Assembly: GCF_029223255.1 (NCBI RefSeq)
Contig: NZ_JARHUC010000002.1
Coordinates: 248,001 to 312,000, forward strand
DNA length: 64,000 bases
Direction of reading: 5' to 3'
Source of the DNA: Albimonas marina
GTDB taxonomy: Bacteria > Pseudomonadota > Alphaproteobacteria > Rhodobacterales > Rhodobacteraceae
Below are positions 1 through 64,000 of the stretch, piece after piece (positions within the stretch are counted from its first letter, which is position 1; the number at the start of each line of letters is the position of its first letter). The notes below the pieces were generated by a model. The model searched no databases and was not told the origin of the DNA. It saw nothing but the letters and a program-made list of their open reading frames with translations. A program made the position numbers and the translations under genes.

Positions 1-501
1 TCGGAGACGGACTCGGCCGGGGCGCTGCTGCATTTCAGCTCCGGGGCGCTGGCGACGGCGCTGATGAGCTCGGTCGGCCTCTCGCCCTGGGGCTGGGAGG
101 CCGGGACCGGCGACGACGACGAGATCGCGCGCAGCGGCGAGGATTGCCTGCGGCTGGTGGGCTCGGAAGGCTCGATGTCCCTGCCCTCGCTGACCTACTG
201 GCGCCATGGCGGGGCCGGCAAAGGCGACTGGACCCGGCCGCCGATGCGCCTGTCCCTGCCCAGCCCGATGCTGGACGCGCGGGCCGCCCAGCTCGACCAC
301 TTCGCGCAGGTCGCGCGCGGCGAGGTCGAGCCGCTGGTCAGCGGGCCGGACGCGCTGCGCACGCTGGCCGCGGCGCTGGCGGTGGAGGAATCGGCGCGCA
401 CCGGCAAGGTGCTGGCGCCCGACCCCGACCGTCCCGACGCGTGGGAGCCGACGGCGGCCTCGATCTTCCGCAACCTCTCCGCGCCGGACCCCGAGACATG
501 A
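1..501 (+). CDS. Gfo/Idh/MocA-family oxidoreductase, C-terminal part (5' end outside window)
   Basis: The frame is open from the first base, so the NAD(P)-binding Rossmann domain lies outside the window and 166 residues remain. They look like the C-terminal substrate domain of Gfo/Idh/MocA dehydrogenases, which oxidise sugars, inositols and similar polyols. There is a beta strand GALLHFSSGALATALMSS, then sheet residues with aromatic positions, then the usual closing helices with HFAQVARGEVEPLVSG and DALRTLAAALAVEESARTG. The substrate cannot be told from this part. The TGA stop overlaps the ATG of the next gene (ATGA), so the two are probably co-translated. Confidence 0.8.
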   Translation, partial: SETDSAGALLHFSSGALATALMSSVGLSPWGWEAGTGDDDEIARSGEDCLRLVGSEGSMSLPSLTYWRHGGAGKGDWTRPPMRLSLPSPMLDARAAQLDHFAQVARGEVEPLVSGPDALRTLAAALAVEESARTGKVLAPDPDRPDAWEPTAASIFRNLSAPDPET

Positions 502-860
502 GCGAGCCGATGACCCTGGCGGGGGCCCGCGCCTTCGCCGACGGCTGGCAGGCCGACTGGAACAGCCACGACCTGGAGCGGATCCTGGCCCACTACGCGC
601 CCGACGTCGTCTTCCGCTCCCGCAAGGCGGCGGCGCTGGTGGGCGCGGGCGAGGTGCGCGGGATCGAGGCGCTGCGCGCCTACTGGGCCGCCGCCCTCGC
701 CCGCCAGCCGGAGCTGCGGTTCGAGGTGACGCAGGTCTACGCGGGCCACGGGATGATCGCCATCGCCTACCGCAACCACCGCGGGGTGGAGGCGCTGGAG
801 ACGCTGCGGCGGGGACCCGACGGGCGGGTGGTCGAGGCCTCGGCCTGCCACGCGGACTGA
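498..860 (+). CDS. Nuclear transport factor 2 (SnoaL-like) family protein
   Basis: A 120-residue protein with the NTF2-like cone fold pattern: an N-terminal helix with NSHDLERILAHYAPDVVF, a middle segment GIEALRAYWAAALARQPELR, and closing beta strands (FEVTQVYAGHGMIAIAYRN and VVEASACHAD). Such proteins bind small hydrophobic ligands or act as isomerases, hydrolases or cyclases; no catalytic set can be assigned here. The ATG overlaps the stop of the oxidoreductase, which fixes the start and suggests a two-gene unit. The end of the domain matches the end of the frame, so the gene is complete. Confidence 0.75.
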   Translation: MSEPMTLAGARAFADGWQADWNSHDLERILAHYAPDVVFRSRKAAALVGAGEVRGIEALRAYWAAALARQPELRFEVTQVYAGHGMIAIAYRNHRGVEALETLRRGPDGRVVEASACHAD

Positions 861-981
861 GGGCCGGGGCGCGCGCCTCCGCTGACGCAATCGCACGCCG
901 ATACGATCGTGTTGCGGGGTTTTCAGCAGCCCCGTCTGGGGCCATGGTGGGCGGGATCCATTCCGACAGGAGCCCCCGCGC

Positions 982-2427
982 ATGTCCATCTCCGACGCCT
1001 ATGAAGATCTCGACGCCACCGCCCTCGCCGGCCTGGTCGCCAAGGGCGAGGTGACGCCCGGCGAGCTGCTGGACGAGGCGCTGACGCGGGCCGAGCGGGT
1101 CGATCCGCAGATCAACGCCCTGACCAACCTGGTCCCCGAAAAGGCGCGCGAGCTGATCGAGGCGGGCCTGCCCGAGGGTCCGTTCCGCGGCGTGCCGTTC
1201 CTGCTCAAGGACCTGGGCGCGGGTGCGGTGGGCTTCCCGGTCTCCTCCGGCTCGAAGCTGTTCGAGGCGACGATGCCCACGGTCGACTCCTACTTCTACG
1301 CCAAGCTTCGCGACGCGGGCCTGGTGACCTTCGGGCGGACCACCTCGCCGGAGTTCGGCTGCGGGCCGGCGACCGAGTCGGCGGTCTACGGCGGCCCCAC
1401 CCGCAACCCGTGGAACCTGGAGCGGACCTCGGGCGGCTCCTCGGGCGGGTCGGGGGCGGCGGTGGCCGCGCGGATCCTGCCGGCGGCCCACGCCTCGGAC
1501 GGGGCGGGCTCGACCCGCATTCCGGCGACCTCCTGCGGGCTCTTCGGGTTCAAGCCGACGCGGGCGCGGATCAGCCAGGGGCCGACGGTGGGCGAGGGCT
1601 GGGGGGGCCTGTCGTCCTCGGGCTTCGTGACCCGCTCGGTGCGCGACAACGCGGGGCTGATGGACGTGGTCTCGGGGCCGATGCCGGGCGATCCCTACTG
1701 GGCGCCGCCGATGGCCGAGAGCTATCTGCAGGCCGCCGACCGGGCGCCGGGCAAGCTGCGCATCGGGATGCTGACCACCACCTTCAAGGGCGCCGAGATC
1801 CATCCCGACGCGAAGGCCGCGGCCGAGGACGCCGCCGCCCTGCTGACCGAGATGGGCCACGAGGTGTTCGAGGCCGCCCTGCCCCAGGCCGACGTCGACG
1901 GGATGCTCCAGGCGACCGCGCGGATGATCGCCGCCGGCACGGCGCGCACCCTGCGGGCGGTCGAGCGCGCCCGCGGCCGCCCCATCCAGCCCGGCGAGGT
2001 CGAGCCGCTGGCGATGGACGCCAAGCGCGTGGCCGAGGAGATCTCGGGCGCCGACTACCTGGAGTGCATCGAGACGCTGCACGCCTTCGGGCGCGCCTTC
2101 GCGACCTACCTCGCCGGCATGGACGTGCTGCTGACCCCCACGCTGGCCGAGCCGCCGGCGGAGTGCGGGCGCTTCACCCATGCCCATGGCGACTTCGACA
2201 CCTTCCGCTTCGGGCCTGGGGGCGTGGCGGATTACTCGCCCTACACCGCGGCCTTCAACGTCTCGGGCCAGCCGGCGGCCTCGGCGCCGCTGTTCTGGAA
2301 CGAGGCCGGGCTGCCGATCGGGGTGCAGCTCGCCTCGGCCTTCGGCGAGGATGCGATGCTGATGTCGCTGTGCGCCGACCTCGAGCGGGCGCGCCCCTGG
2401 GCGGACCGCAAGCCGCCGGTGCGCTGA
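982..2427 (+). CDS. Amidase (amidase signature family)
   Basis: A 481-residue member of the amidase-signature hydrolases, which cleave carboxamides. The Ser-cisSer-Lys triad is visible: Lys76 in VPFLLKDLG, the Gly/Ser loop GGSSGGSGAA (residues 151-160) with Ser153 as the cis-serine, and the nucleophile Ser177 in DGAGSTRIPA. The spacing of 24 between the two serines is that of the family. The length is typical and the C-terminus (GLPIGVQLASAFGEDAMLM) is the normal end. No GatB or GatC lies nearby and the gene stands alone, so a catabolic amidase is more likely than the GatA subunit. The ATG at 982 follows an AGGAG-like sequence. Confidence 0.9.
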   Translation: MSISDAYEDLDATALAGLVAKGEVTPGELLDEALTRAERVDPQINALTNLVPEKARELIEAGLPEGPFRGVPFLLKDLGAGAVGFPVSSGSKLFEATMPTVDSYFYAKLRDAGLVTFGRTTSPEFGCGPATESAVYGGPTRNPWNLERTSGGSSGGSGAAVAARILPAAHASDGAGSTRIPATSCGLFGFKPTRARISQGPTVGEGWGGLSSSGFVTRSVRDNAGLMDVVSGPMPGDPYWAPPMAESYLQAADRAPGKLRIGMLTTTFKGAEIHPDAKAAAEDAAALLTEMGHEVFEAALPQADVDGMLQATARMIAAGTARTLRAVERARGRPIQPGEVEPLAMDAKRVAEEISGADYLECIETLHAFGRAFATYLAGMDVLLTPTLAEPPAECGRFTHAHGDFDTFRFGPGGVADYSPYTAAFNVSGQPAASAPLFWNEAGLPIGVQLASAFGEDAMLMSLCADLERARPWADRKPPVR

Positions 2428-2530
2428 GCCGACGTCGCGGAGGGGCGCGCGCCGCGCCCCTTCGCGCTTTTCATCCGCGCGCGCTGCGGCCACTGTCTCC
2501 CCCAAACAAGACGCATGGGAGGAGACGGGC

Positions 2531-3340
2531 ATGGACGGGACCTGGGAGGTCTACGCGCTGAAATACGGCGAGGTCGCCACCCGGCGGCGCGCCGACAATT
2601 TCCTGGGCGGCGACCCGCATGACGGGCCGATGCCGCTGGACTATTTCACCTGGGTGCTGCGCTCGGGCGACCGGACGATCCTGGTCGACACCGGCTTCGA
2701 GCGGGAGGAGGGCGCCCGCCGCGGCCGCGAGATCGACCGCGAGCCGCATGAGGCGCTGGCCCCGCTGGGCATCGCGCCCGAGACGGTGGACACCGTCATC
2801 ATCACCCACCTGCACTACGACCACGCCGGCGGCCTGCCCCGCTATCCGGCGGCGACCTTCCACCTGCAGGCCGCGGAGATGGCCTTCGCCACCGGGCCCT
2901 GCATGTGCCACCCGCAGCTGCGCCACACCTTCTCGGTCGACCATGTCTGCGAGATGGTGCGCAAGGTCTACGCAGGCCGGGTGATCTTCCACGACGGCGA
3001 CGCCGAGGTCGCGCCGGGGGTGACGGTGCACCGGATCGGGGGGCACTCGCTGGGCCTGCAGGCGGTGCGGGTGCGCACGCGGGAGGGGTGGCTGTGCCTG
3101 GCCTCCGACGCCTCCCACTACTACGCCAACTACCTGACCGGGCGTCCCTTCCCCATCGTGGTGGACGTGGCCGAGACGCTGGACGGCTATGCGCGGATCC
3201 GCGCGCTCGCCTCCACGCCGGGGCTGGTGATCCCGGGGCACGATCCGCTGGTGCGCCGACTGTTCCCGGAGGTGGCGGGCGGCTTCGTGTTCCGCCTCGA
3301 CGCGACCCCGCGCGACTTCGATCCGCTGTCGCTGGCGTAG
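2531..3340 (+). CDS. Metallo-beta-lactamase-fold hydrolase, N-acyl homoserine lactonase-like
   Basis: A 269-residue metallohydrolase. The metal motif HLHYDHAGG has His93, His95, Asp97 and His98. Further ligands are plausible in the GGHSLG, LASDASHYY and IPGHDPL segments, in the order known for AttM/AiiA-type lactonases. The N-terminal FLGG...LDYFTWVLR region also resembles that branch. Possible substrates include acyl-homoserine lactones or other lactones; quorum quenching is inference only. It starts about 100 bp after the amidase with a GGAGGAGA ribosome binding site, so the two may be co-transcribed. No LuxI or LuxR gene is in the window. Confidence 0.8.
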   Translation: MDGTWEVYALKYGEVATRRRADNFLGGDPHDGPMPLDYFTWVLRSGDRTILVDTGFEREEGARRGREIDREPHEALAPLGIAPETVDTVIITHLHYDHAGGLPRYPAATFHLQAAEMAFATGPCMCHPQLRHTFSVDHVCEMVRKVYAGRVIFHDGDAEVAPGVTVHRIGGHSLGLQAVRVRTREGWLCLASDASHYYANYLTGRPFPIVVDVAETLDGYARIRALASTPGLVIPGHDPLVRRLFPEVAGGFVFRLDATPRDFDPLSLA

Positions 3341-3451
3341 GGCGACCGGGGCGCGGGGCGGGCGAGGAAAGGCGCGACGCCGCAGCCGGTTGCGGCGGCG
3401 CGCGGCCGGGTCCATCGTCCCCCTCCGCGCCGCCGATCCTGGAGCCGCCGC

Positions 3452-5758
3452 GTGACCGGTCGCCGAAACTGGACTGATTTTCTGGGCGCTTCAGCCGACG
3501 CCCGAACCGACCGCGATCCCGCGGCGCCGGCCCCGTCCGGGCGCCGGGCGAAGTGGATCGCGGGCGCGGTGGCCGTGGCGCTGGTCGCGCTGGGCGTGGG
3601 CGCGGCGGTGGCGCCCTGGGACGCGTGGCTCGAGCAGGCGGAGGATGCGGCCGGCGCCGGCGGCAAGCCCGCCCTGACGCCGCCCCCGCCGGGCGTCGCC
3701 CGCGCTCCGGCCGAGGTCCCGATCTTCCGCCGCACCGAATTCCAGCGCGAGGCGCGCGAGGTCAGCGAGTCCTTCCGCCTGGGCCGGCCGGCCGAAGGCG
3801 AGGCCGCGCTGCGTCGCCTGATCGCGCGCTGGCCGCGGATGGAGGCGCTGCGCCTGGCGCTGGCCGAGATCCTGGCGCGACGCGGGGAGTACGACGCGGC
3901 CGAGGCGCAGCTCGCCGCCGCGGCCGAGGCGGGATACCGCGACGCGCAGGCGGTGACGCGCTCGCCCCTCTTCGCCCCCATGCAGGACCGTCCCGGCTTC
4001 CAGGCCGCCCTCGCCGCGATGGACGAGCCGGCGCCCCCGCCCGCCGATCCGCCGAAGCCCGCCATCCCCTCGGCGATCGCGGACGGCGACGCGGTGATCT
4101 CCGAGGCGAACGCCGAGTGGTCGACCCGCGACGGCGTGGTGCGCGCCTGGTTCACCGCGCCCGAGGCCGACGGCTCCCCCCGCCTGGCGATGTCGGGGGA
4201 CTCGCCCGAGGCGCGCCTGCTCAACCGGCTGGTGGCGGGCGGCGCGGCCGCGGGCAACCGGGGCGACTTCTACGAGAACCGCGACGACGACCATTCGCTG
4301 CTGCGCCGGGGCCTGTTCCCGGAGCTGACCTACCTCGAACATGAGCCCGCGGTGCGCGCGCAGGGCTTCGGGCGGGGGCTGGCGGACGGCATCGTCGTCG
4401 CCTCGGGCGAGGAGCTTTATCCGCCGCTCTTCGGCAACGCCTCGACGGCGGTGGCGGGCGGGCCCTACTGGCGCAGCATGGCGCGGCTGGGGCTGACCAG
4501 CACCGGCGGGCCGCAGGAGTTGTGGCGCGAATACGCCTCGAACCAGATCTACATCTACCCCGAGCACAAGGACCACGACGGCTTCTACGGCGACGTGTTC
4601 CACGCCAACACGCCCTACATGATCGTCAGCCAGGGCAGCTCCGGCTCCGACCAGACGGCGCTGCGGGGGGTGGCCGCGATCCTCGCCGCGCTGAAGCCCG
4701 AGACCAAGGCCGCCCTGGTGCGCGAGCGGCTGGTCGCGCCCACGGTGCAGATGATCTGGCGGCGCGGCCAGGCGGGGATCGAGAGCGACGAGGCCTATCT
4801 CTCGCCCCTCGCCCATCCCACCGTCTTCGACCCCGAGACCGCCGAGCCCGAGCGGATGATCGAGATCGCCAACGCGCTGGAGCCTGCGCAGATCCCGCCG
4901 ATGGTGCGCCTGAAGGTGCTGGAGGAGAGCCGCCCCACGCCGGGCATCACCCTGTTCGGCGAAGGCCTGGCGCAGCCCTGGTTCGACACGCCCTCGGCGA
5001 TCTCGCGGCTGTTCCGGGGGACGGAGCGCACGATGACGATGCGGGTGGGCGCGGCCGAGACGCAGGCGCGCGACGACCGCCCGGTGAGTTTCCGCTGGGT
5101 GCTGCTGCGCGGCGATCCGGCGAAGGTGCGCATCCGCCCCGGCGGCGCGCGCGGCGAGCAGGCGGTGATCGAGGTGGACTGGCACGAGGGGGTGGAGGCG
5201 CCCCCGCGGGGCCTGCGCTCGCACCGCGTCGACGTCGCGGTCTTCGCGCAGGTGGAGGGGGCCGCGCTCTCGGCCCCGGCCTTCCTCTCCATCGCCTTCC
5301 CCCCGCGGGAGGAGCGGCTCTATCGCGACGACGGCCAGGTGGAGATGATCAACTACGACGCTTCGGTGCGGCAGGCGGAATACGCCGACCCCTGGCTGTG
5401 GCCGGAGCGGGGCTGGCGCGACCTCTACCGCTACGAGTCCGACGGGCGCCCCGCCGGCTGGACCCGCACCGCCGAGGACGCGTTCGAGCGCTACACCCGC
5501 CACGGCGCGCGGGTGATCGAGAGCGACCTGCGCGAGCGTCCGCTGCGCGCCGAGGTGATGGCCTATCCGCTGATCCCGGAACGGGAGGTCCGCGTCGTGC
5601 ACCGGGTCCCCGCCGGGCCGCGGCTGGTCTACGAATACGACGGGCCGCAGGACCGGGTGGGCTATGCGACGCCCGAGCCTGCGCCTGCGCCCGCCGCCGC
5701 CCCTGCCCCGGCGCCCTCGGCGCCCGCTCCCGCTCCTGCCCCGGACAAGACCCAGTGA
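3452..5758 (+). CDS. Large protein of unknown function, N-terminal membrane anchor
   Basis: I do not recognise this 768-residue protein. It begins with GTG. A hydrophobic stretch at about residues 35-55 follows a basic segment, which suggests one transmembrane helix with the bulk outside the cytoplasm. Residues 85-155 look like a TPR-type helical pair (EGEAALRRLIARWPRMEALR, then ILARRGEYDAAEAQLAAAAE). The long middle and C-terminal part has many Asp, Trp and Tyr residues and ends in an Ala-Pro tail (about residues 740-764). One segment, MRVGAAETQARDDRPVSFRW, could be an Ig-like or PKD-like strand run. The stop overlaps the GTG of the next gene (GTGA), so the two are translationally coupled. 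Confidence 0.7.
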   Translation: MTGRRNWTDFLGASADARTDRDPAAPAPSGRRAKWIAGAVAVALVALGVGAAVAPWDAWLEQAEDAAGAGGKPALTPPPPGVARAPAEVPIFRRTEFQREAREVSESFRLGRPAEGEAALRRLIARWPRMEALRLALAEILARRGEYDAAEAQLAAAAEAGYRDAQAVTRSPLFAPMQDRPGFQAALAAMDEPAPPPADPPKPAIPSAIADGDAVISEANAEWSTRDGVVRAWFTAPEADGSPRLAMSGDSPEARLLNRLVAGGAAAGNRGDFYENRDDDHSLLRRGLFPELTYLEHEPAVRAQGFGRGLADGIVVASGEELYPPLFGNASTAVAGGPYWRSMARLGLTSTGGPQELWREYASNQIYIYPEHKDHDGFYGDVFHANTPYMIVSQGSSGSDQTALRGVAAILAALKPETKAALVRERLVAPTVQMIWRRGQAGIESDEAYLSPLAHPTVFDPETAEPERMIEIANALEPAQIPPMVRLKVLEESRPTPGITLFGEGLAQPWFDTPSAISRLFRGTERTMTMRVGAAETQARDDRPVSFRWVLLRGDPAKVRIRPGGARGEQAVIEVDWHEGVEAPPRGLRSHRVDVAVFAQVEGAALSAPAFLSIAFPPREERLYRDDGQVEMINYDASVRQAEYADPWLWPERGWRDLYRYESDGRPAGWTRTAEDAFERYTRHGARVIESDLRERPLRAEVMAYPLIPEREVRVVHRVPAGPRLVYEYDGPQDRVGYATPEPAPAPAAAPAPAPSAPAPAPAPDKTQ

Positions 5759-6639
5759 CCGAATCTTCCGACGACCGGCCCGACGACACGCCCGAGACCG
5801 ACGACCCGCTCGAGGCCGCCTACGCCCGCGCGCTGGCGCTGGAGAAGGCGGGCGAGGCGGACGCCGCGGCCGAGGCCTGGCGCCAGGTGCTGGCGCTCGA
5901 CCCCGAAGATCACGGCGGCGCGGCGGTGCGCATCGCCGCCCTGCGGCGCGGCGAGGCGCCGGACCGGGCGTCGCCGGCCTATGTGGCGACCCTGTTCGAC
6001 CAGCACGCGGCCTCGTTCGAGGACATCCTGGTGGGGCAGCTCGGCTACCGCGCGCCCACGCGCCTGGCGGAGATGCTGGCCCCGATGATGCCGGAGGAGG
6101 CGGAGCCCAGCCTCCTGGACCTCGGCTGCGGCACCGGGCTGATGGCGGCCGCGCTCGACGCCGCCCTGCCCGGCCTGCGCGGCCATTCCACCGGCGTTGA
6201 CCTGTCGGAGGAGATGCTGGGGGAGGCGGACGAGCGCGGCCTTTACGACGCGCTCTACGTCGGCGACGCGGTCGCCTTCCTGCACGCGCCGGCCGAGGAC
6301 GAGGACGGCGACGTCGCGGGCCCGTGGGACCTGATCGCCGCCGCCGACGTGCTGCCCTACCTGGGCGCGCTGGAGGACCTGTTCGCCGGCGCCTTCGCGC
6401 AGCTCGTCCCCGGCGGGCGGCTGCTGATCTCGACCGAGACCCTGCCCGAGGACGCCTTCCCCGCGCAGGGCTGGACCGTGGGCCCCCACCAGCGCTTCCA
6501 CCATTCCGAGGCCTACGTGCGCCGGACCCTGGCCGAGGCCGGCTTCGAGATCGAGGCGCTGGAGCCCTGGACGATCCGCACCAACCTCGGGAACCCCGAG
6601 CCCGGCCACCTGGTGATCGCCCGCCGCCCGCAGGGCTGA
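5755..6639 (+). CDS. SAM-dependent methyltransferase with N-terminal TPR-like helices
   Basis: A 294-residue class I methyltransferase beginning with GTG inside the stop of the preceding gene. Residues 18-65 form one TPR-like helix pair (ALALEKAGEADAAAEAWRQV). After a short linker, FDQHAASFEDILVGQLGYRA leads into the SAM-binding domain with motif I LDLGCGTG at 121-128, an acidic end of strand 2 (GVDLSEEMLGEA) and motif IV DLIAAADVLPYLG. This TPR plus methyltransferase layout is common in Alphaproteobacteria, but the substrate is not known. Tight coupling to the unknown membrane-anchored protein hints at a shared process. Confidence 0.8.
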   Translation: MTESSDDRPDDTPETDDPLEAAYARALALEKAGEADAAAEAWRQVLALDPEDHGGAAVRIAALRRGEAPDRASPAYVATLFDQHAASFEDILVGQLGYRAPTRLAEMLAPMMPEEAEPSLLDLGCGTGLMAAALDAALPGLRGHSTGVDLSEEMLGEADERGLYDALYVGDAVAFLHAPAEDEDGDVAGPWDLIAAADVLPYLGALEDLFAGAFAQLVPGGRLLISTETLPEDAFPAQGWTVGPHQRFHHSEAYVRRTLAEAGFEIEALEPWTIRTNLGNPEPGHLVIARRPQG

Positions 6640-6668
6640 GCGGGCCGCCGGCGGCCAAGGGCGTGCAT

Positions 6669-6873
6669 GAGGCCCCGGGTCAGGCCCGGAGCGCCGCCTG
6701 CAGGCGTCGCGGGGGGCGCTGGTTCCGGGTCGGCGGCGCAGTCCGTTGCGGACGCGGGAGGCCCCGGGTCAAGCCCGGGGCGCCGGCGTGCGGCAGGGGC
6801 TGGAGCGCCGGGTCCGCCGCGGGGCCGCCGTTCGCCGCGGAGGGGCGAGGCCCCCGGTCGCGCCCGGGGCGCC
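6669..6873. repeat. Array of three REP-like palindromes at an exact 89 bp spacing
   Basis: Three copies of a 27-bp element start at 6669, 6758 and 6847. The core is GCCCCGGG, five bases, then CCCGGGGC, which can fold into a hairpin; copies 1 and 3 have one or two changes. The start-to-start distance is 89 bp both times and the spacers share partial similarity, so the unit may be a tandem duplication. Related palindromes occur at 41974 and 59286. The array fills the space between two convergent genes, a usual place for REP sequences. Confidence 0.7.
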
Positions 6874-6898
6874 CTACGGACGGGGCGGGTCGCCCGCT

Positions 6899-7615
6899 TC
6901 AGAGCTTCGCGAGGAAGGCGTTCACCGCCTCGGCCGTCGCCTCGGGCGACTGCACGGGCAGCAGGTGGCCGCCGGGGAGGACCTGGAACTCCCCGTGGGG
7001 GAGCTTGGCTGCCATCTTCTCCATGGTCTTGGCGGGCGCGGTGTCGTCGGCGTCGGCGGCGAGGCACAGCACCGGCTGGGTGACCTTCTCCAAGTCGTCG
7101 CGGCGGTTGAAGGTGGTCAGGCAGCGGACCACGTCGCGATAGACCGTCTCGTCGAGCCGGCCCATCGAGTCGGCGAAGCGCGCCATCCGCTCCTCCGAAA
7201 CGCCCGAGCCCGCCATCTGGGCGGAGGAGCGCTTGGCGAGCTCGGGCATCGACATGCCCTCGTCCAGCGGCTTCAGGCGGGCGGCGAGGAACTGCTCGGC
7301 GAAGCTGGGGTCGCGGCCGCCGAAGGCCGGCGAGGTGGCGCAAGCCACGAAGGCGCGCACCTTGCCGGGATGGGTCAGCGCCGTCTCCAGCGCCAGCATG
7401 CCGCCGAAGGAGTGGCCGAAGATCACCGCCGGGCCGCCCGTCTCGTCGATCTTGCCCGCCAGCCAGTCGGCGAGCGCGGGGAAGGAGGCCGGGCCGCCCC
7501 AGGGCTCGTCCCCCCACCCGGGCATGTCCAGCGCGCGGGAGCCGGGCACCAGGGGCGTGACCTCCTCGAAGGTCTCCTTGCCGGCGCCGATGCCATGGAT
7601 GAACAGGACGGTCAT
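6899..7615 (-). CDS. Alpha/beta hydrolase
   Basis: A 238-residue alpha/beta-hydrolase. The oxyanion segment FIHGIGAG is at the N-terminus, the nucleophile elbow GHSFGG carries Ser69, the acid is likely in LAADADDTAP and the His in PGGHLLPVQ. A cap region lies between about residues 115 and 175. The ATG at 7615 is chosen because GGAGG sits just upstream; a longer frame exists but lacks a comparable site and adds low-complexity sequence. The substrate is unknown. It converges on the methyltransferase gene across a REP array. Confidence 0.85.
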   Translation of the reverse strand: MTVLFIHGIGAGKETFEEVTPLVPGSRALDMPGWGDEPWGGPASFPALADWLAGKIDETGGPAVIFGHSFGGMLALETALTHPGKVRAFVACATSPAFGGRDPSFAEQFLAARLKPLDEGMSMPELAKRSSAQMAGSGVSEERMARFADSMGRLDETVYRDVVRCLTTFNRRDDLEKVTQPVLCLAADADDTAPAKTMEKMAAKLPHGEFQVLPGGHLLPVQSPEATAEAVNAFLAKL

Positions 7616-7947
7616 GCGTATCCTCCGTTGCGGCCGGTCGGGCGAGGGATCGCGGACGCCGGCCTTGTCGTCTCGGGCCAGAGCGAACCCGCCCCGACGG
7701 CCGGCGTCAAGCGCCGGCAGGCGCAGGGGGGCGGCGGGTCGCGCCCGGCGATACGGCGCGCCGGGGCCGGCGGCGGGCGCCCCGCCGCGGATCCCGCTGA
7801 CCGACCCGCCCGGGCGCCGTGGCGCGACATGGCTCGTCTGTCCCCGCCTCGACCGCATCGCCTGCCGGGACATGGACATCGCTTGCGTTCGCCGCTAGCG
7901 TCCGCGCCTCGGCCGATTTCCGCCGACCTGCTCCCGGACGCCGTCTC
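7616..7947. other. Gene-free spacer between divergent genes
   Basis: This 332-bp stretch separates the alpha/beta-hydrolase gene from the transporter gene transcribed the other way. It should hold both promoters, but I could not point to a convincing -35/-10 pair, terminator or repeat in it. It is very GC-rich throughout. Confidence 0.5.
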
Positions 7948-8919
7948 ATGCCTCGACCCGAAACCGGACCCGCCTCGCCCGGCGGCGGAGCCGTGCCGGA
8001 GCTGTCGCCGGCCCCCGTCATCTCGCCGACCTCCGCCCCCGCGGACGCGCGCCGCGGGCTGCTGGTGGTGGCGCTCGGCGTGCTGGTGTTCACCCCCGAC
8101 GCGCTGGCGATGCGGCTCTCGGAGCTCGACGCCTTCACGCTGGCGGTGGCGCGGGGCGTCTTCGGCGGCGTGGTGCTGACGCTGGGCTGCTGGCTGGTCT
8201 ACGGCCGCGGCCTGTGGCGCGCGATGCGCTCGCTGGGCCGCTGGGGGCTGGCGCTGGTCGCGCTGGAGGCGGCGACGACGGTGCTCTTCACCCTCTCGGT
8301 GGTGTGGACCAGCGTGGCGAACGCGATGCTCGCCTTCGCCGCCACGCCGATGATCGCGGCCCTGCTCGCGCGCGCCGTGCTGGGGGAGCGGATCGCGCCC
8401 CAGACCGGCCTCGCCATCGCCGCCACCGGGCTGGGGCTGGGGCTGGTCGCGGCCGGCGCCTGGGACGAGGGGGCGCTGTCGCTGAAGGGGATCGCGGCGG
8501 GGTTCCTGTCGGCCGCCTGCATCGCGGCCTTCTTCGTGATCCTGCGGCGGCTGAAGGCCTCGTCGGCCACGCCGGTGATCGGGCCGGGGTGGCTGCTGGG
8601 GGCGCTCCTCGCCGCCCCCTTCGCGGCGTTCGAGCCTGTGGCGGTCCACCAGGTCGCCTGGGCCTTCGCGTCGGGCGGGATCATCATGCCGCTGGCGATC
8701 ACGCTGATCTCCTGGGGCTCGCGACGGCTGCCGGCGGCCGAGACCTCGATGCTGACGCTGCTCGAGGTGGTGACGGGCCCGATCCTGGTGTGGATCGTGC
8801 TGGGCGAGGATCCGGGCGCCTGGACGCTGGCGGGCGGGGCGGTGGTGCTGGGGGCGCTGGCCGCCCATGCCGCCTGGCGCTGGCGCGCGGCGCCCCCGAC
8901 GACGGAGGCCGCGGCCTGA
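7948..8919 (+). CDS. EamA/DMT-family transporter
   Basis: A 323-residue membrane protein with about ten hydrophobic helices in two EamA halves of about 140 residues, as in drug/metabolite exporters. Recognisable pieces are LLVVALGVLVFTPDALAMRL (helix 1), VVWTSVANAMLAFAATPMIA (half 1) and LPAAETSMLTLLEVVTGPIL (half 2), the last being the conserved end-of-half motif. The start at 7948 leaves a 30-residue cytoplasmic tail; a longer frame upstream has no supporting signal. The stop TGA is one base before the next ATG. The substrate is not predictable. Confidence 0.85.
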   Translation: MPRPETGPASPGGGAVPELSPAPVISPTSAPADARRGLLVVALGVLVFTPDALAMRLSELDAFTLAVARGVFGGVVLTLGCWLVYGRGLWRAMRSLGRWGLALVALEAATTVLFTLSVVWTSVANAMLAFAATPMIAALLARAVLGERIAPQTGLAIAATGLGLGLVAAGAWDEGALSLKGIAAGFLSAACIAAFFVILRRLKASSATPVIGPGWLLGALLAAPFAAFEPVAVHQVAWAFASGGIIMPLAITLISWGSRRLPAAETSMLTLLEVVTGPILVWIVLGEDPGAWTLAGGAVVLGALAAHAAWRWRAAPPTTEAAA

Positions 8920-8920
8920 A

Positions 8921-9511
8921 ATGCGCCTGCTGATCGTCTATTGCCACCCGGTCGAGGGCAGCTTCGGCTCCGCCGTGCGCGACGCGGTGGTCGAGACCGC
9001 CCGCGCCGGCGGCCACGAGGTGCGCCTGACCGACCTCTACGCCGAGGGGTTCGACCCGGTGATGAGCCGCGAGGAGCGGATCGGCTACCACGAGCCCGGC
9101 GCGAACGAGATCCCCGTCGCGCGCCACCTCGACGACGTGCGCTGGGCCGAGGGGCTGATCTTCGTGCATCCGACCTGGTGGTACGGCCCGCCGGCGATGC
9201 TCAAGGGCTGGCTCGACCGGGTGTTCGTGCCCCACGTGGCCTTCCGCATGCCGACCGAGACCCAGGGCATCCGCCCGGGCCTCGTGAACATCCGCCTGAT
9301 CGGGCAGGTCAGCACGCTGGGCTCGTCGTGGGGACTGTGGCGCCTGATCGGCCAGCCGGGACGGCGGATCATCCTGCGCGGCCTGCGCGCCTGCTGCGCG
9401 CCACGCTGCCGGACCTTCTGGCTGGGCCTGCATTCGATGGACACGGTCCCGGAGGCCCGCAGGACCGCGTTCCTCGCGAAAGTCCGCCGCCGCATCGCCC
9501 GCATCCGCTGA
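8921..9511 (+). CDS. NAD(P)H-dependent oxidoreductase, flavodoxin-like fold
   Basis: A 196-residue protein of the NQO1/MdaB/YwrO type. The N-terminal strand and FMN loop LLIVYCHPVEGSFGSAVRD, the segment RWAEGLIFVHPTWWYGPPA followed by LKGWLDRVF, and the acidic VRLTDLYAEGFDP are all characteristic. These enzymes bind FMN or FAD and reduce quinones or other electrophiles with two electrons. The ATG lies one base after the stop of the DMT transporter, so the two genes form an operon. The length is normal for the family. Confidence 0.85.
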   Translation: MRLLIVYCHPVEGSFGSAVRDAVVETARAGGHEVRLTDLYAEGFDPVMSREERIGYHEPGANEIPVARHLDDVRWAEGLIFVHPTWWYGPPAMLKGWLDRVFVPHVAFRMPTETQGIRPGLVNIRLIGQVSTLGSSWGLWRLIGQPGRRIILRGLRACCAPRCRTFWLGLHSMDTVPEARRTAFLAKVRRRIARIR

Positions 9512-9540
9512 CGCCCGCCGGCGGCGGCTCCATTGTCCCC

Positions 9541-9585
9541 AGGGCGCCTCGGCGCGACGCCGGCGGCCCTCGCGGAGCGCCCGTT
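9541..9585 (+). repeat. Fragment of the long-inverted-repeat element family
   Basis: About 45 bases here match the 5' flank of the full elements at 10794 and 21620: a CGGCGCGACGCC block, then GGCCCTCGC, then GAGCGCC and GTTC. The palindromic part is absent or decayed, leaving only a short GTTCGCGGGCGAG remnant. It lies 30 bp after the stop of a plus-strand gene, the same position and orientation as the complete copies. Confidence 0.55.
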
Positions 9586-9665
9586 CGCGGGCGAGGCAGG
9601 CGCGTCCTCTCCGCTGGACGCCGGGAGCGCCGGCCCCCAAACTCCCCCGAAACCCGGAGCCCCGC

Positions 9666-10052
9666 ATGATCCCCATCACCCCCCCGTCGATCCGCCCGCC
9701 CTTCGCCCGCTACTCCCACGCCGTCGAGGTGACCGCCGGCGCCCGCCTGCTGTTCGCCTCGGGCCAGCTGGGCCTCGCCCCCGACGACACGCTGCCCGAG
9801 GGGGCCGAGGCGCAGGCCGCCCGCTGCTTCGCCAATCTCGCCGAGATCCTGCGCGAGGCGGGCATGACCCCCGCCAACGTCGTCCGCCTGAACGCCTTCG
9901 TCACCGCGCGCGAGCACATGGCCGGCTACATGGCCGCCCGCGACGCCTTCGTGGCGGATCTGCCCACGCCCCCCGCCTCGACCCTGGTCATCGTCTCGGG
10001 CTTCACCCGCCCCGAGTTCCTGGTCGAGGTCGAGATGATCGCCGCGGCCTGA
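9666..10052 (+). CDS. RidA/YER057c/UK114 family protein
   Basis: A 128-residue Rid-superfamily protein. The N-terminal RPPFARYSHAVEV strand, the LLFASGQLGLAPDD loop, the helix EAEAQAARCFANLAEILREA and the C-terminal PEFLVEVEMIAA strand are the family pattern. RidA proteins hydrolyse reactive enamines/imines made by PLP enzymes, as trimers. The catalytic Arg normally found near the C-terminal V-x-R-x(2)-V segment is not evident, as VRLNAFVTAREHMAGY has shifted residues, so this may be a Rid subgroup without deaminase activity. It is followed one base later by recO. Confidence 0.8.
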   Translation: MIPITPPSIRPPFARYSHAVEVTAGARLLFASGQLGLAPDDTLPEGAEAQAARCFANLAEILREAGMTPANVVRLNAFVTAREHMAGYMAARDAFVADLPTPPASTLVIVSGFTRPEFLVEVEMIAAA

Positions 10053-10053
10053 G

Positions 10054-10788
10054 ATGGCCACCGCCTGGCGCGACGAGGGCCTGCTGCTGGCCGTGCGCCG
10101 CCATGGCGAGGGGGCGGCGATCCTCGAGGTGCTGACGGCCGAGCATGGCCGTCACGCCGGCGTCGCTCCCGGCGGCGGCTCGCGCCGCATGGCCCCGGTG
10201 CTGCAGCCGGGCGCCCAGCTCTCGGTCGAGTGGCGCGCGCGGCTGGAGGAGCACATGGGCTCGTGGCGGGTGGAGCCGTCGCGCTCGCGCGCCGCGGCGA
10301 TCATGTCCGACCGCCGGGCGCTGGCCGCGATGGGGTCGATCTCCGCCCTGCTGGTCTCCTTCCTGCCCGAGCGCGAGCCCCATGCCGCGCTCTACGCCCG
10401 CACGATCCAGCTCGTCGACGCGCTGGGCACGGACCCGGACTGGCCGGCGCTCTACGCGCTGTGGGAGCTGGCGCTCCTGGGCGAGCTCGGCTTCGGCCTG
10501 GACCTGTCGAGCTGCGCGGCCACCGGCGCCTCGGGCCCGAACGCCGATCTCGCCTGGATCAGCCCGCGCACCGGCCGCGCCGTCAGCCGGGAGGCCGGCG
10601 GCCCCTGGTCCGACCGGCTTCTGCCGATGCCGCGCCTGTTTCTGGGCGACCCGCGCCACGACGAGGCCGACATCGCCCGCGCGCTGCGCGCCACCGGCCA
10701 TTTCTGGGAGGCTCAGGTCGCCCCCGCCTTCAACCGCCGCGCCCCGCCCGAGGCCCGCGCCCGCCTCGTCGCCCTGTTCCGCCCCTGA
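10054..10788 (+). CDS. recO: DNA repair protein RecO
   Basis: A 244-residue RecO. The N-terminal OB-fold begins WRDEGLLLAVRRHGEGAAIL and the helical domain contains LYALWELALLGELGFGLDLS and RLLPMPRLFL. RecO anneals SSB-coated strands and loads RecA together with RecR. Only one cysteine is present (LSSCAATG), so the four-Cys zinc finger of the enterobacterial protein is lost, as is common in Alphaproteobacteria. It starts one base after the RidA stop, so the two genes are coupled. The first long-inverted-repeat element begins six bases after its stop. Confidence 0.9.
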   Translation: MATAWRDEGLLLAVRRHGEGAAILEVLTAEHGRHAGVAPGGGSRRMAPVLQPGAQLSVEWRARLEEHMGSWRVEPSRSRAAAIMSDRRALAAMGSISALLVSFLPEREPHAALYARTIQLVDALGTDPDWPALYALWELALLGELGFGLDLSSCAATGASGPNADLAWISPRTGRAVSREAGGPWSDRLLPMPRLFLGDPRHDEADIARALRATGHFWEAQVAPAFNRRAPPEARARLVALFRP

Positions 10789-10793
10789 GCTCC

Positions 10794-11010
10794 AGGCGCC
10801 CCGGCGCGACGCCTGCGGCCCTCGCAAAGCGCCTGTTCTCCGGAGCCGTCTCTCGCGGATGCCGGAAAGAGCGACTCGGTCCCCGGGGTCAAGGATCGCG
10901 TAGCGACCGGCGAAGCCGGCTTGTCCTTGACCCCGGGGACCGAGTCGCTCAGGCATCCATCAGCGAGAGACGGGTCCGGAGAACAGGCGCGGGCCCTGTT
11001 CTTTGGTGAG
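10794..11010 (+). repeat. Long-inverted-repeat element, full copy 1
   Basis: Bases 10829-10844 (GCGCCTGTTCTCCGGA) are the exact reverse complement of 10975-10990. Inside them GTCTCTCGC (10848-10856) pairs with 10963-10971, and a 26-bp arm at 10870-10895 pairs perfectly with 10924-10949. The apex contains the mini-hairpin CCGGCGAAGCCGG. The palindrome is preceded by a CGGCGCGACGCC block and followed by CTGTTCTTTGGTGAG, both shared with the copy at 21620. It directly follows recO and lies about 200 bp before the next gene. It could act as an RNA hairpin at the 3' end of recO or be a non-autonomous mobile repeat. Confidence 0.8.
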
Positions 11011-11212
11011 TCAGGAGCCCGCCGGAGGCTCCCCCCTCCGAAATCGAGGCACGCCCCCCGCACCAGGCCCAAGCCCGCCCGCAGGGCGCCTCCGTCCCTC
11101 GCGTCCCGCCCCTCTCCGGCCGCTCGCGGCCTGCAAAGCGTCGTCCCGGCTCTCGCAACCCGTCGCGCTCCGGTCTAGGTGTGTCGCGCAGCCCCCCGAC
11201 CGTGGAGCCGAC

Positions 11213-13252
11213 ATGACCGACGCCCCCGACCCGCTCGTGATCTTCACCCCCTCCGGCCGCCGCGGCCGGTTCCCGGCCGGCACGCCGGTGCTGACCGCCG
11301 CGCGCCAGCTGGGGGTCGATCTCGATTCGGTCTGCGGCGGGCGGGGCATCTGCTCGCGCTGCCAGATCACGCCCAGCTTCGGCGAGTTCTCCAAGCACGG
11401 CGTCGTCTCGCGCCCCGAGGCCCTGTCCGAGTGGAACAAGGTCGAGCAGCGCTACAAGGACAAGCGCGGCCTGATCGACGGCCGCCGGCTGGGCTGCCAG
11501 GCGACGATCCAGGGCGACGTGGTGATCGACGTGCCGCCCGAGTCCCAGGTCCACCGCCAGATCGTGCGCAAGCGCGCCGAGGCGCGCGACATCGTGCTCG
11601 ACCCCGCCGTGCGCCTGCATTTCGTCGAGGTGGTCGAGCCCGACATGCACCAGCCCTCCGGCGATCTCGAGCGGCTGCGCGACGCGCTCGCCCAGCAGTG
11701 GGGGGTGGAGGGGGCCACCGCCTCGCTGGGCCTGCTCAAGCGCCTGCAGAAGACGCTGCGCGAGGGCGAGTGGAAAGCGACCGTCGCGGTCCACACGCCG
11801 GCCGAGGGCGCGGCGCCGCGGATCCTCGAGGTCTGGCCGGGGCTGCGCGAGAAACCGGTCTGGGGGGCGGCCATCGACCTCGGCTCAACCACCATCGCCT
11901 GCCACCTGGCGGACCTGCACACCGGCGAGGTCCGCGCCTCGGGCGGGGTGATGAACCCCCAGATCCGCTTCGGCGAGGATCTGATGAGCCGGGTCAGCTA
12001 CTCGATGATGAACCCGGGCGGGGCGGAGGAGATGACGCTCGAGGTGCGCCGCGCCCTCGCCGCGCTGCTCGCCGAGACCGCGCAGGAGGCCGGGGCCGAG
12101 CCCGCCGACATCCTCGAGACGGTGATCGTGTGCAACCCGGTGATGCATCACCTGGTGCTGGGGGTCGATCCGGTGGAGCTGGGCTGGGCGCCCTTCGCGC
12201 TGGCGACCTCGGACGCGGTGAGCTGCTCGGCCGCCGAGCTTTCGCTGAACGTCCACCCCGACGCGCAGGTCTACCTGCTGCCCTGCATCGCGGGCCACGT
12301 GGGCGCGGACGCCGCCGCGGTGGCGCTGTCGGAGTCGCCCCAGACCTCCGACGACCTGGTGCTGATCGTCGACGTGGGCACCAACGCCGAGATCCAGCTG
12401 GGCGACAAGCGGCGGGTGCTGGCCTGCTCCTCCCCCACCGGGCCCGCCTTCGAGGGGGCGCAGATCTCCTCGGGCCAGCGGGCGGCGCCGGGGGCGGTGG
12501 AGCGGGTGCGCATCGACCCGGAGACGAAGGAGCCGCGCTTCCGCGTCATCGGGCAGGAGGCCTGGTCGGACGAGGCGGAGTTCGACGCGAGCCGGATCAC
12601 CGGCATCTGCGGCTCCGGCATCATCGAGGTGATCGCAGAGATGCGCCTCGCGGGGATCATCGACGAGGACGGGGTGATCGGCTCGGCCGAGCAGACAGGC
12701 TCTGCGCGCTGCGTCGCCGACGGGCGGACCCACGCCTACGTGCTGCACGACGGGCGGGAGGACGGGGGCCCGCTGGTCTCGGTCACCCAGAACGACGTGC
12801 GCGCGATCCAGCTCGCCAAGGCGGCGCTGACCGCGGGGGCGCAGCTGCTGATGGACCGCATGGAGGTCGAGACGGTGGACCGCGTGGTGCTGGCCGGCGC
12901 CTTCGGCGCGCATATCAGCCCGCTGCACGCGCTGGTGCTGGGGATGATCCCCGACTGCGCGGTGGACAAGGTCACCTCCGCCGGCAATGCCGCGGGCACC
13001 GGCGCGCGCATCGCGCTTCTGAACCGCGGCGCGCGGCGGGAGATCGAGCAGGTGGTGCGCCGGATCGAGAAGATCGAGACGGCCATCGAGCCCCGCTTCC
13101 AGGAGCATTTCGTGGGTGCCATGGCGATCCCCCACAAGAGCGCGCCCTACCCGGAGCTCGGCAAGGTCGCAACCCTGCCCGCCGTCTCCTACGGCGGCTC
13201 GGGCGGCGGCGGCGGCGACGCGGGCGGGCGCCGGCGGCGTCGGCGGGGCTGA
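11213..13252 (+). CDS. ASKHA-domain [2Fe-2S] protein, RACo/RamA-like corrinoid-activation type (DUF4445)
   Basis: A 679-residue protein. The N-terminal plant-type ferredoxin domain has C41-x5-C47-x2-C50 (CGGRGICSRC) and a fourth Cys in RRLGCQ. A middle region leads to the ASKHA ATPase-like domain starting at WGAAIDLGSTTIACHLADL, with VIVCNPVMHHLVLGVD, LIVDVGTNAEIQLGD and ITGICGSGIIEVIAEM. The tail is Gly/Arg-rich. Relatives reduce inactive Co(II) corrinoid proteins in methyl transfer (RACo, RamA). No corrinoid protein or methyltransferase is next to it, so the partner must be elsewhere. The start at 11213 gives the ferredoxin domain at the usual distance; longer upstream sequence is repeat-rich. 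Confidence 0.85.
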   Translation: MTDAPDPLVIFTPSGRRGRFPAGTPVLTAARQLGVDLDSVCGGRGICSRCQITPSFGEFSKHGVVSRPEALSEWNKVEQRYKDKRGLIDGRRLGCQATIQGDVVIDVPPESQVHRQIVRKRAEARDIVLDPAVRLHFVEVVEPDMHQPSGDLERLRDALAQQWGVEGATASLGLLKRLQKTLREGEWKATVAVHTPAEGAAPRILEVWPGLREKPVWGAAIDLGSTTIACHLADLHTGEVRASGGVMNPQIRFGEDLMSRVSYSMMNPGGAEEMTLEVRRALAALLAETAQEAGAEPADILETVIVCNPVMHHLVLGVDPVELGWAPFALATSDAVSCSAAELSLNVHPDAQVYLLPCIAGHVGADAAAVALSESPQTSDDLVLIVDVGTNAEIQLGDKRRVLACSSPTGPAFEGAQISSGQRAAPGAVERVRIDPETKEPRFRVIGQEAWSDEAEFDASRITGICGSGIIEVIAEMRLAGIIDEDGVIGSAEQTGSARCVADGRTHAYVLHDGREDGGPLVSVTQNDVRAIQLAKAALTAGAQLLMDRMEVETVDRVVLAGAFGAHISPLHALVLGMIPDCAVDKVTSAGNAAGTGARIALLNRGARREIEQVVRRIEKIETAIEPRFQEHFVGAMAIPHKSAPYPELGKVATLPAVSYGGSGGGGGDAGGRRRRRRG

Positions 13253-13457
13253 GCGGGGGCAGGCGGCTTTCGCTGGGCCGAGCCTCCGGTCTCCGCCCCG
13301 CGGCGAGCGACAGGCCGGCGGCATAGGCTCGGCCCTCCGCGGTCGCCAGCGGCGGGGAGCGGGTCGAGGCCGTCCGTGTCCGCAGGCGGCCTCTTCCGGC
13401 CGCGGCAGGGCCCGCTTTCGGCCGCGAAGGGCCTCGGATCGGGGCGGTCGCGTGGCG

Positions 13458-13533
13458 AAGGGTTGCGCAGGGGCCGCACACGGGCTTGCGCAGGCCCGTG
13501 TTGTTGAATTCGCAAGGCCCCTGCCCCACCCTT
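13458..13533. other. Candidate structured RNA: three stacked stems upstream of a binding-protein gene
   Basis: Three nested complementary pairs are visible. AAGGGT (13458-13463) pairs with ACCCTT (13528-13533). GCAGGGGCC (13467-13475) pairs with GGCCCCTGC (13516-13524). ACACGGGC (13478-13485) pairs with GCCCGTGT (13494-13501), closing an eight-base loop. A 3x3 internal loop separates the outer two stems and a 14-base bulge (13502-13515) sits before the third. The structure ends 100 bp before the start of the gene at 13634 and would be in its leader. I match it to no known riboswitch. The rest of the 13253-13633 spacer shows no gene. Confidence 0.5.
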
Positions 13534-13633
13534 TCAGCCCTGCGGCGCTCCCCGTCTTTCGGGCGGGGGCGGGCGCGGACCTTCGGCCGGGGCGCCCGCC
13601 CCCGCCGCGCTTCACCTGGCCGGAGCCGCGCCC

Positions 13634-15322
13634 ATGCCCGACGATCCCGTCCCGTCCACCGGCCGTTCCTCGGCTCCGGGCCGCTCCGGCGACGCGCCGC
13701 ACCCCGCGCTGCCTGCCTGGGCGGCGGAGGCGAGGGCCGGGCGCATGGACCGGCGGGAGTTCCTGGGGCTGGCCACCGCGCTGGGCGCCACGGCCGCCGC
13801 GGCGCACGGGATGCTGGGGCTGGGCGCGCCCGCCGCGCGGGCGCAGACGGCGACGCCGGGCGGGGTGATGCGCTGCCAGATGAAGGTGCGCCCCGTGCGC
13901 GACCCCCGCGCCTTCGACGGGGCCGAGATGGGCAACGTCGCGCGCGGCGTGGTCGAGCCGCTGGTGCGCTACACCGCCGACTTCGTGTTCGAGCCGTGGC
14001 TGCTGCGGAGCTGGGAGGTCTCGGACGACGCGCGCAGCTACCTGCTGCATGTGCGCAAGGGCGTGACCTGGTCGAACGGCGATCCGTTCGACGCAGCCGA
14101 CGTGGTCTTCAACCTCGAGCGCTGGTGCGACATGGGGGCGCCGGGGAACTCGATGGCCTCGCGGATGGCCGCGCTGATCGACCCCGAGACGGGGCGCGCC
14201 GCCGAGGGCGCGATCGAGACGGTGGACGACCACACCGTGCGCCTGACCCTGCGCAAGGGCGACGTGACGGTGATCCCGGGCTTCGCCGACTATCCCGCCC
14301 TGATCGTGCATCGCGGCTTCGAGGCGGCGGGCGGCGACCTATCGGCCGCGCCCGTCGGCACCGGGCCCTACCGGCTGGAGGGGATCGAGCCCGGCGTCTC
14401 CGCCACGCTGGTCAAGCGGGGCGAGTGGTGGGGCGGGGACGTGGCGCTGGAGCGGATCGAGTATCACGACCTCGGCCCCGACCCGCGGGCCTGGGCCGCC
14501 GCCCTGCGGGAGGGGCGGATCGAGATGGTCCACGAGTCGACGGGGGAGTTCATCGACCTCTTCGACGCGCTGGAGCTGAAGAAGTGGGAGACGCCCTCGG
14601 CCGCCACCATAGCCTGCCGCATGAACGTGACGGCCGAGGTGGACGGGCGCGCGCCCTATGCGGATGCGCGGGTGCGCCGGGCGATCCAGTCGGCGGTGGA
14701 CAACGACGTGGTGCTGGAGCTGGGCTACGCGAGCCACGGCCGCCCGGCCGAGAACCACCACGTCGGCCCCATGCACCCCGAGTACTTCCCCCTGCCCCCG
14801 CGCCGCCCCGACCGCGACGCCGCCCGCGCCCTGCTGGAGGAGGCGGGGATGGCGGATTACGAGCACGAGCTGATCTCGATCGACGACGACTGGCGCCGGG
14901 CGACGGCGGACGCGGTGGCGGCCCAGCTTCGCGACGCGGGCATCCGCGTGCGGCGCACGCTGATGACGGGGGCGGACTACTGGGCGGCCTGGACCCGTTT
15001 CCCCTTCGCCGCGACCGACTGGAACATGCGCCCGCTGGGCGTGCAGGTGCTGGCGCTGGCCTATCGCTCGGGCGCCGCGTGGAACGAGACCGGCTGGTCG
15101 GATCCGGAGTTCGACGCCCTGCTCGACCAGGCGCTCGCCCTGCCCGACCCTGAGCGGCGGCGCGAGCTGATGGAGGAGATCGAGCGGCGCCTGCAGGAGG
15201 CGGCGGTGATCGTGCAGCCCTACTGGCGCACGCTCGCCCGCCACGCCTCGCCCGCCGCGCAGGGCGTGGGGATGCACCCGATGCTGGAGCATCACCACGA
15301 CCTGTGGTCGCTGGACCATTGA
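13634..15322 (+). CDS. ABC transporter substrate-binding protein (family 5, peptide/nickel type), Tat-exported
   Basis: A 562-residue periplasmic binding protein of the DppA/OppA family. A long n-region precedes a twin-arginine signal, [18 protein letters not shown] (from residue 38), with likely cleavage after AARA at 70. Mature landmarks include [52 protein letters not shown] and a typical C-terminal lobe. The signal indicates that the protein folds in the cytoplasm before export. No permease or ATPase gene is adjacent, so this is an orphan binding protein whose transporter must be elsewhere. The leader carries a strong hairpin. Confidence 0.85.
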
Positions 15323-15426
15323 CGCGCGCGGGAGGGGGCGGTCGGGTCGGGCCCTGTCCGGGGCCCCGAAACGAAGCCGGCCTCCCGCCCGCGCTGCGAC
15401 CGCGGAGGGGAGGCCGGAGAATGTGC

Positions 15427-15459
15427 GGCCCGTCGCCAAAGGGTCTGAAGCGACGGGCC
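15427..15459. terminator. Hairpin downstream of the small minus-strand gene
   Basis: A perfect 10-bp stem, GGCCCGTCGC (15427-15436) with GCGACGGGCC (15450-15459), encloses a 13-base loop. It lies 34 bp past the stop of the small minus-strand gene and about 100 bp past the plus-strand binding-protein gene. No T-run follows on either strand, so it may be a 3' stabilising hairpin or a weak bidirectional terminator. Confidence 0.5.
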
Positions 15460-15493
15460 TGTGTCTTGGCGGCCTAGGCCGCGTCCGACGGGG

Positions 15494-15586
15494 TCACCCG
15501 ACGATGAGCATCGCCATGGCGACCAGCGTCATCACAGGCCCGGCGATCGCGCCGAGACTGAGGATAAGCGCTTCGATCTTCTCCAT
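15494..15586 (-). CDS. Putative small hydrophobic membrane protein (30 residues)
   Basis: An ATG at 15586 is preceded by GAAGAGGGTGTC, a good Shine-Dalgarno at normal distance, and is followed by 30 codons and TGA. The product begins MEKIEALILSLGAIAG and continues with a Met/Val/Leu-rich stretch to the end. That gives a charged N-terminus and a single membrane helix of about 22 residues, the classic form of a bacterial small membrane protein. The upstream 100 bp is clearly AT-richer than its surroundings; a possible promoter (TTGCAT, 17 bases, TGTTTA on the minus strand, near 15690-15720) lies just after the terminator of the alcohol dehydrogenase gene. I do not recognise a family. Confidence 0.5.
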   Translation of the reverse strand: MEKIEALILSLGAIAGPVMTLVAMAMLIVG

Positions 15587-15723
15587 GACACCCTCTTCTT
15601 CGTGAACCTTAGCATTCCATCTAGTGGAGCGGCCCCCGGCGTCAAACGCCCGCCACCCTTTCGGCGCCGGCAGGGTGCGTCAGGTAAACATCAACACATT
15701 GTTTCAGATGCAAATTGTCTTCC

Positions 15724-15757
15724 GAAAAAAATTTGCGCGGCCGTGTCGGCCGCGCAA
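15724..15757 (-). terminator. Rho-independent terminator of the alcohol dehydrogenase gene
   Basis: Read on the minus strand, a perfect 10-bp stem TTGCGCGGCC / GGCCGCGCAA with the loop GACAC is followed by ATTTTTTTC. It lies 60 bp after the stop of the dehydrogenase gene and is the clearest intrinsic terminator of this part of the window. Confidence 0.85.
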
Positions 15758-15816
15758 CGTTCGGTTTCCAAAGACGTTTTTCGAACTCGCGCGGGCGCTG
15801 AACCCGCGCGCGCCGG

Positions 15817-16878
15817 TCAATCCTCGGTGGTGAGGACGACGCGTCCGACGATGTTGCCCTCGGCCAGGTCGACGACGGTGTCGTAGGCCTTTTCCAGCGG
15901 GCGGACGGTGATCGGAACCGACTTCACCTTCTTGGCCTTCACCAGCTCCATCAGCTCCTTGAGGTCGTTGCACGAGCCGACGTAGGAGCCGCGGACGGTC
16001 AGCGACAGCTGCGGCAGCTTGGGCAGCGGGGCCTTGAAGGTGCCGCCGTGCAGGCCGACGATCACGTAACGGCCGGTCTTGACCAGGCCGTTGAAGCCCA
16101 GCTGCGCCGTCGCCTCCATGCCCACGGTGTCGAGCACCGCAAGCAGCTTGCCCTGCGACTTCTGCTGCAGCGCCTTCAGCGCGTCGGCCTCCTCGCGCAC
16201 GTCGATGGTCTCGTCCGCGCCCATGTCGACGGCGGCGGCGAGCTTCTCCTGCCCCATGTCGACCGAGATCACGTTCTTGAAGCCCATCGCCTTGGCGATG
16301 GTGACCGCCGCGAGGCCGAGGCCGCCCGCGCCCATGATCGCCAGCCACTCGTCGTCATGGATCGGCAGCAGCTTCTTGAGCGCGGTGTAGACCGTCACGC
16401 CCGAGCAGGCGTAGGGGGCGGCGATGGTCGGATCGACGTCGCCGATGTCGACCAGGAACTTCGCGTCGGGCACGATCACGTGGGTCGAGAAGCCGCCCGG
16501 ACGCACGACGCCGAGCGCCTGCATCTTCTGGCAGTCGTTCTCGCGCTCCTCGAGGCAGGCGCGGCACTCGCCGCAGCCGATCCAGGGGTGCACCAGCATG
16601 GTCTGGCCGATCGGCGGGTTCTCGACGTCGGGGCCGGCCGCGATCACCTCGCCCAGGATCTCGTGACCCAGGGTGTGGGGCAGCTTCATGCCGCGGTCTT
16701 CCATGCGGAACTTCTGGCCGTCGCCGTAGTCGAAGTAGCCCTCCCAGATGTGCACGTCGGAGTGGCACACGCCCGAGCGACGCACGCGGACCAGAACCTC
16801 CTTGCCCGTGGGCGTGGGGTCTTCGCGCTCGATCATCTCGAAGGGCTTGTGCCACTCGACCACGCAATAGCTTTTCAT
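15817..16878 (-). CDS. Zinc-dependent alcohol dehydrogenase (MDR superfamily)
   Basis: A 353-residue medium-chain dehydrogenase. The catalytic zinc site has Cys38 (SGVCHSDVH), His72-Glu73 (TLGHEILG) and a later Cys158 (APYACSG). The structural zinc site is Cys102, 105, 108 and 116 (GCGECRACLEERENDC). The Rossmann loop GAGGLG is at 183-188 and Asp207 at the end of strand 2 favours NAD over NADP. It oxidises alcohols or reduces aldehydes in the cytoplasm. The SDR gene 100 bp upstream on the same strand probably belongs to the same transcript, and a strong terminator follows. Confidence 0.9.
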   Translation of the reverse strand: MKSYCVVEWHKPFEMIEREDPTPTGKEVLVRVRRSGVCHSDVHIWEGYFDYGDGQKFRMEDRGMKLPHTLGHEILGEVIAAGPDVENPPIGQTMLVHPWIGCGECRACLEERENDCQKMQALGVVRPGGFSTHVIVPDAKFLVDIGDVDPTIAAPYACSGVTVYTALKKLLPIHDDEWLAIMGAGGLGLAAVTIAKAMGFKNVISVDMGQEKLAAAVDMGADETIDVREEADALKALQQKSQGKLLAVLDTVGMEATAQLGFNGLVKTGRYVIVGLHGGTFKAPLPKLPQLSLTVRGSYVGSCNDLKELMELVKAKKVKSVPITVRPLEKAYDTVVDLAEGNIVGRVVLTTED

Positions 16879-16978
16879 GTCGTCTCCTCCCGTGTGGCGG
16901 GCCGCGCAGAGCCGCGGCGGCCCGAAATCGTCGGGCCGCGCACGGCCCGGTCGTCGGCCGGCCCCGCGGGGCCGGGAT

Positions 16979-17746
16979 TCAGATGGTGCGGCCGCCGTCG
17001 ACCTCGAGGATCACGCCGGTGATGAAGTCCGCCTCGTCCGAGCACAGGTAGAGGGCGGCGTTGGCGATGTCGCGCGGCGTGGACAGGCGCCCCAGCGGCA
17101 CCGAGGCGCGGAAGGCCGCGCGCTTCTCGGGCGTGTCCTCGCCCATGAAGGTGGCCAGCAGCGGAGTCTCGCCGGCGACGGGGGCGAGGCAGTTGACCCG
17201 GATGTTCTCGGGCGCGAATTCGACGGCGAGGCTGCGCGACAGCAGGTTCACCGCGCCCTTGGTGGAGTTGTACCAGCTCAGCCCCGGCCGCGGGCGGATG
17301 CCGGCGGTGGAGCCGATGTTGAGCATCACGCCCCCGCCCTGCCCGCGCCAGGCCGGGATCGCCACCTGGCAGAAGTTCCAGATCTGCTTGACGTTGATCG
17401 CGTAGACCCGGTCGAATTCCTCTTCCGTGGTCTCCAGCGCGGGCTGGTTCCTGTGCGACCAGCCGGCGTTGTTCACAAGCACGTCGACGCCGCCCATCTT
17501 GGCCTCGCAGGCGTCCCAGGCCTCCGCCACCGAGGCGCGCGAGGAGACGTCGCAGCCCACCGCGAAGGCGCCGTGGCCGATGCGGCCAGCGGCCTCGGCG
17601 GCCTTGCCCTCCTGGATGTCGAGGATGGCGACCGTCGCGCCCTCCTTCGCGAAGCGCTCGGCGATGCCCTCGCCGAACCCCTGCGCCCCGCCGGTGACGA
17701 TGCACCGCTTGCCCTGCATCCGCCCGGAACCCGCTTCGGTCGACAT
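16979..17746 (-). CDS. Short-chain dehydrogenase/reductase (SDR)
   Basis: A 255-residue classical SDR. The cofactor loop TGGAQGFGEG is at 18-27, NNAG at 92-95, and the catalytic Ser146 with Tyr159-x3-Lys163 (SWYNSTKG). Asp43 in AILDIQEG suggests NAD(H). The C-terminus DFITGVILEVDGGRTI is the usual end. The start at 17746 is preceded by GGGAGGAATGCG; longer open frame upstream runs into unrelated sequence. Co-orientation with the alcohol dehydrogenase suggests two successive steps in oxidation of an alcohol or hydroxy acid, though no substrate can be named. Confidence 0.9.
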   Translation of the reverse strand: MSTEAGSGRMQGKRCIVTGGAQGFGEGIAERFAKEGATVAILDIQEGKAAEAAGRIGHGAFAVGCDVSSRASVAEAWDACEAKMGGVDVLVNNAGWSHRNQPALETTEEEFDRVYAINVKQIWNFCQVAIPAWRGQGGGVMLNIGSTAGIRPRPGLSWYNSTKGAVNLLSRSLAVEFAPENIRVNCLAPVAGETPLLATFMGEDTPEKRAAFRASVPLGRLSTPRDIANAALYLCSDEADFITGVILEVDGGRTI

Positions 17747-17933
17747 CGCATTCCTCCCGGTATGTCGTTTGGCGCGAACCCTGACGCGCGGCGGCGGGAA
17801 GATCAAGCGGGCTCGCCCCATTCCGCGACGCACCATGGAGGCGCCGCAACGCCGCGAAAAGCGCCCGGGAATCCTTGACGCGACCGCCCGCTTCGCGGCC
17901 CCTTGGGGCGGGCGCGGAGCAAGGGAGGCCGTC

Positions 17934-18902
17934 ATGGGCATCGGCGAGTGGATCATCGTGGCGCTGCTGGTCGCGGCGGGGCTGATCGGCCTGCACGCGG
18001 CGCGCCTGAAGCGCGGCCAGCGCATGGCCGAGGAGGCCGCGCCCCGCATCGGCAAGACCACCCGCGTCCCCGGCGGCGCGATCCACTGGGTCGAGAGCGG
18101 CGAGGGCCCGCCCATCGTGCTGATCCACGGGCTGGGCGGCCAGTTCCGCCACTGGACCTACGCGGTGGCCGAGAAGCTGGCCGACGACTACCGGGTGATC
18201 TCGATCGACCGCCCCGGCTCGGGCTACTCCGAGCGCGACTCGGACGATCACGCGGCGCTGTCGATCCAGGCGCGGATGATCGCCGATTTCCTCGACGCAG
18301 AGGGGATCGAGCGGCCGCTGGTCGCGGGCCACTCGCTGGGCGGGGCGGTGACGCTGACGCTGGCGCTGGAGCATCCCGAGAAGATCGCGGGCTTCGCGCT
18401 GGTTGCGCCGCTGACGCATCCGACCACCAACGTCTCGCAGGCCTTCTCGGGGCTGGGGGTGACCAGCCCGCTGATGCGCCGGGCGCTGGCCTGGACGCTG
18501 GCGGTGCCGATGGCGAAGAAATACGCCGAGGCGACGCTGGCGATGGTCTTCGCGCCCGAGCCTGCGCCCGACGACTTCGTCACCCGCGGCGGCGGCGTGC
18601 TGGGGCTGCGCCCGCGGGCCTTCGTCGCGACCTCGGCCGATTTCGTGGCCGCGGGCGCCATCGGGGACCTCTCGCCGAGGTGGGAGGCGATCACCCTGCC
18701 CGGCGGCGTGCTCTATGGCGACGAGGACGCGCTGCTCGACCACAAGGAGCAGGGCGAGGCGCTGGTCGGCCGCCTGCCCCATCTCGACTGGCACGTGCTG
18801 GAGGGGCGGGGCCACATGCTGCCGATCACCGCCCCCGACGAGACCGCCGACTTCATCCGCCGCATGGCCGAGCGCGCCTTCGCCCCGACCGTGGCGGGCT
18901 GA
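17934..18902 (+). CDS. Alpha/beta hydrolase with N-terminal membrane anchor
   Basis: A 322-residue hydrolase. Residues 5-24 (EWIIVALLVAAGLIGLHAAR) form a signal anchor, followed by the hydrolase fold: VLIHGLGGQFRHW, SIDRPGSGYSER, the nucleophile elbow AGHSLGG with Ser134, an acid in LYGDEDALLDH and the His in EGRGHMLP. A cap domain lies at about 160-230. The start at 17934 is supported by AAGGGAGGCC upstream. It is divergent from the SDR gene across 187 bp and ends three bases before the convergent PIN-domain gene. Function is probably esterase- or lipase-like at the membrane. Confidence 0.85.
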   Translation: MGIGEWIIVALLVAAGLIGLHAARLKRGQRMAEEAAPRIGKTTRVPGGAIHWVESGEGPPIVLIHGLGGQFRHWTYAVAEKLADDYRVISIDRPGSGYSERDSDDHAALSIQARMIADFLDAEGIERPLVAGHSLGGAVTLTLALEHPEKIAGFALVAPLTHPTTNVSQAFSGLGVTSPLMRRALAWTLAVPMAKKYAEATLAMVFAPEPAPDDFVTRGGGVLGLRPRAFVATSADFVAAGAIGDLSPRWEAITLPGGVLYGDEDALLDHKEQGEALVGRLPHLDWHVLEGRGHMLPITAPDETADFIRRMAERAFAPTVAG

Positions 18903-18905
18903 GGC

Positions 18906-19520
18906 TCAGGCGCCCGGCCCGATCTCCCCGCGCTTCACCATCTTGGCGAGGCGCGGAAGGCGGGCCCGCTTCAGCCCGCCCGCGGCCTCCTGCGCCGAGG
19001 CGGCGAGCTTGGGGAACGGGCCCAGCGCGCGGGTCAGGGCGCGGGCCATCGCCTCGGGCTCGCGACCCGCGATCTCCCACAGCAGGGCGTCGGGATGGAT
19101 GGCGGCGACGCCCAGGTCGCGCAGCTTGCGCGGCGGGAAATCGCGCAGGTTGAAGGTGGCGAGGAACCCCGCCCCCGCCGCCAGCGCCGCCGACAGCACA
19201 TGCACGTCGCCCGCGTCCGGCAGGGTCAGGCCGGGGCCGGGCCCGGCCTCCGCACCCGTCCGTTCCCCGATCAGCGGCCCTTCGCCCGGCGCGGCCTCGG
19301 CAAGCCCGTCGGGCCAGCGGGCGGCCATCGACGCCGCCTCGGCCCGCACCTCAGCCTCGGCCTGGGGCCCATGCTGGCGCAGCGCGGTATGGGCCCATTC
19401 GCCCACCACGCCCGGCGACCAGCAGGGGACGATCAGCCCCTCGACCGCGGCCGAGAGCAGGCAGCCCCGCACCAGCTGCGGATAGAGCACGTTGGCGTCG
19501 AGGAAGACCCGAGGCGCCAT
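18906..19520 (-). CDS. PIN-domain protein
   Basis: A 204-residue protein whose first 150 residues form a PIN ribonuclease domain. Asp8 lies in VFLDANVLYP, a probable Glu41 in VVGEWAHTAL, Asp105 in LPDAGDVHVLSAALAAGA, and Asp127 in FLATFNLRDFP. These are the acidic residues expected for metal-dependent RNA cleavage. The C-terminal 45 residues are basic and helical. It starts five bases after the RlmI-like gene stop, so both are on one transcript. No antitoxin gene (AbrB-, RHH- or Phd-like) is next to it, unlike VapBC pairs; the role is open. Confidence 0.75.
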   Translation of the reverse strand: MAPRVFLDANVLYPQLVRGCLLSAAVEGLIVPCWSPGVVGEWAHTALRQHGPQAEAEVRAEAASMAARWPDGLAEAAPGEGPLIGERTGAEAGPGPGLTLPDAGDVHVLSAALAAGAGFLATFNLRDFPPRKLRDLGVAAIHPDALLWEIAGREPEAMARALTRALGPFPKLAASAQEAAGGLKRARLPRLAKMVKRGEIGPGA

Positions 19521-19525
19521 GCGCC

Positions 19526-20752
19526 TCAGCCGTCCAGGCGGAAGGTCAGCGCCTTGAGGTAGGAGGTCTCGGCCAGCCCAGGATGCTCGGGGTGGTCCGG
19601 TCCCGCGCCGCCCGAGCGCAGGAGCTGCGCCTCGCGCCCCGCCTGGCCGATGCCGCGCACGCAGGCGGCGCGGAAGGCGGCCGGATCGGCGGCGTGGGAG
19701 CAGGAGCACAGCGTGAGGAACCCGCCCGGCTCCACCACCCGCGCGGCCAGGCGCGCGATGCGGGCGTAGGCGCGCAGCCCGTTCTGCAGCGCGCCCTTGT
19801 TGGGCGCGAAGGCGGGCGGATCGCAGACCACAACGTCGAAGCGCTCGCCGGCCTCGCCCAGCTCGTTGAGCGTGTCGAACGCGTCCCCGCGACGGGCCGA
19901 GAACCGCTCCCCGAAGCCCGAGCGTCGCGCGCCCTCGGCCGCCAGCGCCAGCGCCGGCTCCGAGCCGTCGACGGCGAGCGCCGAGGCCGCGCCCCCCGCC
20001 AGCCCCGCCAGGGCGAAGCCGCCGACGTGGGAGAAGACGTCGAGCATCCGCGCGCCCTTGCACAACCGGGCGACGAAAGCGTGGTTGGGCCGCTGGTCGA
20101 AGTAGAGGCCGGTCTTCTGCCCCTCGAGCAGGTCGGCGAGGTAGATCGCGCCGTTCATCGGCACCTCGACCGGCCCGTCGAGCGCGCCCGACATCAGCCG
20201 CGAGGCGCCCTCCAGCCCCTCGAGCCCGCGGGCGCGGGAGCCGGCGTTGAGCATCACCGTCTCGACGCCCGCGGCGGTGCGCAGGGCCTCGGCGATCATC
20301 TCCGCGCGCGCGTCCGCCCAGGCGGCGTTGGGCTGCATCACGGCGGCCGAGCCGAAGCGGTCGACGATGACGCCGGGCAGACCGTCGGTCTCGGCATGGA
20401 TCAGGCGGTAGAAGGGCGCGTCGAACAGCGTCTCGCGCAGGTGCAGGGCGCGGGCGATCTTCTCCTGCATCCAGGGCAGGTCGATCTCCGCCGCCGGGTC
20501 GCGGTCGAGCAGGCGGCAGGAGATGCCGCTGTCGAGGTTCACCGCCACCAGGCCCAGGGGCCGCCGCTCGGCGTCCTGCAGTTCGGCCAGCGATCCGGGC
20601 GCGATCTTGCGGGTGCGCCGGTCGAGGACGACCTCGTCCTGGTAGACCCAGGGCGCGCCGGCGAAGAAGCGCCGCCCGGCCTTGGGCTTGAGCCGCACCA
20701 CGGGCCGCGCGTCGGCGCCGCCCTCGTCGGAGATGTGATCGTCTTCGTCCAT
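19526..20752 (-). CDS. RlmI-like class I SAM-dependent rRNA methyltransferase
   Basis: A 408-residue protein of the RlmI/COG1092 family, which makes 5-methylcytosine in 23S rRNA. An N-terminal PUA-like part (about 17-90, with [15 protein letters not shown]) precedes an EEHEE-like middle region ([13 protein letters not shown]) and the Rossmann domain: motif [14 protein letters not shown] around 236-246 and the catalytic [11 protein letters not shown] at 310-320. The late Cys in LTLCSCSH is also typical. The start at 20752 is chosen at MDEDDH. It is divergent from pth and followed in operon by the PIN gene. Confidence 0.85.
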
Positions 20753-20925
20753 CCGCGCCCCATACGCCAAGCCTCGCCCGCAAGCCAGCCCCCGCGCGCG
20801 GCCCTGGCCGCCCGCCTCGCGCGCCCCCGCGCGCGGCCCCAGCCGCCAGCCTCGCGCGCTTGCCCCCTCGCCTCCGCGCGGGTTACCTGAGCCCGGACGC
20901 CCGCATTCGCACCAGGAGACCCCCC

Positions 20926-21609
20926 ATGCTGCTCTTCGTCGGCCTCGGCAACCCGGGGCGCGAGCACGCGAAACAGCGTCACAACATCGGCTTCATGGCG
21001 GTGGACCGGATCGCCGAGGACCACGGCTTCTCGCCCTGGCGGGAGAAGTTCCAGGGCCTGGTCAGCGAGGGCCGGCTGGGCAGCGAGAAGGTCCTGCTGC
21101 TGAAGCCGCAGACCTACATGAACCTCTCGGGCCAGTCGGTGGGCGCGGCGCTGCGCTTCCACAAGATCGAGATCGCCGAGGTCACGGTGTTCCACGACGA
21201 GCTCGACCTCGCCCCCGGCAAGCTGCGGGTGAAGCATGGGGGCGGGCACGCGGGCCACAACGGCCTGCGCTCGATCCACCAGCACTGCGGCGAGGCCTAC
21301 GCCCGGGTGCGCATGGGCATCGGCCATCCGGGCCGCAAGGAGCTGGTCTCGGGCTACGTGCTGCACGATTTCTCGAAATACGACGCCCAGTGGCTCGACG
21401 ACATGCTGCGCGGCTGCTCGGACGGGGCCGAGAAGCTGGCCGCCGGCGACGACGCGGGCTTCATGAACGCGGTCGCCCTGCGCATGGCGCCGCCGAAGCC
21501 CAAGAAGCCCAAGCCCGCCCCATCGCCCGCCGCCGAGACCCCCACGCAGCCCTCCGAGGAGCCCCCCGCCCTCTCCCCGCTCGAGCGCCTGCGCAACCGC
21601 TTCTCCTGA
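20926..21609 (+). CDS. pth: Peptidyl-tRNA hydrolase
   Basis: A 227-residue Pth, which releases tRNA from stalled peptidyl-tRNA. The signature [11 protein letters not shown] opens the protein; the catalytic His19 is in QRHNIGF, the Asp in [11 protein letters not shown], and the RNA-contacting residues are in [12 protein letters not shown] and TYMNLSGQS. The C-terminal 35 residues (Pro/Lys-rich, from about 190) extend beyond the enterobacterial enzyme and end in [12 protein letters not shown], a short helix. AGGAG lies ten bases before the ATG. A long-inverted-repeat element follows the stop, then ychF; in many Alphaproteobacteria pth and ychF are also neighbours. Confidence 0.95.
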
Positions 21610-21619
21610 CGCCCGCCCC

Positions 21620-21840
21620 ACGCGCTCCGGCGCGACGCCCGCAGGCCCGCGGAGCGCCTGTTCTTCGGAGCCGTCCGTCGCTGATGCCGATCAGAGCGAG
21701 TCGGCGGGAGGGGTCAGGGATCGCGAAGCGACCCCGCCCTTGGGCGGGGCTTGTCCTTGACCCCTCCCGGCGACTCGCTCAGGCATCTTCAGCGACGGAC
21801 GGATCCGAAGGACAGGCGCGGCCTCTGTTCTTTGGTGAGC
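21620..21840 (+). repeat. Long-inverted-repeat element, full copy 2
   Basis: The same element as at 10794. The outer arm GCGCCTGTTCTTCGGA (21654-21669) pairs with bases ending at 21819, GTCCGTCGCTGATGCC pairs with GGCATC and CAGCGACGGAC on the far side, and an inner 26-bp arm AGCGAGTCGGCGGGAGG... pairs with its partner ending at 21779. The apex holds ACCCCGCCC-TTG-GGCGGGGC. The 5' block CGGCGCGACGCC and the 3' block CTGTTCTTTGGTGAG are conserved. It lies just after the pth stop and about 160 bp before ychF. Confidence 0.8.
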
Positions 21841-21998
21841 TCCCGAAGCGTCCTTCCGGGCGCGCAAGCGCCCCCGCGCAGCGGCCAGCCGACGAGCCCC
21901 GCCTCGGAGGCCTCCCCCCTGCGGGCGCGGCAGGTCTCCAGCTTGACCCCGCCGTCGCCCCATGCGATCCGGCCGCCGACAGCTGACCGGAGGGACAC

Positions 21999-23096
21999 AT
22001 GGGCTTCAAATGCGGCATCGTCGGCCTGCCGAACGTGGGCAAGTCGACCCTCTTCAACGCGCTGACCCGCACCGCCGCCGCCCAGGCCGCGAACTTCCCC
22101 TTCTGCACGATCGAGCCCAACGTGGGCGAGGTGGCGGTCCCCGACCCGCGCCTGCCCGCGCTCGCCGAGATCGCGAAGTCCAAGCAGATCATCCCCGCGC
22201 GCCTGACCTTCGTGGACATCGCGGGTCTGGTGAAGGGCGCGAGCAAGGGCGAGGGGCTGGGCAACCAGTTCCTGGCCAACATCCGCGAGGTCGACGCCGT
22301 CGCCCACGTGCTGCGCTGCTTCCAGGACGACGACGTCACCCATGTCGAGGGCCGGGTCGACCCGATCTCGGACGCCGAGATCATCGAGACGGAGCTGATG
22401 CTGGCGGATCTCGACTCCATCGACCGGCGGCTCAACAACCTCAGCCGCAAGATCCGCGGCGGCGACAAGGAGGCGGCGGACCAGGACCGGCTGCTGCGCC
22501 TGGCCAAGGCCGCGCTCGACGAGGGCCGCCCCGCGCGCACGGTCGAGATCGCGCCCGAGGATGAGAAGGCTTGGGAGCAGCTGCAGCTGCTGACCTCCAA
22601 GCCCGTGCTCTACGTGTGCAACGTCGAGGAGGCCTCGGCCGCCACCGGCAACGCGCTGTCGGAGAAGGTCGCCCGGATGGCCGCCGAGCAGGGCGCCGCC
22701 TCGGTGGTGATCTCGGCCGCGATCGAGGAGGAGATCGCCCAGCTCGACGACGCCGAGCGGGCGGAGTTCCTGGCCGACCTCGGCCTTGAGCAGCCCGGCC
22801 TCGACCGGCTGATCCAGGCGGGCTACGGCCTGCTGGGCCTGCGCACCTACTTCACGGTCGGGCCCAAGGAGGCCCGCGCCTGGACGATCCCCGCGGGCGC
22901 CCGCGCCCCCCAGGCCGCCGGCGTGATCCACGGCGACTTCGAGCGGGGCTTCATCCGCGCCGAGACCATCGCCTTCGACGACTACATCGCCTGCAAGGGC
23001 GAGGCCGGCGCGCGCGAGACGGGCAAGCTGCGCGTCGAGGGCAAGGCCTACGAGGTCGCCGACGGGGACGTGCTGCACTTCCTGTTCAACGCCTGA
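21999..23096 (+). CDS. ychF: Redox-regulated ATPase/GTPase YchF (OLA1 family)
   Basis: A 365-residue YchF. The Walker A motif GLPNVGKST is at 9-17, followed by the YchF-type N-terminal GTPase domain ([20 protein letters not shown] is the G3 and family signature), a coiled-coil insert around 130-200 and a C-terminal TGS domain with [17 protein letters not shown] and [13 protein letters not shown]. YchF hydrolyses ATP, binds ribosomes and modulates stress responses. The altered G4 motif (VLYVCNVEE) explains ATP preference in this family. A strong terminator follows, so it ends the transcript. Confidence 0.97.
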
Positions 23097-23118
23097 TCGC
23101 CTTCGGGCGAGGACCGCG

Positions 23119-23170
23119 GGGCCGCCGGCCCCTCCGCCGCATCGTCGGCGGAGGGGCCGGCGGCCCTTTT
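23119..23170 (+). terminator. Strong rho-independent terminator after ychF
   Basis: A perfect 21-bp stem (23119-23139 with 23146-23166) with a six-base loop is followed by TTTT. It starts 22 bp after the ychF stop. The stem is built from GGCCGCCGGCCCC and its complement and is unusually long for an intrinsic terminator. Confidence 0.9.
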
Positions 23171-23317
23171 CGTTCGCGGGTCGCGACCGTCGGACGGCGC
23201 CCTGGTCCCGCAGACGGCGCGGGGCCGGATCCGTAAACCCTGAAGGCGCGCGGCGTTAACATGTCTTGAACCTAAGCGCGCGAAGCTGATCCCGGGCAGA
23301 GAGGTTGGGGTCGGATC

Positions 23318-23563
23318 ATGAAGGCGACGATCGTGGGACCGCTTGGAATGGGCGCGCTGGCGGGCATCGCCGGCGCCGCGGGGGCCGTGGGCGCGGGCTG
23401 GCCGATCCTGGCCTGCCTGGCGGCCTACAGCCTGTGCGGCGCGGCCGGCCTGATCGGCGGCGCCGTGGCGAACTACCGCTTCACCCTGTCCGAAGAGGCG
23501 CGGGAGGCCCGGCCAGAGGCTCCGGCCGAACCCGCCGTCGCCGCCCGCCGCCTCGTCGGCTGA
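23318..23563 (+). CDS. Small membrane protein of unknown function (81 residues)
   Basis: An 81-residue protein with two hydrophobic helices: about 5-27 (IVGPLGMGALAGIAGAAGAV) and 30-53 (ILACLAAYSLCGAAGLIGGA), followed by a charged Ala/Glu/Pro-rich tail. The Gly/Ala spacing would suit tight helix packing. GAGAGG lies 15-20 bases before the ATG, and the upstream sequence around 23250 is locally AT-richer, a possible promoter. I do not recognise the family. It converges with imuA, separated by 37 bp. Confidence 0.65.
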   Translation: MKATIVGPLGMGALAGIAGAAGAVGAGWPILACLAAYSLCGAAGLIGGAVANYRFTLSEEAREARPEAPAEPAVAARRLVG

Positions 23564-23600
23564 GCGCGTCGGCGCCGCCGCGCGACGTCCCCCGAAGCGC

Positions 23601-24368
23601 TCAGGAAGGGGCGTCCGCCGCACGCGGCGGCCGGGCGGGCCGTCGGCGCGGCGGAGGGCGGCGCGGGGGCGGGTCGGGCTCGGGGACCAGGGTCAGGGCG
23701 CCCTCGCCGGCCTCGCCCCGCCAGCTCACGCTCCAGCTCCGCGGACGCAGCATCCGGGCGCGCAGCAGCTCCAGCCGCCAGCAGGGCTGAGGCCGAGCGC
23801 CCGGACCGGGGCGGGAGGGGGCCGGGGCCATGCGCCAGCGCGTCTCCACCCCCTGCGCCCCGCCGGGTTCGGGCGTCAGCAGCAGGACCAGCGGCGGCGG
23901 CGCCCCCTGCCCCGCGGCCAGCGTCGCCCCCGCCTCGGCCGCGAGGTGCAGCCGCCGCACCGGGGTCAGGCCGGGCGCGGAGGCGAGCTCGACCACCGTC
24001 AGCGAGGCCGCACCGGTGCGCAGCGTCTCCTCGGCGCACCACAGCGCGTCGTCGGGGCGGCGCGGGGTGGCCAGGACCAGCCGGGCGGGATCGAGGAAGG
24101 GCAGCAGCCCGTCGGGGTTCGGCGCCCCCTCCGGGCGCGGCGCGCGGATCCACAGCACCGGGCCGGGCCCCGCCTGGCGCGCCACCCCCGCCGCCGCCAT
24201 GGCCGCGAAGATCGCGGCCGAGGGCCCGCAGACCTCGTGCGCGCGCCCCAGCGCCAGCGCCACGGGCGCGTCGCCCTCGCGCGCGCCGTCCCGCGTCTCG
24301 ACGAGCGGCAGCGCCGGGCGCGGACGGCGCCCGGCCCCAAGCATCGTCCGAAGCGAGTCGCGGGTCAT
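23601..24368 (-). CDS. imuA: ImuA-like SOS mutagenesis protein
   Basis: A 255-residue RecA-fold relative resembling ImuA (COG4544). Matching pieces are GRAHEVCGPSAAIFAAMAA, GPVLWIRAP, LLPFLDPARLVLATPR, EETLRTGAASLTVVELAS, RRLHLAAEAGATL and WRMAPAPS followed by a basic RLELLRARMLRPRSW. It has no Walker A loop, as expected for ImuA. The C-terminal 30 residues are Pro/Arg-rich. In the usual cassette imuA-imuB-dnaE2 it recruits the ImuB polymerase factor; here no imuB or dnaE2 is adjacent. The ATG at 24368 is preferred to an earlier in-frame ATG because that one would lie upstream of the SOS operator. Confidence 0.75.
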   Translation of the reverse strand: MTRDSLRTMLGAGRRPRPALPLVETRDGAREGDAPVALALGRAHEVCGPSAAIFAAMAAAGVARQAGPGPVLWIRAPRPEGAPNPDGLLPFLDPARLVLATPRRPDDALWCAEETLRTGAASLTVVELASAPGLTPVRRLHLAAEAGATLAAGQGAPPPLVLLLTPEPGGAQGVETRWRMAPAPSRPGPGARPQPCWRLELLRARMLRPRSWSVSWRGEAGEGALTLVPEPDPPPRRPPPRRRPARPPRAADAPS

Positions 24369-24382
24369 GGTCGGCTCCACAT

Positions 24383-24422
24383 GTTCCTTATTCGTTCTAT
24401 CCAGAATCGAGTCGCCAGACAA
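24383..24422 (-). promoter_or_regulatory. SOS (LexA) operator and promoter of imuA
   Basis: GTTCCTTATTCGTTC at 24383-24397 is an exact GTTC-N7-GTTC box (GAAC-N7-GAAC on the coding strand), the LexA site of Alphaproteobacteria. On the minus strand a promoter reads TTGTCT (24422-24417), 17 bases, TAGAAC (24399-24394), so the operator overlaps the -10 element. The start codon of imuA follows 15 bases below the box with GGAG between them. LexA binding would block transcription until DNA damage. Confidence 0.85.
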
Positions 24423-24493
24423 TCGGGTGGAGAGGCGAAATCGATTTCACGCGTCAAGTGACGTCGCGTTATCAATGATTTGCAAATCCATGG

Positions 24494-25540
24494 CTCGCGG
24501 TTTTCGAGGATAGTTCGGGACGGGCGTTAACCCTAAATTGACAATTGTTAGTGGCGTAAAACTCACCGCTCCGGGGGTGATGGCCGCGGTTGGACCCCCA
24601 GACCCGACCGAGCGTAGCGTAGGACAAACTCCCGGAGCCCGCCGCATCCCCAGCGCGGCGGGAACAAGCCCCCAGCGGCGGGTCTCGCGGACGCGAGGCC
24701 CGCCGACTGCGTTTCCGGGGCCCGCGCCCTGCCCTCCGCCTTCCGGACCGACGCGACCTCCCCCCTGGGCGCCTGGGAGAATCGCGAATCCCACCCCACG
24801 GAATCGGAATGCGATTTCGGCGGCGACGGGCGACTGTCCCGACAGGTGCTTCAACGATTCCAGTCGGTTGAGCGCCGCCCCCTCGCACTTTCGGGGGATT
24901 TTTCCGAGACGCCGTTAACGTTACTTTAATACTTGTGAATAGCGTATCCGTCACTGCTCCGGGGGTGATGGCCATGGTCCGCGGGAACGTGCCCCCTCGG
25001 AACAGGCGTAGCGTCGGCCCGACATCCCCGGAGGCCAATCGCGGCGATCCCGCCGCAACCGGCAACAAGCTGATAAGACGTTGAAACGGCGGATCCTGCC
25101 CGGCAGGATCCGCCGTCGTCGTTTCCGGCGCCCGGCTCGGCCGATCCCGATGCCTCCGCCCGCGAATCGAGGCCGAGTCGCCGGCCCGACTCGCCCGCCG
25201 GTTCCAGACTGTTCGGACGCGCCCCGCGACGCGCGAAGATCTCGTTCGACGCGATTCCAAGGACTTGCCCCTCCCGCCCTCGCAGTTTCGGAGGATTTTG
25301 GGAACGGCGCAGGCCCTATAGCTTAATACTTGTAAATGGCGTTCCCCACCGTTCGGGGCGGCAAGGTCGAACCGCGCAGGAGCAGCGGAAGGACGAGCGT
25401 AGCGTAGCGTGCCGGAGAAGCGGACCTCGGCGGATCCCTCGCCGCCGAAGGCGCAGCCTGGGAAAGACAGCGAAGGGCAGGCGCCGGCGGGCCTCGCGAA
25501 AGCGGGGCCCGCTTCGCCTTCGGCGGGTCGGAACGCGCGA
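24494..25540. repeat. Three degenerate tandem units of about 390 bp, each with a promoter-like block and a hairpin
   Basis: Similar blocks of about 95 bp begin at 24494, 24882 and 25279. Each starts CTCGC..TTTCG.GGAT, passes through an AT-rich core (CTTAATACTTGTAAATGGCG in unit 3) and, in units 1 and 2, ends CTCCGGGGGTGATGGCC. Each is followed 183-208 bp later by a GC-rich hairpin: 24677-24704, 25086-25116 (15-bp arms) and 25487-25512 (GAAA loop). GAGCGTAGCGTAGG-like words recur between. Units 1 and 2 carry TTAA-N7-TTGA and TTAA-N7-TTAA words. No convincing gene lies in 24423-25646. The array may encode small RNAs or be decayed repeats. Confidence 0.6.
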
Positions 25541-25646
25541 CGAGCCCCGCGCCGTCAAGCGTCGGGGCTCGGTCCGCATCGGACGTCCGGGGCGGGTCGG
25601 CTGGTCGCCTCTCCGCTCCGCAGATCTCACTTTAGTGGAGGTCGGG

Positions 25647-25722
<76 letters not shown>

Positions 25723-25910
25723 TTTCCCGATGTGGCCGGCGGCTTGGGTGTTCCCGTCGGCGTGAGCGGTCATCTAGACCAGTGGAGTGATGGGCGCAAG
25801 AGGGGATCTTTCCCTTTTTCGCCCGGGACCTCCATCCCGTTGCGGCAGGCCGGCGCCCGGGGGCGACGGCCGGCCGGAGACCCGCCACGAAGGGCGGGCG
25901 AGCGACGCGC

Positions 25911-26246
25911 TCAGCTTTCCTCGTCGTCCTTGTCGCCGCCGCCGACGATGCCGATGTCGTCGTCGGAATCGTCGTCGTCGTCCTCCAGGAGAACGTCGTC
26001 GTCGGCGTTCGAATCGTCGTCGTCGTCCAGCAGGTCGTCATCCTCGAGAACGGGCGCGTCCTCGGCGGCCGCCTTCTCGGGCTTGGGCTTGGCCCGCGTC
26101 ATCGTCGGGCCCTTGCGCTCGCTCAGCTGGGCGAGGTCGAAGGAGGCGCCGCAGCTGGGGCACGGCGCCGGATCTCTCATCAGGTCGTAGAAGCGCGTCT
26201 GGCAGCTCGGGCACACGCGCTTCGCGCCCCATTCAGGTTTGGCCAT
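25911..26246 (-). CDS. TIGR02300 family protein (zinc-ribbon head, acidic tail)
   Basis: A 111-residue protein opening with MAKPEWGAKRVCPSCQTRFY, the signature of the TIGR02300 (FYDLN-acid) family of Alphaproteobacteria. Two CxxC pairs (CPSC twice, residues 12-15 and 29-32) form a probable zinc ribbon. From about residue 65 the protein is almost only Asp and Glu, with five-residue Asp runs. The function of the family is unknown; the shape suggests interaction with a basic or nucleic-acid-binding partner. The length is normal and the gene is complete. It lies upstream of tRNA-Ala on the same strand. Confidence 0.9.
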   Translation of the reverse strand: MAKPEWGAKRVCPSCQTRFYDLMRDPAPCPSCGASFDLAQLSERKGPTMTRAKPKPEKAAAEDAPVLEDDDLLDDDDDSNADDDVLLEDDDDDSDDDIGIVGGGDKDDEES

Positions 26247-26583
26247 AAGGACCCCCGGCAGGCGAACAGGTTCTGCGAAGGTGCGCGCCATGCCACAGGT
26301 TTCGGCGGCGCGCAAGCGCAGGCGGGACAAGCGGCGACGCCGCCGGACGCCTGCGCCGACACGCGCAGGCATCGCGCAACAGGTGGAGCGGCGCGCGCCG
26401 GGCGCCGCGCGGCGGACGCAGCGGCGCGCGGAATCGGGTGCGCGTTCATTTCGCAGGTGCGAAAAGCTTGCCGGGAGGTCGCCCCGGGCCTAGGTTCCGC
26501 CGCGAACCCCCGAGGGGGCCCGAGGCGCCGCCCGGGCCGGCCTCGCGCGCTTCGCGCGCCCCGAAGGAGGCGGACGCCGCACC
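26247..26583. other. Spacer between divergent genes, with one palindrome
   Basis: This 337-bp stretch separates the TIGR02300 gene from phaZ and must hold both promoters. The only clear structure is the palindrome at 26449-26464, listed separately. The remainder is GC-rich with no convincing gene. Confidence 0.5.
26449..26464. promoter_or_regulatory. Palindrome upstream of phaZ, possible operator
   Basis: TTTCGCA-GG-TGCGAAA is a perfect 7+7 palindrome in an AT-richer patch, 120 bp before the phaZ start. The size and symmetry fit a dimeric repressor site. PhaR, which controls PHA genes in Alphaproteobacteria, binds TGC/GCA-containing sites, so PhaR is a reasonable guess but not shown. Confidence 0.4.
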
Positions 26584-28092
26584 ATGCTCTACCACGCTTA
26601 TGAACTGTCTCACGCGGCCATCGGCCCCCTGCGCGCTGCCGCGCAGATGGGCCGCCAGGCTCTGAGCCACCCGCTGAACCCGGCCTCGATCACCTTCCCC
26701 GCCCGCGCCGCCGCGGCGGGGCTGGAGATGTTCGTCAACGCCACCCGTCGCTACGGCAAGCCGGAATGGGGGCTCGAGACCACCACCGTCTCGGGGGAGC
26801 CGTCGAAGGTGACGGTCGAGACGGTGATGTCGAAGCCGTTCTGCGACCTGATCCGCTTCCGCCGCGCCGGCGCGCCCGCGCGCTCGCGCAACGATCCGCC
26901 GGTGCTGGTGGTCGCGCCGATGTCGGGCCACTTCGCCACCCTGCTGCGCGGCACGGTCGAGGCGATGCTGCCCGAGCACGACGTCTACGTCACCGACTGG
27001 CGCGACGCGCGCAACGTGCCGGTGGCCGAGGGGGTCTTCGACCTCGACGACTATATCGACTACGTGGCCGAGTTCTGCCGCTTCATCGCCCGCCAGGGCG
27101 GCGAGCGGGCGGCGGTGATGGGCGTGTGCCAGCCGGGCGTTCCGGTGCTGGCCGCGGCCGCCATGATGGCCGAGGACGGGGACCCGGCGCGCCCGGCCTC
27201 GATCGTGCTGATGGGCTCGCCCATCGACACGGCGATGAACCCCAAGCAGCCCAACGAACTGGCGACGACCAAGCCGCTGAGCTGGTTCGAGCAGAACGTG
27301 ATCGTCACGGTGCCCTTCCCCAACCTGGGCTTCATGCGCCGCGTCTATCCGGGGTTCCTGCAGCTCTCGGGCTTCATGCAGATGAACCTCGACCGGCACC
27401 TGAACGCCCATCTCGACCACTTCCGCCACCTGGTGAAGGGCGACGGCGAGAGCGCGGCGAGCCACCGGCGGTTCTACGACGAATACCTCGCGGTGATGGA
27501 CCTGGACGCGGCCTTCTACCTGCAGACCATCGAGCGGGTGTTCCAGAAGCGCCTGCTGGCGATCGGCGCGTTCCGCTATCGCGAGGAGCGGCTGGTGAAG
27601 CCCTCGGCGATCCGCGACATCGCGCTGATGACGGTCGAGGGCGAGAAGGACGACATCACGGGCCTGGGCCAGACCGAGGCGGCGCACGGGCTGTGCAGCA
27701 ACCTGCCCGAGGCGAAGAAGCTCCATCACGTGCAGCACACGGTGGGGCACTACGGGGTCTTCAACGGCTCGCGCTGGCGGCGCTCGATCCAGCCCAAGGT
27801 GCGCGACTTCGTGCGCGCTCAGCGGGCGATGCTGAGGGGCGAGCCCGAGGTGGTGGTGGCCCCGCCCGCGCAGACGCGCCGGCCGAGCCTGGACGGCGCG
27901 CTGGACGCGGCCGGCCTGCGCGGGGCGCGCCAGCTGAAGCAGGCGGCGATGAAGTCCGCGGGGCTGACCGAGCCGGCGGCCTCGGGCGCGAAGCCCGCCC
28001 CGGCCAAGGCCGCGGGGGAGGCGAAGACCGCGGGCGGCAAGCCGGCGGCGGCGAAATCCAACGGGGCCGGCGGGACCGGCGGAAAGCGGTGA
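26584..28092 (+). CDS. phaZ: Intracellular polyhydroxyalkanoate depolymerase
   Basis: A 502-residue intracellular PHB depolymerase. The family opening MLYHAYELSHAAIGPLRAAA is present. The lipase box is the Cys version GVCQPG with Cys182, as in the granule-bound enzymes of PHB-storing bacteria. Other hallmarks are RYGKPEWGL, PMSGHFATLLRGTVE, DVYVTDWRDARNVP and HHVQHTVGHYGVFNGSRWR with the catalytic His. It mobilises stored PHB to 3-hydroxybutyrate oligomers. The C-terminal 80 residues are an Ala/Lys-rich extension beyond the usual length. Its stop overlaps the GTG of the next gene. Confidence 0.95.
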   Translation: MLYHAYELSHAAIGPLRAAAQMGRQALSHPLNPASITFPARAAAAGLEMFVNATRRYGKPEWGLETTTVSGEPSKVTVETVMSKPFCDLIRFRRAGAPARSRNDPPVLVVAPMSGHFATLLRGTVEAMLPEHDVYVTDWRDARNVPVAEGVFDLDDYIDYVAEFCRFIARQGGERAAVMGVCQPGVPVLAAAAMMAEDGDPARPASIVLMGSPIDTAMNPKQPNELATTKPLSWFEQNVIVTVPFPNLGFMRRVYPGFLQLSGFMQMNLDRHLNAHLDHFRHLVKGDGESAASHRRFYDEYLAVMDLDAAFYLQTIERVFQKRLLAIGAFRYREERLVKPSAIRDIALMTVEGEKDDITGLGQTEAAHGLCSNLPEAKKLHHVQHTVGHYGVFNGSRWRRSIQPKVRDFVRAQRAMLRGEPEVVVAPPAQTRRPSLDGALDAAGLRGARQLKQAAMKSAGLTEPAASGAKPAPAKAAGEAKTAGGKPAAAKSNGAGGTGGKR

Positions 28093-28832
28093 TCCTGCGC
28101 CTGCGCCGCCCCAAGGCGGCGCCGGAGCGCGACGAGACGCCGGACGAGCTGCCGGTGGAGGCCCTGGGCCTGTCGGTGCGCGTGCGCCGCAATCCCCGCG
28201 CCACCCGGTTCACCCTGTCGGTGAGCCGCGTGGACGGCCGCCCCCAGCTGACCCTGCCGCAACGCGCGAGCCTCGCGGAGGCGCGCGCCTTCCTCGAGCG
28301 CCACGTCGGCTGGCTGGAGGGGGCGGTCGCCCGGGTGCCGGCCGCGCGGGTGGTGGCGGCGGGTCGCGCCCTGCCCTTCCGCGGAACCTCGGTGGTGCTG
28401 GAGGTGCGGCCCGGCCGCTTCGCGCCCAGGCTCGAGGACGGGCGGCTGCTGGTCTGCGGCCCGCCGGAGGGGGCGCCGGGGCGCGCGAAGGCGTTCCTGA
28501 AGGACGAGGCGCGCGCGGCGCTGGTCCCCGCCGCGCAGGCCTACGCCGCGCGGCTGGGGCGCAGGCCCGCCAAGGTCACGCTGCGCGACACGCGCTCGCG
28601 CTGGGGGTCGTGCAGCTCCACCGGCGCGCTCAGCTTCTCCTGGCGGCTGGCGATGGCCCCGCCGGAGGTGCTGGACTACGTCGCCGCCCACGAGGCCGCC
28701 CACCTGGTCGAGATGAACCACGCCCCCGCCTTCTGGGCGCTGGTCGAGCGGCTGCGCCCCGACTGGCGCGACAGCCGCGACTGGCTGCGCCGCCACGGGG
28801 GCGACCTTCACCGGGTGGATTTCGGGGACTGA
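28089..28832 (+). CDS. YgjP/SprT-like metal-dependent hydrolase (M48 family, DUF45)
   Basis: A 247-residue protein of the YgjP family. The zinc motif HEAAH is at 201-205 with a further ligand His211 in EMNHAPAFW, and the family sequence DTRSRWGSCSSTGALSFSWR is at 168-186. N-terminal residues 25-60 form the usual beta-rich region (VRVRRNPRATRFTLSVS). These are presumed metallopeptidases of unknown substrate. The GTG start lies inside the phaZ stop (GTGA overlap), so the two are translationally coupled, an arrangement with no obvious functional link. Confidence 0.85.
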   Translation: MILRLRRPKAAPERDETPDELPVEALGLSVRVRRNPRATRFTLSVSRVDGRPQLTLPQRASLAEARAFLERHVGWLEGAVARVPAARVVAAGRALPFRGTSVVLEVRPGRFAPRLEDGRLLVCGPPEGAPGRAKAFLKDEARAALVPAAQAYAARLGRRPAKVTLRDTRSRWGSCSSTGALSFSWRLAMAPPEVLDYVAAHEAAHLVEMNHAPAFWALVERLRPDWRDSRDWLRRHGGDLHRVDFGD

Positions 28833-28861
28833 GGGCGCAGGCGCGCCCGCCCCGCAAGCGA

Positions 28862-28890
28862 AAAGCGCCCGACCGGGGGTCGGGCGCTTT
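28862..28890. terminator. Bidirectional intrinsic terminator
   Basis: AAAGCGCCCGACC pairs with GGTCGGGCGCTTT across a GGG loop, a perfect 13-bp stem with A/T ends on both sides. It sits between the convergent YgjP-like gene and the minus-strand membrane protein gene and can end transcripts from both directions. Confidence 0.85.
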
Positions 28891-28914
28891 CGAGTCAGAA
28901 CGGGAGTGGCGGCC

Positions 28915-29376
28915 TCAGACGCTGGCGACCAGCACCACGGCGATCACCACCACCCACACCGCCAGGCCCGACATCATCAGGTACTTGGCGTTGGTCAGCG
29001 TGTAGCGCCACAGGAAGGCGCGCTGGATCGCGAACAGGATCGGCGTGCCGAACAGGTAGGCCCAGATCAGCAGCTGCGGCAGGCCCAGCGGACGCTCGGC
29101 CCGCTGCGGCGTGACGCCGGGCAGGTTCAGGTCGCGCAGGCGCTGGGTGTCCGCGGTGTGGATCGTCAGCGTGTCGCCCTGCATCAGCCCCTTGGCGAGG
29201 CCCAGCGCGAAGCCCACGCCCAGCAGCAGGAACAGCACCACCATCCCGTGCGGCAACGAGACCAGCGGACGGTTGTACTTGCTCTTGCGGCGACGGTTGC
29301 GACGCTTGTCCCGCGTGCTGATCCGCGCCATCGGGCGCGCATGGGAGAGGCCCGCGCCCTCGTCCTCGTCGGTCAC
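28915..29376 (-). CDS. Membrane protein of unknown function (153 residues)
   Basis: A 153-residue protein with a very basic N-terminal segment (residues 18-36, RISTRDKRRNRRRKSKYN) and three hydrophobic helices at about 44-63, 101-117 and 132-151. The GTG at 29376 is chosen because GGGAGG lies six bases upstream; an ATG 15 codons later is the alternative. The extra-membrane loop 65-98 contains RLRDLNLPGVTPQRAERPLG. I do not recognise a family. It lies downstream of the penicillin-binding protein gene on the same strand, which suggests an envelope role. Confidence 0.65.
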   Translation of the reverse strand: MTDEDEGAGLSHARPMARISTRDKRRNRRRKSKYNRPLVSLPHGMVVLFLLLGVGFALGLAKGLMQGDTLTIHTADTQRLRDLNLPGVTPQRAERPLGLPQLLIWAYLFGTPILFAIQRAFLWRYTLTNAKYLMMSGLAVWVVVIAVVLVASV

Positions 29377-29461
29377 GCGCGCCTCCCGGCCATGGCGGCG
29401 TGCAAGTCGGGATCGGCCGATCCCGGCGGTCGACGGCTGCTCATCCTGTCCCCCATTCCGC

Positions 29462-29489
29462 GTTCCCTCGGGCTGCGCCCCTCGGGAAC
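29462..29489 (-). terminator. Hairpin after the penicillin-binding protein gene
   Basis: GTTCC at 29462 pairs with GGAAC at 29489 around the inner stem GGGC-GCA-GCCC, with GAG repeats forming an internal loop. It lies just past the stop of the minus-strand penicillin-binding protein gene. No T-run follows, so it is a weak terminator or a transcript-stabilising hairpin. Confidence 0.45.
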
Positions 29490-29506
29490 CCTACGCTGCG
29501 CTTCGA

Positions 29507-31732
29507 TCACCTGTCGGCGTTCGGATTCTTGTTCCAGCTCTCCGCGCCGGAGTCGCGGGACCGTCCGCCGCCGCCTCCGCCGGAGGACAGGGAGTCGACG
29601 ACCCCCGCGATGAAGCTGCCCACGGCGCCCAGGCCGCTTTCGACCACGTCGCGCGCGCCGTTGCGACGCGAGCCGCCATTGCCGGAAGCGATACGCTCCC
29701 CCGACGGCGCATCGCTTGCCCCGCTCGGACGCTCGCTGTCAAGTTCGCGAAGCGGCATGCCCTCATGCAGGCCCAGCATCGCGCGCCGCCAGATCTCGGC
29801 CGGCAGGCCGCCGCCGGTCACGCCGGTCAGGGGCGTGTTGTCGTCGTAGCCCATCCACACGCCCACCACGTAGTCGGCGGTGAAGCCGATGAACCAGGCG
29901 TCGCGGGCGGCCTGGGTGGTGCCGGTCTTGCCCGCCGCCTCGCGCCCGTCGAGCTGCGCGCGCCGCCCGGTGCCGGAGCGGATCACCTCCTCCATCATCC
30001 CCGTCAGGCGGCGCGCGGTCTGGGCGGACATGGCGCGCGGACCGCGGTCGTCGGGGGCGTGGGTCATCAGGGGGGTGTTTTCGCCCCGCAGGGTCACGCT
30101 GCGGATGCCCCAGGGCTCGGTCTTCAGGCCGCCGTGGGCGATGGTCGCGTAGACGCCGGTCATGTCCAGCAGCGTCGCCTCCGAGGTGCCCAGCGCGATG
30201 GCGGGGCCGGGGGCGAGCTCGGCGGTCATGCCCATGTCGGCGGCCATCTGGCGGACCTTGGGCAGGCCCGTCTCGACGGCGGTGCGCACGGCGATGGTAT
30301 TGACCGAGCGCGCCAGCGCCTGGGTCAGGGTCATCCGCCCGAAGCGCTCGTCGTTGTAGTTCGAGGGCGTCCAGCCCTTGATGGTGATCGGCTCGTCCCG
30401 GACGATGTCGTTGGGCGAGGCGCCGGCCTCGAGCGCCGCGGCGAAGACCACCGGCTTGAAGGCCGAGCCGGTCTGGCGCAGCGCCTGGGTGGCGCGGTTG
30501 AACTGTCCGCCGAGGCCGGTGGGATTGCGCCCGCCGACGATGGCGCGCACCGCCCCGTCGGGGGTCATCACCACCACGGCGGCCTGGGCGTCGGAGCCCT
30601 CCTTCACGTTCTCCTCGAAGACCGAGCGCACGGCGGCCTCGGCCGCGAGCTGGGCGCGGCGGTCGAAGGTGGTGCGGATGCGCACGTCCTCGGTGGTGTC
30701 GCGGGTCAGCCAGGCGGGGCCGGCCTCCATCACCCAGTCGGCGAAGGCGCCCCCCGCCCGGTCGGAGGCGGCCTGCGACAGCTCGGCGGGGTGGGCGCGG
30801 GCGTATTCGGCCTCGGCCTCGGTCAGGTAGTCCTGCTCCTCCATCAGCCCCACGATCACGGTGGCGCGGTTCTGGGCGGCGCCGAGGTCGTTGGTCGGCG
30901 CATAGCGCGAGGGCGCCTTCAGCAGGCCCGCGAGCATCGCGGCCTCGGCCGGGTTCACCTCGCGCGCGGACTTGCCGAAATAGCGCTGGGCGGCGGCCTC
31001 GAACCCGTAGGCGCCGGCGCCGAGATACACCCGGTTGAGGTAGATCGAGAGGATCTCCTCCTTGGTGTATTTCAGCTCCATGGCCAGCGCCATCGGCAGC
31101 TCCTTGAGCTTGCGCTCCAGGCTGCGCTCGTTGGTCAGGAACACGTTCTTGGCGGTCTGCTGGGTCAGCGTAGAGCCGCCCTGCACCAGGCCGCCGGCGC
31201 GGATGTTCACCGCCATGGCGCGGGCCAGGCCCAGCGGGTCGATGCCGAAATGGGAGTAGTAGCGCCGGTCCTCGGCCGCCACGACGCCGTGGACGAGGTG
31301 GGGCGACATCTCTCCGGCGCGCAGGGCGCCGCCGAACTGGTCGCCGCGCCAGGCGAAGACCTCCCCCGCCTCGTCGATCAGGGTGACCGAGCCGCGCTCG
31401 CGCCCGTCGAGCAGGTCGGAGGCCGCGGGCAGCGCGAAATAGTACCAGCCGACCGAGACCGCCACGACCAGCGCCACGCCCAGCGCGATGCGCGAGCCGA
31501 CGAGCCAGGTCCAGCGGGCGACGAACAGCAGGGTGGAGCGCACGGCCCGGTCGAGCCAGCCCATCCGCCCGCCCGAGGCCCGCTCCCGCCGCGGCTTGGC
31601 CGCGCGGGCGGCCTTCGCGGGCTTGGGCGTCGCCGTCTTGGGCGTCGCGGGCGCACGCTTGGCGGCCGGCGCCGGCGCGCCGGGCTGCCGCTCGGCCTTG
31701 CGTTGCGCCGCGCGTCGCTGGGCCGTCGTCAT
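29507..31732 (-). CDS. Class A penicillin-binding protein (PBP1A-like transglycosylase/transpeptidase)
   Basis: A 741-residue bifunctional peptidoglycan synthase. A basic, Ala/Pro-rich cytoplasmic tail (1-58) precedes a transmembrane helix at about 78-100. The GT51 glycosyltransferase domain has the catalytic Glu154 in VAAEDRRYYSHFGID and GGSTLTQQTAKN near 186. The transpeptidase domain has S423-x2-K426 (TGSAFKP), SVN at 476-478 and KTGTT at 602-606. A low-complexity Gly/Ser tail closes it. It polymerises and crosslinks peptidoglycan in the periplasm. A GTG 12 codons earlier is possible but has a poorly placed ribosome binding site. Confidence 0.93.
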   Translation of the reverse strand: MTTAQRRAAQRKAERQPGAPAPAAKRAPATPKTATPKPAKAARAAKPRRERASGGRMGWLDRAVRSTLLFVARWTWLVGSRIALGVALVVAVSVGWYYFALPAASDLLDGRERGSVTLIDEAGEVFAWRGDQFGGALRAGEMSPHLVHGVVAAEDRRYYSHFGIDPLGLARAMAVNIRAGGLVQGGSTLTQQTAKNVFLTNERSLERKLKELPMALAMELKYTKEEILSIYLNRVYLGAGAYGFEAAAQRYFGKSAREVNPAEAAMLAGLLKAPSRYAPTNDLGAAQNRATVIVGLMEEQDYLTEAEAEYARAHPAELSQAASDRAGGAFADWVMEAGPAWLTRDTTEDVRIRTTFDRRAQLAAEAAVRSVFEENVKEGSDAQAAVVVMTPDGAVRAIVGGRNPTGLGGQFNRATQALRQTGSAFKPVVFAAALEAGASPNDIVRDEPITIKGWTPSNYNDERFGRMTLTQALARSVNTIAVRTAVETGLPKVRQMAADMGMTAELAPGPAIALGTSEATLLDMTGVYATIAHGGLKTEPWGIRSVTLRGENTPLMTHAPDDRGPRAMSAQTARRLTGMMEEVIRSGTGRRAQLDGREAAGKTGTTQAARDAWFIGFTADYVVGVWMGYDDNTPLTGVTGGGLPAEIWRRAMLGLHEGMPLRELDSERPSGASDAPSGERIASGNGGSRRNGARDVVESGLGAVGSFIAGVVDSLSSGGGGGGRSRDSGAESWNKNPNADR

Positions 31733-31959
31733 GCGCCGGCTCGGAGGATCCTGTCTGCCTTTCGTCACGCCCTAAGTTCTCTTGTTCCGGAACCGCCTGC
31801 TCGTATCGAGCTGTGACGGCCATGAAAGTAGGGCATGCGGGCCGTTTTGTGGAGATGGGCGGACGATTTGCGGGTGGGGGCGAGGCGGCGTCGCCACAAC
31901 CGGGCCGGTCGCGCGGACAATCGCGGCCCTGCGCCGCGACGGTCCACGCAACCGTCACG

Positions 31960-33399
31960 TCACCCGCCCGCGGCCTGGGCGCCTGACGCCCCTGGCAGCG
32001 TCTCCACCGCGCGCGAGGCGGCCCGGGCGGCGGCCCTCAGCGCGTCGGGCTCGAAGCCGGCGAAGCCGACCACGAGGCCGGGGCGCGCGGGCGGCGCGAA
32101 GCTCGCGCTGGCGAGCGGGCGGGAGGAGAGGCCGGCCGCCTCGGCCGCCGCATGGACCCGCGCCTCGTCCGCGCCCGGCGGCGCCCAGGCGATCAGGTGC
32201 AGCCCCTGCTCCGGCGCGCGGACCGCGAAGGGGCCGCACGCGAACCCCTCGACCAGGGCGTCGCGCGCGGCCCGCAGGCGCTTGCGCGCGCGCCGCAGGT
32301 GGGCGGCGTAGTGACCTTCGGCGAGGAAGGCGGTCATCACCGCCTGGGAGAGCGCGGCGGGGTAGCGGTCGATCGCGTCGCGCAGCGCCAGCGCGCGGGG
32401 GGCGAGGTCGGGGGGCAGCACCGCGAAGCCCAGCCGCAGACCCGGCGCGATCGCCTTGGAGAAGCTCGCGAGGTAGATCACCCGCCCCGCCCGGTCCATA
32501 CCCTGCAGCGCCGCCAGCGGCTGGCCGGTGTAGCGGAACTCGCTGTCGTAATCGTCCTCGAAGATCCAGGCGCCCGTGCGCGCGGCCCAATCGAGCAGCG
32601 CGAGCCGCCGGGGCATGGTCATGGTCACGCCGGTGGGGAACTGGTGGGAGGGGGTCACGTAGGCGGCCCGCGCTCGCGCGCGCAACGCCTCGGCCCGCGC
32701 GACGTCGAGGCCCTGGTCGTCGACCGGCGCATGCGTCAGCTCCAGCCCCGCGGCCTCCAGGCAGCGGCGCGCCATTGGGTAGCAGGGATCCTCGATCCAC
32801 GCCGGGTCGCCGGGCCGCAGGGTGGCGCGCACCGCGAGGTCGAGGGCCGCCTGCGTGCCGCCGGTGACCAGCACCTGCTCGGGCGCGACGCTCATCCCGC
32901 GGGCCGTGCGAAGGTAGGCCGCGATCTCGACCCGCAGGGCGAGGTCGCCGCGCGGATCGCCGTAGTGGAGGAAGCTGTCCGGCGGCCGCTCCAGCGCGCG
33001 GCGATAGAGGCTGCGCAGCACCTGCATCGTGCGCGCGTCGGCCGTGCCGCTGCCCAGCTTGCCGGGCTGCGGGCGGGGCGGCGCGGGCTCCCGCCGCGGG
33101 GCGGCGGCGTCGGCGGGGGCGGCGGGCACGGCGTGGGCGACGAAGGTGCCCGCGCCCTGGCGCGCCTCGACGAAGCCCTCGGCGGCGAGCTGCTCGTAGG
33201 CCGCCACCACCGCGCCCCGCGCCACGTCCAGCCGCGCGGCGAGCTCCCGCGTCGGGGGCAGCTTGCCGCCCGGCGGGAAGCGGCGCGCCTCGATCAGGCG
33301 GCGCAGCTCGGCGTAGACGGCCCGGGTCCGCGGCCCCTCCCCCGGGGCGATGGGGGCGAGGGCGGACCAGTCGGGCGAATTGGTCTGTCGTTTCGGCAT
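31960..33399 (-). CDS. MocR/PdxR-type regulator (GntR wHTH fused to aminotransferase-like domain)
   Basis: A 479-residue fusion regulator. The GntR winged helix spans about 24-90, with LPPTRELAARLDVARGAVVA as recognition helices. After a Pro-rich linker (91-115) comes a fold-type I aminotransferase domain with the PLP lysine Lys315 in ASFSKAIAPG, Asp in FEDDYDSEFRY and the SHQFPTGVTM segment. Such proteins sense pyridoxal phosphate or amino-acid adducts and usually control a divergent gene. That gene here is a flavin-dependent PNPOx-fold protein, a fitting target. The ATG at 33399 leaves the candidate operator upstream. Confidence 0.92.
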   Translation of the reverse strand: MPKRQTNSPDWSALAPIAPGEGPRTRAVYAELRRLIEARRFPPGGKLPPTRELAARLDVARGAVVAAYEQLAAEGFVEARQGAGTFVAHAVPAAPADAAAPRREPAPPRPQPGKLGSGTADARTMQVLRSLYRRALERPPDSFLHYGDPRGDLALRVEIAAYLRTARGMSVAPEQVLVTGGTQAALDLAVRATLRPGDPAWIEDPCYPMARRCLEAAGLELTHAPVDDQGLDVARAEALRARARAAYVTPSHQFPTGVTMTMPRRLALLDWAARTGAWIFEDDYDSEFRYTGQPLAALQGMDRAGRVIYLASFSKAIAPGLRLGFAVLPPDLAPRALALRDAIDRYPAALSQAVMTAFLAEGHYAAHLRRARKRLRAARDALVEGFACGPFAVRAPEQGLHLIAWAPPGADEARVHAAAEAAGLSSRPLASASFAPPARPGLVVGFAGFEPDALRAAARAASRAVETLPGASGAQAAGG

Positions 33400-33402
33400 G
33401 GG

Positions 33403-33424
33403 AATGGACCTTTCGCGGACCATT
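33403..33424. promoter_or_regulatory. Candidate MocR operator between divergent genes
   Basis: AATGGACC at 33403-33410 and GGACCATT at 33417-33424 form an inverted repeat with one mismatch around TTTCGC, and also two direct GGACC words. They lie in the 65-bp gap between the MocR gene and the PNPOx-fold gene. MocR regulators often bind repeated half sites in exactly this location, so this is the best operator candidate. Confidence 0.5.
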
Positions 33425-33464
33425 CTGCCGGGCGAAGAGGCGGCGAGCAACCGGAGATCCCGCC

Positions 33465-34193
33465 ATGAACGAACAGACCCTCCCCGAGGCCGCCTATCCC
33501 GTCGACGTCCGCAACCGGGTGAAGCGCCGCCACGACCGGGGCGCCTACGATCACGCCTCGGTCCACGCGGTGCTGGATGCGGGGATGCTGGCCCACGTCT
33601 CCTACGTGATCGACGGCCAGCCCTACTGCACCCCCACGATCCACTGGCGGGAGGGGACGCGCCTCTACTGGCACGGCTCGTCGGCCAGCCGGATGCTGCG
33701 CGCGCAGGCCGGCGGCGTGCCGGTCTGCGTGACGGTGGCGATGCTGGACGGGCTGGTGATGGCGCGCACGGGCATGAACCATTCGGCCAACTACCGCTCG
33801 GTCATGTGCTTCGGCGAGGCGGCGCTGGTGGAGGGCGCGGAGGAGAAGTCCGCCGCCCTGCTGGCGATGATCGACCGCTACTTCCCGGGCCGGAACGCGA
33901 CGCTGCGCGAGTTCTCGGCGCAGGACATCAAGGCCACCAAGGTGGTGGGGATGGAGATCGCGGCGGCCTCTGCCAAGGTTCGCGCCGACCTCAACCACGA
34001 CGAGCCCGAGGACCTGGATAACCCCACCTGGGCCGGCGTGATCCCGGTCTCGACGGTGATCGGCGCGCCGGAGCCCTGCCCGCACAACGGGCCAGAGGCG
34101 ATCCGCTCGGGCCTCGACGCCTATGCGCCGGGACGGCGGCTGGACGAGGCGATGGTCGAGCTCGCCCATCTCTACGAGGGCGCCGCGCGCTGA
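33465..34193 (+). CDS. Pyridoxamine 5'-phosphate oxidase-fold flavoprotein
   Basis: A 242-residue split-barrel flavoprotein of the NimA/PNPOx-related group. The pattern KRRHDRGAYDHASVHAVLD, MLAHVSYVIDGQPYCTPTI, LYWHGSSASRML and SVMCFGEAALVEG is characteristic of the group. The C-terminal half (EFSAQDIKATKVVGMEIAAA) is the extended form of the family. It probably binds FMN or another flavin/heme and reduces or oxidises a small molecule; the exact reaction is unknown. Divergent transcription from the MocR gene suggests PLP-linked control. A hairpin follows the stop. Confidence 0.8.
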   Translation: MNEQTLPEAAYPVDVRNRVKRRHDRGAYDHASVHAVLDAGMLAHVSYVIDGQPYCTPTIHWREGTRLYWHGSSASRMLRAQAGGVPVCVTVAMLDGLVMARTGMNHSANYRSVMCFGEAALVEGAEEKSAALLAMIDRYFPGRNATLREFSAQDIKATKVVGMEIAAASAKVRADLNHDEPEDLDNPTWAGVIPVSTVIGAPEPCPHNGPEAIRSGLDAYAPGRRLDEAMVELAHLYEGAAR

Positions 34194-34199
34194 GGCGCC

Positions 34200-34231
34200 G
34201 GCGGAGCGGGGCCGCCCGGCCCCGCGCCGCC
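34200..34231 (+). terminator. Hairpin after the PNPOx-fold gene
   Basis: GGCGG-A-GCGGGGCC pairs with GGCCCCGC-G-CCGCC around a GCCC loop, giving 13 paired bases with one mismatch. It starts seven bases after the stop codon. There is no T-run, so factor-dependent or weak termination is likely. Confidence 0.55.
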
Positions 34232-34569
34232 GCGGCCGGCCCTTCGCGCGGGGGCCCGGGGGCGGGAAAAACCGTGGCGGGCGGGGCGCCTGCGGGACGA
34301 AGCGCAGGCGGGATCGTATCCGAACCGTGACGCGCAAACGCGCAAGTCGATTGCACAAATTTTAGGCGATCCGGCGCTGCGCCGGCGTCGGTCCGCCGAT
34401 CCGGCGCCGGCGCGGGCGCCTGTTCCGCAGGCGCCTTCCACGAGCGCCGGGCGGCATCGTCGCCGCCATGCCCGCCCCGCAGGCGCCCGCCGTCGAAGGC
34501 CGGAGGCCGGGCCAGGCCTCGGCGCCCCTCGTTCACGGAACCGTCAGGCGGGCGCTACGTCACCCCGCC

Positions 34570-34611
34570 CGTTCCCGTCGCCCGGAGCGCCCGCGCCGGG
34601 CGACGGGAACG
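34570..34611. other. Perfect 16-bp inverted repeat upstream of the glnK promoter
   Basis: CGTTCCCGTCGCCCGG (34570-34585) is the exact reverse complement of 34596-34611, with a ten-base spacer. It ends 60 bp before the sigma-54 promoter. It is too long for a normal NtrC site and has no T-run. The rest of the 34232-34736 spacer holds a possible NtrC half site TTGCAC near 34350 and no gene. Confidence 0.6.
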
Positions 34612-34671
34612 GCGCGCCGGGCCGGCCATTCCAAGCGTCGAATATCCATGCCGCAGGCCCCTCCCGCGAAG

Positions 34672-34688
34672 TTGGCACGCGCCTTGAA
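34672..34688 (+). promoter_or_regulatory. Sigma-54 promoter of glnK-amtB
   Basis: TTGGCACGCGCCTTGAA matches the -24/-12 consensus (TGGCAC, five bases, TTGC/A): the GG and the TTG are in place, with A instead of C at the last -12 position. It lies 49 bp before the glnK ATG. NtrC-activated sigma-54 promoters in this position are the rule for glnK-amtB, so nitrogen limitation should induce the operon. Confidence 0.85.
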
Positions 34689-34691
34689 TGA

Positions 34692-35075
<384 letters not shown>

Positions 35076-35114
35076 TCGCGGCAAGGCCAAGCAGACAAAG
35101 AGGGATCGAGAAAT

Positions 35115-36485
35115 ATGAACCGACGCTTTCTTGAAACCGCGGGCCTCGCGCTGGGCGCGACCGCGCTGGTCGCGCTGCCCGCGCTGGCCCAGGACGCGGA
35201 GCCGGCCGCGGGGGCCGTGCCCGAGCAGTCCGTGTGGGTGTTCAACACGCTGCTGTTCCTCGTCGCCGGTTTCCTGGTGATGTTCATGGCCGCGGGCTTC
35301 GCCATGCTCGAGGCCGGCCTGGTCCGCACCAAGAACGTGACCATGCAGCTGACCAAGAACGTCGCGCTGTTCGCGATCGCGGCGATCTTCTACTACCTGA
35401 TCGGCTACAACCTGATGTACCCGCTGGGGAACTGGTCGATCGGCTCGGACGAGACCGGCGGCTACCTGGGCGCCTTCGGCGTCGCGGTGATGGAGGCCGT
35501 GGGCATCGGCGCCGACGGGGCGGACGACCTCTCCTACGCTTCGACCGGCTCGGACTTCTACTTCCAGCTGATGTTCTGCGCGACCACCGCCTCGATCGTC
35601 TCGGGCACGCTGGCCGAGCGCATCAAGCTGTGGCCGTTCCTGATCTTCACCATCGTCCTGACCTCGCTGATCTACCCGATCCAGGCCTCGTGGAAGTGGG
35701 GCGGCGGCTTCCTGGACAGCCAGTACGGCTTCCTCGACTTCGCCGGCTCGACCGTCGTGCACTCGGTGGGCGGCTGGGCCGCGCTGGCCGGCGCCCTGGT
35801 GCTGGGTCCGCGTCTGGGCAAGTACAAGGACGGCCGCGTCACCCCGTTCCCGGGTTCGAACCTGCCGCTGGCCACGCTGGGCACGTTCATCCTGTGGCTG
35901 GGCTGGTTCGGGTTCAACGGCGGCTCGCAGTTGGCCATGGGCTCGATCGGCGACGCCGCGGACGTGTCGCGCATCTTCGTGAACACCAACACCGCCGCCG
36001 CCGGCGGCGCGGTGGCCGCGCTGATCCTGACCCAGGTGGTCTACGGCAAGATCGACCTCACCATGGTGCTCAACGGCGCCCTGGCGGGCCTGGTCTCGAT
36101 CACCGCCGAGCCGCTGACCCCCACGCTCGGCATGGCCACGATCATCGGCGCCGTGGGCGGCGTGATCGTCGTCTTCGCCGTCCCGATGCTGGACCGCATG
36201 AAGATCGACGACGTGGTCGGCGCGATCCCGGTGCACCTGTTCTGCGGCATCTGGGGCACGCTGGCGGTGCTGATCACCAACCCGGACGCGACCTTCATGG
36301 GTCAGATCATGTCGATCATCATCGTGGGCGTGTTCGTCTTCGTGGTGTCGCTGGTGATCTGGTTCGTCCTGAAGATGGTGATGGGCATCCGCGTCTCGGC
36401 CGAGGACGAGATCGCCGGTCTCGACAGCGCCGAACTGGGCATGGAGGCCTACCCCGAGTTCGGCAAGGGCTCCCAGATCTCCTGA
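35115..36485 (+). CDS. amtB: Ammonium transporter AmtB
   Basis: A 456-residue ammonium channel. A cleavable signal (MNRRFLETAGLALGATALVA, with processing after ALAQ near 26) precedes eleven hydrophobic helices. Landmarks are MFMAAGFAMLEAGLVRTKNV, DFAGSTVVHSVGGWAALAGA with the first pore His, and VVGAIPVHLFCGIWGTL with the second pore His. The C-terminal cytoplasmic tail IAGLDSAELGMEAYPEF is the GlnK-contacting part. Together with glnK it forms the nitrogen-scavenging unit. Confidence 0.96.
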   Translation: MNRRFLETAGLALGATALVALPALAQDAEPAAGAVPEQSVWVFNTLLFLVAGFLVMFMAAGFAMLEAGLVRTKNVTMQLTKNVALFAIAAIFYYLIGYNLMYPLGNWSIGSDETGGYLGAFGVAVMEAVGIGADGADDLSYASTGSDFYFQLMFCATTASIVSGTLAERIKLWPFLIFTIVLTSLIYPIQASWKWGGGFLDSQYGFLDFAGSTVVHSVGGWAALAGALVLGPRLGKYKDGRVTPFPGSNLPLATLGTFILWLGWFGFNGGSQLAMGSIGDAADVSRIFVNTNTAAAGGAVAALILTQVVYGKIDLTMVLNGALAGLVSITAEPLTPTLGMATIIGAVGGVIVVFAVPMLDRMKIDDVVGAIPVHLFCGIWGTLAVLITNPDATFMGQIMSIIIVGVFVFVVSLVIWFVLKMVMGIRVSAEDEIAGLDSAELGMEAYPEFGKGSQIS

Positions 36486-36596
36486 TCGGGCCCTGCCCGC
36501 CGGGACGGCGCCTGCGCCCGTCCCGGCCCCCAAGATCGCGGGAGGCGCGCGCAACGACGCCTCCCGCTCCGGATCCTCCCCGGGGCGGCCCGTGTC

Positions 36597-36636
36597 GCCC
36601 GACCTTCGCCCGGCGCTTCGGCGTCGGGCTTTTTTT
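36597..36636 (+). terminator. Rho-independent terminator of glnK-amtB
   Basis: GCCCGAC (36597-36603) pairs with GTCGGGC (36623-36629) and is followed by seven T. The 19-base apex can form a further short stem. It lies about 110 bp after the amtB stop. Confidence 0.88.
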
Positions 36637-36724
36637 GTCCGCCGCGCGGGATTTCGCGCGGCCGCCGGGGCGTGGCGCGCACGCGGACGTTGACCGGCAG
36701 GCCGCGACGCGGAACAACCCGGGG

Positions 36725-37384
36725 ATGACCCAACGCGTTCCCCGTCCGCGCCGCTTCTCCCGCCGTCGTTCCGGCGCCTGCGCCCTGCCCCTGCTGGCGA
36801 TGCTGGCGGGCGTCGCCCTGCCGCCGCCCGCGGCGACGGCGCAGGACGCGGCCACCAGCCGGGGGCTGCCGGGAAGCTCGGGCGGGGTGACGGTGCGCCG
36901 GGGCCTGCAGACGCAGCCCGGCGGCGGGCCGGGGGCCCATGTCGCGCCGGCGCCGCCCGCGGGGCCGGGCGTGCGGACGGGACCCGGCGCCGGCTTCAGC
37001 GCGCCGGGGTCCAGGGCGCTCCTGAACCTCGACGCCGCCGTGCCCTGCGTGCAGGCCGCCCGGCCCGACATGTCCAAGGCGATCCTGTGCTACCGCCCCC
37101 TGCTCGAGGCCTGCGACGCCCAGGTCGGGGCCGAGGCGCGGCTCGACTGCAACCGGCGGGCGGAGGCGGAGTGGACCGCGCTGTCGCGCCGCTACGCCGA
37201 CCAGCCGATGACCCGCCTGCTGGCCGGCGCCTTCGACCCGTCGGCCTGCGAGGCGTTCTCGCCCCCCGACGCCGGCCAGTCGCGGGAGGAGGCGCGCCTG
37301 CAATGCCGGATCACCGCCCGCGCCACCCAGACCATCTACGGCCATATCGAGAGCCTGTGGGGCTCGCTGGGACGGGGACTGTGA
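36725..37384 (+). CDS. Secreted protein of unknown function (219 residues)
   Basis: A 219-residue protein with a basic n-region, a hydrophobic core (ALPLLAMLAGVALPPPAATA) and a likely signal cleavage after residue 39. A Gly/Pro-rich linker (about 45-95) leads to a helical domain with six cysteines (CVQAARPDMSKAILCYRPLL, LEACDAQVGAEARLDCNRRA, SACEAFSPPD, LQCRITARA), enough for three disulfides in the periplasm. I do not recognise the domain. The ATG at 36725 has only weak Shine-Dalgarno support (CCCGGGG). It is followed 47 bp later by another secreted protein of the same length. Confidence 0.7.
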   Translation: MTQRVPRPRRFSRRRSGACALPLLAMLAGVALPPPAATAQDAATSRGLPGSSGGVTVRRGLQTQPGGGPGAHVAPAPPAGPGVRTGPGAGFSAPGSRALLNLDAAVPCVQAARPDMSKAILCYRPLLEACDAQVGAEARLDCNRRAEAEWTALSRRYADQPMTRLLAGAFDPSACEAFSPPDAGQSREEARLQCRITARATQTIYGHIESLWGSLGRGL

Positions 37385-37431
37385 GGCGCCCGGCGTTGAC
37401 CGCGACCGCCGCCCGGGCGCATGCTCGCGCC

Positions 37432-38091
37432 ATGATCGCCCGCGCCCCCCTCCGCCGCCTGCTCCTCGCGCTCCTGCTCGCGACGCCCGCCGTGGCGTCG
37501 GCGCAGGCGCCGGAACGTCCCTTGCAGGGCTGGGCCGTGGTCGACGCCCTGCCCGCAGGCGAGACGCTGAACGTGCGCGCCACGCCCTCAGGCGAGGCCG
37601 AGGTGCTGGGCGCCCTGGCCGAGGGCGCGCTGGTCGTGGCCTCCGGCGAGCGGGCCGAGAGCTCGGTCCCCTGGCTGCGCATCGGCTCGGGCGAGCTGCA
37701 GGGCTGGGTGGCCGAGCGCTTCCTGCGCGCCGCCCCGATCCGCACGCTGGACGGGACCACGCCCGTCGCCGGCGCCTGCGGCGGGTTCGAGCCGATGTGG
37801 TCCCTGCGCTGGAGCGCGCTGGAGATGACCTACGAGCGCATCGACGCCCCGGCGATCTCCCGCCCCGTCACCCGGGTCGTGGCCGCCGAGGGCCGCCCCT
37901 ACGCGCTGCTGGAGGCCGGCGCCGATCCCGCCGAGCGCTGGCTGTTCCGCTACGAGGACGCCCAGTGCATCGACACGCCCCTCGACACCCCCGTCTGGGG
38001 CCGCGGCACCCTGATCGTGACCGAGGGCGGAACCACCCGCTGGCTGACCGGCTGCTGCCGCCCCGCGCCGGGGGCGCTGGAGGCGCGCTGA
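37432..38091 (+). CDS. Secreted SH3-domain protein
   Basis: A 219-residue protein with a signal peptide (MIARAPLRRLLLALLLATPA, cleavage near ASA at 24). A bacterial SH3 (SH3_3/YgiM) domain spans about 33-97: WAVVDALPAGETLNVRATPS, VLGALAEGALVVASGE, PWLRIGSGELQGWVAERFL. The C-terminal part has four Cys (CGGFEPMWSLRWSALEM, QCIDTP, GCCRPAPG). SH3b domains bind peptidoglycan or peptides, so an envelope role is likely. The start at 37432 fits the signal peptide. Confidence 0.78.
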   Translation: MIARAPLRRLLLALLLATPAVASAQAPERPLQGWAVVDALPAGETLNVRATPSGEAEVLGALAEGALVVASGERAESSVPWLRIGSGELQGWVAERFLRAAPIRTLDGTTPVAGACGGFEPMWSLRWSALEMTYERIDAPAISRPVTRVVAAEGRPYALLEAGADPAERWLFRYEDAQCIDTPLDTPVWGRGTLIVTEGGTTRWLTGCCRPAPGALEAR

Positions 38092-38254
38092 GGGCGCAGG
38101 CCTCGCGGCCGACGCCGGTTCCCGACGCTTCATGTGACGTTCACGTCATCGGCCGCCACGTCGTCTCGTCGCCCCGGACGATCCCCCGTTGACGCTCCCG
38201 TCGGGGCGTCGCAGGCTCGGCCGCGGGAACAAGATCACTTCAGGGAGACCCCAT

Positions 38255-39025
38255 ATGTCCCGCAAGACCCTCGCCGGCGCGTTCGCCGCCGCGGCGATCG
38301 CCCTTTCGGCCGGCGCCGCCGCGGCCGAGGACCTCAAGATCTGCGTCGAGGGCGCCTACCCCCCGTTCTCCGAAACCACGGCCGACGGCCAGGTGGTGGG
38401 CTTCGACATCGACATGGCCAACGCCATGTGCGCCGCGATGGGCGTGAGCTGCGAGATGGTGAAGACCGACTGGGACGGCATCATCCCCGCCCTGATCGAG
38501 CGCAAGTGCGACGCCATCGTCGCCTCGATGTCGATCACCCCGGACCGCGCCAAGGTCATCGACTTCTCGGCAAAGTACTACAACACCCCCGCGGCCTTCG
38601 TGGCCAAGGAAGGCACCGACATGACCACCACCCCCGAGGGGCTGGCGGGCAAGACCGTGGGCGTGCAGCGCGGCACCATCCACCAGCAGTTCATGGAGGG
38701 CGAGTTCCCGGACGTGGAGCTGAAGCTCTACGGCACCCAGGACGAGGCCTATCTCGACCTGCAGTCGGGCCGCGTCGACGCGCTGGTGGCGGACTCGATC
38801 GCCATGGACGAGGGCTTCCTGAAGACCGAGGCCGGCACGGGCTACGCCTTCTTCGGCGACACCTACTCGATCCCCAAGTACCACGGCGAGGGCGCGGGCG
38901 TGGGCGTGCGCAAGGGCTCGGACCTGGCCGGCAAGTTCACCGACGCGATCGCCAAGATCCGCGAGTCGGGCGAGTATGACGAGATCCAGAAGAAGTACTT
39001 CGACTTCGACGTCTATGGCGGCTGA
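38255..39025 (+). CDS. Polar amino-acid ABC transporter binding protein (HisJ/ArgT-like)
   Basis: A 256-residue periplasmic binding protein of family 3. The signal MSRKTLAGAFAAAAIALSAG is cleaved near residue 24. Mature marks are ICVEGAYPPFSETTADGQVV, GFDIDMANAMCAAMG, WDGIIPALIERKCDAIVASM and ITPDRAKVIDFS, the ligand-binding signature of the lysine/arginine/ornithine/histidine group. An AGGGAGA ribosome binding site precedes the ATG. Two permease genes follow at once, but no ATP-binding subunit is present here. Confidence 0.92.
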   Translation: MSRKTLAGAFAAAAIALSAGAAAAEDLKICVEGAYPPFSETTADGQVVGFDIDMANAMCAAMGVSCEMVKTDWDGIIPALIERKCDAIVASMSITPDRAKVIDFSAKYYNTPAAFVAKEGTDMTTTPEGLAGKTVGVQRGTIHQQFMEGEFPDVELKLYGTQDEAYLDLQSGRVDALVADSIAMDEGFLKTEAGTGYAFFGDTYSIPKYHGEGAGVGVRKGSDLAGKFTDAIAKIRESGEYDEIQKKYFDFDVYGG

Positions 39026-39072
39026 TCCGGGCCGTCGCGCGGCCGCCCCTGCGGGGGCGGCCGGCTGAGCGC

Positions 39073-39825
39073 ATGGACAAGCTTCTCGACTACCTGCCGC
39101 TCCTGATGGGGGGCGCGCTGACGACCGTGGCGCTGGCGGTCTGCTCGGCCCTGCTCGCGACCTCGCTGGGCCTGCTGGGGGCCTGGGGCAAGGTCGGGGG
39201 CGGGCGGATCGCGCGCGGCGCGGTCTTCGTCTACACCACGCTCGGGCGCGGCATTCCCGACCTGGTGCTGATCCTGCTGGTCTATTTCGGCGGCCAGCGG
39301 CTGATCAACGACGTCGGCGAAGGCCTGGGCCTGCCGTTCATCGAGATCTCCAAGTTCTGGGCCGGCGTGGCCGCCATCGGCATCCTCTACGGCGCCTACC
39401 TGACCGAGACCTTCCGCGGCGCCTGGATGGCGGTGCCCCGCGGCCAGGCCGAGGCCGCCCGCGCGCTGGGCATGCCGCTGCGGGGCGAGTTCCTGCGCGT
39501 GACCGGCCCCCAGGCGCTGCGCCACGCCCTGCCCGGCTACGGCAACGTCTGGCTGGTGCTGGTGAAGTCCACCGCGGTCGTGTCGGTCATCGGGCTCGAC
39601 GACCTCGTCGGCCTCGCCGACAAGGCGGGCAAGTCCACGCGCGAGCCGTTCCTGTTCTTCGTGGTGGTGCTGCTGGTCTACCTCGCGATCACCGCGGTCT
39701 CGGACAAGCTGCTGGCGCGGGCGGAGCGCTGGGCCAACACCGGCCAGGACCTCGGGCGCGGCGACGGGCCCGGCAAGGGCGGCGCGGGCCTGCCGCCCAC
39801 CCCCGCGCAGGAGGCGGCCGCCTGA
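39073..39825 (+). CDS. Amino-acid ABC transporter permease (HisQ-like)
   Basis: A 250-residue inner-membrane permease with about five helices. The EAA loop that contacts the ATPase reads QAEAARALGMPLRGEFLRVT, and TTLGRGIPDLVLILLVYFGG is the conserved HisQ/GlnP element. It pairs with the next permease to form a heterodimer. The C-terminal 30 residues are a hydrophilic Gly/Pro tail. Its TGA shares a base with the ATG of the next gene (TGATG). It is 47 bp after the binding-protein gene. Confidence 0.92.
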   Translation: MDKLLDYLPLLMGGALTTVALAVCSALLATSLGLLGAWGKVGGGRIARGAVFVYTTLGRGIPDLVLILLVYFGGQRLINDVGEGLGLPFIEISKFWAGVAAIGILYGAYLTETFRGAWMAVPRGQAEAARALGMPLRGEFLRVTGPQALRHALPGYGNVWLVLVKSTAVVSVIGLDDLVGLADKAGKSTREPFLFFVVVLLVYLAITAVSDKLLARAERWANTGQDLGRGDGPGKGGAGLPPTPAQEAAA

Positions 39826-40571
39826 TGGACCTGTCGCTCCCCCTCCAGCACTGGGACATGTTCCTGCACGGGGTCTGGGTCTCGATGCTGCTGACGGTGC
39901 TGTCGGTGGCCGCGGGCTTCCTGCTGGCCCTGCCCGGCGCGCTCGCGCAGCAGCGCCGCTCGCGCCTCGCCTTCATCCCGCGGGGCTACGCCTATTTCTT
40001 CCGCGGCACGCCGCTGCTGGTGCAGACCTTCCTGATCTACTACGGCCTGGGCCAGTTCGAGTGGGTCCGCGAGTCCTGGGCCTGGGTCTTCCTGAAGGAG
40101 GCCTGGTGGTGCGCGCTGATCGCCTTCTCGCTCAACTCCGGCGCCTACCAGACCGAGATCCTGCGCGGCGCCTTCGCGATGACCCCGAAGGGCGAGCTGG
40201 AGGGCGCCAAGGCGCTCGGCCTCTCCGAGCGGCAGACGACCTGGCTGGTGCTGCTCCCCTCCTCCCTGCGCCGGGCGCTGCCGCAGTACGGCAACGAGGT
40301 GGTGTTCCAGCTGCATTCCTCGGTGGTCGCCTCGGTCATCACCATCCAGGACATCCTGGGCGCGGGGCGCACGCTGAACGCGCGCTACTACGTGGCCTAC
40401 GAGGGGTTCGTCACCGCGGCCGTGCTCTACATGGCGTTGACCTTCCTGCTGGTGGGCCTGTTCCGCCTGCTGGAGCGGCGCTACCTGCGCCACCTGCTGC
40501 CGCCCGAGGAGCTCAAGAAGCTGCAGAAGGGCACGGCGGCGGGCGCCGCCTTCGGAACCGCGCGGGTCTGA
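39825..40571 (+). CDS. Amino-acid ABC transporter permease (HisM-like)
   Basis: A 248-residue permease of the same family, with YAYFFRGTPLLVQTFLIYYG near the N-terminus and the EAA-type loop GELEGAKALGLSERQTTWLV. NSGAYQTEILRGAFAMTPKG is also a family mark. It overlaps the first permease by one base and completes the transmembrane pair. The operon ends here without the HisP-type ATPase, so the system must borrow an ATPase encoded elsewhere. rpmJ follows after its own promoter. Confidence 0.92.
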   Translation: MDLSLPLQHWDMFLHGVWVSMLLTVLSVAAGFLLALPGALAQQRRSRLAFIPRGYAYFFRGTPLLVQTFLIYYGLGQFEWVRESWAWVFLKEAWWCALIAFSLNSGAYQTEILRGAFAMTPKGELEGAKALGLSERQTTWLVLLPSSLRRALPQYGNEVVFQLHSSVVASVITIQDILGAGRTLNARYYVAYEGFVTAAVLYMALTFLLVGLFRLLERRYLRHLLPPEELKKLQKGTAAGAAFGTARV

Positions 40572-40627
40572 GGCGCGTGACGTTGCGTCCCGCGCGGCGG
40601 ACGCGGGGTCTTCTCGCCCGCCCCCCC

Positions 40628-40656
40628 TTGCGACTCCGCCCTGCCACGGCTATACG
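40628..40656 (+). promoter_or_regulatory. Housekeeping promoter of rpmJ
   Basis: TTGCGA (40628-40633), a 17-base spacer and TATACG (40651-40656) form a good sigma-70-type promoter 60 bp before the rpmJ ATG. It gives rpmJ independent transcription from the ABC permease genes upstream. Confidence 0.7.
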
Positions 40657-40715
40657 CAGCGCCGGAATTGACTGATCAAGACGGCCGCCCCCGCGGCGCC
40701 GCGGGAGAAGAGACG

Positions 40716-40841
40716 ATGAAGATCAAGAACTCGCTGCGGTCCCTGAAGCAGCGCCACGCCGATTGCCGCGTCGTGCGCCGGAAGGGCCGCGTCTACGTGA
40801 TCAACAAGACCCAGCGCAAGTTCAAGGCCCGCCAGGGCTGA
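40716..40841 (+). CDS. rpmJ: Ribosomal protein L36 (bL36), zinc-free form
   Basis: A 41-residue L36, opening [20 protein letters not shown] and closing [12 protein letters not shown]. Only one Cys is present (residue 17), so this is the form without the Cys3-His zinc site, the one usual in Alphaproteobacteria. GAGAAGAGACG precedes the ATG. It is monocistronic with its own promoter and terminator. bL36 sits in the 23S rRNA core of the large subunit. The gene is easily overlooked because of its length. Confidence 0.95.
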
Positions 40842-40889
40842 GGGCTGCGCGCCCCGCGTGCGACGCGGGGGGTCTTGCAGGGATCTGGA

Positions 40890-40920
40890 GGGGGCCGCGC
40901 CGGCAAGGCGCGGCCCCCTT
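40890..40920 (+). terminator. Rho-independent terminator of rpmJ
   Basis: GGGGGCCGCGCC (40890-40901) pairs perfectly with GGCGCGGCCCCC (40907-40918) across GGCAA and is followed by TT. It lies 48 bp after the rpmJ stop. Confidence 0.75.
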
Positions 40921-41256
40921 CGTCATGTCCGCTCGCCCGCGGCTCCGCGCCAGCAGGGCGATTCCCCGCCCGTCCGACTCGGCGCTTGGCGGGGCCGCCA
41001 TGCTCAACGCTCTGTGAACATCGCGCCGGATTCGGCGAGGGATTCCGTGGGCTTGCCTAACAGCTTCTGACGATTCCCCGCCCCGCGCGGCCCCGGTTCG
41101 CGCTTGGGCGCAGGGCGGCTCTGTGGGAAATCGAGACGCCGCGGCCCCTTGGGAATTCGCGTCGAATTGCGCTGCCGAAAATCGTGTCTTTGACCGCTCG
41201 AAAACCGCGCCGGGCGATATTGGCCATGTCGAAGGCGAGACCCTTCGGCGGGCGGA
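40921..41256. other. Gene-free spacer, partly AT-richer
   Basis: No convincing gene is seen here. Bases 41020-41230 are less GC-rich than the surroundings, with words such as CGAAAATCGTGTCTTTGACC and GGCGATATTGGCC that would suit a promoter, but I cannot place a clear -35/-10 pair. Together with the following repeat tract it makes a 0.9 kb gap between rpmJ and the next small gene. Confidence 0.45.
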
Positions 41257-41775
41257 GCGGCCAGGGGTGGACGCAAGGCCCGGACGGCGCGGCGAAGCGG
41301 CCGGGGGTGGGCGCGACGCCGCGAGACGGCGCGGGAGAGGCGGCCAGGGGTGGGCGCGGCTCCCGATCCGGCAAGACCCGGACCCGGCCTGCGAGGAGCG
41401 GGCGCAGGCCATGGGACCGGGAGCGTGGAGCGAGGGCCGCGGCGTATCGCGGCCGGGGTGGGCGAGACGAGCGTAGGACGAAGGCCCCCGCGTATCGGCG
41501 GCCGGAGCGGAGCGGGCGGAGGCGCGGGGTTTCGCGGTCTTCGTCGGGGTGACGAGCGTGCAGGACGATCCGGGGCGTGCCGCGTGCAGGTTCCGCAGGC
41601 CCAAGGATCGAAGCGTAAGGCGTGAGCGAGGCCCGGCGTGCGTGTGACGGGCGACCCTTCGGCGAGACGGCGAGCGTATCGCGGGCCTGGCGTTCAGGCC
41701 CGGCCGGGCGCCGGAGACGGGGCGGGACGTGCCCGCCCGAGGCGTAGCGGATGGCCCGGGGTGGGCGCGTATCGA
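41257..41775 (+). repeat. Non-coding tract with recurring GCGGCC(A/G)GGGGTGG and GCGTATCG words
   Basis: GCGGCC(A/G)GGGGTGG occurs at 41257, 41297 and 41340 (40 and 43 bp apart), a shorter form at 41449, and CCCGGGGTGGGCG at 41756. GCGTATCG occurs at about 41443, 41490, 41674 and 41767. GAGCGTAGGACG-like words, also seen in the 24494-25540 array, lie between. All frames look like random translation of GC-rich DNA. The tract runs right up to the ribosome binding site of the small gene at 41788. Confidence 0.5.
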
Positions 41776-41787
41776 AAGGAGCGGGAG

Positions 41788-41886
41788 ATGATTTTCCCGA
41801 TCGCGGCCTTCGACCCGGAGGCCTGGTTCGACCGGCTGGTCGCCGCCCTCGCGGGCGAGCCGACCCGCCGCCAGGGGCGGGAATGA
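41788..41886 (+). CDS. Putative small protein (32 residues)
   Basis: The ATG at 41788 has AAAGGAGCGGGAG directly upstream, one of the best Shine-Dalgarno sequences in the window. The product begins MIFPIAAFDPEAWFDRLVAA and ends with a charged segment containing TRRQGRE. It is an amphipathic rather than a fully hydrophobic peptide. No relative is known to me. The gene stands alone after the repeat tract and 200 bp before the stop of a minus-strand gene. The call rests on the ribosome binding site and the non-random composition. Confidence 0.45.
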   Translation: MIFPIAAFDPEAWFDRLVAALAGEPTRRQGRE

Positions 41887-41973
41887 CCCCCGCCGCGAAA
41901 GCCGGCCGCCGCGCGTGAGCGCGGCGGCCGCAAGGCGTCCGTAAAGGCGCCGCCCGTCGCCGGCGGCAAAGAC

Positions 41974-42000
41974 GAGGCCCCGGGTCGAGCCCGGGGCGCC
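41974..42000. repeat. REP-like palindrome
   Basis: A single copy of the element seen three times at 6669-6873: GAG, then GCCCCGGG, TCGAG, CCCGGGGC and GCC. It lies between the small gene and the convergent ligase gene and can form an eight-bp hairpin. Confidence 0.7.
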
Positions 42001-42084
42001 TGCGTAGCCAGCGAGGCGCCCGCACCCCCAATGTCGCCGCCTGGGGCGCGCGCCCAGGAGGCGGGCGGCGCGCCCGGACGACGG

Positions 42085-43329
42085 TCAGTCGTAGCTGCGC
42101 GCGTCCTCGATCACCTTGCCGTCGTTGGGCAGGCTGCCGGGGGCGACCAGCTCGACGCGGCCCTTCAGCTTGAGGACCGAGGCGACGCTCTCGGCGACCC
42201 GGGCGGCGAAGCCCTCGCCCTCCACGGTCTCGACCTTCACGGTCATCGCGTCGGCCTCGCCCTCGCGGGTGGCGATCACGCGGACCTTGGCGATCTCGGG
42301 GTGGCGTTTCGCCAGCTCGGCCACCTGCTCGGGGCGCACGAACATGCCCTTGATCTTGGTGGTCTGGTCGGCGCGGCCCATCCAGCCCTTGATGCGCATG
42401 TTGGTGCGCCCGCAGGGCGAGACGCCCGAGAGCACCGCCGACATGTCGCCGGTGGCGAAGCGGATCAGCGGGTAGTCGCGGTTCAGCGTGGTCACCAGCA
42501 CCTCGCCGACCTCGCCCTCGGGGACCGGGTCGCCGGTGCCGGGGCGCACGATCTCGACGATCACGCCCTCGTCCACGATCATGCCCTCGACGGCGCCGTC
42601 CGGCCCCGGGCTCTCGTAGGCGACCGAGCCGAGGTCGGCGGTGCCGTAGCCCTGCAGGCAGGCGATGCCGCGGTCGGCGTATTCCTGGCGCAGGGAGGGG
42701 AACAGCGCCCCGCCCCCCACGCAGGCCTTCTTCACGGAGCTCACGTCCAGCCCCATCTCGGCCGCCTTGTCGAGGATCACCTTCAGGTAGTCCGGCGTGC
42801 CGGTGTAGGCGGTCACCCCGCAGTCGGCCATGGCGCGGGCCTGCAGCTCGGTCTGCCCGGTGCCGGCGGGCAGGACCGAGGCGCCCACGGCACGCGCCGC
42901 GCTCTCGAACATCATCCCCGCGGGGGTGAGGTGGTAGGAGAAGCAGTTCTGCACCAGGTCCCCCTTGCCCACGCCCGCGGCGTGAAGCTGCCGGCCGCCG
43001 CGCCACCAGTCATGGGCGTCCCCGCCCGGCTCGTAGATCGGCCCGGGGCTCTGGAACACGTGGCGGATGCCGGTGGGGGTGACGGCCGCGAAGCCTCCGA
43101 AGGGCGGCGTCTCGGCCTGCCTGGCGGCGAGCTCGGACTTGCGCAGCACCGGCAGCTTCGCCAGCGCCGCCCGGTCGCGCACGTCCGAGGGGTTCACGCC
43201 GGCCAGATGCGCGGCCATGGCGGGGGCCTTCTCCAGCGCATGGCCGATCACCGCGGGCAGGTCGCGCGCGAGGTCGGCGGCGCGCTGGTCGGCCGAGCGG
43301 GTTTCGAGGTCGTCGTAGTAGCGGCTCAT
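42085..43329 (-). CDS. Phenylacetate-CoA ligase-like AMP-forming enzyme
   Basis: A 414-residue PaaK-family adenylate-forming enzyme. LARDLPAVIGHALEKAPAMA and LPVLRKSELAARQAETPPFG form the N-terminal domain; LQGYGTADLGSVAYESPGPD and YPLIRFATGDMSAVL are the adenylation motifs A5-A7, and TTKIKGMFVRPEQVAELAKR leads to the C-terminal swivel domain. It should activate an aromatic or other carboxylate to its CoA thioester. It closes a ten-gene minus-strand cluster with a Liv-type importer and an acyl-CoA synthetase, which suggests import followed by activation. The residues after GTADL differ from true PaaK, so the substrate is open. Confidence 0.85.
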   Translation of the reverse strand: MSRYYDDLETRSADQRAADLARDLPAVIGHALEKAPAMAAHLAGVNPSDVRDRAALAKLPVLRKSELAARQAETPPFGGFAAVTPTGIRHVFQSPGPIYEPGGDAHDWWRGGRQLHAAGVGKGDLVQNCFSYHLTPAGMMFESAARAVGASVLPAGTGQTELQARAMADCGVTAYTGTPDYLKVILDKAAEMGLDVSSVKKACVGGGALFPSLRQEYADRGIACLQGYGTADLGSVAYESPGPDGAVEGMIVDEGVIVEIVRPGTGDPVPEGEVGEVLVTTLNRDYPLIRFATGDMSAVLSGVSPCGRTNMRIKGWMGRADQTTKIKGMFVRPEQVAELAKRHPEIAKVRVIATREGEADAMTVKVETVEGEGFAARVAESVASVLKLKGRVELVAPGSLPNDGKVIEDARSYD

Positions 43330-43354
43330 ATCGCGTCTCCCGTGGGGGGAAGGG

Positions 43355-43885
43355 TCAGGGGCGGTCCCATGGCGGCTGGAGGCCCAGCGGACGCTCCATC
43401 TGGAACATGCCCTCCTCGGCCCAGCCGTTGCGGCGGAAGCCGAGGGAGAGGTAGAGGCGTTCGGCCCGCAGGTTGCCGGTCGAGACGTTGAGCGTCATGC
43501 GCTCCGATCCCGGCAGCAGCGCGCGGCCGGCGGCGGCGGCGAGGCGGACGAGCGGACGGGCGAGCCCCTCGCCCCGGCGGGCGGGGTCCATCACCAGGAA
43601 GCACAGGTGGACCGCGTCGTCGTTGGGGCGCAGGCCGAAATGGGCGAAGGGGACGCCGTCCTTGTCCGCGTAGAAGAACGCGGGGCTGGGGCGGGTCAGC
43701 AGCTCCTCCCACTCCTCCGCGTCGAAGGGGAAGCGGGCGAAGGGATGGGCGAAGGCCATGTCCTGCGCGTCGGCGAACCAGCCCGCCAGGGGCGCGAGCG
43801 CCACGGGACGGTTGCGCCGCCACACCAGGCCCTCGGCCTCGCCGCAGGGGATCGGATCGCGATCGGAAAGCGCCGCCAGAGCCAT
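43355..43885 (-). CDS. GNAT-family N-acetyltransferase
   Basis: A 176-residue GNAT. The acetyl-CoA loop is in VHLCFLVMDPARRGEGLARP (R-R-G-E-G-L-A, about 103-109), and the late motif NLRAERLYLSLGFRRNGWAE is the usual motif B end. The acceptor substrate is unknown. The start at 43885 is chosen at MALAALSD; the upstream frame is Pro/Arg-rich and unlikely to be coding. It lies 25 bp before the ligase gene in the same transcript. Confidence 0.8.
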   Translation of the reverse strand: MALAALSDRDPIPCGEAEGLVWRRNRPVALAPLAGWFADAQDMAFAHPFARFPFDAEEWEELLTRPSPAFFYADKDGVPFAHFGLRPNDDAVHLCFLVMDPARRGEGLARPLVRLAAAAGRALLPGSERMTLNVSTGNLRAERLYLSLGFRRNGWAEEGMFQMERPLGLQPPWDRP

Positions 43886-44016
43886 CGCCGTCAGCCCCGC
43901 GCCCGGCGGGCGGGACCGCGGAGGCGGCGATCGAGGGCGAGGCGAAGCGGGCGGCGGGACATCGGGGGATCTCCGGCGGAGGCGGGGGTCGGGACGCGGG
44001 GCGCGCGGCGGCGCGC

Positions 44017-44598
44017 CTAGTCCTGCGCCGCCGACTCGCAGTCCTTCCATAGCATCGTCCGGGACAGAGCACGCTCGCCATCCTGGTATCGCGCGCCCTG
44101 GGCGAGCTGCGCCTCGGCCAACACCGCCTCGTAGTCGCCCAGCGGACGGCAGGCGTGGGCGCGGATCGCCTCGGCGTCGCACAGGCCCTGGTCGTAGCAA
44201 TAGGCGGCGGCGCGCAGATGCGCCTCCAGCGGGGCGAGATCGGCGGGAAGGGTCGCGCTCCCCTGCCCCGCGATCGCGCTCTCCAGCGTGCGCAGCGCGC
44301 CGGCCACGGCGGGCGAGGCCGCCTGGCTGAGGATCGCGAGCGTATGGGCCGGCGCCACGCCCGACGTCTCCGACGAGGACGCATCGTCGTCGGGGATCAG
44401 GAGGAAGAGCTGGACGTTCGCCGCCAGCAGGCCCGCGAAGACGACGGCCGCCATGGCCCAGCTCGCCGCAGGCGTTCCCCGGCCCGGTCCCGCCCGGCGT
44501 CCGCCGGCGCCGCCCGCTTCGCCGCCCGCCCGCGGCGCGGCCACGCCCTGGGGGCTCGCGCCGAGGCGACTGCGGCGCAGCAGCCTGCCGCCCGTCAT
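44017..44598 (-). CDS. Membrane-anchored protein of unknown function (193 residues)
   Basis: A 193-residue protein with a basic Gly/Arg-rich cytoplasmic segment, one transmembrane helix at about 46-67 (SWAMAAVVFAGLLAANVQLF) and an extracytoplasmic helical domain. That domain has four Cys (AAYCYDQGLCDAEAI, HACRPLGDYE, WKDCESAAQD), so two disulfides are possible. I do not recognise a family. It begins four bases after the livF stop, so it belongs to the importer transcript; its place suggests a role in the envelope or sensing. Confidence 0.6.
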   Translation of the reverse strand: MTGGRLLRRSRLGASPQGVAAPRAGGEAGGAGGRRAGPGRGTPAASWAMAAVVFAGLLAANVQLFLLIPDDDASSSETSGVAPAHTLAILSQAASPAVAGALRTLESAIAGQGSATLPADLAPLEAHLRAAAYCYDQGLCDAEAIRAHACRPLGDYEAVLAEAQLAQGARYQDGERALSRTMLWKDCESAAQD

Positions 44599-44602
44599 CG
44601 GC

Positions 44603-45490
44603 TCAGCTCAGCCAGCGCTTGCGGCGGCGGTAGGAGCGCACATCGCGGAACGACTTGCGGCCCTGGTCGGACATGCCGAGGTAGAACTCCTTCACGTCCT
44701 GGTTCTCGCGCAGGGCCTTCGCCTCGCCGTCCATCACCACGCGCCCGCTCTCGAGGATGTAGCCGTAGTGGGCGTAGCGCAGGGCGACGTTGGTGTTCTG
44801 CTCGGCCAGCAGGAAGGACACGCCCTCCTTCTCGTTGATCGACTTCACGATCTCGAAGATCTGCTCGACGAGCTGGGGCGCGAGGCCCATCGACGGCTCG
44901 TCCAGAAGCACCGTCTCGGGGCGGGACATCAGCGCCCGGCCGATGGCGCACATCTGCTGCTCGCCGCCCGAGGTGTAGCCGGCGAGCGAGGTGCGCCGCT
45001 CCTTCAGGCGGGGGAAGTAGGTGTAGACCATCTCCAGGTCGCGGGCGATCTCGGCGCGCCCGCCGGTGCGGGTGTAGGCGCCGGTCATCAGGTTCTCTTC
45101 GACCGTGAGATGCTCGAAGCAGTGGCGGCCTTCCATCACCTGGATGACGCCGGACTTCACCAGCTCGGCCGGATCGCCCGCGGCCACGTCGCGGCCACGG
45201 TAGAGGATGCGGCCCTTGGTGACCTCGCCGCGCTCGGACTTCAGCAGGCCCGAGATCGCCTTCAGCGTGGTGGTCTTGCCGGCGCCGTTGCCGCCCAGCA
45301 GCGCGGTGATGCCGCCCTTGGGCACGGTCAGCGAGACGCCCTTCAGCACCAGGATGACGTGGTTGTAGATGACCTCGATGTTGGAGACGCGCAGCAGCGG
45401 CTCGCCGGGCGCGGGATCGGCCTTCAGGTCCTGATCCGTGGTGGCCACGGCGGCGGCGGCTTTGGCTTCCGCGAGGGCGGCGTCGGTCAT
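44603..45490 (-). CDS. livF: Branched-chain amino acid-type ABC transporter ATPase (LivF)
   Basis: A 295-residue ATPase. Walker A is GGNGAGKT at 66-73, the signature is TSGGEQQMCAIGRALM, Walker B is TVLLDEPSMGLAPQ and the H-loop region reads LAEQNTNVALRYAHYGYILE. A 30-residue acidic/Ala N-terminal extension precedes the domain. It pairs with LivG to drive the HAAT importer. The C-terminal LGMSDQGRKSFRDVRSYRRR tail is longer than in leucine transporters and is typical of the branch linked to acyl-CoA synthetases. Confidence 0.92.
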   Translation of the reverse strand: MTDAALAEAKAAAAVATTDQDLKADPAPGEPLLRVSNIEVIYNHVILVLKGVSLTVPKGGITALLGGNGAGKTTTLKAISGLLKSERGEVTKGRILYRGRDVAAGDPAELVKSGVIQVMEGRHCFEHLTVEENLMTGAYTRTGGRAEIARDLEMVYTYFPRLKERRTSLAGYTSGGEQQMCAIGRALMSRPETVLLDEPSMGLAPQLVEQIFEIVKSINEKEGVSFLLAEQNTNVALRYAHYGYILESGRVVMDGEAKALRENQDVKEFYLGMSDQGRKSFRDVRSYRRRKRWLS

Positions 45491-45563
45491 CGTCGAAGCG
45501 CTCCGGCTGGGACGGCCGCGGGCGCGGATGCGCGCGGGCGGCCGGGAAATTCATCGGGGGGGT

Positions 45564-45589
45564 GGGCGGGGGCCCGAAGGCCCCCGCCC
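45564..45589 (-). terminator. Intercistronic hairpin after the binding-protein gene
   Basis: On the minus strand GGGCGGGGGCC pairs with GGCCCCCGCCC across a TTCG tetraloop, 11 perfect bp, 17 bases after the binding-protein stop. There is no T-run. Such hairpins below binding-protein genes block 3' decay or partly terminate, raising binding protein over ATPase. Confidence 0.7.
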
Positions 45590-45606
45590 CGCATTTCAGG
45601 CCGCGA

Positions 45607-46896
45607 TCACTGGCAGGTGCGCGGGGTGATGTTGTTCTCGGCGGCGAAGGCCATCGAGTCCTCTTCGATCAGCGGGCCCACGACGTCGTTGTCCGGCGTC
45701 ATGAAGTCCGAGACCAGGCTCCAGGTCTTGTCCTTGGCGTTCCACTGCTGGATCGCGCCCATGTGGGGCGCGCCGTGGTCCTCGCACGAGGCCTGGAGGG
45801 GCTGGGCGAACTCGGGCAGGCCGATCTCGGCCCACCGCTCGGCGGTGATGGTCAGCGTCTCGTAGGCGTCGCGCATGTCGGCGGCGGTGATGTTCGACTT
45901 GCCCGTCGCCTCCTGGGCGGCCTTGATCGCCTCGGTCACGATGACCGCCGCGTAGACGCCGCGGTTGTAGCCGACCTGGCCGATCGTGGTGCCGTCGCCG
46001 GCGGCCAGGCCCTTGTCGTGGACCATGGTCTTGATCTGCTCGAAGGCGGGGAAGTCGGCGCCGGGCTTGTGCCAGGTGATCGACTTGTAGCCGTCAGCGC
46101 CGGCGCCCGCGGGCAGCACGTCCGCCTCGGAGCCCGACCACCACACGCCGATGAACTTGTCCATCGGGAAGCGGATGTTGGCGGCCTCCTGCACGGCGAC
46201 CGAGTTCATCACGCCCCAGCCCCACATGAAGACGTAGTCGGGACGCTCGCGCCGGATCTGAAGCCACTGCGACTTCTGCTCCTGGCCGGGGTGGTCGACC
46301 GCCAGCAGGGTCAGCTCGTAGCCGTGCTTCTTGGCCAGCTCCTCCAGCGTGCGGATCGGCTCCTTGCCGTAGGCGGAGTTGTGGTAGACGAGCGCGATCT
46401 TCTTGCCCTCGAGCGACCCGCCCTCCTGCTCCATGGCGTATTTCACCATCATGGAGGCGGCGTCCCAGTAGGTGCCGGGCATGATGAAGACCCACTCGAA
46501 CACCTTGCCGTTCACGGCCGAGGTGCGCCCGTAGGCCATCGAGTGGACCGGGATCCCGTCGGCCGAGGCCTTGGGGATCAGCTGGTAGGTGATGCCGGTC
46601 GACTGCGGGATGAACACCAGCGGGTTCTCGCCCTTGAGCGCCTCGTAGCACTCGACGCCCTTCTGGGTGTTGTAGGCGGTCTCGCACTCCATGACGTTGA
46701 TGCGCTCGCCGCCGACGCCGCCGTCGCGCTCGTTGAGGAGCGTCATGTAGTCGGAGAACCCGTCGGCGTAGGGGATGCCCGAGGGCGCGTAGGGGCCGGT
46801 GCGGTAGTTCAGGGCCGGAACGTTCAGATCGGCGAGCGCGGGGCTCGCGGCGATCATCGCGGCCGCGGCGAGCGCGGCCAGGCGGGACAGTTTCAT
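45607..46896 (-). CDS. Branched-chain amino acid-type ABC transporter binding protein
   Basis: A 429-residue periplasmic binding protein of the LivJ-type family. The signal MKLSRLAALAAAAMIAASPA is cleaved after ALA near 22. The mature lobes contain MTLLNERDGGVGGERINVME, YGKEPIRTLEELAKKHGYEL and GKSNITAADMRDAYETLTIT. The protein is longer than true LivJ and belongs with binding proteins encoded beside CoA ligases, whose ligands may be short carboxylic acids rather than leucine. It lies between livM and livF and is flanked by two hairpins. Confidence 0.88.
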   Translation of the reverse strand: MKLSRLAALAAAAMIAASPALADLNVPALNYRTGPYAPSGIPYADGFSDYMTLLNERDGGVGGERINVMECETAYNTQKGVECYEALKGENPLVFIPQSTGITYQLIPKASADGIPVHSMAYGRTSAVNGKVFEWVFIMPGTYWDAASMMVKYAMEQEGGSLEGKKIALVYHNSAYGKEPIRTLEELAKKHGYELTLLAVDHPGQEQKSQWLQIRRERPDYVFMWGWGVMNSVAVQEAANIRFPMDKFIGVWWSGSEADVLPAGAGADGYKSITWHKPGADFPAFEQIKTMVHDKGLAAGDGTTIGQVGYNRGVYAAVIVTEAIKAAQEATGKSNITAADMRDAYETLTITAERWAEIGLPEFAQPLQASCEDHGAPHMGAIQQWNAKDKTWSLVSDFMTPDNDVVGPLIEEDSMAFAAENNITPRTCQ

Positions 46897-46964
46897 GCGG
46901 TTAGCCTCCCTAACTGTCGGAATTCGATCTCCCCGCCCCGTGGTCCGGGGTCTTGGCGGTCTTG

Positions 46965-46999
46965 CCGGTCCGCCGTCGCCTCCCAGGACGGCGGACCGG
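46965..46999 (-). terminator. Intercistronic hairpin before the binding-protein gene
   Basis: CCGGTCCGCCGTC (46965-46977) pairs perfectly with GACGGCGGACCGG (46987-46999), 13 bp with a nine-base loop. It lies between the livM stop and the binding-protein start. No T-run follows; it may be an RNase-resistant processing site separating the two messages. Confidence 0.65.
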
Positions 47000-47021
47000 A
47001 GCGTTTCCCCATGGCGTCCGC

Positions 47022-48098
47022 TCAGTGCGGGAAGGGCCACAGGCGCAGCTTCTCCTTCATCAGGCGCCACAGCTGCGCGAGGCCGTGCGGCTCCAGGATC
47101 AGGAAGGCCACGATCAGCCCGCCCACGATCAGGAACTCGAAATGCGTCGCGATCGTGGTCGACCAGCCGAGGCCGCCGACCATGACGTTCTTCAGCAGCA
47201 CCGGCATCATGATCATGAAGGCCGCGCCCGCGAAACACCCGAAGATCGAGCCCAGGCCCCCGATGATGATCATGAACAGCACCAGGAACGACTGGTTGAT
47301 GCCGAAGGCCTCGGTCGGCTCGGCCGCGCCGAGGTAGACCGAGAAGAACAGCGCCCCCGCGATGCCCACGTAGAAGGAGCTGACGGCGAAGGCGGTCAGC
47401 TTGGTGCGCAGCGGGTTCACGCCGATGATCTCGGCGGCGATGTCCATGTCGCGGATCGCCATCCACTGCCGCCCGACGCGCCCGCGGGTGAGGCTGCGCA
47501 TCAGCCAGGCGAGGCCGAAGACGAAGACCGCGCAGAACAGGTAGGCGCTCCAGGCCGGCACCTCGGCCCCCGTCACCTCGACCCCCAGGACCGAGCGCGG
47601 CGGCGCGGTGATCTGGCCGGTGGCCGAGTAGTTGAAGAACCACGGCACCTTGTTGAACAGCCACACCAGGAAGAACTGCGCGGCGAGCGTGGCGACCGCG
47701 AGGTAGAACCCCTTGATGCGCAGCGAGGGCAGCCCGAACAGCGCCCCCACCGCCGCCGTCACCCCACCCGAGAGCAGGATCACGAAGAAGATGTTGAGCT
47801 CCGGGAAGGCGGTCATCAGCTTGTAGGAGGCGTAGGCCCCCACCGCCATGAAGCCGCCCGTGCCGAGCGAGACCTGCCCGCAGTAGCCGGTCAGGATGTT
47901 GAGGCCCATCGCGGCGATGGCGAAGACCAGGAAGGGGATCATCACGGACTTGGCGAAATAGTCGGTGATGAACAGCGGCAGGATCAGGAACGCCACCACC
48001 AACACGACGTAGTAGCGCCAGCGGTCGAAGGCGATGGGGAAGGTCTGGGCGTCGTCGACGTAGGACGTCTTGTAGTCGCCGGCCTCACGGTAAAGCAT
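47022..48098 (-). CDS. livM: Branched-chain amino acid-type ABC transporter permease (LivM)
   Basis: A 358-residue permease with about nine helices. IAAMGLNILTGYCGQVSLGT is the family signature, and SLTRGRVGRQWMAIRDMDIA with the following ...GVNPLRTKLTAFAVSSFYVG is the cytoplasmic EAA-type loop. The N-terminal 25 residues are hydrophilic. It forms the pore with LivH. The gene starts five bases below the livH stop, so they are co-translated. Confidence 0.93.
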   Translation of the reverse strand: MLYREAGDYKTSYVDDAQTFPIAFDRWRYYVVLVVAFLILPLFITDYFAKSVMIPFLVFAIAAMGLNILTGYCGQVSLGTGGFMAVGAYASYKLMTAFPELNIFFVILLSGGVTAAVGALFGLPSLRIKGFYLAVATLAAQFFLVWLFNKVPWFFNYSATGQITAPPRSVLGVEVTGAEVPAWSAYLFCAVFVFGLAWLMRSLTRGRVGRQWMAIRDMDIAAEIIGVNPLRTKLTAFAVSSFYVGIAGALFFSVYLGAAEPTEAFGINQSFLVLFMIIIGGLGSIFGCFAGAAFMIMMPVLLKNVMVGGLGWSTTIATHFEFLIVGGLIVAFLILEPHGLAQLWRLMKEKLRLWPFPH

Positions 48099-48102
48099 CG
48101 GT

Positions 48103-49104
48103 CTAGACCCTCTCGATGATCTTGTCGCCGAACAGGCCCTGGGGACGGAACACCAGGAAAATCAGCGCGAGCACGTAGGCGAACCAGTTCTCGGTGGCGC
48201 CGCCGACATAGGGGCCGATGGCGAACTCGAAGAGCTTTTCGCCCACCCCGATGATCAGGCCGCCCACGATGGCGCCGGGGATCGAGGTGAAGCCGCCCAG
48301 CATCAGCACCGGCAGCGCCTTCAGCGCGATCAGCGACAGCGAGAACTGCACGCCCGACTTCGCGCCCCACATCGCGCCCGCGACCAGGGCCACGAAGCCC
48401 GCGATGGCCCAGGTCACCACCCAGATGAACCGCAGCGAGATGCCCACCGACAGCGCCGCCTGGTGGTCGTCGGCCACCGCCCGCAGGGCGCGGCCGATGC
48501 GCGTGTACTGGCTGAAGGCCGTCAGCGCGACCACCAGCGCCACCGCCACGCCCGCCGCGATCAGGTCGAGCTTGTCGATGTACATCCCGTAGAAGCCCGA
48601 GTCCTCGGCCGCCCAGCCGATGGTCATGTCCTCGATCCAGAAGCTGCCGCCCTGCGGCAGGCCCAGGTCCAGCGCCTTGATGTCCGAGCCCCACATCAGG
48701 TCGCCGAACCCCTCGAGGAAGTAGGCGAGGCCGATGGTGGCCATGAACAGGATGATCGGCTCCTGGTTCACCAGGTGCTTGAGGATGATCCGCTCGACCA
48801 GGATCGCGAACAGCAGCATCACCGCCAGGGCGAAGAGGATCGCGAGGAAGGTCGGCATCTCCCAGCCGAAGCCGTGGATCTCGGTGCCCAGCACCGCGTT
48901 GATCAGCTCGGCGAAGGGCACCTGCCCGTTCTGGAAGCCGACCAGCGTCAGCGCCGCGAACAGGGCCATGACGCCCTGCGCGTAGTTGAAGATGCCCGAG
49001 GCCTTGAAGATCAGAACGAAGCCAAGGGCGACGAGCGAATACATCACGCCCGTCAGCAGCCCGTTCACGATCACCTCGATCGTGTAGAGAATTTCGGCGC
49101 TCAT
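48103..49104 (-). CDS. livH: Branched-chain amino acid-type ABC transporter permease (LivH)
   Basis: A 333-residue permease. VNGLLTGVMYSLVALGFVLI and FKASGIFNYAQGVMALFAAL form the hallmark N-terminus; RIGRALRAVADDHQAALSVG is the cytoplasmic coupling loop and VLMLGGFTSIPGAIVGGLII the conserved C-terminal helix pair. It carries an extra segment (about 120-170, GDLMWGSDIKALDLGLPQGG) compared with LivH of leucine systems, as in the importer branch with CoA ligases. Confidence 0.93.
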   Translation of the reverse strand: MSAEILYTIEVIVNGLLTGVMYSLVALGFVLIFKASGIFNYAQGVMALFAALTLVGFQNGQVPFAELINAVLGTEIHGFGWEMPTFLAILFALAVMLLFAILVERIILKHLVNQEPIILFMATIGLAYFLEGFGDLMWGSDIKALDLGLPQGGSFWIEDMTIGWAAEDSGFYGMYIDKLDLIAAGVAVALVVALTAFSQYTRIGRALRAVADDHQAALSVGISLRFIWVVTWAIAGFVALVAGAMWGAKSGVQFSLSLIALKALPVLMLGGFTSIPGAIVGGLIIGVGEKLFEFAIGPYVGGATENWFAYVLALIFLVFRPQGLFGDKIIERV

Positions 49105-49146
49105 GCCGCGAACCCCTCCCTGTTGGATCGCGTCGATGGAATGGGT

Positions 49147-50004
49147 TCAGTCGTGGCTCACGCCCAGATAGGCGTCGATCACGTCCTGGTTGGCGCGCAC
49201 CTCGTCGGGGGTGCCGTCGCCGATCTTGCGGCCGTAGTCCAGCACCACCACCCGGTCGGCGATGTCCATGACCACGCCCATGTCATGCTCGATCAGGGCG
49301 ATGGTGGTCCCGAACTCGTCGTTCACGTCGAGGATGAAGCGGCACATGTCCTCCTTCTCCTCGACGTTCATGCCGGCCATGGGCTCGTCGAGCAGCAGGA
49401 GCTTGGGCTCGGCGGCGAGCGCCCGGCCCAGCTCGACCCGCTTCTGCAGGCCGTAGGGGAGGCGGCCGACGGGGGTCTTGCGGATCGCCTGGATCTCGAG
49501 GAAGTCGATGATCTCCTCGACCCGGCGGCGATGCTCGACCTCCTCGCGCTGGGCCGATCCCCACCACATGCAGTGCTGCCAGAAGTTCGTCTTCATCATG
49601 GTCATGCGGCCCGTCATGATGTTGTCGAGCGTCGTCATGCCCTTGAACAGAGCGATGTTCTGGAAGGTGCGGGCGATCCCCTGCTGGGCGATCTCGTAGG
49701 GCTTCATCGGGCCGCGCTTCTGCCCGTGGAAGAAGATCTCGCCTTCCTGCGGGTGGTAGAAGCCGTTGATGACGTTGAGCATCGAGGATTTCCCGGCCCC
49801 GTTGGGGCCGATGATGGCGCGGATCTCGTGCTCTTTGATGTCGAAGGAGATGTCCTTGATCGCCGTCACGCCGCCGAAGCGCAGCGTGATGTTCTTCATC
49901 TCCATCACCGTGCCGCCGATGCGCCGCGGCTCGATGCCGTGGGCCTGTTCCTGGCGGGCGTAGGCGGCGTCGTCCGACGCCGCCTCGGCTGCATGAATGC
50001 TCAC
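49147..50004 (-). CDS. livG: Branched-chain amino acid-type ABC transporter ATPase (LivG)
   Basis: A 285-residue ATPase. Walker A GPNGAGKS is at 66-73, the Q-loop region reads GIARTFQNIALF, Walker B is LLLLDEPMAGMN and the H-loop is ALIEHDMGVVMDIADRVVVL. The signature motif is LPYGLQKRVELG instead of LSGGQ, which is normal for LivG. A 33-residue hydrophilic N-terminal extension precedes the domain. It lies between livH and a secreted protein gene. Confidence 0.93.
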   Translation of the reverse strand: MSIHAAEAASDDAAYARQEQAHGIEPRRIGGTVMEMKNITLRFGGVTAIKDISFDIKEHEIRAIIGPNGAGKSSMLNVINGFYHPQEGEIFFHGQKRGPMKPYEIAQQGIARTFQNIALFKGMTTLDNIMTGRMTMMKTNFWQHCMWWGSAQREEVEHRRRVEEIIDFLEIQAIRKTPVGRLPYGLQKRVELGRALAAEPKLLLLDEPMAGMNVEEKEDMCRFILDVNDEFGTTIALIEHDMGVVMDIADRVVVLDYGRKIGDGTPDEVRANQDVIDAYLGVSHD

Positions 50005-50047
50005 TCGCGCCTCCCTTCGCGAGCGGCCGATGGACCCTCCCGTCCGA

Positions 50048-50671
50048 TCAGCCGCTGCCGTTGATGCACTCGCCGACGCCGATCGGTTCCTCGACGGCGG
50101 CGAAGAAGAGGAAGGCGTTTCCGGCGCCCGCCTCGATGACGATGGACACGTTCACTCCCGGGCGGGTCTCGCCGCGGGTCTTGATCTTGCGCGCGTAGAT
50201 GCGGTTGTCCCCGAAGGGGCAGGCCACGTCGCGGAACGTGCGGTTGTCGGTGTTGTTCTCGATCCAGCTCTCGAAGGACGAGATGGCCGCCGCGACGTCG
50301 ATCGGGACCGTGGTCGCGGTGGTCAGCGGAAAGGCCACCCGGCAGCCGAGGTAGGTCTCGGTCCCGGCCTGATGCTCCATGTGCACCAGGATCGGCATGC
50401 CCGCCGCGTTGGTCCAGGCGATCCCGGCCGAGCGGACGTCGATCCGGTTGGCGGTCAGGGCGGGCAGCGGCACCAGGCTTCCGGTGACGATCTGGGCGGC
50501 GCGCATGATCGGCTCGGCGCAGCGCGCGAAGGCGAAGTCGTACCAGTCGTCCTCGATCTGGCCGGCGGCGGCGGGCGCGGCCAGACCCAGCGCGGCCGCG
50601 CCGGCGACGCTCAGCGCAAGGACCAGCCGTCGCAGGCCCCCGCGCGCGGTTCCGATGGTTTCGGGGCGCAT
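50048..50671 (-). CDS. Secreted protein of unknown function in the importer cluster (207 residues)
   Basis: A 207-residue protein with an Arg-bearing n-region and the hydrophobic core LVLALSVAGAAALGLAAPAA; cleavage is likely near residue 36. The mature part has four Cys (ARCAEPIM, LGCRVAFPL, VACPFGD, GECINGSG), so two disulfides are plausible. Beta-rich segments such as GMPILVHMEHQAGTETYLGC resemble a small globular periplasmic domain. I do not recognise the family. GGAG precedes the ATG. The 293-bp gap to the synthetase contains a palindrome and an AT-rich patch, so it may head a second transcript. Confidence 0.65.
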   Translation of the reverse strand: MRPETIGTARGGLRRLVLALSVAGAAALGLAAPAAAGQIEDDWYDFAFARCAEPIMRAAQIVTGSLVPLPALTANRIDVRSAGIAWTNAAGMPILVHMEHQAGTETYLGCRVAFPLTTATTVPIDVAAAISSFESWIENNTDNRTFRDVACPFGDNRIYARKIKTRGETRPGVNVSIVIEAGAGNAFLFFAAVEEPIGVGECINGSG

Positions 50672-50874
50672 CTCGTTACTCCGACACAGGCGGCGGAAGG
50701 TCCGCCGCGTACGCAAACGCGACCTCCGAAGCCCCCCGCCGGCCTCGGCCCCCTCCCGGTTCCGATCCCGGCCCGGGGCGCGCCCGGACGTCATGAACGC
50801 GAAGTTTACGCTATTCCCTGAATTTGAAAAACGACTGATTGCGCCGCACTCCGCGGGGCGCGCCGCTGCGGAAA

Positions 50875-50890
50875 GGGCCGCGCGCGGCCC
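50875..50890 (-). terminator. Hairpin between the acyl-CoA synthetase gene and the secreted-protein gene
   Basis: GGGCCGCG-CGCGGCCC is a perfect 16-base palindrome followed on the minus strand by TTTCC. It lies 75 bp after the synthetase stop. About 50 bp further on, an AT-rich patch (TTTTTC, 17 bases, TAAACT on the minus strand, about 50840-50805) could be a promoter for the genes below. Confidence 0.5.
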
Positions 50891-50964
50891 CCCGCACGCG
50901 GTTGCGCGCAGCCCGCGCGCGCCGTCCCCCCGGGGGGAGACGGCCGAAGCCGCGGCGCGATGGC

Positions 50965-52941
50965 TCATTCGGCGGCGACCTTGTGGGCCGAGGGGAAGAC
51001 CTTGGCGTCGCGGATCTTCAGCGTGCCGGTGATCGCGCCCTTGCGCCCGTCCTCGTAGGTCACCTCGACCGAGGCGAAGACCTCGTCCGAGCCGTCGTAG
51101 AGCGCCTCGATCAAGGGCGCGTAGCGCTCCTCGACGATGCGGCGGCGGACCTTGCGGGTGCGGGTCATCTCGCCGTCGTCGGCGTCGAGCTCCTTGTGCA
51201 GCACCAGGAAGCGATGCACCTGGCAGCCCGAGAGCATGTCGTCCTGCGCCAACGAGGCGTTCACCTCCTCCATGTGCTCCTGGATCATGTCGTAGACCTT
51301 GGGATGGCCCGCGAGCTCCTGGTAGGAGGCGTAGGAGATGTTGTTGCGCTCGGCCCAGTTGCCCACCGCCGAGAGGTCGATGTTGATGAAGGCCACGCAG
51401 CGGTCGCGATCGGCGCCGAAGACGACCGCCTCGAGCACCGAGGGGAAGAACTTCAGCTTGTTCTCGACGTACTTGGGCGCGAACAGCGCGCCGGAGGCGA
51501 GCTTGCCCACGTCCTTGGCGCGGTCGATGATGCGCAGGTGGCCGGTGCCTTCCTCGAAGAAACCCGCGTCGCCGGTGGCGACCCAGCCCTCGGCGTCCTT
51601 GGTGTCCGCCGTCGCCTCGGGGTTCTTGTAGTATTCCTGGAAGACGCCGGGAGAGCGGTAGTAGATCTCCCCCGTCTCGCGGATCTGGATCTCCACCCCC
51701 GGGGCGGGCACGCCCACGGTGTCGGCGCGCACCTCTCCATCCGGCTGGATGGTGATGAAGACCGAGGCCTCGGTCTGCCCGTAGAGCTGCTTGAGGTTGA
51801 TCCCGAGCGAGCGGTAGAACTGGAAGATCTCCGGCCCGATCGCCTCGCCCGCCGTGTAGCCCACGCGCACGTTCGACAGGCCCAGCGCGTTCTTCAGCGG
51901 CCCGTAGACCAGCAGCTCGCCCAGCGCGTACTTGGCCTTGTCGCCCGAGGAGACCGGCTTCCCGTCCAGGATGTCCGCGCCCACCTTGCGCGCATGCGCC
52001 ATGTAGTGGTCGTAGAGCTTCTTCTTGGTGGCGCCCGCGTCCTCCATCCGGATCGAGACGTTGGTCAGCAGCGTCTCGAAGATCCGGGGGGGCGCGAAGA
52101 AATAGGTCGGCCCGATCTCCTTGAGGTCGGACAGCATCGTGTCCGGGCTCTCGGGGCAGGAGACGCAGAAGCCCGCGACGTAGGCCTGGCCCATCGAGAA
52201 GATGAAGTCCCCGACCCAAGCCATCGGCAGGTAGGCGAGCACGCTGTCGGTCTCGACCAGCTTGTCGAACTCGACCGTCGCGCGGGCGGTGACGATGATG
52301 TTGTCGTTCGACAGCACCACGCCTTTCGAGCGCCCGGTGGTGCCCGAGGTGTAGAGCATCACGCAGGTGTCCGGCCCGGTCTGGGCGGCGCAGATCGCGT
52401 CGATCTTCGGGCCCAGCTCGGCGGCGGCGGCCCGGCCGGCGGCCACGACCTCGGTCATCGGGTGCAGGGCCGTGTGGTCGTATTTGCGCAGGCCGCGCGG
52501 GTCGAGATAGATCATCTGGCGCAGGTTCGAGGCCTGCTCCATCTCCATCACCTGCAGCAGCTTGTCGACCTGCTCCTGGTCCTCGACGATGGCGAAGGCG
52601 GCGCCGGAATGGTCGAGCACATAGGCCATCTCGTCGGCGGCGGCGTCGGAATAGACCGGCACCGGGATCGCCCCGCACATCTGGCACGAGACCATCGACC
52701 AGTAGAGCTGCGGGCGGTTCTTGCCCACGATCGCCACCCGCTCCCCGGGCTGGAGCCCGAGGCCCATCAGCCCCATGGCGAGCGCACGGGCCTCCTCGCG
52801 CAGCTCCTTCCAGGACCAGGTCTGCCAGATGCCGTACATCTTCTCGCGCGCCGCCGGCTTGTCGCCGCGGGTCCGCGCGTTGTGGTCCAGGAGCTTCGGA
52901 AACGTGTCGAGCGCGCCGTTCGGCGCGGGCGAAGTGCTCAC
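50965..52941 (-). CDS. Long-chain acyl-CoA synthetase-like AMP-forming ligase
   Basis: A 658-residue adenylate-forming ligase. The P-loop YTSGTTGRSKG is at 197-207; later motifs are QLYGQTEASVFITIQPDGEV (A5), EGWVATGDAGFFEEGTGHLR (A7) and RIIDRAKDVGKLASGALFAP (A8). N-terminal KMYGIWQTWSWKELREEARA is typical of long-chain ligases. The C-terminal region MTRTRKVRRRIVEERYAPLI contains the family's variant end. It activates a fatty or aryl acid to the CoA thioester. GTG at 52941 is chosen because GGGAGGAC precedes it. It heads the Liv-type importer cluster. Confidence 0.9.
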   Translation of the reverse strand: MSTSPAPNGALDTFPKLLDHNARTRGDKPAAREKMYGIWQTWSWKELREEARALAMGLMGLGLQPGERVAIVGKNRPQLYWSMVSCQMCGAIPVPVYSDAAADEMAYVLDHSGAAFAIVEDQEQVDKLLQVMEMEQASNLRQMIYLDPRGLRKYDHTALHPMTEVVAAGRAAAAELGPKIDAICAAQTGPDTCVMLYTSGTTGRSKGVVLSNDNIIVTARATVEFDKLVETDSVLAYLPMAWVGDFIFSMGQAYVAGFCVSCPESPDTMLSDLKEIGPTYFFAPPRIFETLLTNVSIRMEDAGATKKKLYDHYMAHARKVGADILDGKPVSSGDKAKYALGELLVYGPLKNALGLSNVRVGYTAGEAIGPEIFQFYRSLGINLKQLYGQTEASVFITIQPDGEVRADTVGVPAPGVEIQIRETGEIYYRSPGVFQEYYKNPEATADTKDAEGWVATGDAGFFEEGTGHLRIIDRAKDVGKLASGALFAPKYVENKLKFFPSVLEAVVFGADRDRCVAFINIDLSAVGNWAERNNISYASYQELAGHPKVYDMIQEHMEEVNASLAQDDMLSGCQVHRFLVLHKELDADDGEMTRTRKVRRRIVEERYAPLIEALYDGSDEVFASVEVTYEDGRKGAITGTLKIRDAKVFPSAHKVAAE

Positions 52942-53169
52942 CGGCGATGTCCTCCCTACGATCCGCCGCGGTGCGCGGCGGGTCACACCTCCCTGAATGC
53001 GCTCTTGTCGTCCGTCGACGGGGTTGCGGCCGGGTCTCCCAATCCGGTCGCGGTCGGCGGGGCGGCTCTACGGCCGCGCAACATTCGAACGCTGGCGAAT
53101 CTCATACGGCAAGCAGCCGGGCGACGCCAGACCCGGACCGGCCCAAAACGCCCCTGCGGCGGCATTTCA

Positions 53170-53184
53170 CGCAAGTTTCTTGCG
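53170..53184. promoter_or_regulatory. Palindrome upstream of the acyl-CoA synthetase cluster
   Basis: CGCAAGTTTCTTGCG is a perfect 6+3+6 palindrome, 229 bp before the synthetase start, in the 344-bp gap below upp. It could be an operator for a TetR- or GntR-type regulator of the importer cluster. The rest of the gap shows the hairpin at 53241 and no gene. Confidence 0.4.
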
Positions 53185-53240
53185 GTTCCTTCGCAGCGGA
53201 AATGCTCGGCGCCTGAAACGGTTGCAGGGCGTGCGCCCGG

Positions 53241-53273
53241 GGGCGGGCCGGGCGGTGCCGCCCTGCCCCGCCC
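53241..53273 (-). terminator. Hairpin at the end of the nucleoside operon
   Basis: GGGCGGG (53241-53247) pairs with CCCGCCC (53267-53273), enclosing GGGCGG-TG-CCGCCC with a short internal loop. It lies 13 bases after the upp stop. No T-run is seen, so strength is uncertain. Confidence 0.55.
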
Positions 53274-53285
53274 GGCGCCCGACGC

Positions 53286-53933
53286 TCACTTGGTGCCGAA
53301 CATCCGGTCGCCGGCATCGCCCAGGCCCGGCACGATGTAGCCCTTCTCGTTGAGCTTCTCGTCCAGCGCGGCGGTGACGATGCGCACGTCGGGATGCGCC
53401 TCCTTCATCCGGGCCACGCCCTCGGGCGCGGCCAGCAGGCACAGGAAGCGGATGTCGTGGGCGCCGCGCTCCTTCAGCAGGTCCACCGCCGCGGCCGAGG
53501 AGTTGCCCGTCGCCAGCATCGGGTCGACCACCAGCACCGGGCGGTCGGCGAGATCGGCGGGCACCTTGCAGTAATACTGCACGGGCTTGAGCGTCTCCTC
53601 GTCGCGGTAGAGGCCCACGAAGCCGACGCGGGCGGCGGGCGCGAGCTCGAGGATCCCGTCGAGCAGGCCGTTGCCCGCGCGCAGGATCGAGACCAGCGCC
53701 AGCTTCTTGCCCGCCAGCACCGGGGCGCGCATCTCGCACAGCGGCGTGTCGATGACGATCGAGGTGGTGGGCAGGTCCTTGAGCGCCTCGTAGCCCAGCA
53801 GCAGCGAAATCTCGCGCAGCAGCTGGCGGAAGGAGGCGGTCGAGGTCGACTTCTCCCGCATCAGGGTCAGCTTGTGCTGCACAAGCGGGTGATCGACGAC
53901 GGTGAGATGCTCGGACGCTGTAAGGTCGGACAT
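53286..53933 (-). CDS. upp: Uracil phosphoribosyltransferase
   Basis: A 215-residue UPRTase. [20 protein letters not shown] opens the enzyme, [20 protein letters not shown] and the PRPP loop [20 protein letters not shown] follow, and the uracil site [20 protein letters not shown] ends it. It makes UMP from uracil and PRPP. It closes the nucleoside-salvage cluster, where uracil is released by thymidine/uridine phosphorolysis. A 136-bp gap with a palindromic repeat separates it from add. Confidence 0.96.
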
Positions 53934-54051
53934 GGGGCGCGCTCCTGCGGACTGGCTCGGGTCTACATGCCAGCCCGCGCGGCCCCCGTCCATCGCGCGG
54001 CCGGACGCGGGGGTCAGGCGTCGCGCCGCCGGACGGAGCCGCGCCGGGCGC

Positions 54052-54073
54052 GGCGCATTGAAATGCGCCCTAC
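54052..54073 (-). repeat. Palindromic repeat overlapping the end of add
   Basis: On the minus strand the repeat reads GTAG followed by GGCGCATTTCAATGCGCC (18-base palindrome). The TAG in its first bases is the stop codon of add. The same repeat lies twice at 59349-59443. Confidence 0.85.
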
Positions 54074-55035
54074 AGGCGGGCGGCGAGCTCGGCGCGGGTC
54101 GCCTCGTCGCAGAAGGCGGCGGCGAGCGCGTCGCGCGCGATGGCGGCGAACTCCGCCTCCCCCCAGCCGAAGGCCGAGGTCAGCTCGACGTATTCGCGCG
54201 TCATGTCGGTGTGGAAGAAGGGCGGGTCGTCGGTCGAGACCGAGGCCTTCGCCCCCATCGCCCGGAGCTGGCCGATGGGATGCTCGCGCCAGTCGCGATA
54301 GGTCATCAGCGCGACGTTGGAGCCGGGACAGGTGGCGAGGTGGATCTCCTCGTCGATGATCCGGGCGAGCAGCGCGGGATCCTCGATCGCGCGCACGCCA
54401 TGATCCACCCGGTCGAGCTTCAGCGCGTCGAGCGCGTCGCGCACGCTTTCCGGCCCGCAGGCCTCTCCGGCATGGGCGGTCAGCTTCAGCCCGCCCTCGC
54501 GGGCGATGTCGAAGGCGGGGGCGAAGTCGGCGGGGTGGAACAGGCGCTCGTCCCCCGCGAGGCCCAGGCCCGTCACGCGGGGGTGCGCGCAGTCCACCGC
54601 CAGCCGCGCGGCCTTCGCGGCGCGCTCGGGGCCCAGGTGGCGGATGGTGGTGGCGATGAAGTTGGCCTTGATGCCGACCGCGGCCTCCGCCGCCTCGGCC
54701 CCCTCGGTGATGGCGGCGAGGTATTCGGCCCAGCGCGCCGGATCGCCCTGCGCCACGTGGTCGGAGGAGATCGCGAGCTCGGCGTAGATCACCCCATGCT
54801 TGGCGCATTCGCGCAGCACCGCCTCGGCGAGCTGGCGGTGATCCTCGGGCGTCGTGAACAGCGCGGCGACCCGGTCGTAGGCGCGCAGGAAATCGGAGAA
54901 ATCCTCCCAGGCGTAGCCGCCGTCGGGGGCGAACATGCCGGCGGTGTCGATCCCCTTGCGGGCCGCGACCTCGCGCGCCAGCGCGGGCGGGGTCGCGCCC
55001 TCGATATGCAGGTGAAGTTCGATCTTGGCGGTCAT
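54070..55035 (-). CDS. add: Adenosine deaminase
   Basis: A 321-residue amidohydrolase. The metal-binding HLHIEG has His8 and His10, the next metal and acid-base residues are in [16 protein letters not shown], the HGVRAIED segment follows and STDDPPFF carries the last Asp pair. It deaminates adenosine to inosine (or adenine to hypoxanthine in the sister family). It sits 22 bp below deoB in the nucleoside operon. Its TAG stop is part of the palindromic repeat at 54052, so the last residues may differ from relatives. Confidence 0.9.
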
Positions 55036-55057
55036 CTCGGACTCTTCCGTGACAGGG

Positions 55058-56269
55058 TTACAGGAACGACGCCCCGTGCCGGCCGGGCGCGAGGCCCAGG
55101 TGCGCGGCCAGCGTCTCGGCCACGTCGGCGAAGCGGACCACGCCGTGATTGCCGGGCGAGAGCTCCGGCCCGGCGCAGAGCACCGGGACCCGCTCGCGCG
55201 TGTGGTCGGTGCCGGTCCAGGTGGGGTCGTTGCCGTGGTCGGCCACCACCATCAGCAGGTCGCCGGGCTGCAGGAGGGCCAGCGCCTCCGGCAGGCGGGC
55301 GTCGAAGGCCTCGAGGTGGCGGGCGTAGCCGGCGGGGTCGCGGCGGTGTCCGAAATCGCTGTCGAACTGCACGAAGTTCGCGAAGACGAAGTCGCCGGGC
55401 CGGGCGTCGCGGATCGCGCCGCAGGCCAGCGTGAACAGCGCCATGTCGTCGGGACCCTTCAGGTTCTCGGGCACCCCCTGCCCTGCGAAGATGTCCTGGA
55501 TCTTGCCGATCCCCACGGTGCGCCCGCCGGCGGCGACGACGCGGTCGCACAGCGTCGGCTCGGGCGGGGGCACGGCGTAGTCGTGGCGGTTCGGGGTGCG
55601 CTGGAAGGTCTTCGCGTCGGCGCCCGTGAAGGGGCGCGCGATCACCCGGCCCACCCGCAGGCCCATGTCGTCGAGGATCGCCCGCGCGTCGGCGCAGAGC
55701 GCGTAGAGCCGCTCCAGCCCGAAGGCCTCCTCATGGGCGGCGATCTGCAGGACGCTGTCGGCGGAGGTGTAGACGATGGGCCGGCCGGTCGCCACGCTCT
55801 CCTCGCCCAGGCGCGCGATGATCTCGGTGCCCGAGGCATGCTCGTCGCCCAGGATCCCCGGCAGCTCGCCCGCCTCGATCAGCCGCTCAACGAGGGCGCC
55901 GGGGAAGGCGGGCCGCGTGTTGGGGAAGTAGCGCCAGTCCTGCGAGAGCGGCGCGCCCGCCAGCTCCCAGTGGCCGGTGATCGTGTCCTTGCCGGCGGAG
56001 ACTTCCTCGCCGGCGGCGAAACAGGCCGCGGCGCCCTTGCTCAGCCCCGGAGGCACGGCGCCCGAGGCGACCTCGGCCGCGTCGCCGATCCCCAGCGCGC
56101 AGAGGTGGGGAAGCGAGAGGGGGCCGGAGCGGCCCTGGTCCGCGCGCCCCTCGGCGCATTCGCGGGCGATGTGGCCCAGCGTGTTCGCGCCCTCGTCCCC
56201 GAAGGCGGCGGCGTCGGGGGCGCCGCCGATGCCGACCGAGTCCATCACGAACAGGAAGGCGCGGGCCAT
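55058..56269 (-). CDS. deoB: Phosphopentomutase
   Basis: A 403-residue alkaline-phosphatase-superfamily mutase. [16 protein letters not shown] with Asp10, the phosphorylated Thr region [14 protein letters not shown], and the metal site [20 protein letters not shown] are diagnostic. It converts (deoxy)ribose 1-phosphate to the 5-phosphate, linking the phosphorylases to DeoC. Its ATG shares a base with the deoA stop (TGATG), so translation is coupled. Confidence 0.95.
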
Positions 56270-57600
56270 CAGGCGTCCCCCGTCACGTCCGCAGGCCCGA
56301 TGCGGCCGAGGATCGCGTCGGGAACCTCGGGCGCGCCCTCGCCCACGCTGTAGGCCGCGATCACCCGCTCCGCCGCGCGGCGGGCGTCGTCGTGGCTGCG
56401 GGCGTGGACGCGGGCGAGCGGAAAGTCGCCGTCGACCACCGCCCCGATGGGCGCGCAGTCCGACAGGCCCACGGCCGGGTCGATCGCATCCTCGGGCTTG
56501 CGCCGGCCGCCGCCCAGCTCCACCACCGCGTTGCCGAGCGCGCGGCCGTTCACCGCCTGCACGACGCCCTCGGAGGGGGGCGGGATGTCGAGGACGACGG
56601 GAGCGTCCTCGAGATACAGGGAAAAACTCTCCACGAAGTCGTTGGGGCCGCCGAGGGCGGAGACCATGCGCGCGAAGGTTTCCGCCGCGCGGCCGTTCTC
56701 GAAGACGCGGGAGATGCGGGCCTGCCCGTCCTCGGCGTTCGCGGCGATGCCCGACAGGGCCAGAAGCTCGCCCCCCAGCGCCACGGTCACGTCCCACAGG
56801 CGCGGGTCGACCTCGGCCCCCGTCAGGAAGCGCACCGCGTTGGCGACTTCGAGGGCGTTGCCGCAGGCCGTCGCCAGCGGCTCGTCCATGTCGGTGATCA
56901 GGGCGGAGGTCGAGCAGCCCGCCCCGTTGGCGACGCCGACCAGCGAGCGGGCCAGCGCCTCCGCCTCCTCGCGCGTCGCCATGAAGGCGCCGGAGCCGCA
57001 TTTGACGTCGAGCACCAGCGCGTCGAGCCCGGCGGCCAGCTTCTTCGACAGGATCGAGGCGGTGATCAGGTCGAGGCTCTCGACCGTCCCGGTCACGTCG
57101 CGGATGCCGTAGAAGCGCTTGTCGGCGGGGGCGATCTCGGCGGTCTGGCCGATGACGGCGCAGCCGACCTCGCGCACCACCCGCTCCAGCGCCTCCGGGC
57201 CCGGGGCCACGTCGTAGCCGGGGATCGAGCCGAGCTTGTCGAGCGTGCCGCCGGTATGGCCGAGGCCTCGGCCTGAGATCATCGGCACGTAGACCCCGCA
57301 GGCCGCCAGCGCCGGCGCCAGCATCAGCGAGACGTTGTCGCCCACGCCCCCGGTGGAGTGCTTGTCGGCGACCGGCCCCGGCAGGTCCCATTTCAGGACC
57401 TCGCCGGAATCGCGCATCGCCTCGGTCAGGACCACGCGCTCGGGCAGGCTCATGCCCTGGAAATAGATCGCCATGGCCAGCGCCGCGACCTGCCCCTCGG
57501 AGACCGCGCCCGAGGTCAGGCCCTCGACGAAGAAGCGGATCTCCTCGGCGTCCAGCGCCTGGCCGCCGCGCTTCTTGAGGATGACTTCCTGCGGCAGCAT
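56269..57600 (-). CDS. deoA: Thymidine phosphorylase
   Basis: A 443-residue pyrimidine nucleoside phosphorylase. [20 protein letters not shown] and [20 protein letters not shown] bind phosphate and base, and [20 protein letters not shown] is the further family mark. The C-terminal PYNP domain ends [20 protein letters not shown]. It splits thymidine (and deoxyuridine) to base and deoxyribose 1-phosphate. It abuts deoC upstream with no gap and overlaps deoB downstream by one base. Confidence 0.95.
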
Positions 57601-58368
57601 TCAGTAGCCCTCGGCGGCGACCACGGGGGCGGCGCCCTGCAGGGTCGCGAGCAGCGCGTCGAGCAGGCCCGAGGCGCCGAAGCGGAAGGTCTGGGGGCTC
57701 GCCCAGCCCTCGCCCATGATGCGGTCGGCGATGTCGAGATAGGCCCAGGCCTCGGAGGTGGTGCGGATGCCCCCCGCCGCCTTGAAGCCGATCGAGCGGC
57801 CGGAGTCCGCGATCGCGCTCAGCAGGATCTCGGCCGCGCCGAGCGTCGCGTTCACCGGCACCTTGCCCGTCGAGGTCTTGAGGAAGTCGGCGCCCCCGTC
57901 GATGGCGACGTCGGCGGCGCGGCGCATCAGCTCGGCGCTCTCCAGCACCCCGGTCTCGAGGATCGCCTTCACCGGGGCGTCGCCGGCCGCGCGCTTCACC
58001 CGCTCGATCCGCGAGCGCACGGCGCTGTCGCGGCCCTCCATCAGCTCGCGGTAGGGGATCACCATGTCGATCTCGTCGGCGCCCTCGAAGACGGCGTGGC
58101 GCGTCTCCTCCATCGCCTCCTCGTCGGTGGCCTCGCCGGTGGGGAAGACCACCACGGTCGCGATCTTCACGTCGGGGGCCGCGATCTCCCGCGCGAGGCG
58201 CGCGAAGCGGGGCCAGACGCACAGCGCGGCGACGGTCCCGTGGGGCGTGACGGCGCGCGCGGCGAGTTCGCGGATCGCGTCCTCGTCGCAATCGTCGTTG
58301 AGGTTGGTCAGGTCCAGGCAGCGCAGCGCCAGGCGGGCGGCGTCCTGTTCGGCGAGAAGGTCGGTCAT
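57601..58368 (-). CDS. deoC: Deoxyribose-phosphate aldolase
   Basis: A 255-residue class I aldolase. Asp101 lies in [15 protein letters not shown], the Schiff-base Lys164 in [14 protein letters not shown] and Lys196 in [14 protein letters not shown], the same order as the three catalytic residues of the Escherichia coli enzyme. It cleaves deoxyribose 5-phosphate to acetaldehyde and glyceraldehyde 3-phosphate. Its ATG overlaps the stop of punA (ATGA). The length and the N-terminal extension fit the alphaproteobacterial form. Confidence 0.95.
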
Positions 58369-59150
58369 GCGAAGCTCCGCACGAAGGCGCGGACCAGGGC
58401 GCGGAAGCGCGTCTGGGCCTTGGCGGCCTCCGATTTCGTTTCGGCGTGGGAGAGCGGCTTGCCCGTCATCCCCGCCCCGTAGTTGGTGATGACCGAGACG
58501 GCCGCGACCTCGAGCCCGAGGAACCGCGCCAGGATCGTCTCGGGGACGGTGGACATGCCCACCGCGTCGGCGCCCAGGATGCGCGCGGCGCGGATCTCGG
58601 CCGGGGTCTCGAAGCTGGGGCCCGAGAACCAGGCGTAGACGCCTTCGTTCAGGTGCTCGTCCGCCGCCTTCAGCCGGGCGCGCAGGTGGGGCGCGTAGGC
58701 GTCGACCATGTTCACGAAGCGGTCGTCCGTCGCCTCGCCGATCAGCGGGTTCAGGCCCGAGATCGACATGTGGTCCATCAGGCTCATCAGCGATCCCGGC
58801 GGCATCTCGTCCCGGAGCGAGCCGGCGGAGTTGGTCAGCAGCAGCGTGTCGGCACCGAGCGCCTTCACCGTCTCGAGCGCGGGGCGCATCACCGCGGCCT
58901 CGCCCTTCTCGTAGTAATGCGCGCGGCCCGAGAGGAGCGCGACGCGCACGCCCTCCAGCTCTCCGATCACCAGCGCGCCGGCGTGGCCCGAGACGCCGGA
59001 GACGGGGAAGTCGGGCAGCTCGGCGAAGGGGAAGCTCGTCGCGTCCTCCAGCTCCTCGGACAGCGCGCCGAGGCCGGAGCCGAGCACGAGCCCTAGGCGC
59101 ACCGGCGCCCGGCCGGCGCGGTCGCGGATGATGTCGGCGGCTCGGGTCAT
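58365..59150 (-). CDS. punA: Purine-nucleoside phosphorylase (trimeric, class PNP-I)
   Basis: A 261-residue phosphorylase. [19 protein letters not shown] is the phosphate loop; [58 protein letters not shown] and [14 protein letters not shown] are the PNP signature, with Glu in FETPAE for the purine. It cleaves inosine and guanosine with phosphate. It is the first enzyme gene after the REP-like spacer below cdd and overlaps deoC. Confidence 0.93.
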
Positions 59151-59285
59151 GGACGCTCCTCGGCGCAGGAAGGTGTCGGCGGGCCCCGGAGCCCGGGTCC
59201 CGTGCCATCTAGGCTTCGCGCACCCGGCGCGCCAGTGCAATCGCGGATGGCCGAAGCGTCGAAGGGAGCGGTCGGCGGACCCCGG

Positions 59286-59312
59286 GAGGCCCCGGGTCAG
59301 GCCCCGGGCGCG
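59286..59312. repeat. REP-like palindrome, divergent copy
   Basis: A copy of the GCCCCGGG/CCCGGG element of 6669-6873 with a one-base shift in the second arm. It lies in the 289-bp spacer between cdd and punA, next to the two small palindromes at 59349-59443. No gene is seen in the spacer. Confidence 0.6.
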
Positions 59313-59348
59313 TCCTGGCCTTTGCTGGCGAGTCGAGAGCCGGCGGGC

Positions 59349-59443
59349 GTAGGGCGCATTTCAATGCGCCGCGACGCGCTCCCCCCGAAGCCTCCGCCGC
59401 GGAACGACCCGAGCGGAGGAAGGCGCATTGAAATGCGCCCTAC
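59349..59443. repeat. Pair of inverted palindromic repeats (BIME-like) ending in cdd
   Basis: Two copies of the 22-bp repeat lie in opposite orientation at 59349-59370 and 59422-59443, 51 bp apart. Each consists of GTAG and the palindrome GGCGCATTTCAATGCGCC. The second copy provides the TAG stop codon of cdd. A third copy is at 54052-54073. Head-to-head pairing of short palindromes is the arrangement of BIME elements. Confidence 0.8.
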
Positions 59444-59844
59444 GGGTCGAGGGCGAAGCCTGCGGGCAGGAGTTCGGCCAGCGTCCAGCTCGCGCGGATG
59501 CCCTCGGCGTTGGCAGAGTGGACCACGGTGTCGGGGCGCCCGAACTCCGCCAGCCGCTGGCGGCAGCCGCCGCAGGGGGTGAGCGGGGTCGAGAGCTCGC
59601 CCGCCACCACCACCTCGACGATCACCCGATCCTCGGGGCGTTCGGCCGCCATGATCATGTGGCCGATGGCGGTGGTCTCGGCGCACCAGCCCTCGGGGAA
59701 GGACTGGTTCTCGATGTTGGCGCCCGAGAAGATCCGCCCCGACTGCGTGCGCAGCGCCACCCCCACCGCGAAGTTCGAGAACGGCGCGTAGGCCTTGGCG
59801 CGGGCCGCGAGCGCGGCGCGGAACAGGTCCTCGGGTCCGGTCAT
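59440..59844 (-). CDS. cdd: Cytidine deaminase
   Basis: A 134-residue zinc deaminase. The ligands are Cys54 with Glu56 (GWCAETTAIG) and Cys91/Cys94 (TPCGGCRQRLAEF). YAPFSNFAVGVALRTQSGRI and GANIENQSFPEG are the substrate loops of the tetrameric form. It converts cytidine and deoxycytidine to uridine forms for DeoA. The TAG stop belongs to the palindromic repeat at 59422. It follows the histidine phosphatase gene by seven bases. Confidence 0.95.
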   Translation of the reverse strand: MTGPEDLFRAALAARAKAYAPFSNFAVGVALRTQSGRIFSGANIENQSFPEGWCAETTAIGHMIMAAERPEDRVIVEVVVAGELSTPLTPCGGCRQRLAEFGRPDTVVHSANAEGIRASWTLAELLPAGFALDP

Positions 59845-59851
59845 CGCGCCC

Positions 59852-60439
59852 TCATGCGTGGATCGAGGCGGGGGTCAGCCCCTCGACCTCCAGGATCTTC
59901 CAGTCGCCCCGGTGCACATGCATCGCGGTGGGCTGGTCGACCAGCTTCCAGTGCTTCGGCCCGAACGTGTCCGTCAGGTGCATCGTCGCGATGGAGAGGA
60001 CCCCGAAATGGCAGGCCAGCGCCGGCTTCTTCGCGCCCGAGGCGCGGATCGCCTCCAGCGCGGGAACGAGCCGCGCCCAGACCTCGTCCATCGTCTCGGA
60101 CCATGGCGCGCGGTAATGGCGGTTCTCCATGATCCGGGGCGCGTGGTCCTTCATCGCCTTCATCGCGGTCGGCGAGATCTGCCATTCCTGCAGCCGGCCG
60201 TCCACGACGATCTCCAGCCCGGCGGCCTTCGCGAAGGGGGCGATCGTCTCCTGGCTGCGGCGGTAGGGGGAGGCGAAGATCGCGTCGATCCCCTCCCCCG
60301 CCAGCCGCGTCGCCAGGCGCTCGGCGTCGGCCGCGCCCTTCGCGGTCAGCGGATCGCACAGGCCCTCGCCCGACTTCTCGCAATGGCGCAGGATCACGAG
60401 GTCCATCTCGCGCAGGCCGGGATCGGGGGGAAAGGCCAT
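59852..60439 (-). CDS. Histidine phosphatase family protein
   Basis: A 195-residue phosphoglycerate-mutase-like phosphatase. The catalytic His19 is in VILRHCEKSGEG (RHC in place of RHG), Arg60 in ASPYRRSQET, a likely acid Glu85 in GRLQEW and the second His144 in LACHFGVLS. This is a complete catalytic set, so the protein should be an active phosphatase. Its ATG shares a base with the upstream permease stop. Its place between a nucleoside importer and cdd suggests a nucleotide or sugar-phosphate substrate, which is inference. Confidence 0.85.
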   Translation of the reverse strand: MAFPPDPGLREMDLVILRHCEKSGEGLCDPLTAKGAADAERLATRLAGEGIDAIFASPYRRSQETIAPFAKAAGLEIVVDGRLQEWQISPTAMKAMKDHAPRIMENRHYRAPWSETMDEVWARLVPALEAIRASGAKKPALACHFGVLSIATMHLTDTFGPKHWKLVDQPTAMHVHRGDWKILEVEGLTPASIHA

Positions 60440-61404
60440 CACCGCTCCTTCACATAGGGCGTGCCGCCGGCCTTCGGCGGGATCGCCTTGCCGATGAAGC
60501 CCGCCAGCAGCACCACGGTCAGGATATAGGGCAGCGCCTGGATCAACTGAACCGGCGCCTCGCCGATCAGCGGCAGGTCCTTGCCCTGCAGGCGGATCGC
60601 GGCGGCGTCGAGGAAGCCGAACAGCAGGCAGGTGCCCATCACCTGCATCGGGCGCCACTTGGAGAAGATCAGCGCGGCGAGCGCGATGAAGCCCTTGCCC
60701 GCGCTCATGTCCTTCACGAAGCCCGCCGACTGCGCGATGGCGAGGTAGCTGCCCGCGAGCCCGCACAGCGCGCCGGCGCAGACCATCGCGAGATACCGCA
60801 GCCCGGCGACCGAGATGCCGGCGGTGTCCACCGCCGCCGGGTTCTCGCCCACCGCGCGCAGGCGAAGGCCGAAGCGGGTGCGGTAGAGCACCCACCACGA
60901 GAAGGGCGCGGCCAGGAACGCCACGTAGACCAGCAGGTAGTGGCCCGAGAGCAGCTCGGAATAGATCGGGCCGATCACCGGCACGTCGCGCAGGGTCTCG
61001 GCGAAGGGGAAGGTGATCGTCTCGAACCGGCCGTCGCCCATCAGCGGCGGGGTGCGCCCGCCCTGCTGGAACCAGCTCTGCCCCAGCAGCACGGTCAGGC
61101 CGGCGGCGAGGAAGTTGATCGCCACGCCCGAGACGATCTGGTTGCCGCGGAAGGTGATGCAGGCCGCCCCGTGGATCAGCGCGAAGCCGATCGAGACGAT
61201 CATCCCCGCCAGCGCCCCCAGCCAGGCCGAGCCGGTGACCGCCGCCGTCGCCGCCGCCGCGAAGGCCGCCGCCAGCAGCTTGCCCTCGAGCCCGATGTCG
61301 AAGACGCCCGAACGCTCGGCGTAGAGCCCGGCGAGCGCGGTCAGCAGAAGCGGCGTCGCCAGCCGCACGGTGGAGTCGAGGATCAGGATGACGTCGAGGA
61401 ACAT
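60439..61404 (-). CDS. Nucleoside ABC transporter permease (BmpD/NupQ-like)
   Basis: A 321-residue permease with about nine helices. LTALAGLYAERSGVFDIGLE followed by GKLLAAAF, GAACITFRGNQIVSGVAINF and RFGLRLRAVGENPAAVDTAG are the hallmarks of permeases of BMP-dependent nucleoside importers. The RAVGENPAA stretch is the ATPase-coupling loop. It starts one base after the stop of its partner permease (61406) and forms the pore with it. Confidence 0.92.
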   Translation of the reverse strand: MFLDVILILDSTVRLATPLLLTALAGLYAERSGVFDIGLEGKLLAAAFAAAATAAVTGSAWLGALAGMIVSIGFALIHGAACITFRGNQIVSGVAINFLAAGLTVLLGQSWFQQGGRTPPLMGDGRFETITFPFAETLRDVPVIGPIYSELLSGHYLLVYVAFLAAPFSWWVLYRTRFGLRLRAVGENPAAVDTAGISVAGLRYLAMVCAGALCGLAGSYLAIAQSAGFVKDMSAGKGFIALAALIFSKWRPMQVMGTCLLFGFLDAAAIRLQGKDLPLIGEAPVQLIQALPYILTVVLLAGFIGKAIPPKAGGTPYVKER

Positions 61405-61405
61405 C

Positions 61406-62518
61406 TCAGGCCGCTCCCGCCCCGGCCGCGCCGGGCCGGCGCGCGAAGAAGCGCGCCACCACCGGGCGGAACATGAATTCCAGGGCGCCCGCGAACAGCA
61501 CCACCAGCCCCTGGATGACCACGATCATGTCGCGGGTGATGGCGGGCATCTCGAAGCTCAGCTCCGCGCCGCCCTGGTAGAGCACCCCGAAGAGCAGCGC
61601 CGCCAGCGCCACCCCCACCGGGTGCGCCCGCCCCATCAACGCGACCGCGATGCCCACGAAGCCCGCGCCGCCCGCCAGTTCCAGGAACAGCCGGTTCTGG
61701 TCGCCCATCACCGGGTTGAGCGCCATCATCCCCGCGAGCCCGCCCGAGATCATCATGGTGATGACGGTGATCCTGACCGGGTTGATGCCCGCGTAGACGG
61801 CCGCGGTAGGGTTGGCGCCGAAGGTGCGGATCTCGTAGCCCAGCTTGGTGCGCCAGATCAGCAGCCACACGCCCACGCACGACAGCAGCGCGAGGAAGAA
61901 CGACAGGTTCAGCGGCGCGCCCCCGATGTTCTGGCCGAAGAGCTCCATGAACCAGCCGATCTTGGGCAGGCGCCCGGCCTCGGCGAAGGTCCGGCTCTCG
62001 GGCGCCATGGTGCCGTCGACCTTCAGGACGTTGACCAGCAGGTAGACCATCAGCGAGGCCGCGAGGAAGTTGAACATGATCGTGGTGATCACGATGTGGC
62101 TGCCGCGCTTGGCCTGCAGGTAGGCCGGCACGAAGGCCCACCCCGCCCCGAAGGCCGCCCCCGCGCAGATCGCCAGCGGCGCGATGAGCCACCAGGGCAT
62201 GACCGTGTCGAAGGCCAGGCACACCAGCGCCACCCCCAGGCCCCCGATATAGGCCTGCCCCTCGCCCCCGATGTTGAACAGCGAGGCGTGGAAGGCGACG
62301 GCGACGCAGAGCCCGGTGAAGATGAAGTTGGTGGCGTAGAACAGCGTGAAGGCGATGCCCTCGCCGAAGCCGAAGGCCCCGTAGAGGATATGCTCGACCG
62401 CCTCGACCGGGTTCTCCCCGATCAGCATCACCACCCCCCCGGCGACGAGGAAGGCCACGATCAGGTTCAAGATCGGGATCAGGCCGAGATCGACCCAGCG
62501 GGGGAGTTGGGCGTTCAT
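61406..62518 (-). CDS. Nucleoside ABC transporter permease (BmpC/NupP-like)
   Basis: A 370-residue permease. FHASLFNIGGEGQAYIGGLG, YLQAKRGSHIVITTIMFNFL and LGYEIRTFGANPTAAVYAGI are the family hallmarks (the last is the coupling loop). LAGMMALNPVMGDQNRLFLE is also conserved. The ATG overlaps the stop of the GIY-YIG gene by four bases (ATGA). In most genomes this gene directly follows the ATPase; here the nuclease gene stands between. Confidence 0.92.
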   Translation of the reverse strand: MNAQLPRWVDLGLIPILNLIVAFLVAGGVVMLIGENPVEAVEHILYGAFGFGEGIAFTLFYATNFIFTGLCVAVAFHASLFNIGGEGQAYIGGLGVALVCLAFDTVMPWWLIAPLAICAGAAFGAGWAFVPAYLQAKRGSHIVITTIMFNFLAASLMVYLLVNVLKVDGTMAPESRTFAEAGRLPKIGWFMELFGQNIGGAPLNLSFFLALLSCVGVWLLIWRTKLGYEIRTFGANPTAAVYAGINPVRITVITMMISGGLAGMMALNPVMGDQNRLFLELAGGAGFVGIAVALMGRAHPVGVALAALLFGVLYQGGAELSFEMPAITRDMIVVIQGLVVLFAGALEFMFRPVVARFFARRPGAAGAGAA

Positions 62519-63459
62519 TCCACCGCCTCCGTTAGGGAGACTTGGTAGTCTTTCAAGGTCTGCCCTCCTTCCTTCAGACGCCACGCGGTTCTGCCATTCG
62601 CGTTGCGCGCATAGATGACCGCAGCCGCTTGGCTGGGGCTCGAGAACGCCACGTCGCGGGTGAAGAGCAGCAGCTTGCCGTTGGTCGCAGGATCGGGAGC
62701 GAGGGAGCCGTCTGCGACGAGGGCATCGCGAAGCGTCTCGACGGGGTTGGAAGCATGATCCGCATGAGCGTCAGCGGTCGAGCCTGCGCGAACCACGACT
62801 TCGCCGTCCATCAGAACCGCGTCCGCCTCCATTCCCCGCTGAACGGCCCGAAGGCGGAGTTCCAGAGCCGCCGGACTGCCGGCCATTTCGTTGGAAGGAC
62901 CTGCTGCGTCACGGCTAGTCGCTTCGCTCAGCCGGGTGGTGGCCGAAGGCCTCAACACATCGTATCCAAGTACGGGAAGGATTATCTCCACCTGCGAGAG
63001 AAAAAACTCCATGTCGGACACATCGGACTCGGGCAGCACGCCCTGCGTCGGCTCGGTCCGGTTCAAAATCTCGGCCCGGCCTGCTCGCCTGGCCACGTCG
63101 GTGATCCTGTTCTCGAGATAGCGAGCATGCGCTTTCGTGAGGTTCTGGTCTTTGCTGGTAAGCAAACAGAACGTCTCGAAAAAGTCCTTATCGTCGTCCT
63201 TGTTGTGCTGCGATAGCCGCTTCCCGACATCGTCAGACTCGCCGACATAGACCTCCCTGCGCCCAGATGCGTCGAGAGGATCACCGAACAAAATATAGAC
63301 CCCCGTCCGCTTCGCCTCCTGACGCTTCAGCACTTCCGGCAACCGTTCGCGGGGCGCACTCAGAGCATGGCCGGACCAGTTCATGATTTCCGCTGTGACG
63401 ACACCCTTTGAACTCCCATCCACCAGGAACATCCGAACCGTCCGACCGAGGGGCGTCAC
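62515..63459 (-). CDS. GIY-YIG nuclease-family protein with C-terminal DUF4357-like domain
   Basis: A 314-residue protein. The GIY-YIG domain has GVY at 53-55, YVG at 71-73, Arg81 in DDVGKRLSQHNKD and a probable metal-binding Glu116 in HARYLENRITDVA, with an N-terminal strand region (IKxFLVDG-like, MFLVDGSSKGVVTAEIMNWS). The C-terminal 70 residues (LLLFTRDVAFSSPSQAAAVI, ARNANGRTAWRLKEGG) resemble DUF4357. Its GTG overlaps the ATPase stop (GTGA) and its TGA overlaps the permease ATG (ATGA). It is visibly less GC-rich than its neighbours, which points to acquisition by transfer. Confidence 0.8.
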   Translation of the reverse strand: MTPLGRTVRMFLVDGSSKGVVTAEIMNWSGHALSAPRERLPEVLKRQEAKRTGVYILFGDPLDASGRREVYVGESDDVGKRLSQHNKDDDKDFFETFCLLTSKDQNLTKAHARYLENRITDVARRAGRAEILNRTEPTQGVLPESDVSDMEFFLSQVEIILPVLGYDVLRPSATTRLSEATSRDAAGPSNEMAGSPAALELRLRAVQRGMEADAVLMDGEVVVRAGSTADAHADHASNPVETLRDALVADGSLAPDPATNGKLLLFTRDVAFSSPSQAAAVIYARNANGRTAWRLKEGGQTLKDYQVSLTEAVE

Positions 63460-64000
63460 GCCGCGTCCTCCTGCTCCACGCCGCTCATCAGCAGGCCGAT
63501 CTCGCGCTCGTCGGCGCCCTCGGAGAGCTCGCCCATCACGCGGCCGTCGAACATCACCAGGATACGGTCCGACAGGGCCCGGATCTCGTCGAGCTCGACC
63601 GAGACCAGCAGGATCGCCTTGCCGGCGTCGCGCAGCTCGATCAGGCGGCGGTGGATGGCCTCGATGGCGCCGACGTCGACGCCGCGGGTGGGCTGGCCGA
63701 CGATCAGGACGGCGGGGTCCTGCTCGATCTCGCGCGCCAGCACGATCTTCTGCTGGTTGCCGCCCGAGAAGTTGGCCGTCTTCAGGTCCGGGTTCGGCGG
63801 GCGGACGTCGAAGTCCTTCATGTGCTGCTCGCAGGCCTTGCGGATCGCGCCGCGGTCGAGCAGCAGGCCCGGCGCGTAGCGCTCCTGCCCGTGGTAGCCC
63901 AGGATCACGTTCTCCTTGGCCGAGAAGGCGGTGACGAGGCCCATGCGGTGGCGGTCCTCGGGCACGTGGGCGAGGCCCATGCGGCGCAGCTCGGCGGGGT
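63456..64000 (-). CDS. Nucleoside ABC transporter ATPase (NupO/YufO-like), C-terminal part
   Basis: The frame runs off the window, so only the last 180 residues are seen; they are the second nucleotide-binding half of a duplicated sugar/nucleoside-type ATPase. Marks are LAHVPEDRHRMGLVTAFSAK, the signature FSGGNQQKIVLAREI, the degenerate Walker B LIVGQPTRGVDVGAIEAIHR and LVSVELDEIRALSDRILVMF. It powers the two permeases at 60439-62518. The binding protein should lie beyond 64000. Its stop overlaps the GIY-YIG start codon. Confidence 0.92.
   Translation of the reverse strand, partial: PAELRRMGLAHVPEDRHRMGLVTAFSAKENVILGYHGQERYAPGLLLDRGAIRKACEQHMKDFDVRPPNPDLKTANFSGGNQQKIVLAREIEQDPAVLIVGQPTRGVDVGAIEAIHRRLIELRDAGKAILLVSVELDEIRALSDRILVMFDGRVMGELSEGADEREIGLLMSGVEQEDAA

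What the first reader, a model, noticed from the sequence alone, without database searches (positions are those of the whole stretch)
10794..11010. Long-inverted-repeat element with compensatory changes between its two copies (also 21620-21840)
Both copies fold into about 160-bp imperfect palindromes with the same flanks (CGGCGCGACGCC before, CTGTTCTTTGGTGAG after). In the inner 26-bp arm seven positions differ between the copies and six of them are matched by a complementary change in the other arm. Other arm positions also covary (GTCTCTCGC versus GTCCGTCGC). Both sit just after the stop of a plus-strand gene (recO, pth), in the same orientation. This suggests a folded RNA or a palindrome-dependent mobile repeat. 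Palindrome self-correction can also produce paired changes, so RNA function is not proven.
Basis: seen in the sequence. Interest (0 to 1): 0.75.

Follow-up and report, generated by a model that had tools for sequence, protein, structure and literature searches.

The report
Dispersed hairpin repeats behind bacterial genes
The two palindromes are members of an undescribed family of about 200-base hairpin repeats, present in roughly 130 copies in this bacterium and in smaller numbers in relatives, whose two arms change together and whose one strand is clearly the one that must fold.

Summary
The copies at 10829-10990 and 21654-21819 belong to a repeat family with 132 marker hits in this genome against 4 in the control, and 150 against 2 in its sister species. 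Covariance models find relatives with the same plan in 19 of 198 family and 23 of 196 order genomes, this genome included. Rfam has no match in the window or in 15 relative loci. A mid-stem box is 8 bp in all 186 parsed copies, in 58 sequences, and nearly always paired. Wobbles favour one strand, 251 G.T against 9 A.C. That strand folds better in 90 of 96, 80 of 89 and 45 of 46 copies, whichever way neighbouring genes point. Most tested sites are shared with the sister species, yet the sequence there was replaced: 1 of 42 boxes is the same. An arm segment X recurs as X, X' and X and varies jointly. Best reading: a non-autonomous hairpin repeat of the ERIC/CIR kind, spread and homogenised through a folded single strand, sitting at gene 3' ends. 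Whether that strand is RNA or DNA is open.

The parts
10791..11031 (+). Copy 1 of the repeat, whole (profile HMM match), between recO and the next plus-strand ORF
   Evidence: E 3.1e-76; alignment
10829..10856 (+). Copy 1, 5' outer arm L, holding X (CCTGTTCT, 10832-10839)
10869..10878 (+). Copy 1, 5' arm GAGCGACTCG with a GANTC site at 10873
10879..10886 (+). Copy 1, 8-bp hypervariable box, 5' side
10887..10932 (+). Copy 1, apical module GGTCAAGGA - two mini-hairpins - CTTG - TCCTTGACC
10933..10940 (+). Copy 1, box, 3' side
10963..10990 (+). Copy 1, 3' outer arm R' with X' (AGAACAGG, 10980-10987)
10995..11010 (+). Copy 1, L2: X again (10995-11002) followed by TT and GGTGAG (11005-11010); GANTC at 11008
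21617..21840 (+). Copy 2, whole (profile HMM match), between pth and ychF
   Evidence: E 1.5e-58
21654..21681 (+). Copy 2, 5' outer arm L
21704..21711 (+). Copy 2, 8-bp box, 5' side
21763..21770 (+). Copy 2, 8-bp box, 3' side (one G.G mismatch)
21792..21819 (+). Copy 2, 3' outer arm R'
21825..21839 (+). Copy 2, L2 (CTGTTCTTTGGTGAG)
9543..9600 (+). Decayed remnant: left flank plus a degenerate GCGCC-GTTC / GGCGAGGCAGG right flank, no stem. The sister species carries a full copy at the same place.
   Evidence: weak HMM match at 9543-9586, E 0.0021

Best explanation
A family of non-autonomous, dispersed hairpin repeats of about 200 bp. Shown: they lie mostly at the 3' ends of genes; they occur in ~130 copies in this genome and fewer in other genera; their arms covary; and they are constrained on one strand only. 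Inferred: the unit that is selected is the folded plus strand. Copies spread, and within this genus overwrite each other, through a single-stranded intermediate (ssDNA or RNA) or by gene conversion seeded at the palindrome, so that well-folded copies propagate. Once in place the hairpin would also be read into transcripts and could end or protect them. In this genus each copy also carries two or three CcrM-type GANTC sites, which may make it a methylation-linked DNA site as well.
For: Copy number and distribution. Paired hypervariable box: 186 of 186 parsed copies have 8 bp on the 5' side; 1415 WC + 35 G.T of 1480 cells in 185 copies. Strand-specific wobble: 251 G.T to 9 A.C; 57 to 9 without the three most shared columns, and 13 to 0 in antisense tandem copies; plus strand more stable in 90/96, 80/89 and 45/46. 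Shared positions but replaced sequence: 43 of 45 bracketed copies have a copy at the same site in the sister species (a biased sample); box similarity of 41 ortholog pairs .451 against .472 shuffled. Boxes are shared within genomes (.083.060) more than across (.015). In another genus, copies at unrelated sites of two species are 93% identical (L388 and L393; flanks .42 and .45), as copying or conversion would give. Gene 3' ends: divergent context in 8 of 91 (copies not inside a called ORF and with both neighbours) and 3 of 46.
Against: No mobilising enzyme was found: no Y1 transposase in G000, G001, G002 or G022; other transposase families were not searched. No clean empty site was seen; the two stemless sites compared between species look like stem loss between the X direct repeats, and a third region was uninformative. 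No autonomous relative turned up, though none was searched for beyond Y1. In five same-site pairs of low-copy genera the changes show no wobble bias (4 G.T, 6 A.C, 17 broken, 4 one-sided WC, 1 two-sided WC). Two-sided changes track divergence rather than clearly copying: 6 and 8 in two pairs that share one flank only, 6 and 0 in two pairs at different sites, so in-place compensation is not excluded. Orientation against GC skew is only weakly biased once the elements are masked (p .02 to .05), and adjacent copies are not co-oriented (25 same, 20 different; 23 and 26).
Confidence: 0.5

Rival explanations
1. A cis-acting RNA at transcript 3' ends: a processing, stability or termination element. 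X (L) pairs with R', or R' pairs with L2, as alternative hairpins. Where L abuts the stop codon, a terminating ribosome could cover L and release R' to L2.
For: Strand-specific wobble. Two-sided changes in 18 of 62 predicted pairs (60 of the copies). X in L equals X in L2 in the same copy: 7.5 of 8 against 4.97 shuffled, n = 46; 7.6 against 5.46 with one copy per genome, n = 15. A purine-rich internal loop near the tip recurs in other genera (read by eye). Element start within -3 to +12 nt of the same-strand stop codon in 14 of 32 cases, among them genes with prfC and gyrA domains.
Against: Tandem contexts are balanced: 29 sense to 25 antisense in G000, 7 to 11 in other genera. Strand bias is equal in antisense copies. 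No conserved sequence lies upstream of X in the 46 copies of other genera, so no promoter of its own is visible. There is no run of T behind the hairpin.
Confidence: 0.3
2. A DNA-level site. The palindrome (cruciform or protein site, with GANTC) is what matters, and paired changes come from palindrome self-correction and gene conversion alone.
For: GANTC at 12.0 and 11.5 per kb in cores against 1.12 and 1.16 per kb in the tiles; the N of GANTC is the variable base of an otherwise nearly fixed 10-mer. A RAMA-domain protein is present in G000 and G001; of 14 control genomes only Caulobacter rings. One copy has its inner stem inverted (L028).
Against: Self-correction is strand-symmetric and cannot give 251 to 9. 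Asymmetric wobbles and mismatches persist as shared polymorphisms in both species. GANTC is not conserved in other genera: 0 sites in 29 of 46 copies.
Confidence: 0.15

Closest known systems
ERIC / IRU / RU-1 (enterobacteria)
   Same: Dispersed intergenic imperfect palindrome of about 100-200 bp folding as one long stem-loop; reported to act in mRNA through RNA fold (PMC2229807 and PMC2267715, passages seen).
   Different: ERIC is 127 bp with TA termini and target-site duplications (PMC2229807, passages). Here there are no TA ends, the host is an alphaproteobacterium, and there is a variable paired box and an X-X'-X plan. Sequence was not compared with ERIC directly.
CIR, CcrM-associated intergenic repeats (Caulobacter, Brucella)
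   Same: Alphaproteobacterial intergenic repeat carrying conserved GANTC sites (PMC2229807 section 7, read).
   Different: CIR is about 110 bp with two arms joined by a linker and GANTC at a terminal loop. Here there is one long stem with GANTC paired inside it, and GANTC is not conserved outside this genus. CIR sequences were not compared directly.
REP / BIME with RAYT (Y1) transposases
   Same: More than 100 copies, extragenic, hairpin thought to act as a single strand.
   Different: REPs have a GT(A/G)G head and an imperfect palindrome, and RAYTs meeting that paper's criteria were found in gammaproteobacteria only (PMC2817692, passages seen). No Y1 protein in the genomes with most copies.
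Correia / NEMIS (Neisseria)
   Same: Miniature element of similar size (107 and 155 bp species) whose RNA stem is proposed to be cut by RNase III (PMC2229807, passages).
   Different: TA ends, 24-bp terminal repeats and target duplication are reported there; not seen here.

Membership tests
REP/RAYT | Y1 (PF01797) transposase in the genome | tested here: not met
   0 in G000, G001, G002, G022 and G004; 1 of 9 genomes searched has one (G009, which had no match to the element)
REP/RAYT | GT(A/G)G head before the palindrome | tested here: not met
   the left boundary is X, which varies; no such head
ERIC/MITE | TA termini and target-site duplication | tested here: not met
   left end is variable X, right end GGTGAGYYCNGAAGC. 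Conserved sequence continues beyond the second X, so the X direct repeats are not an outer duplication
ERIC/MITE | Dispersed, intergenic, folds into one long stem-loop | tested here: met
   (10 of 102 copies fall inside a roughly called ORF)
ERIC/MITE | Mobility shown by clean empty sites | tested here: inconclusive
   two stemless sites look like deletions, one region uninformative; 2 of 30 marker loci are solo sites, 1 partial
CIR | Conserved GANTC within the repeat | tested here: inconclusive
   met in this genus, not in other genera
CIR | Two-armed fold with GANTC at a loop | tested here: not met
   one stem, GANTC paired in the stem
Known RNA family in Rfam 15 | Score at or above gathering threshold | tested here: not met
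   only a tRNA in the window; nothing in 15 relative loci
Intrinsic terminator | Hairpin followed by a run of T | tested here: not met
   by reading: the stem is followed by X and GGTGAG, no T run
ERIC-like RNA function | Transcribed and processed in mRNA | not testable with these tools
   no transcript data

The most novel reading that the evidence does not exclude
A genome-wide set of about 130 three-segment switches (X, X', X) at gene ends. X' can close the long hairpin or a short 3' hairpin, and X is rewritten jointly in all three places, so the element carries a self-templated, copy-specific sequence. When L abuts the stop codon, ribosome release could decide which hairpin forms.
Probability: 0.12. 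Interest if true: 0.85.

Novelty: new variant of a known kind. Interest (0 to 1): 0.56.

Why it matters
Bacterial palindromic repeats are usually read either as DNA sites or as RNA signals, and paired changes alone cannot tell which. Here nearly 200 copies in two species, plus relatives in many genera, give a strand-resolved test: the fold of one strand is under selection, regardless of neighbouring gene direction. The family also offers a bacterial case of concerted evolution of a short dispersed repeat, with shared sites and replaced sequence, and a candidate three-segment structure that can be tested at the bench.

Tried and rejected
Recent mobility by a REP-type Y1 transposase: rejected, no PF01797 in G000, G001, G002, G022. 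Known Rfam RNA: rejected (sub-threshold matches are mostly microRNA precursor models, as expected for long hairpins). Phage or plasmid origin: no phage match; the 5 plasmid matches cover only the apical module, and four copies from other genera gave no plasmid match. The X direct repeats as a target-site duplication: rejected because conserved sequence continues beyond the second X. Replication-linked orientation: a first result was partly circular because elements were counted in the skew; after masking it is weak.

Mended on rereading: I had taken the low-copy genera to show that two-sided changes go with copying rather than with time. A further check does not bear that out clearly, so I dropped that argument, lowered the first explanation from 0.55 to 0.50 and raised the cis RNA from 0.27 to 0.30.

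Counting caveats: the stem parser tolerates few substitutions and dropped 7 of 193 copies at the first step and one more at the second. The GATGCC segment was counted only where it matched closely (169 of 185). Cells are not independent, as copies are related. The gene callers are rough. The 43 of 45 figure comes from stretches of the sister genome that were themselves chosen to contain copies. One search pairs use the minimum-energy fold of one member. The first anchoring of X misplaced some copies and dropped three; it was redone with all 46.

Searches for a description in print: (listings). None of the listed papers was seen to describe this repeat; the library is open-access only, and I opened passages or one section of three papers.

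Full report
WHAT IS THERE. Two imperfect palindromes lie 40-45 nt behind recO and pth. Stems are 10829-10990 and 21654-21819.

HOW MANY. In the window's genome (5.85 Mb, 22 contigs) BLAST scored 40 of 238 candidates. A 14-base marker with up to 2 mismatches hits 132 times against 4 for the reversed control. The sister species G001 has 150 against 2. I hold 106 unique copies of G000 (102 full length) and 92 of G001 (91 full). A third congener, G002, showed only the apical module in two places and 2 marker hits against 1 control. Of 41 genomes searched with the DNA, the own one included, 4 matched, in two genera.

ANATOMY. From the alignments: a 28-nt outer arm containing X; a small internal loop; GAGCGA-N-TCG; an 8-bp box; GGTCAAGGA; a tip of two mini-hairpins (the second variable in length and sequence); then the mirror image; then X again followed by GGTGAG. 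RNAalifold on 60 of the copies predicts 62 pairs, 18 with two-sided changes. The box is 8 bp on the 5' side in 186 of 186 parsed copies (7 of 193 not parsed), although the parser allowed 6-16; it has 58 sequences, and 127 of 185 are perfectly paired.

WHICH STRAND. Over 185 copies the stem holds 10634 Watson-Crick, 251 G.T, 9 A.C and 110 other cells, read on the plus strand. By column, G.T exceeds A.C in 22 and the reverse holds in 5 (p .0015). Leaving out the three most shared columns gives 57 to 9, and 13 to 0 in copies whose neighbours would transcribe the minus strand. Folding both strands, the plus strand is more stable in 90 of 96 (G000), 80 of 89 (G001, 7 opposite, 2 ties) and 45 of 46 copies from other genera. 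Mutation bias tied to replication or to gene transcription should be largely averaged out by mixed orientation. Palindrome self-correction is symmetric. So a single strand, RNA or DNA, is what must fold.

SHARED SITES, REPLACED SEQUENCE. Of 102 full G000 copies, 45 have both flanks in the fetched G001 stretches, and 43 of these 45 have a copy at the same site. The stretches were chosen for holding copies, so this is an upper estimate; allowing for coverage, about 70-85% of sites are shared (my estimate). Flanks are mostly 80-94% identical, yet the elements at shared sites are scarcely more alike than random pairs: 69% against 67% overall, box .451 against .472 shuffled, tip .809 against .801, with a slight trace in the outer arm.947 against .935, p .013 (41 pairs). 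One box of 42 is the same. Box kinds number 28 and 37 with 7 shared, and two copies share a box far more often within a genome (.083.060) than across (.015). This is concerted evolution or repeated replacement.

IN OTHER GENERA. In five pairs of species with the same site, elements change about as slowly as their flanks: 325 pairs unchanged, 17 broken, 6 A.C, 4 G.T, 4 other one-sided, 1 two-sided. In two more diverged pairs that share only one flank, 6 and 8 two-sided Watson-Crick changes are seen, with many broken pairs as well; of two pairs at unrelated sites one has 6 and the other 0. The last pair (L388, L393) is 93% identical at unrelated sites of two species, which argues for copying or conversion there too. 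So two-sided changes build up with divergence, and I cannot say from these few pairs whether they arise in place or with copying. The numbers are small.

RELATIVES. A model of the G000/G001 copies (R1) finds matches in 8 of 149 family genomes. A second model (R2), from eight copies of four other genera, finds 19 of 198 (E 1e-4) and 23 of 196 in the order, 14 of 88 genera (E 1e-6); the own genome is among them, the samples overlap, and some of the weaker matches could be chance. In six genomes looked at more closely there are 3 to 16 places (my count of non-overlapping places); several others show one (12 candidates scored each), and G450 filled all 12. In relatives X differs (for example CTTCGTTC, GCTGCTTC, TTTCCGTTT), but it is the same before GGAGCC and before GGTGAG of one copy: 7.5 of 8 against 4.97 shuffled, maximum 5.54 of 500 shuffles, n = 46; 7.6 against 5.46, maximum 6.4, one per genome, n = 15. 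Pairing of X and of the second X with R' is also better than every shuffle for n = 46. With one copy per genome it does not pass the best shuffle.

PLACE. In G000 contexts are 29 tandem sense, 29 convergent, 25 tandem antisense, 8 divergent, with 10 of 102 inside a called ORF and 1 lacking a neighbour; in other genera 7, 25, 11, 3 of 46. So gene 3' ends are preferred, with no orientation preference in tandem pairs. In other genera the element starts within -3 to +12 nt of a same-strand stop codon in 14 of 32 cases. Genes next to copies, named from Pfam domains, include prfC, gyrA, a clpA-like gene, purK, a class I tRNA synthetase, an isocitrate/isopropylmalate-type dehydrogenase and trpE. Divergent and antisense cases are real for at least two copies checked by Pfam (L372, L368).

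STEM LOSS. At two places one species has the full copy and the other only the outer ends joined through X, as expected from deletion between the X direct repeats. One of these is in the window near 9543-9600. Two of 30 marker loci are such solo sites and one is partial.

GANTC. In this genus cores hold 12.0 and 11.5 GANTC per kb against 1.1 and 1.2 in the stretches, one in each arm in nearly all copies (94 and 95 of 96; 83 and 84 of 89), and the N is the variable base. The right end adds a third in 74 of 102 and 69 of 91. A RAMA-domain protein, which among 14 control genomes rings only in Caulobacter, is present; that it is CcrM is inference. Other genera lack this pattern: 29 of 46 copies have no GANTC.

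COMPARISON. It works most like ERIC and carries CcrM sites like CIR, but defining features of each are not met (see membership table). It is a new family as far as Rfam and the paper searches listed under Tried and rejected show.

CERTAINTY. Shown: copy family, covariation, box, strand bias, shared sites with replaced sequence, joint variation of X. Inferred: single-stranded intermediate, conversion, any effect on transcripts or methylation.

Noticed in passing
L063, L065 (G002); L273 (G000:C6:64056): A shorter hairpin family shares the apical module GGTCAAGGCTCGCGnAGCGACC but has different arms; in L063 and L065 an AAGGCCCGCCTCCGGGCC hairpin follows.
   Followed up: partly
L147, L148, L149, L150: Part or all of the same apical sequence occurs on small MobV plasmids assigned to Pseudomonas and Shigella and on Agrobacterium and Novosphingobium plasmids, outside any known copy of the repeat. 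In a draw of 240 class genomes the apical pattern hit 139 times in G000 and once, with a mismatch, in each of two others.
   Followed up: partly
L028 (G000:C16:333974-334137): One copy has its inner stem inverted relative to its outer arms and flanks, as from recombination between the two arms.
   Followed up: partly
L386, L387, L388, L392, L393 (G445, G526): Copies share a replaced 5' end (CAGCATCTGCG-AGTCGGG) so that L no longer matches R', while R':L2 is mostly kept.
   Followed up: no
L320 (G272), L321 (G405); also matches in G468 and G476: A variant of about 227-229 bp; in L320 and L321 the tip is longer and different. Relation to the family rests on the model and shared ends.
   Followed up: no
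L032, L038: Solo sites with both outer ends and no hairpin.
   Followed up: partly
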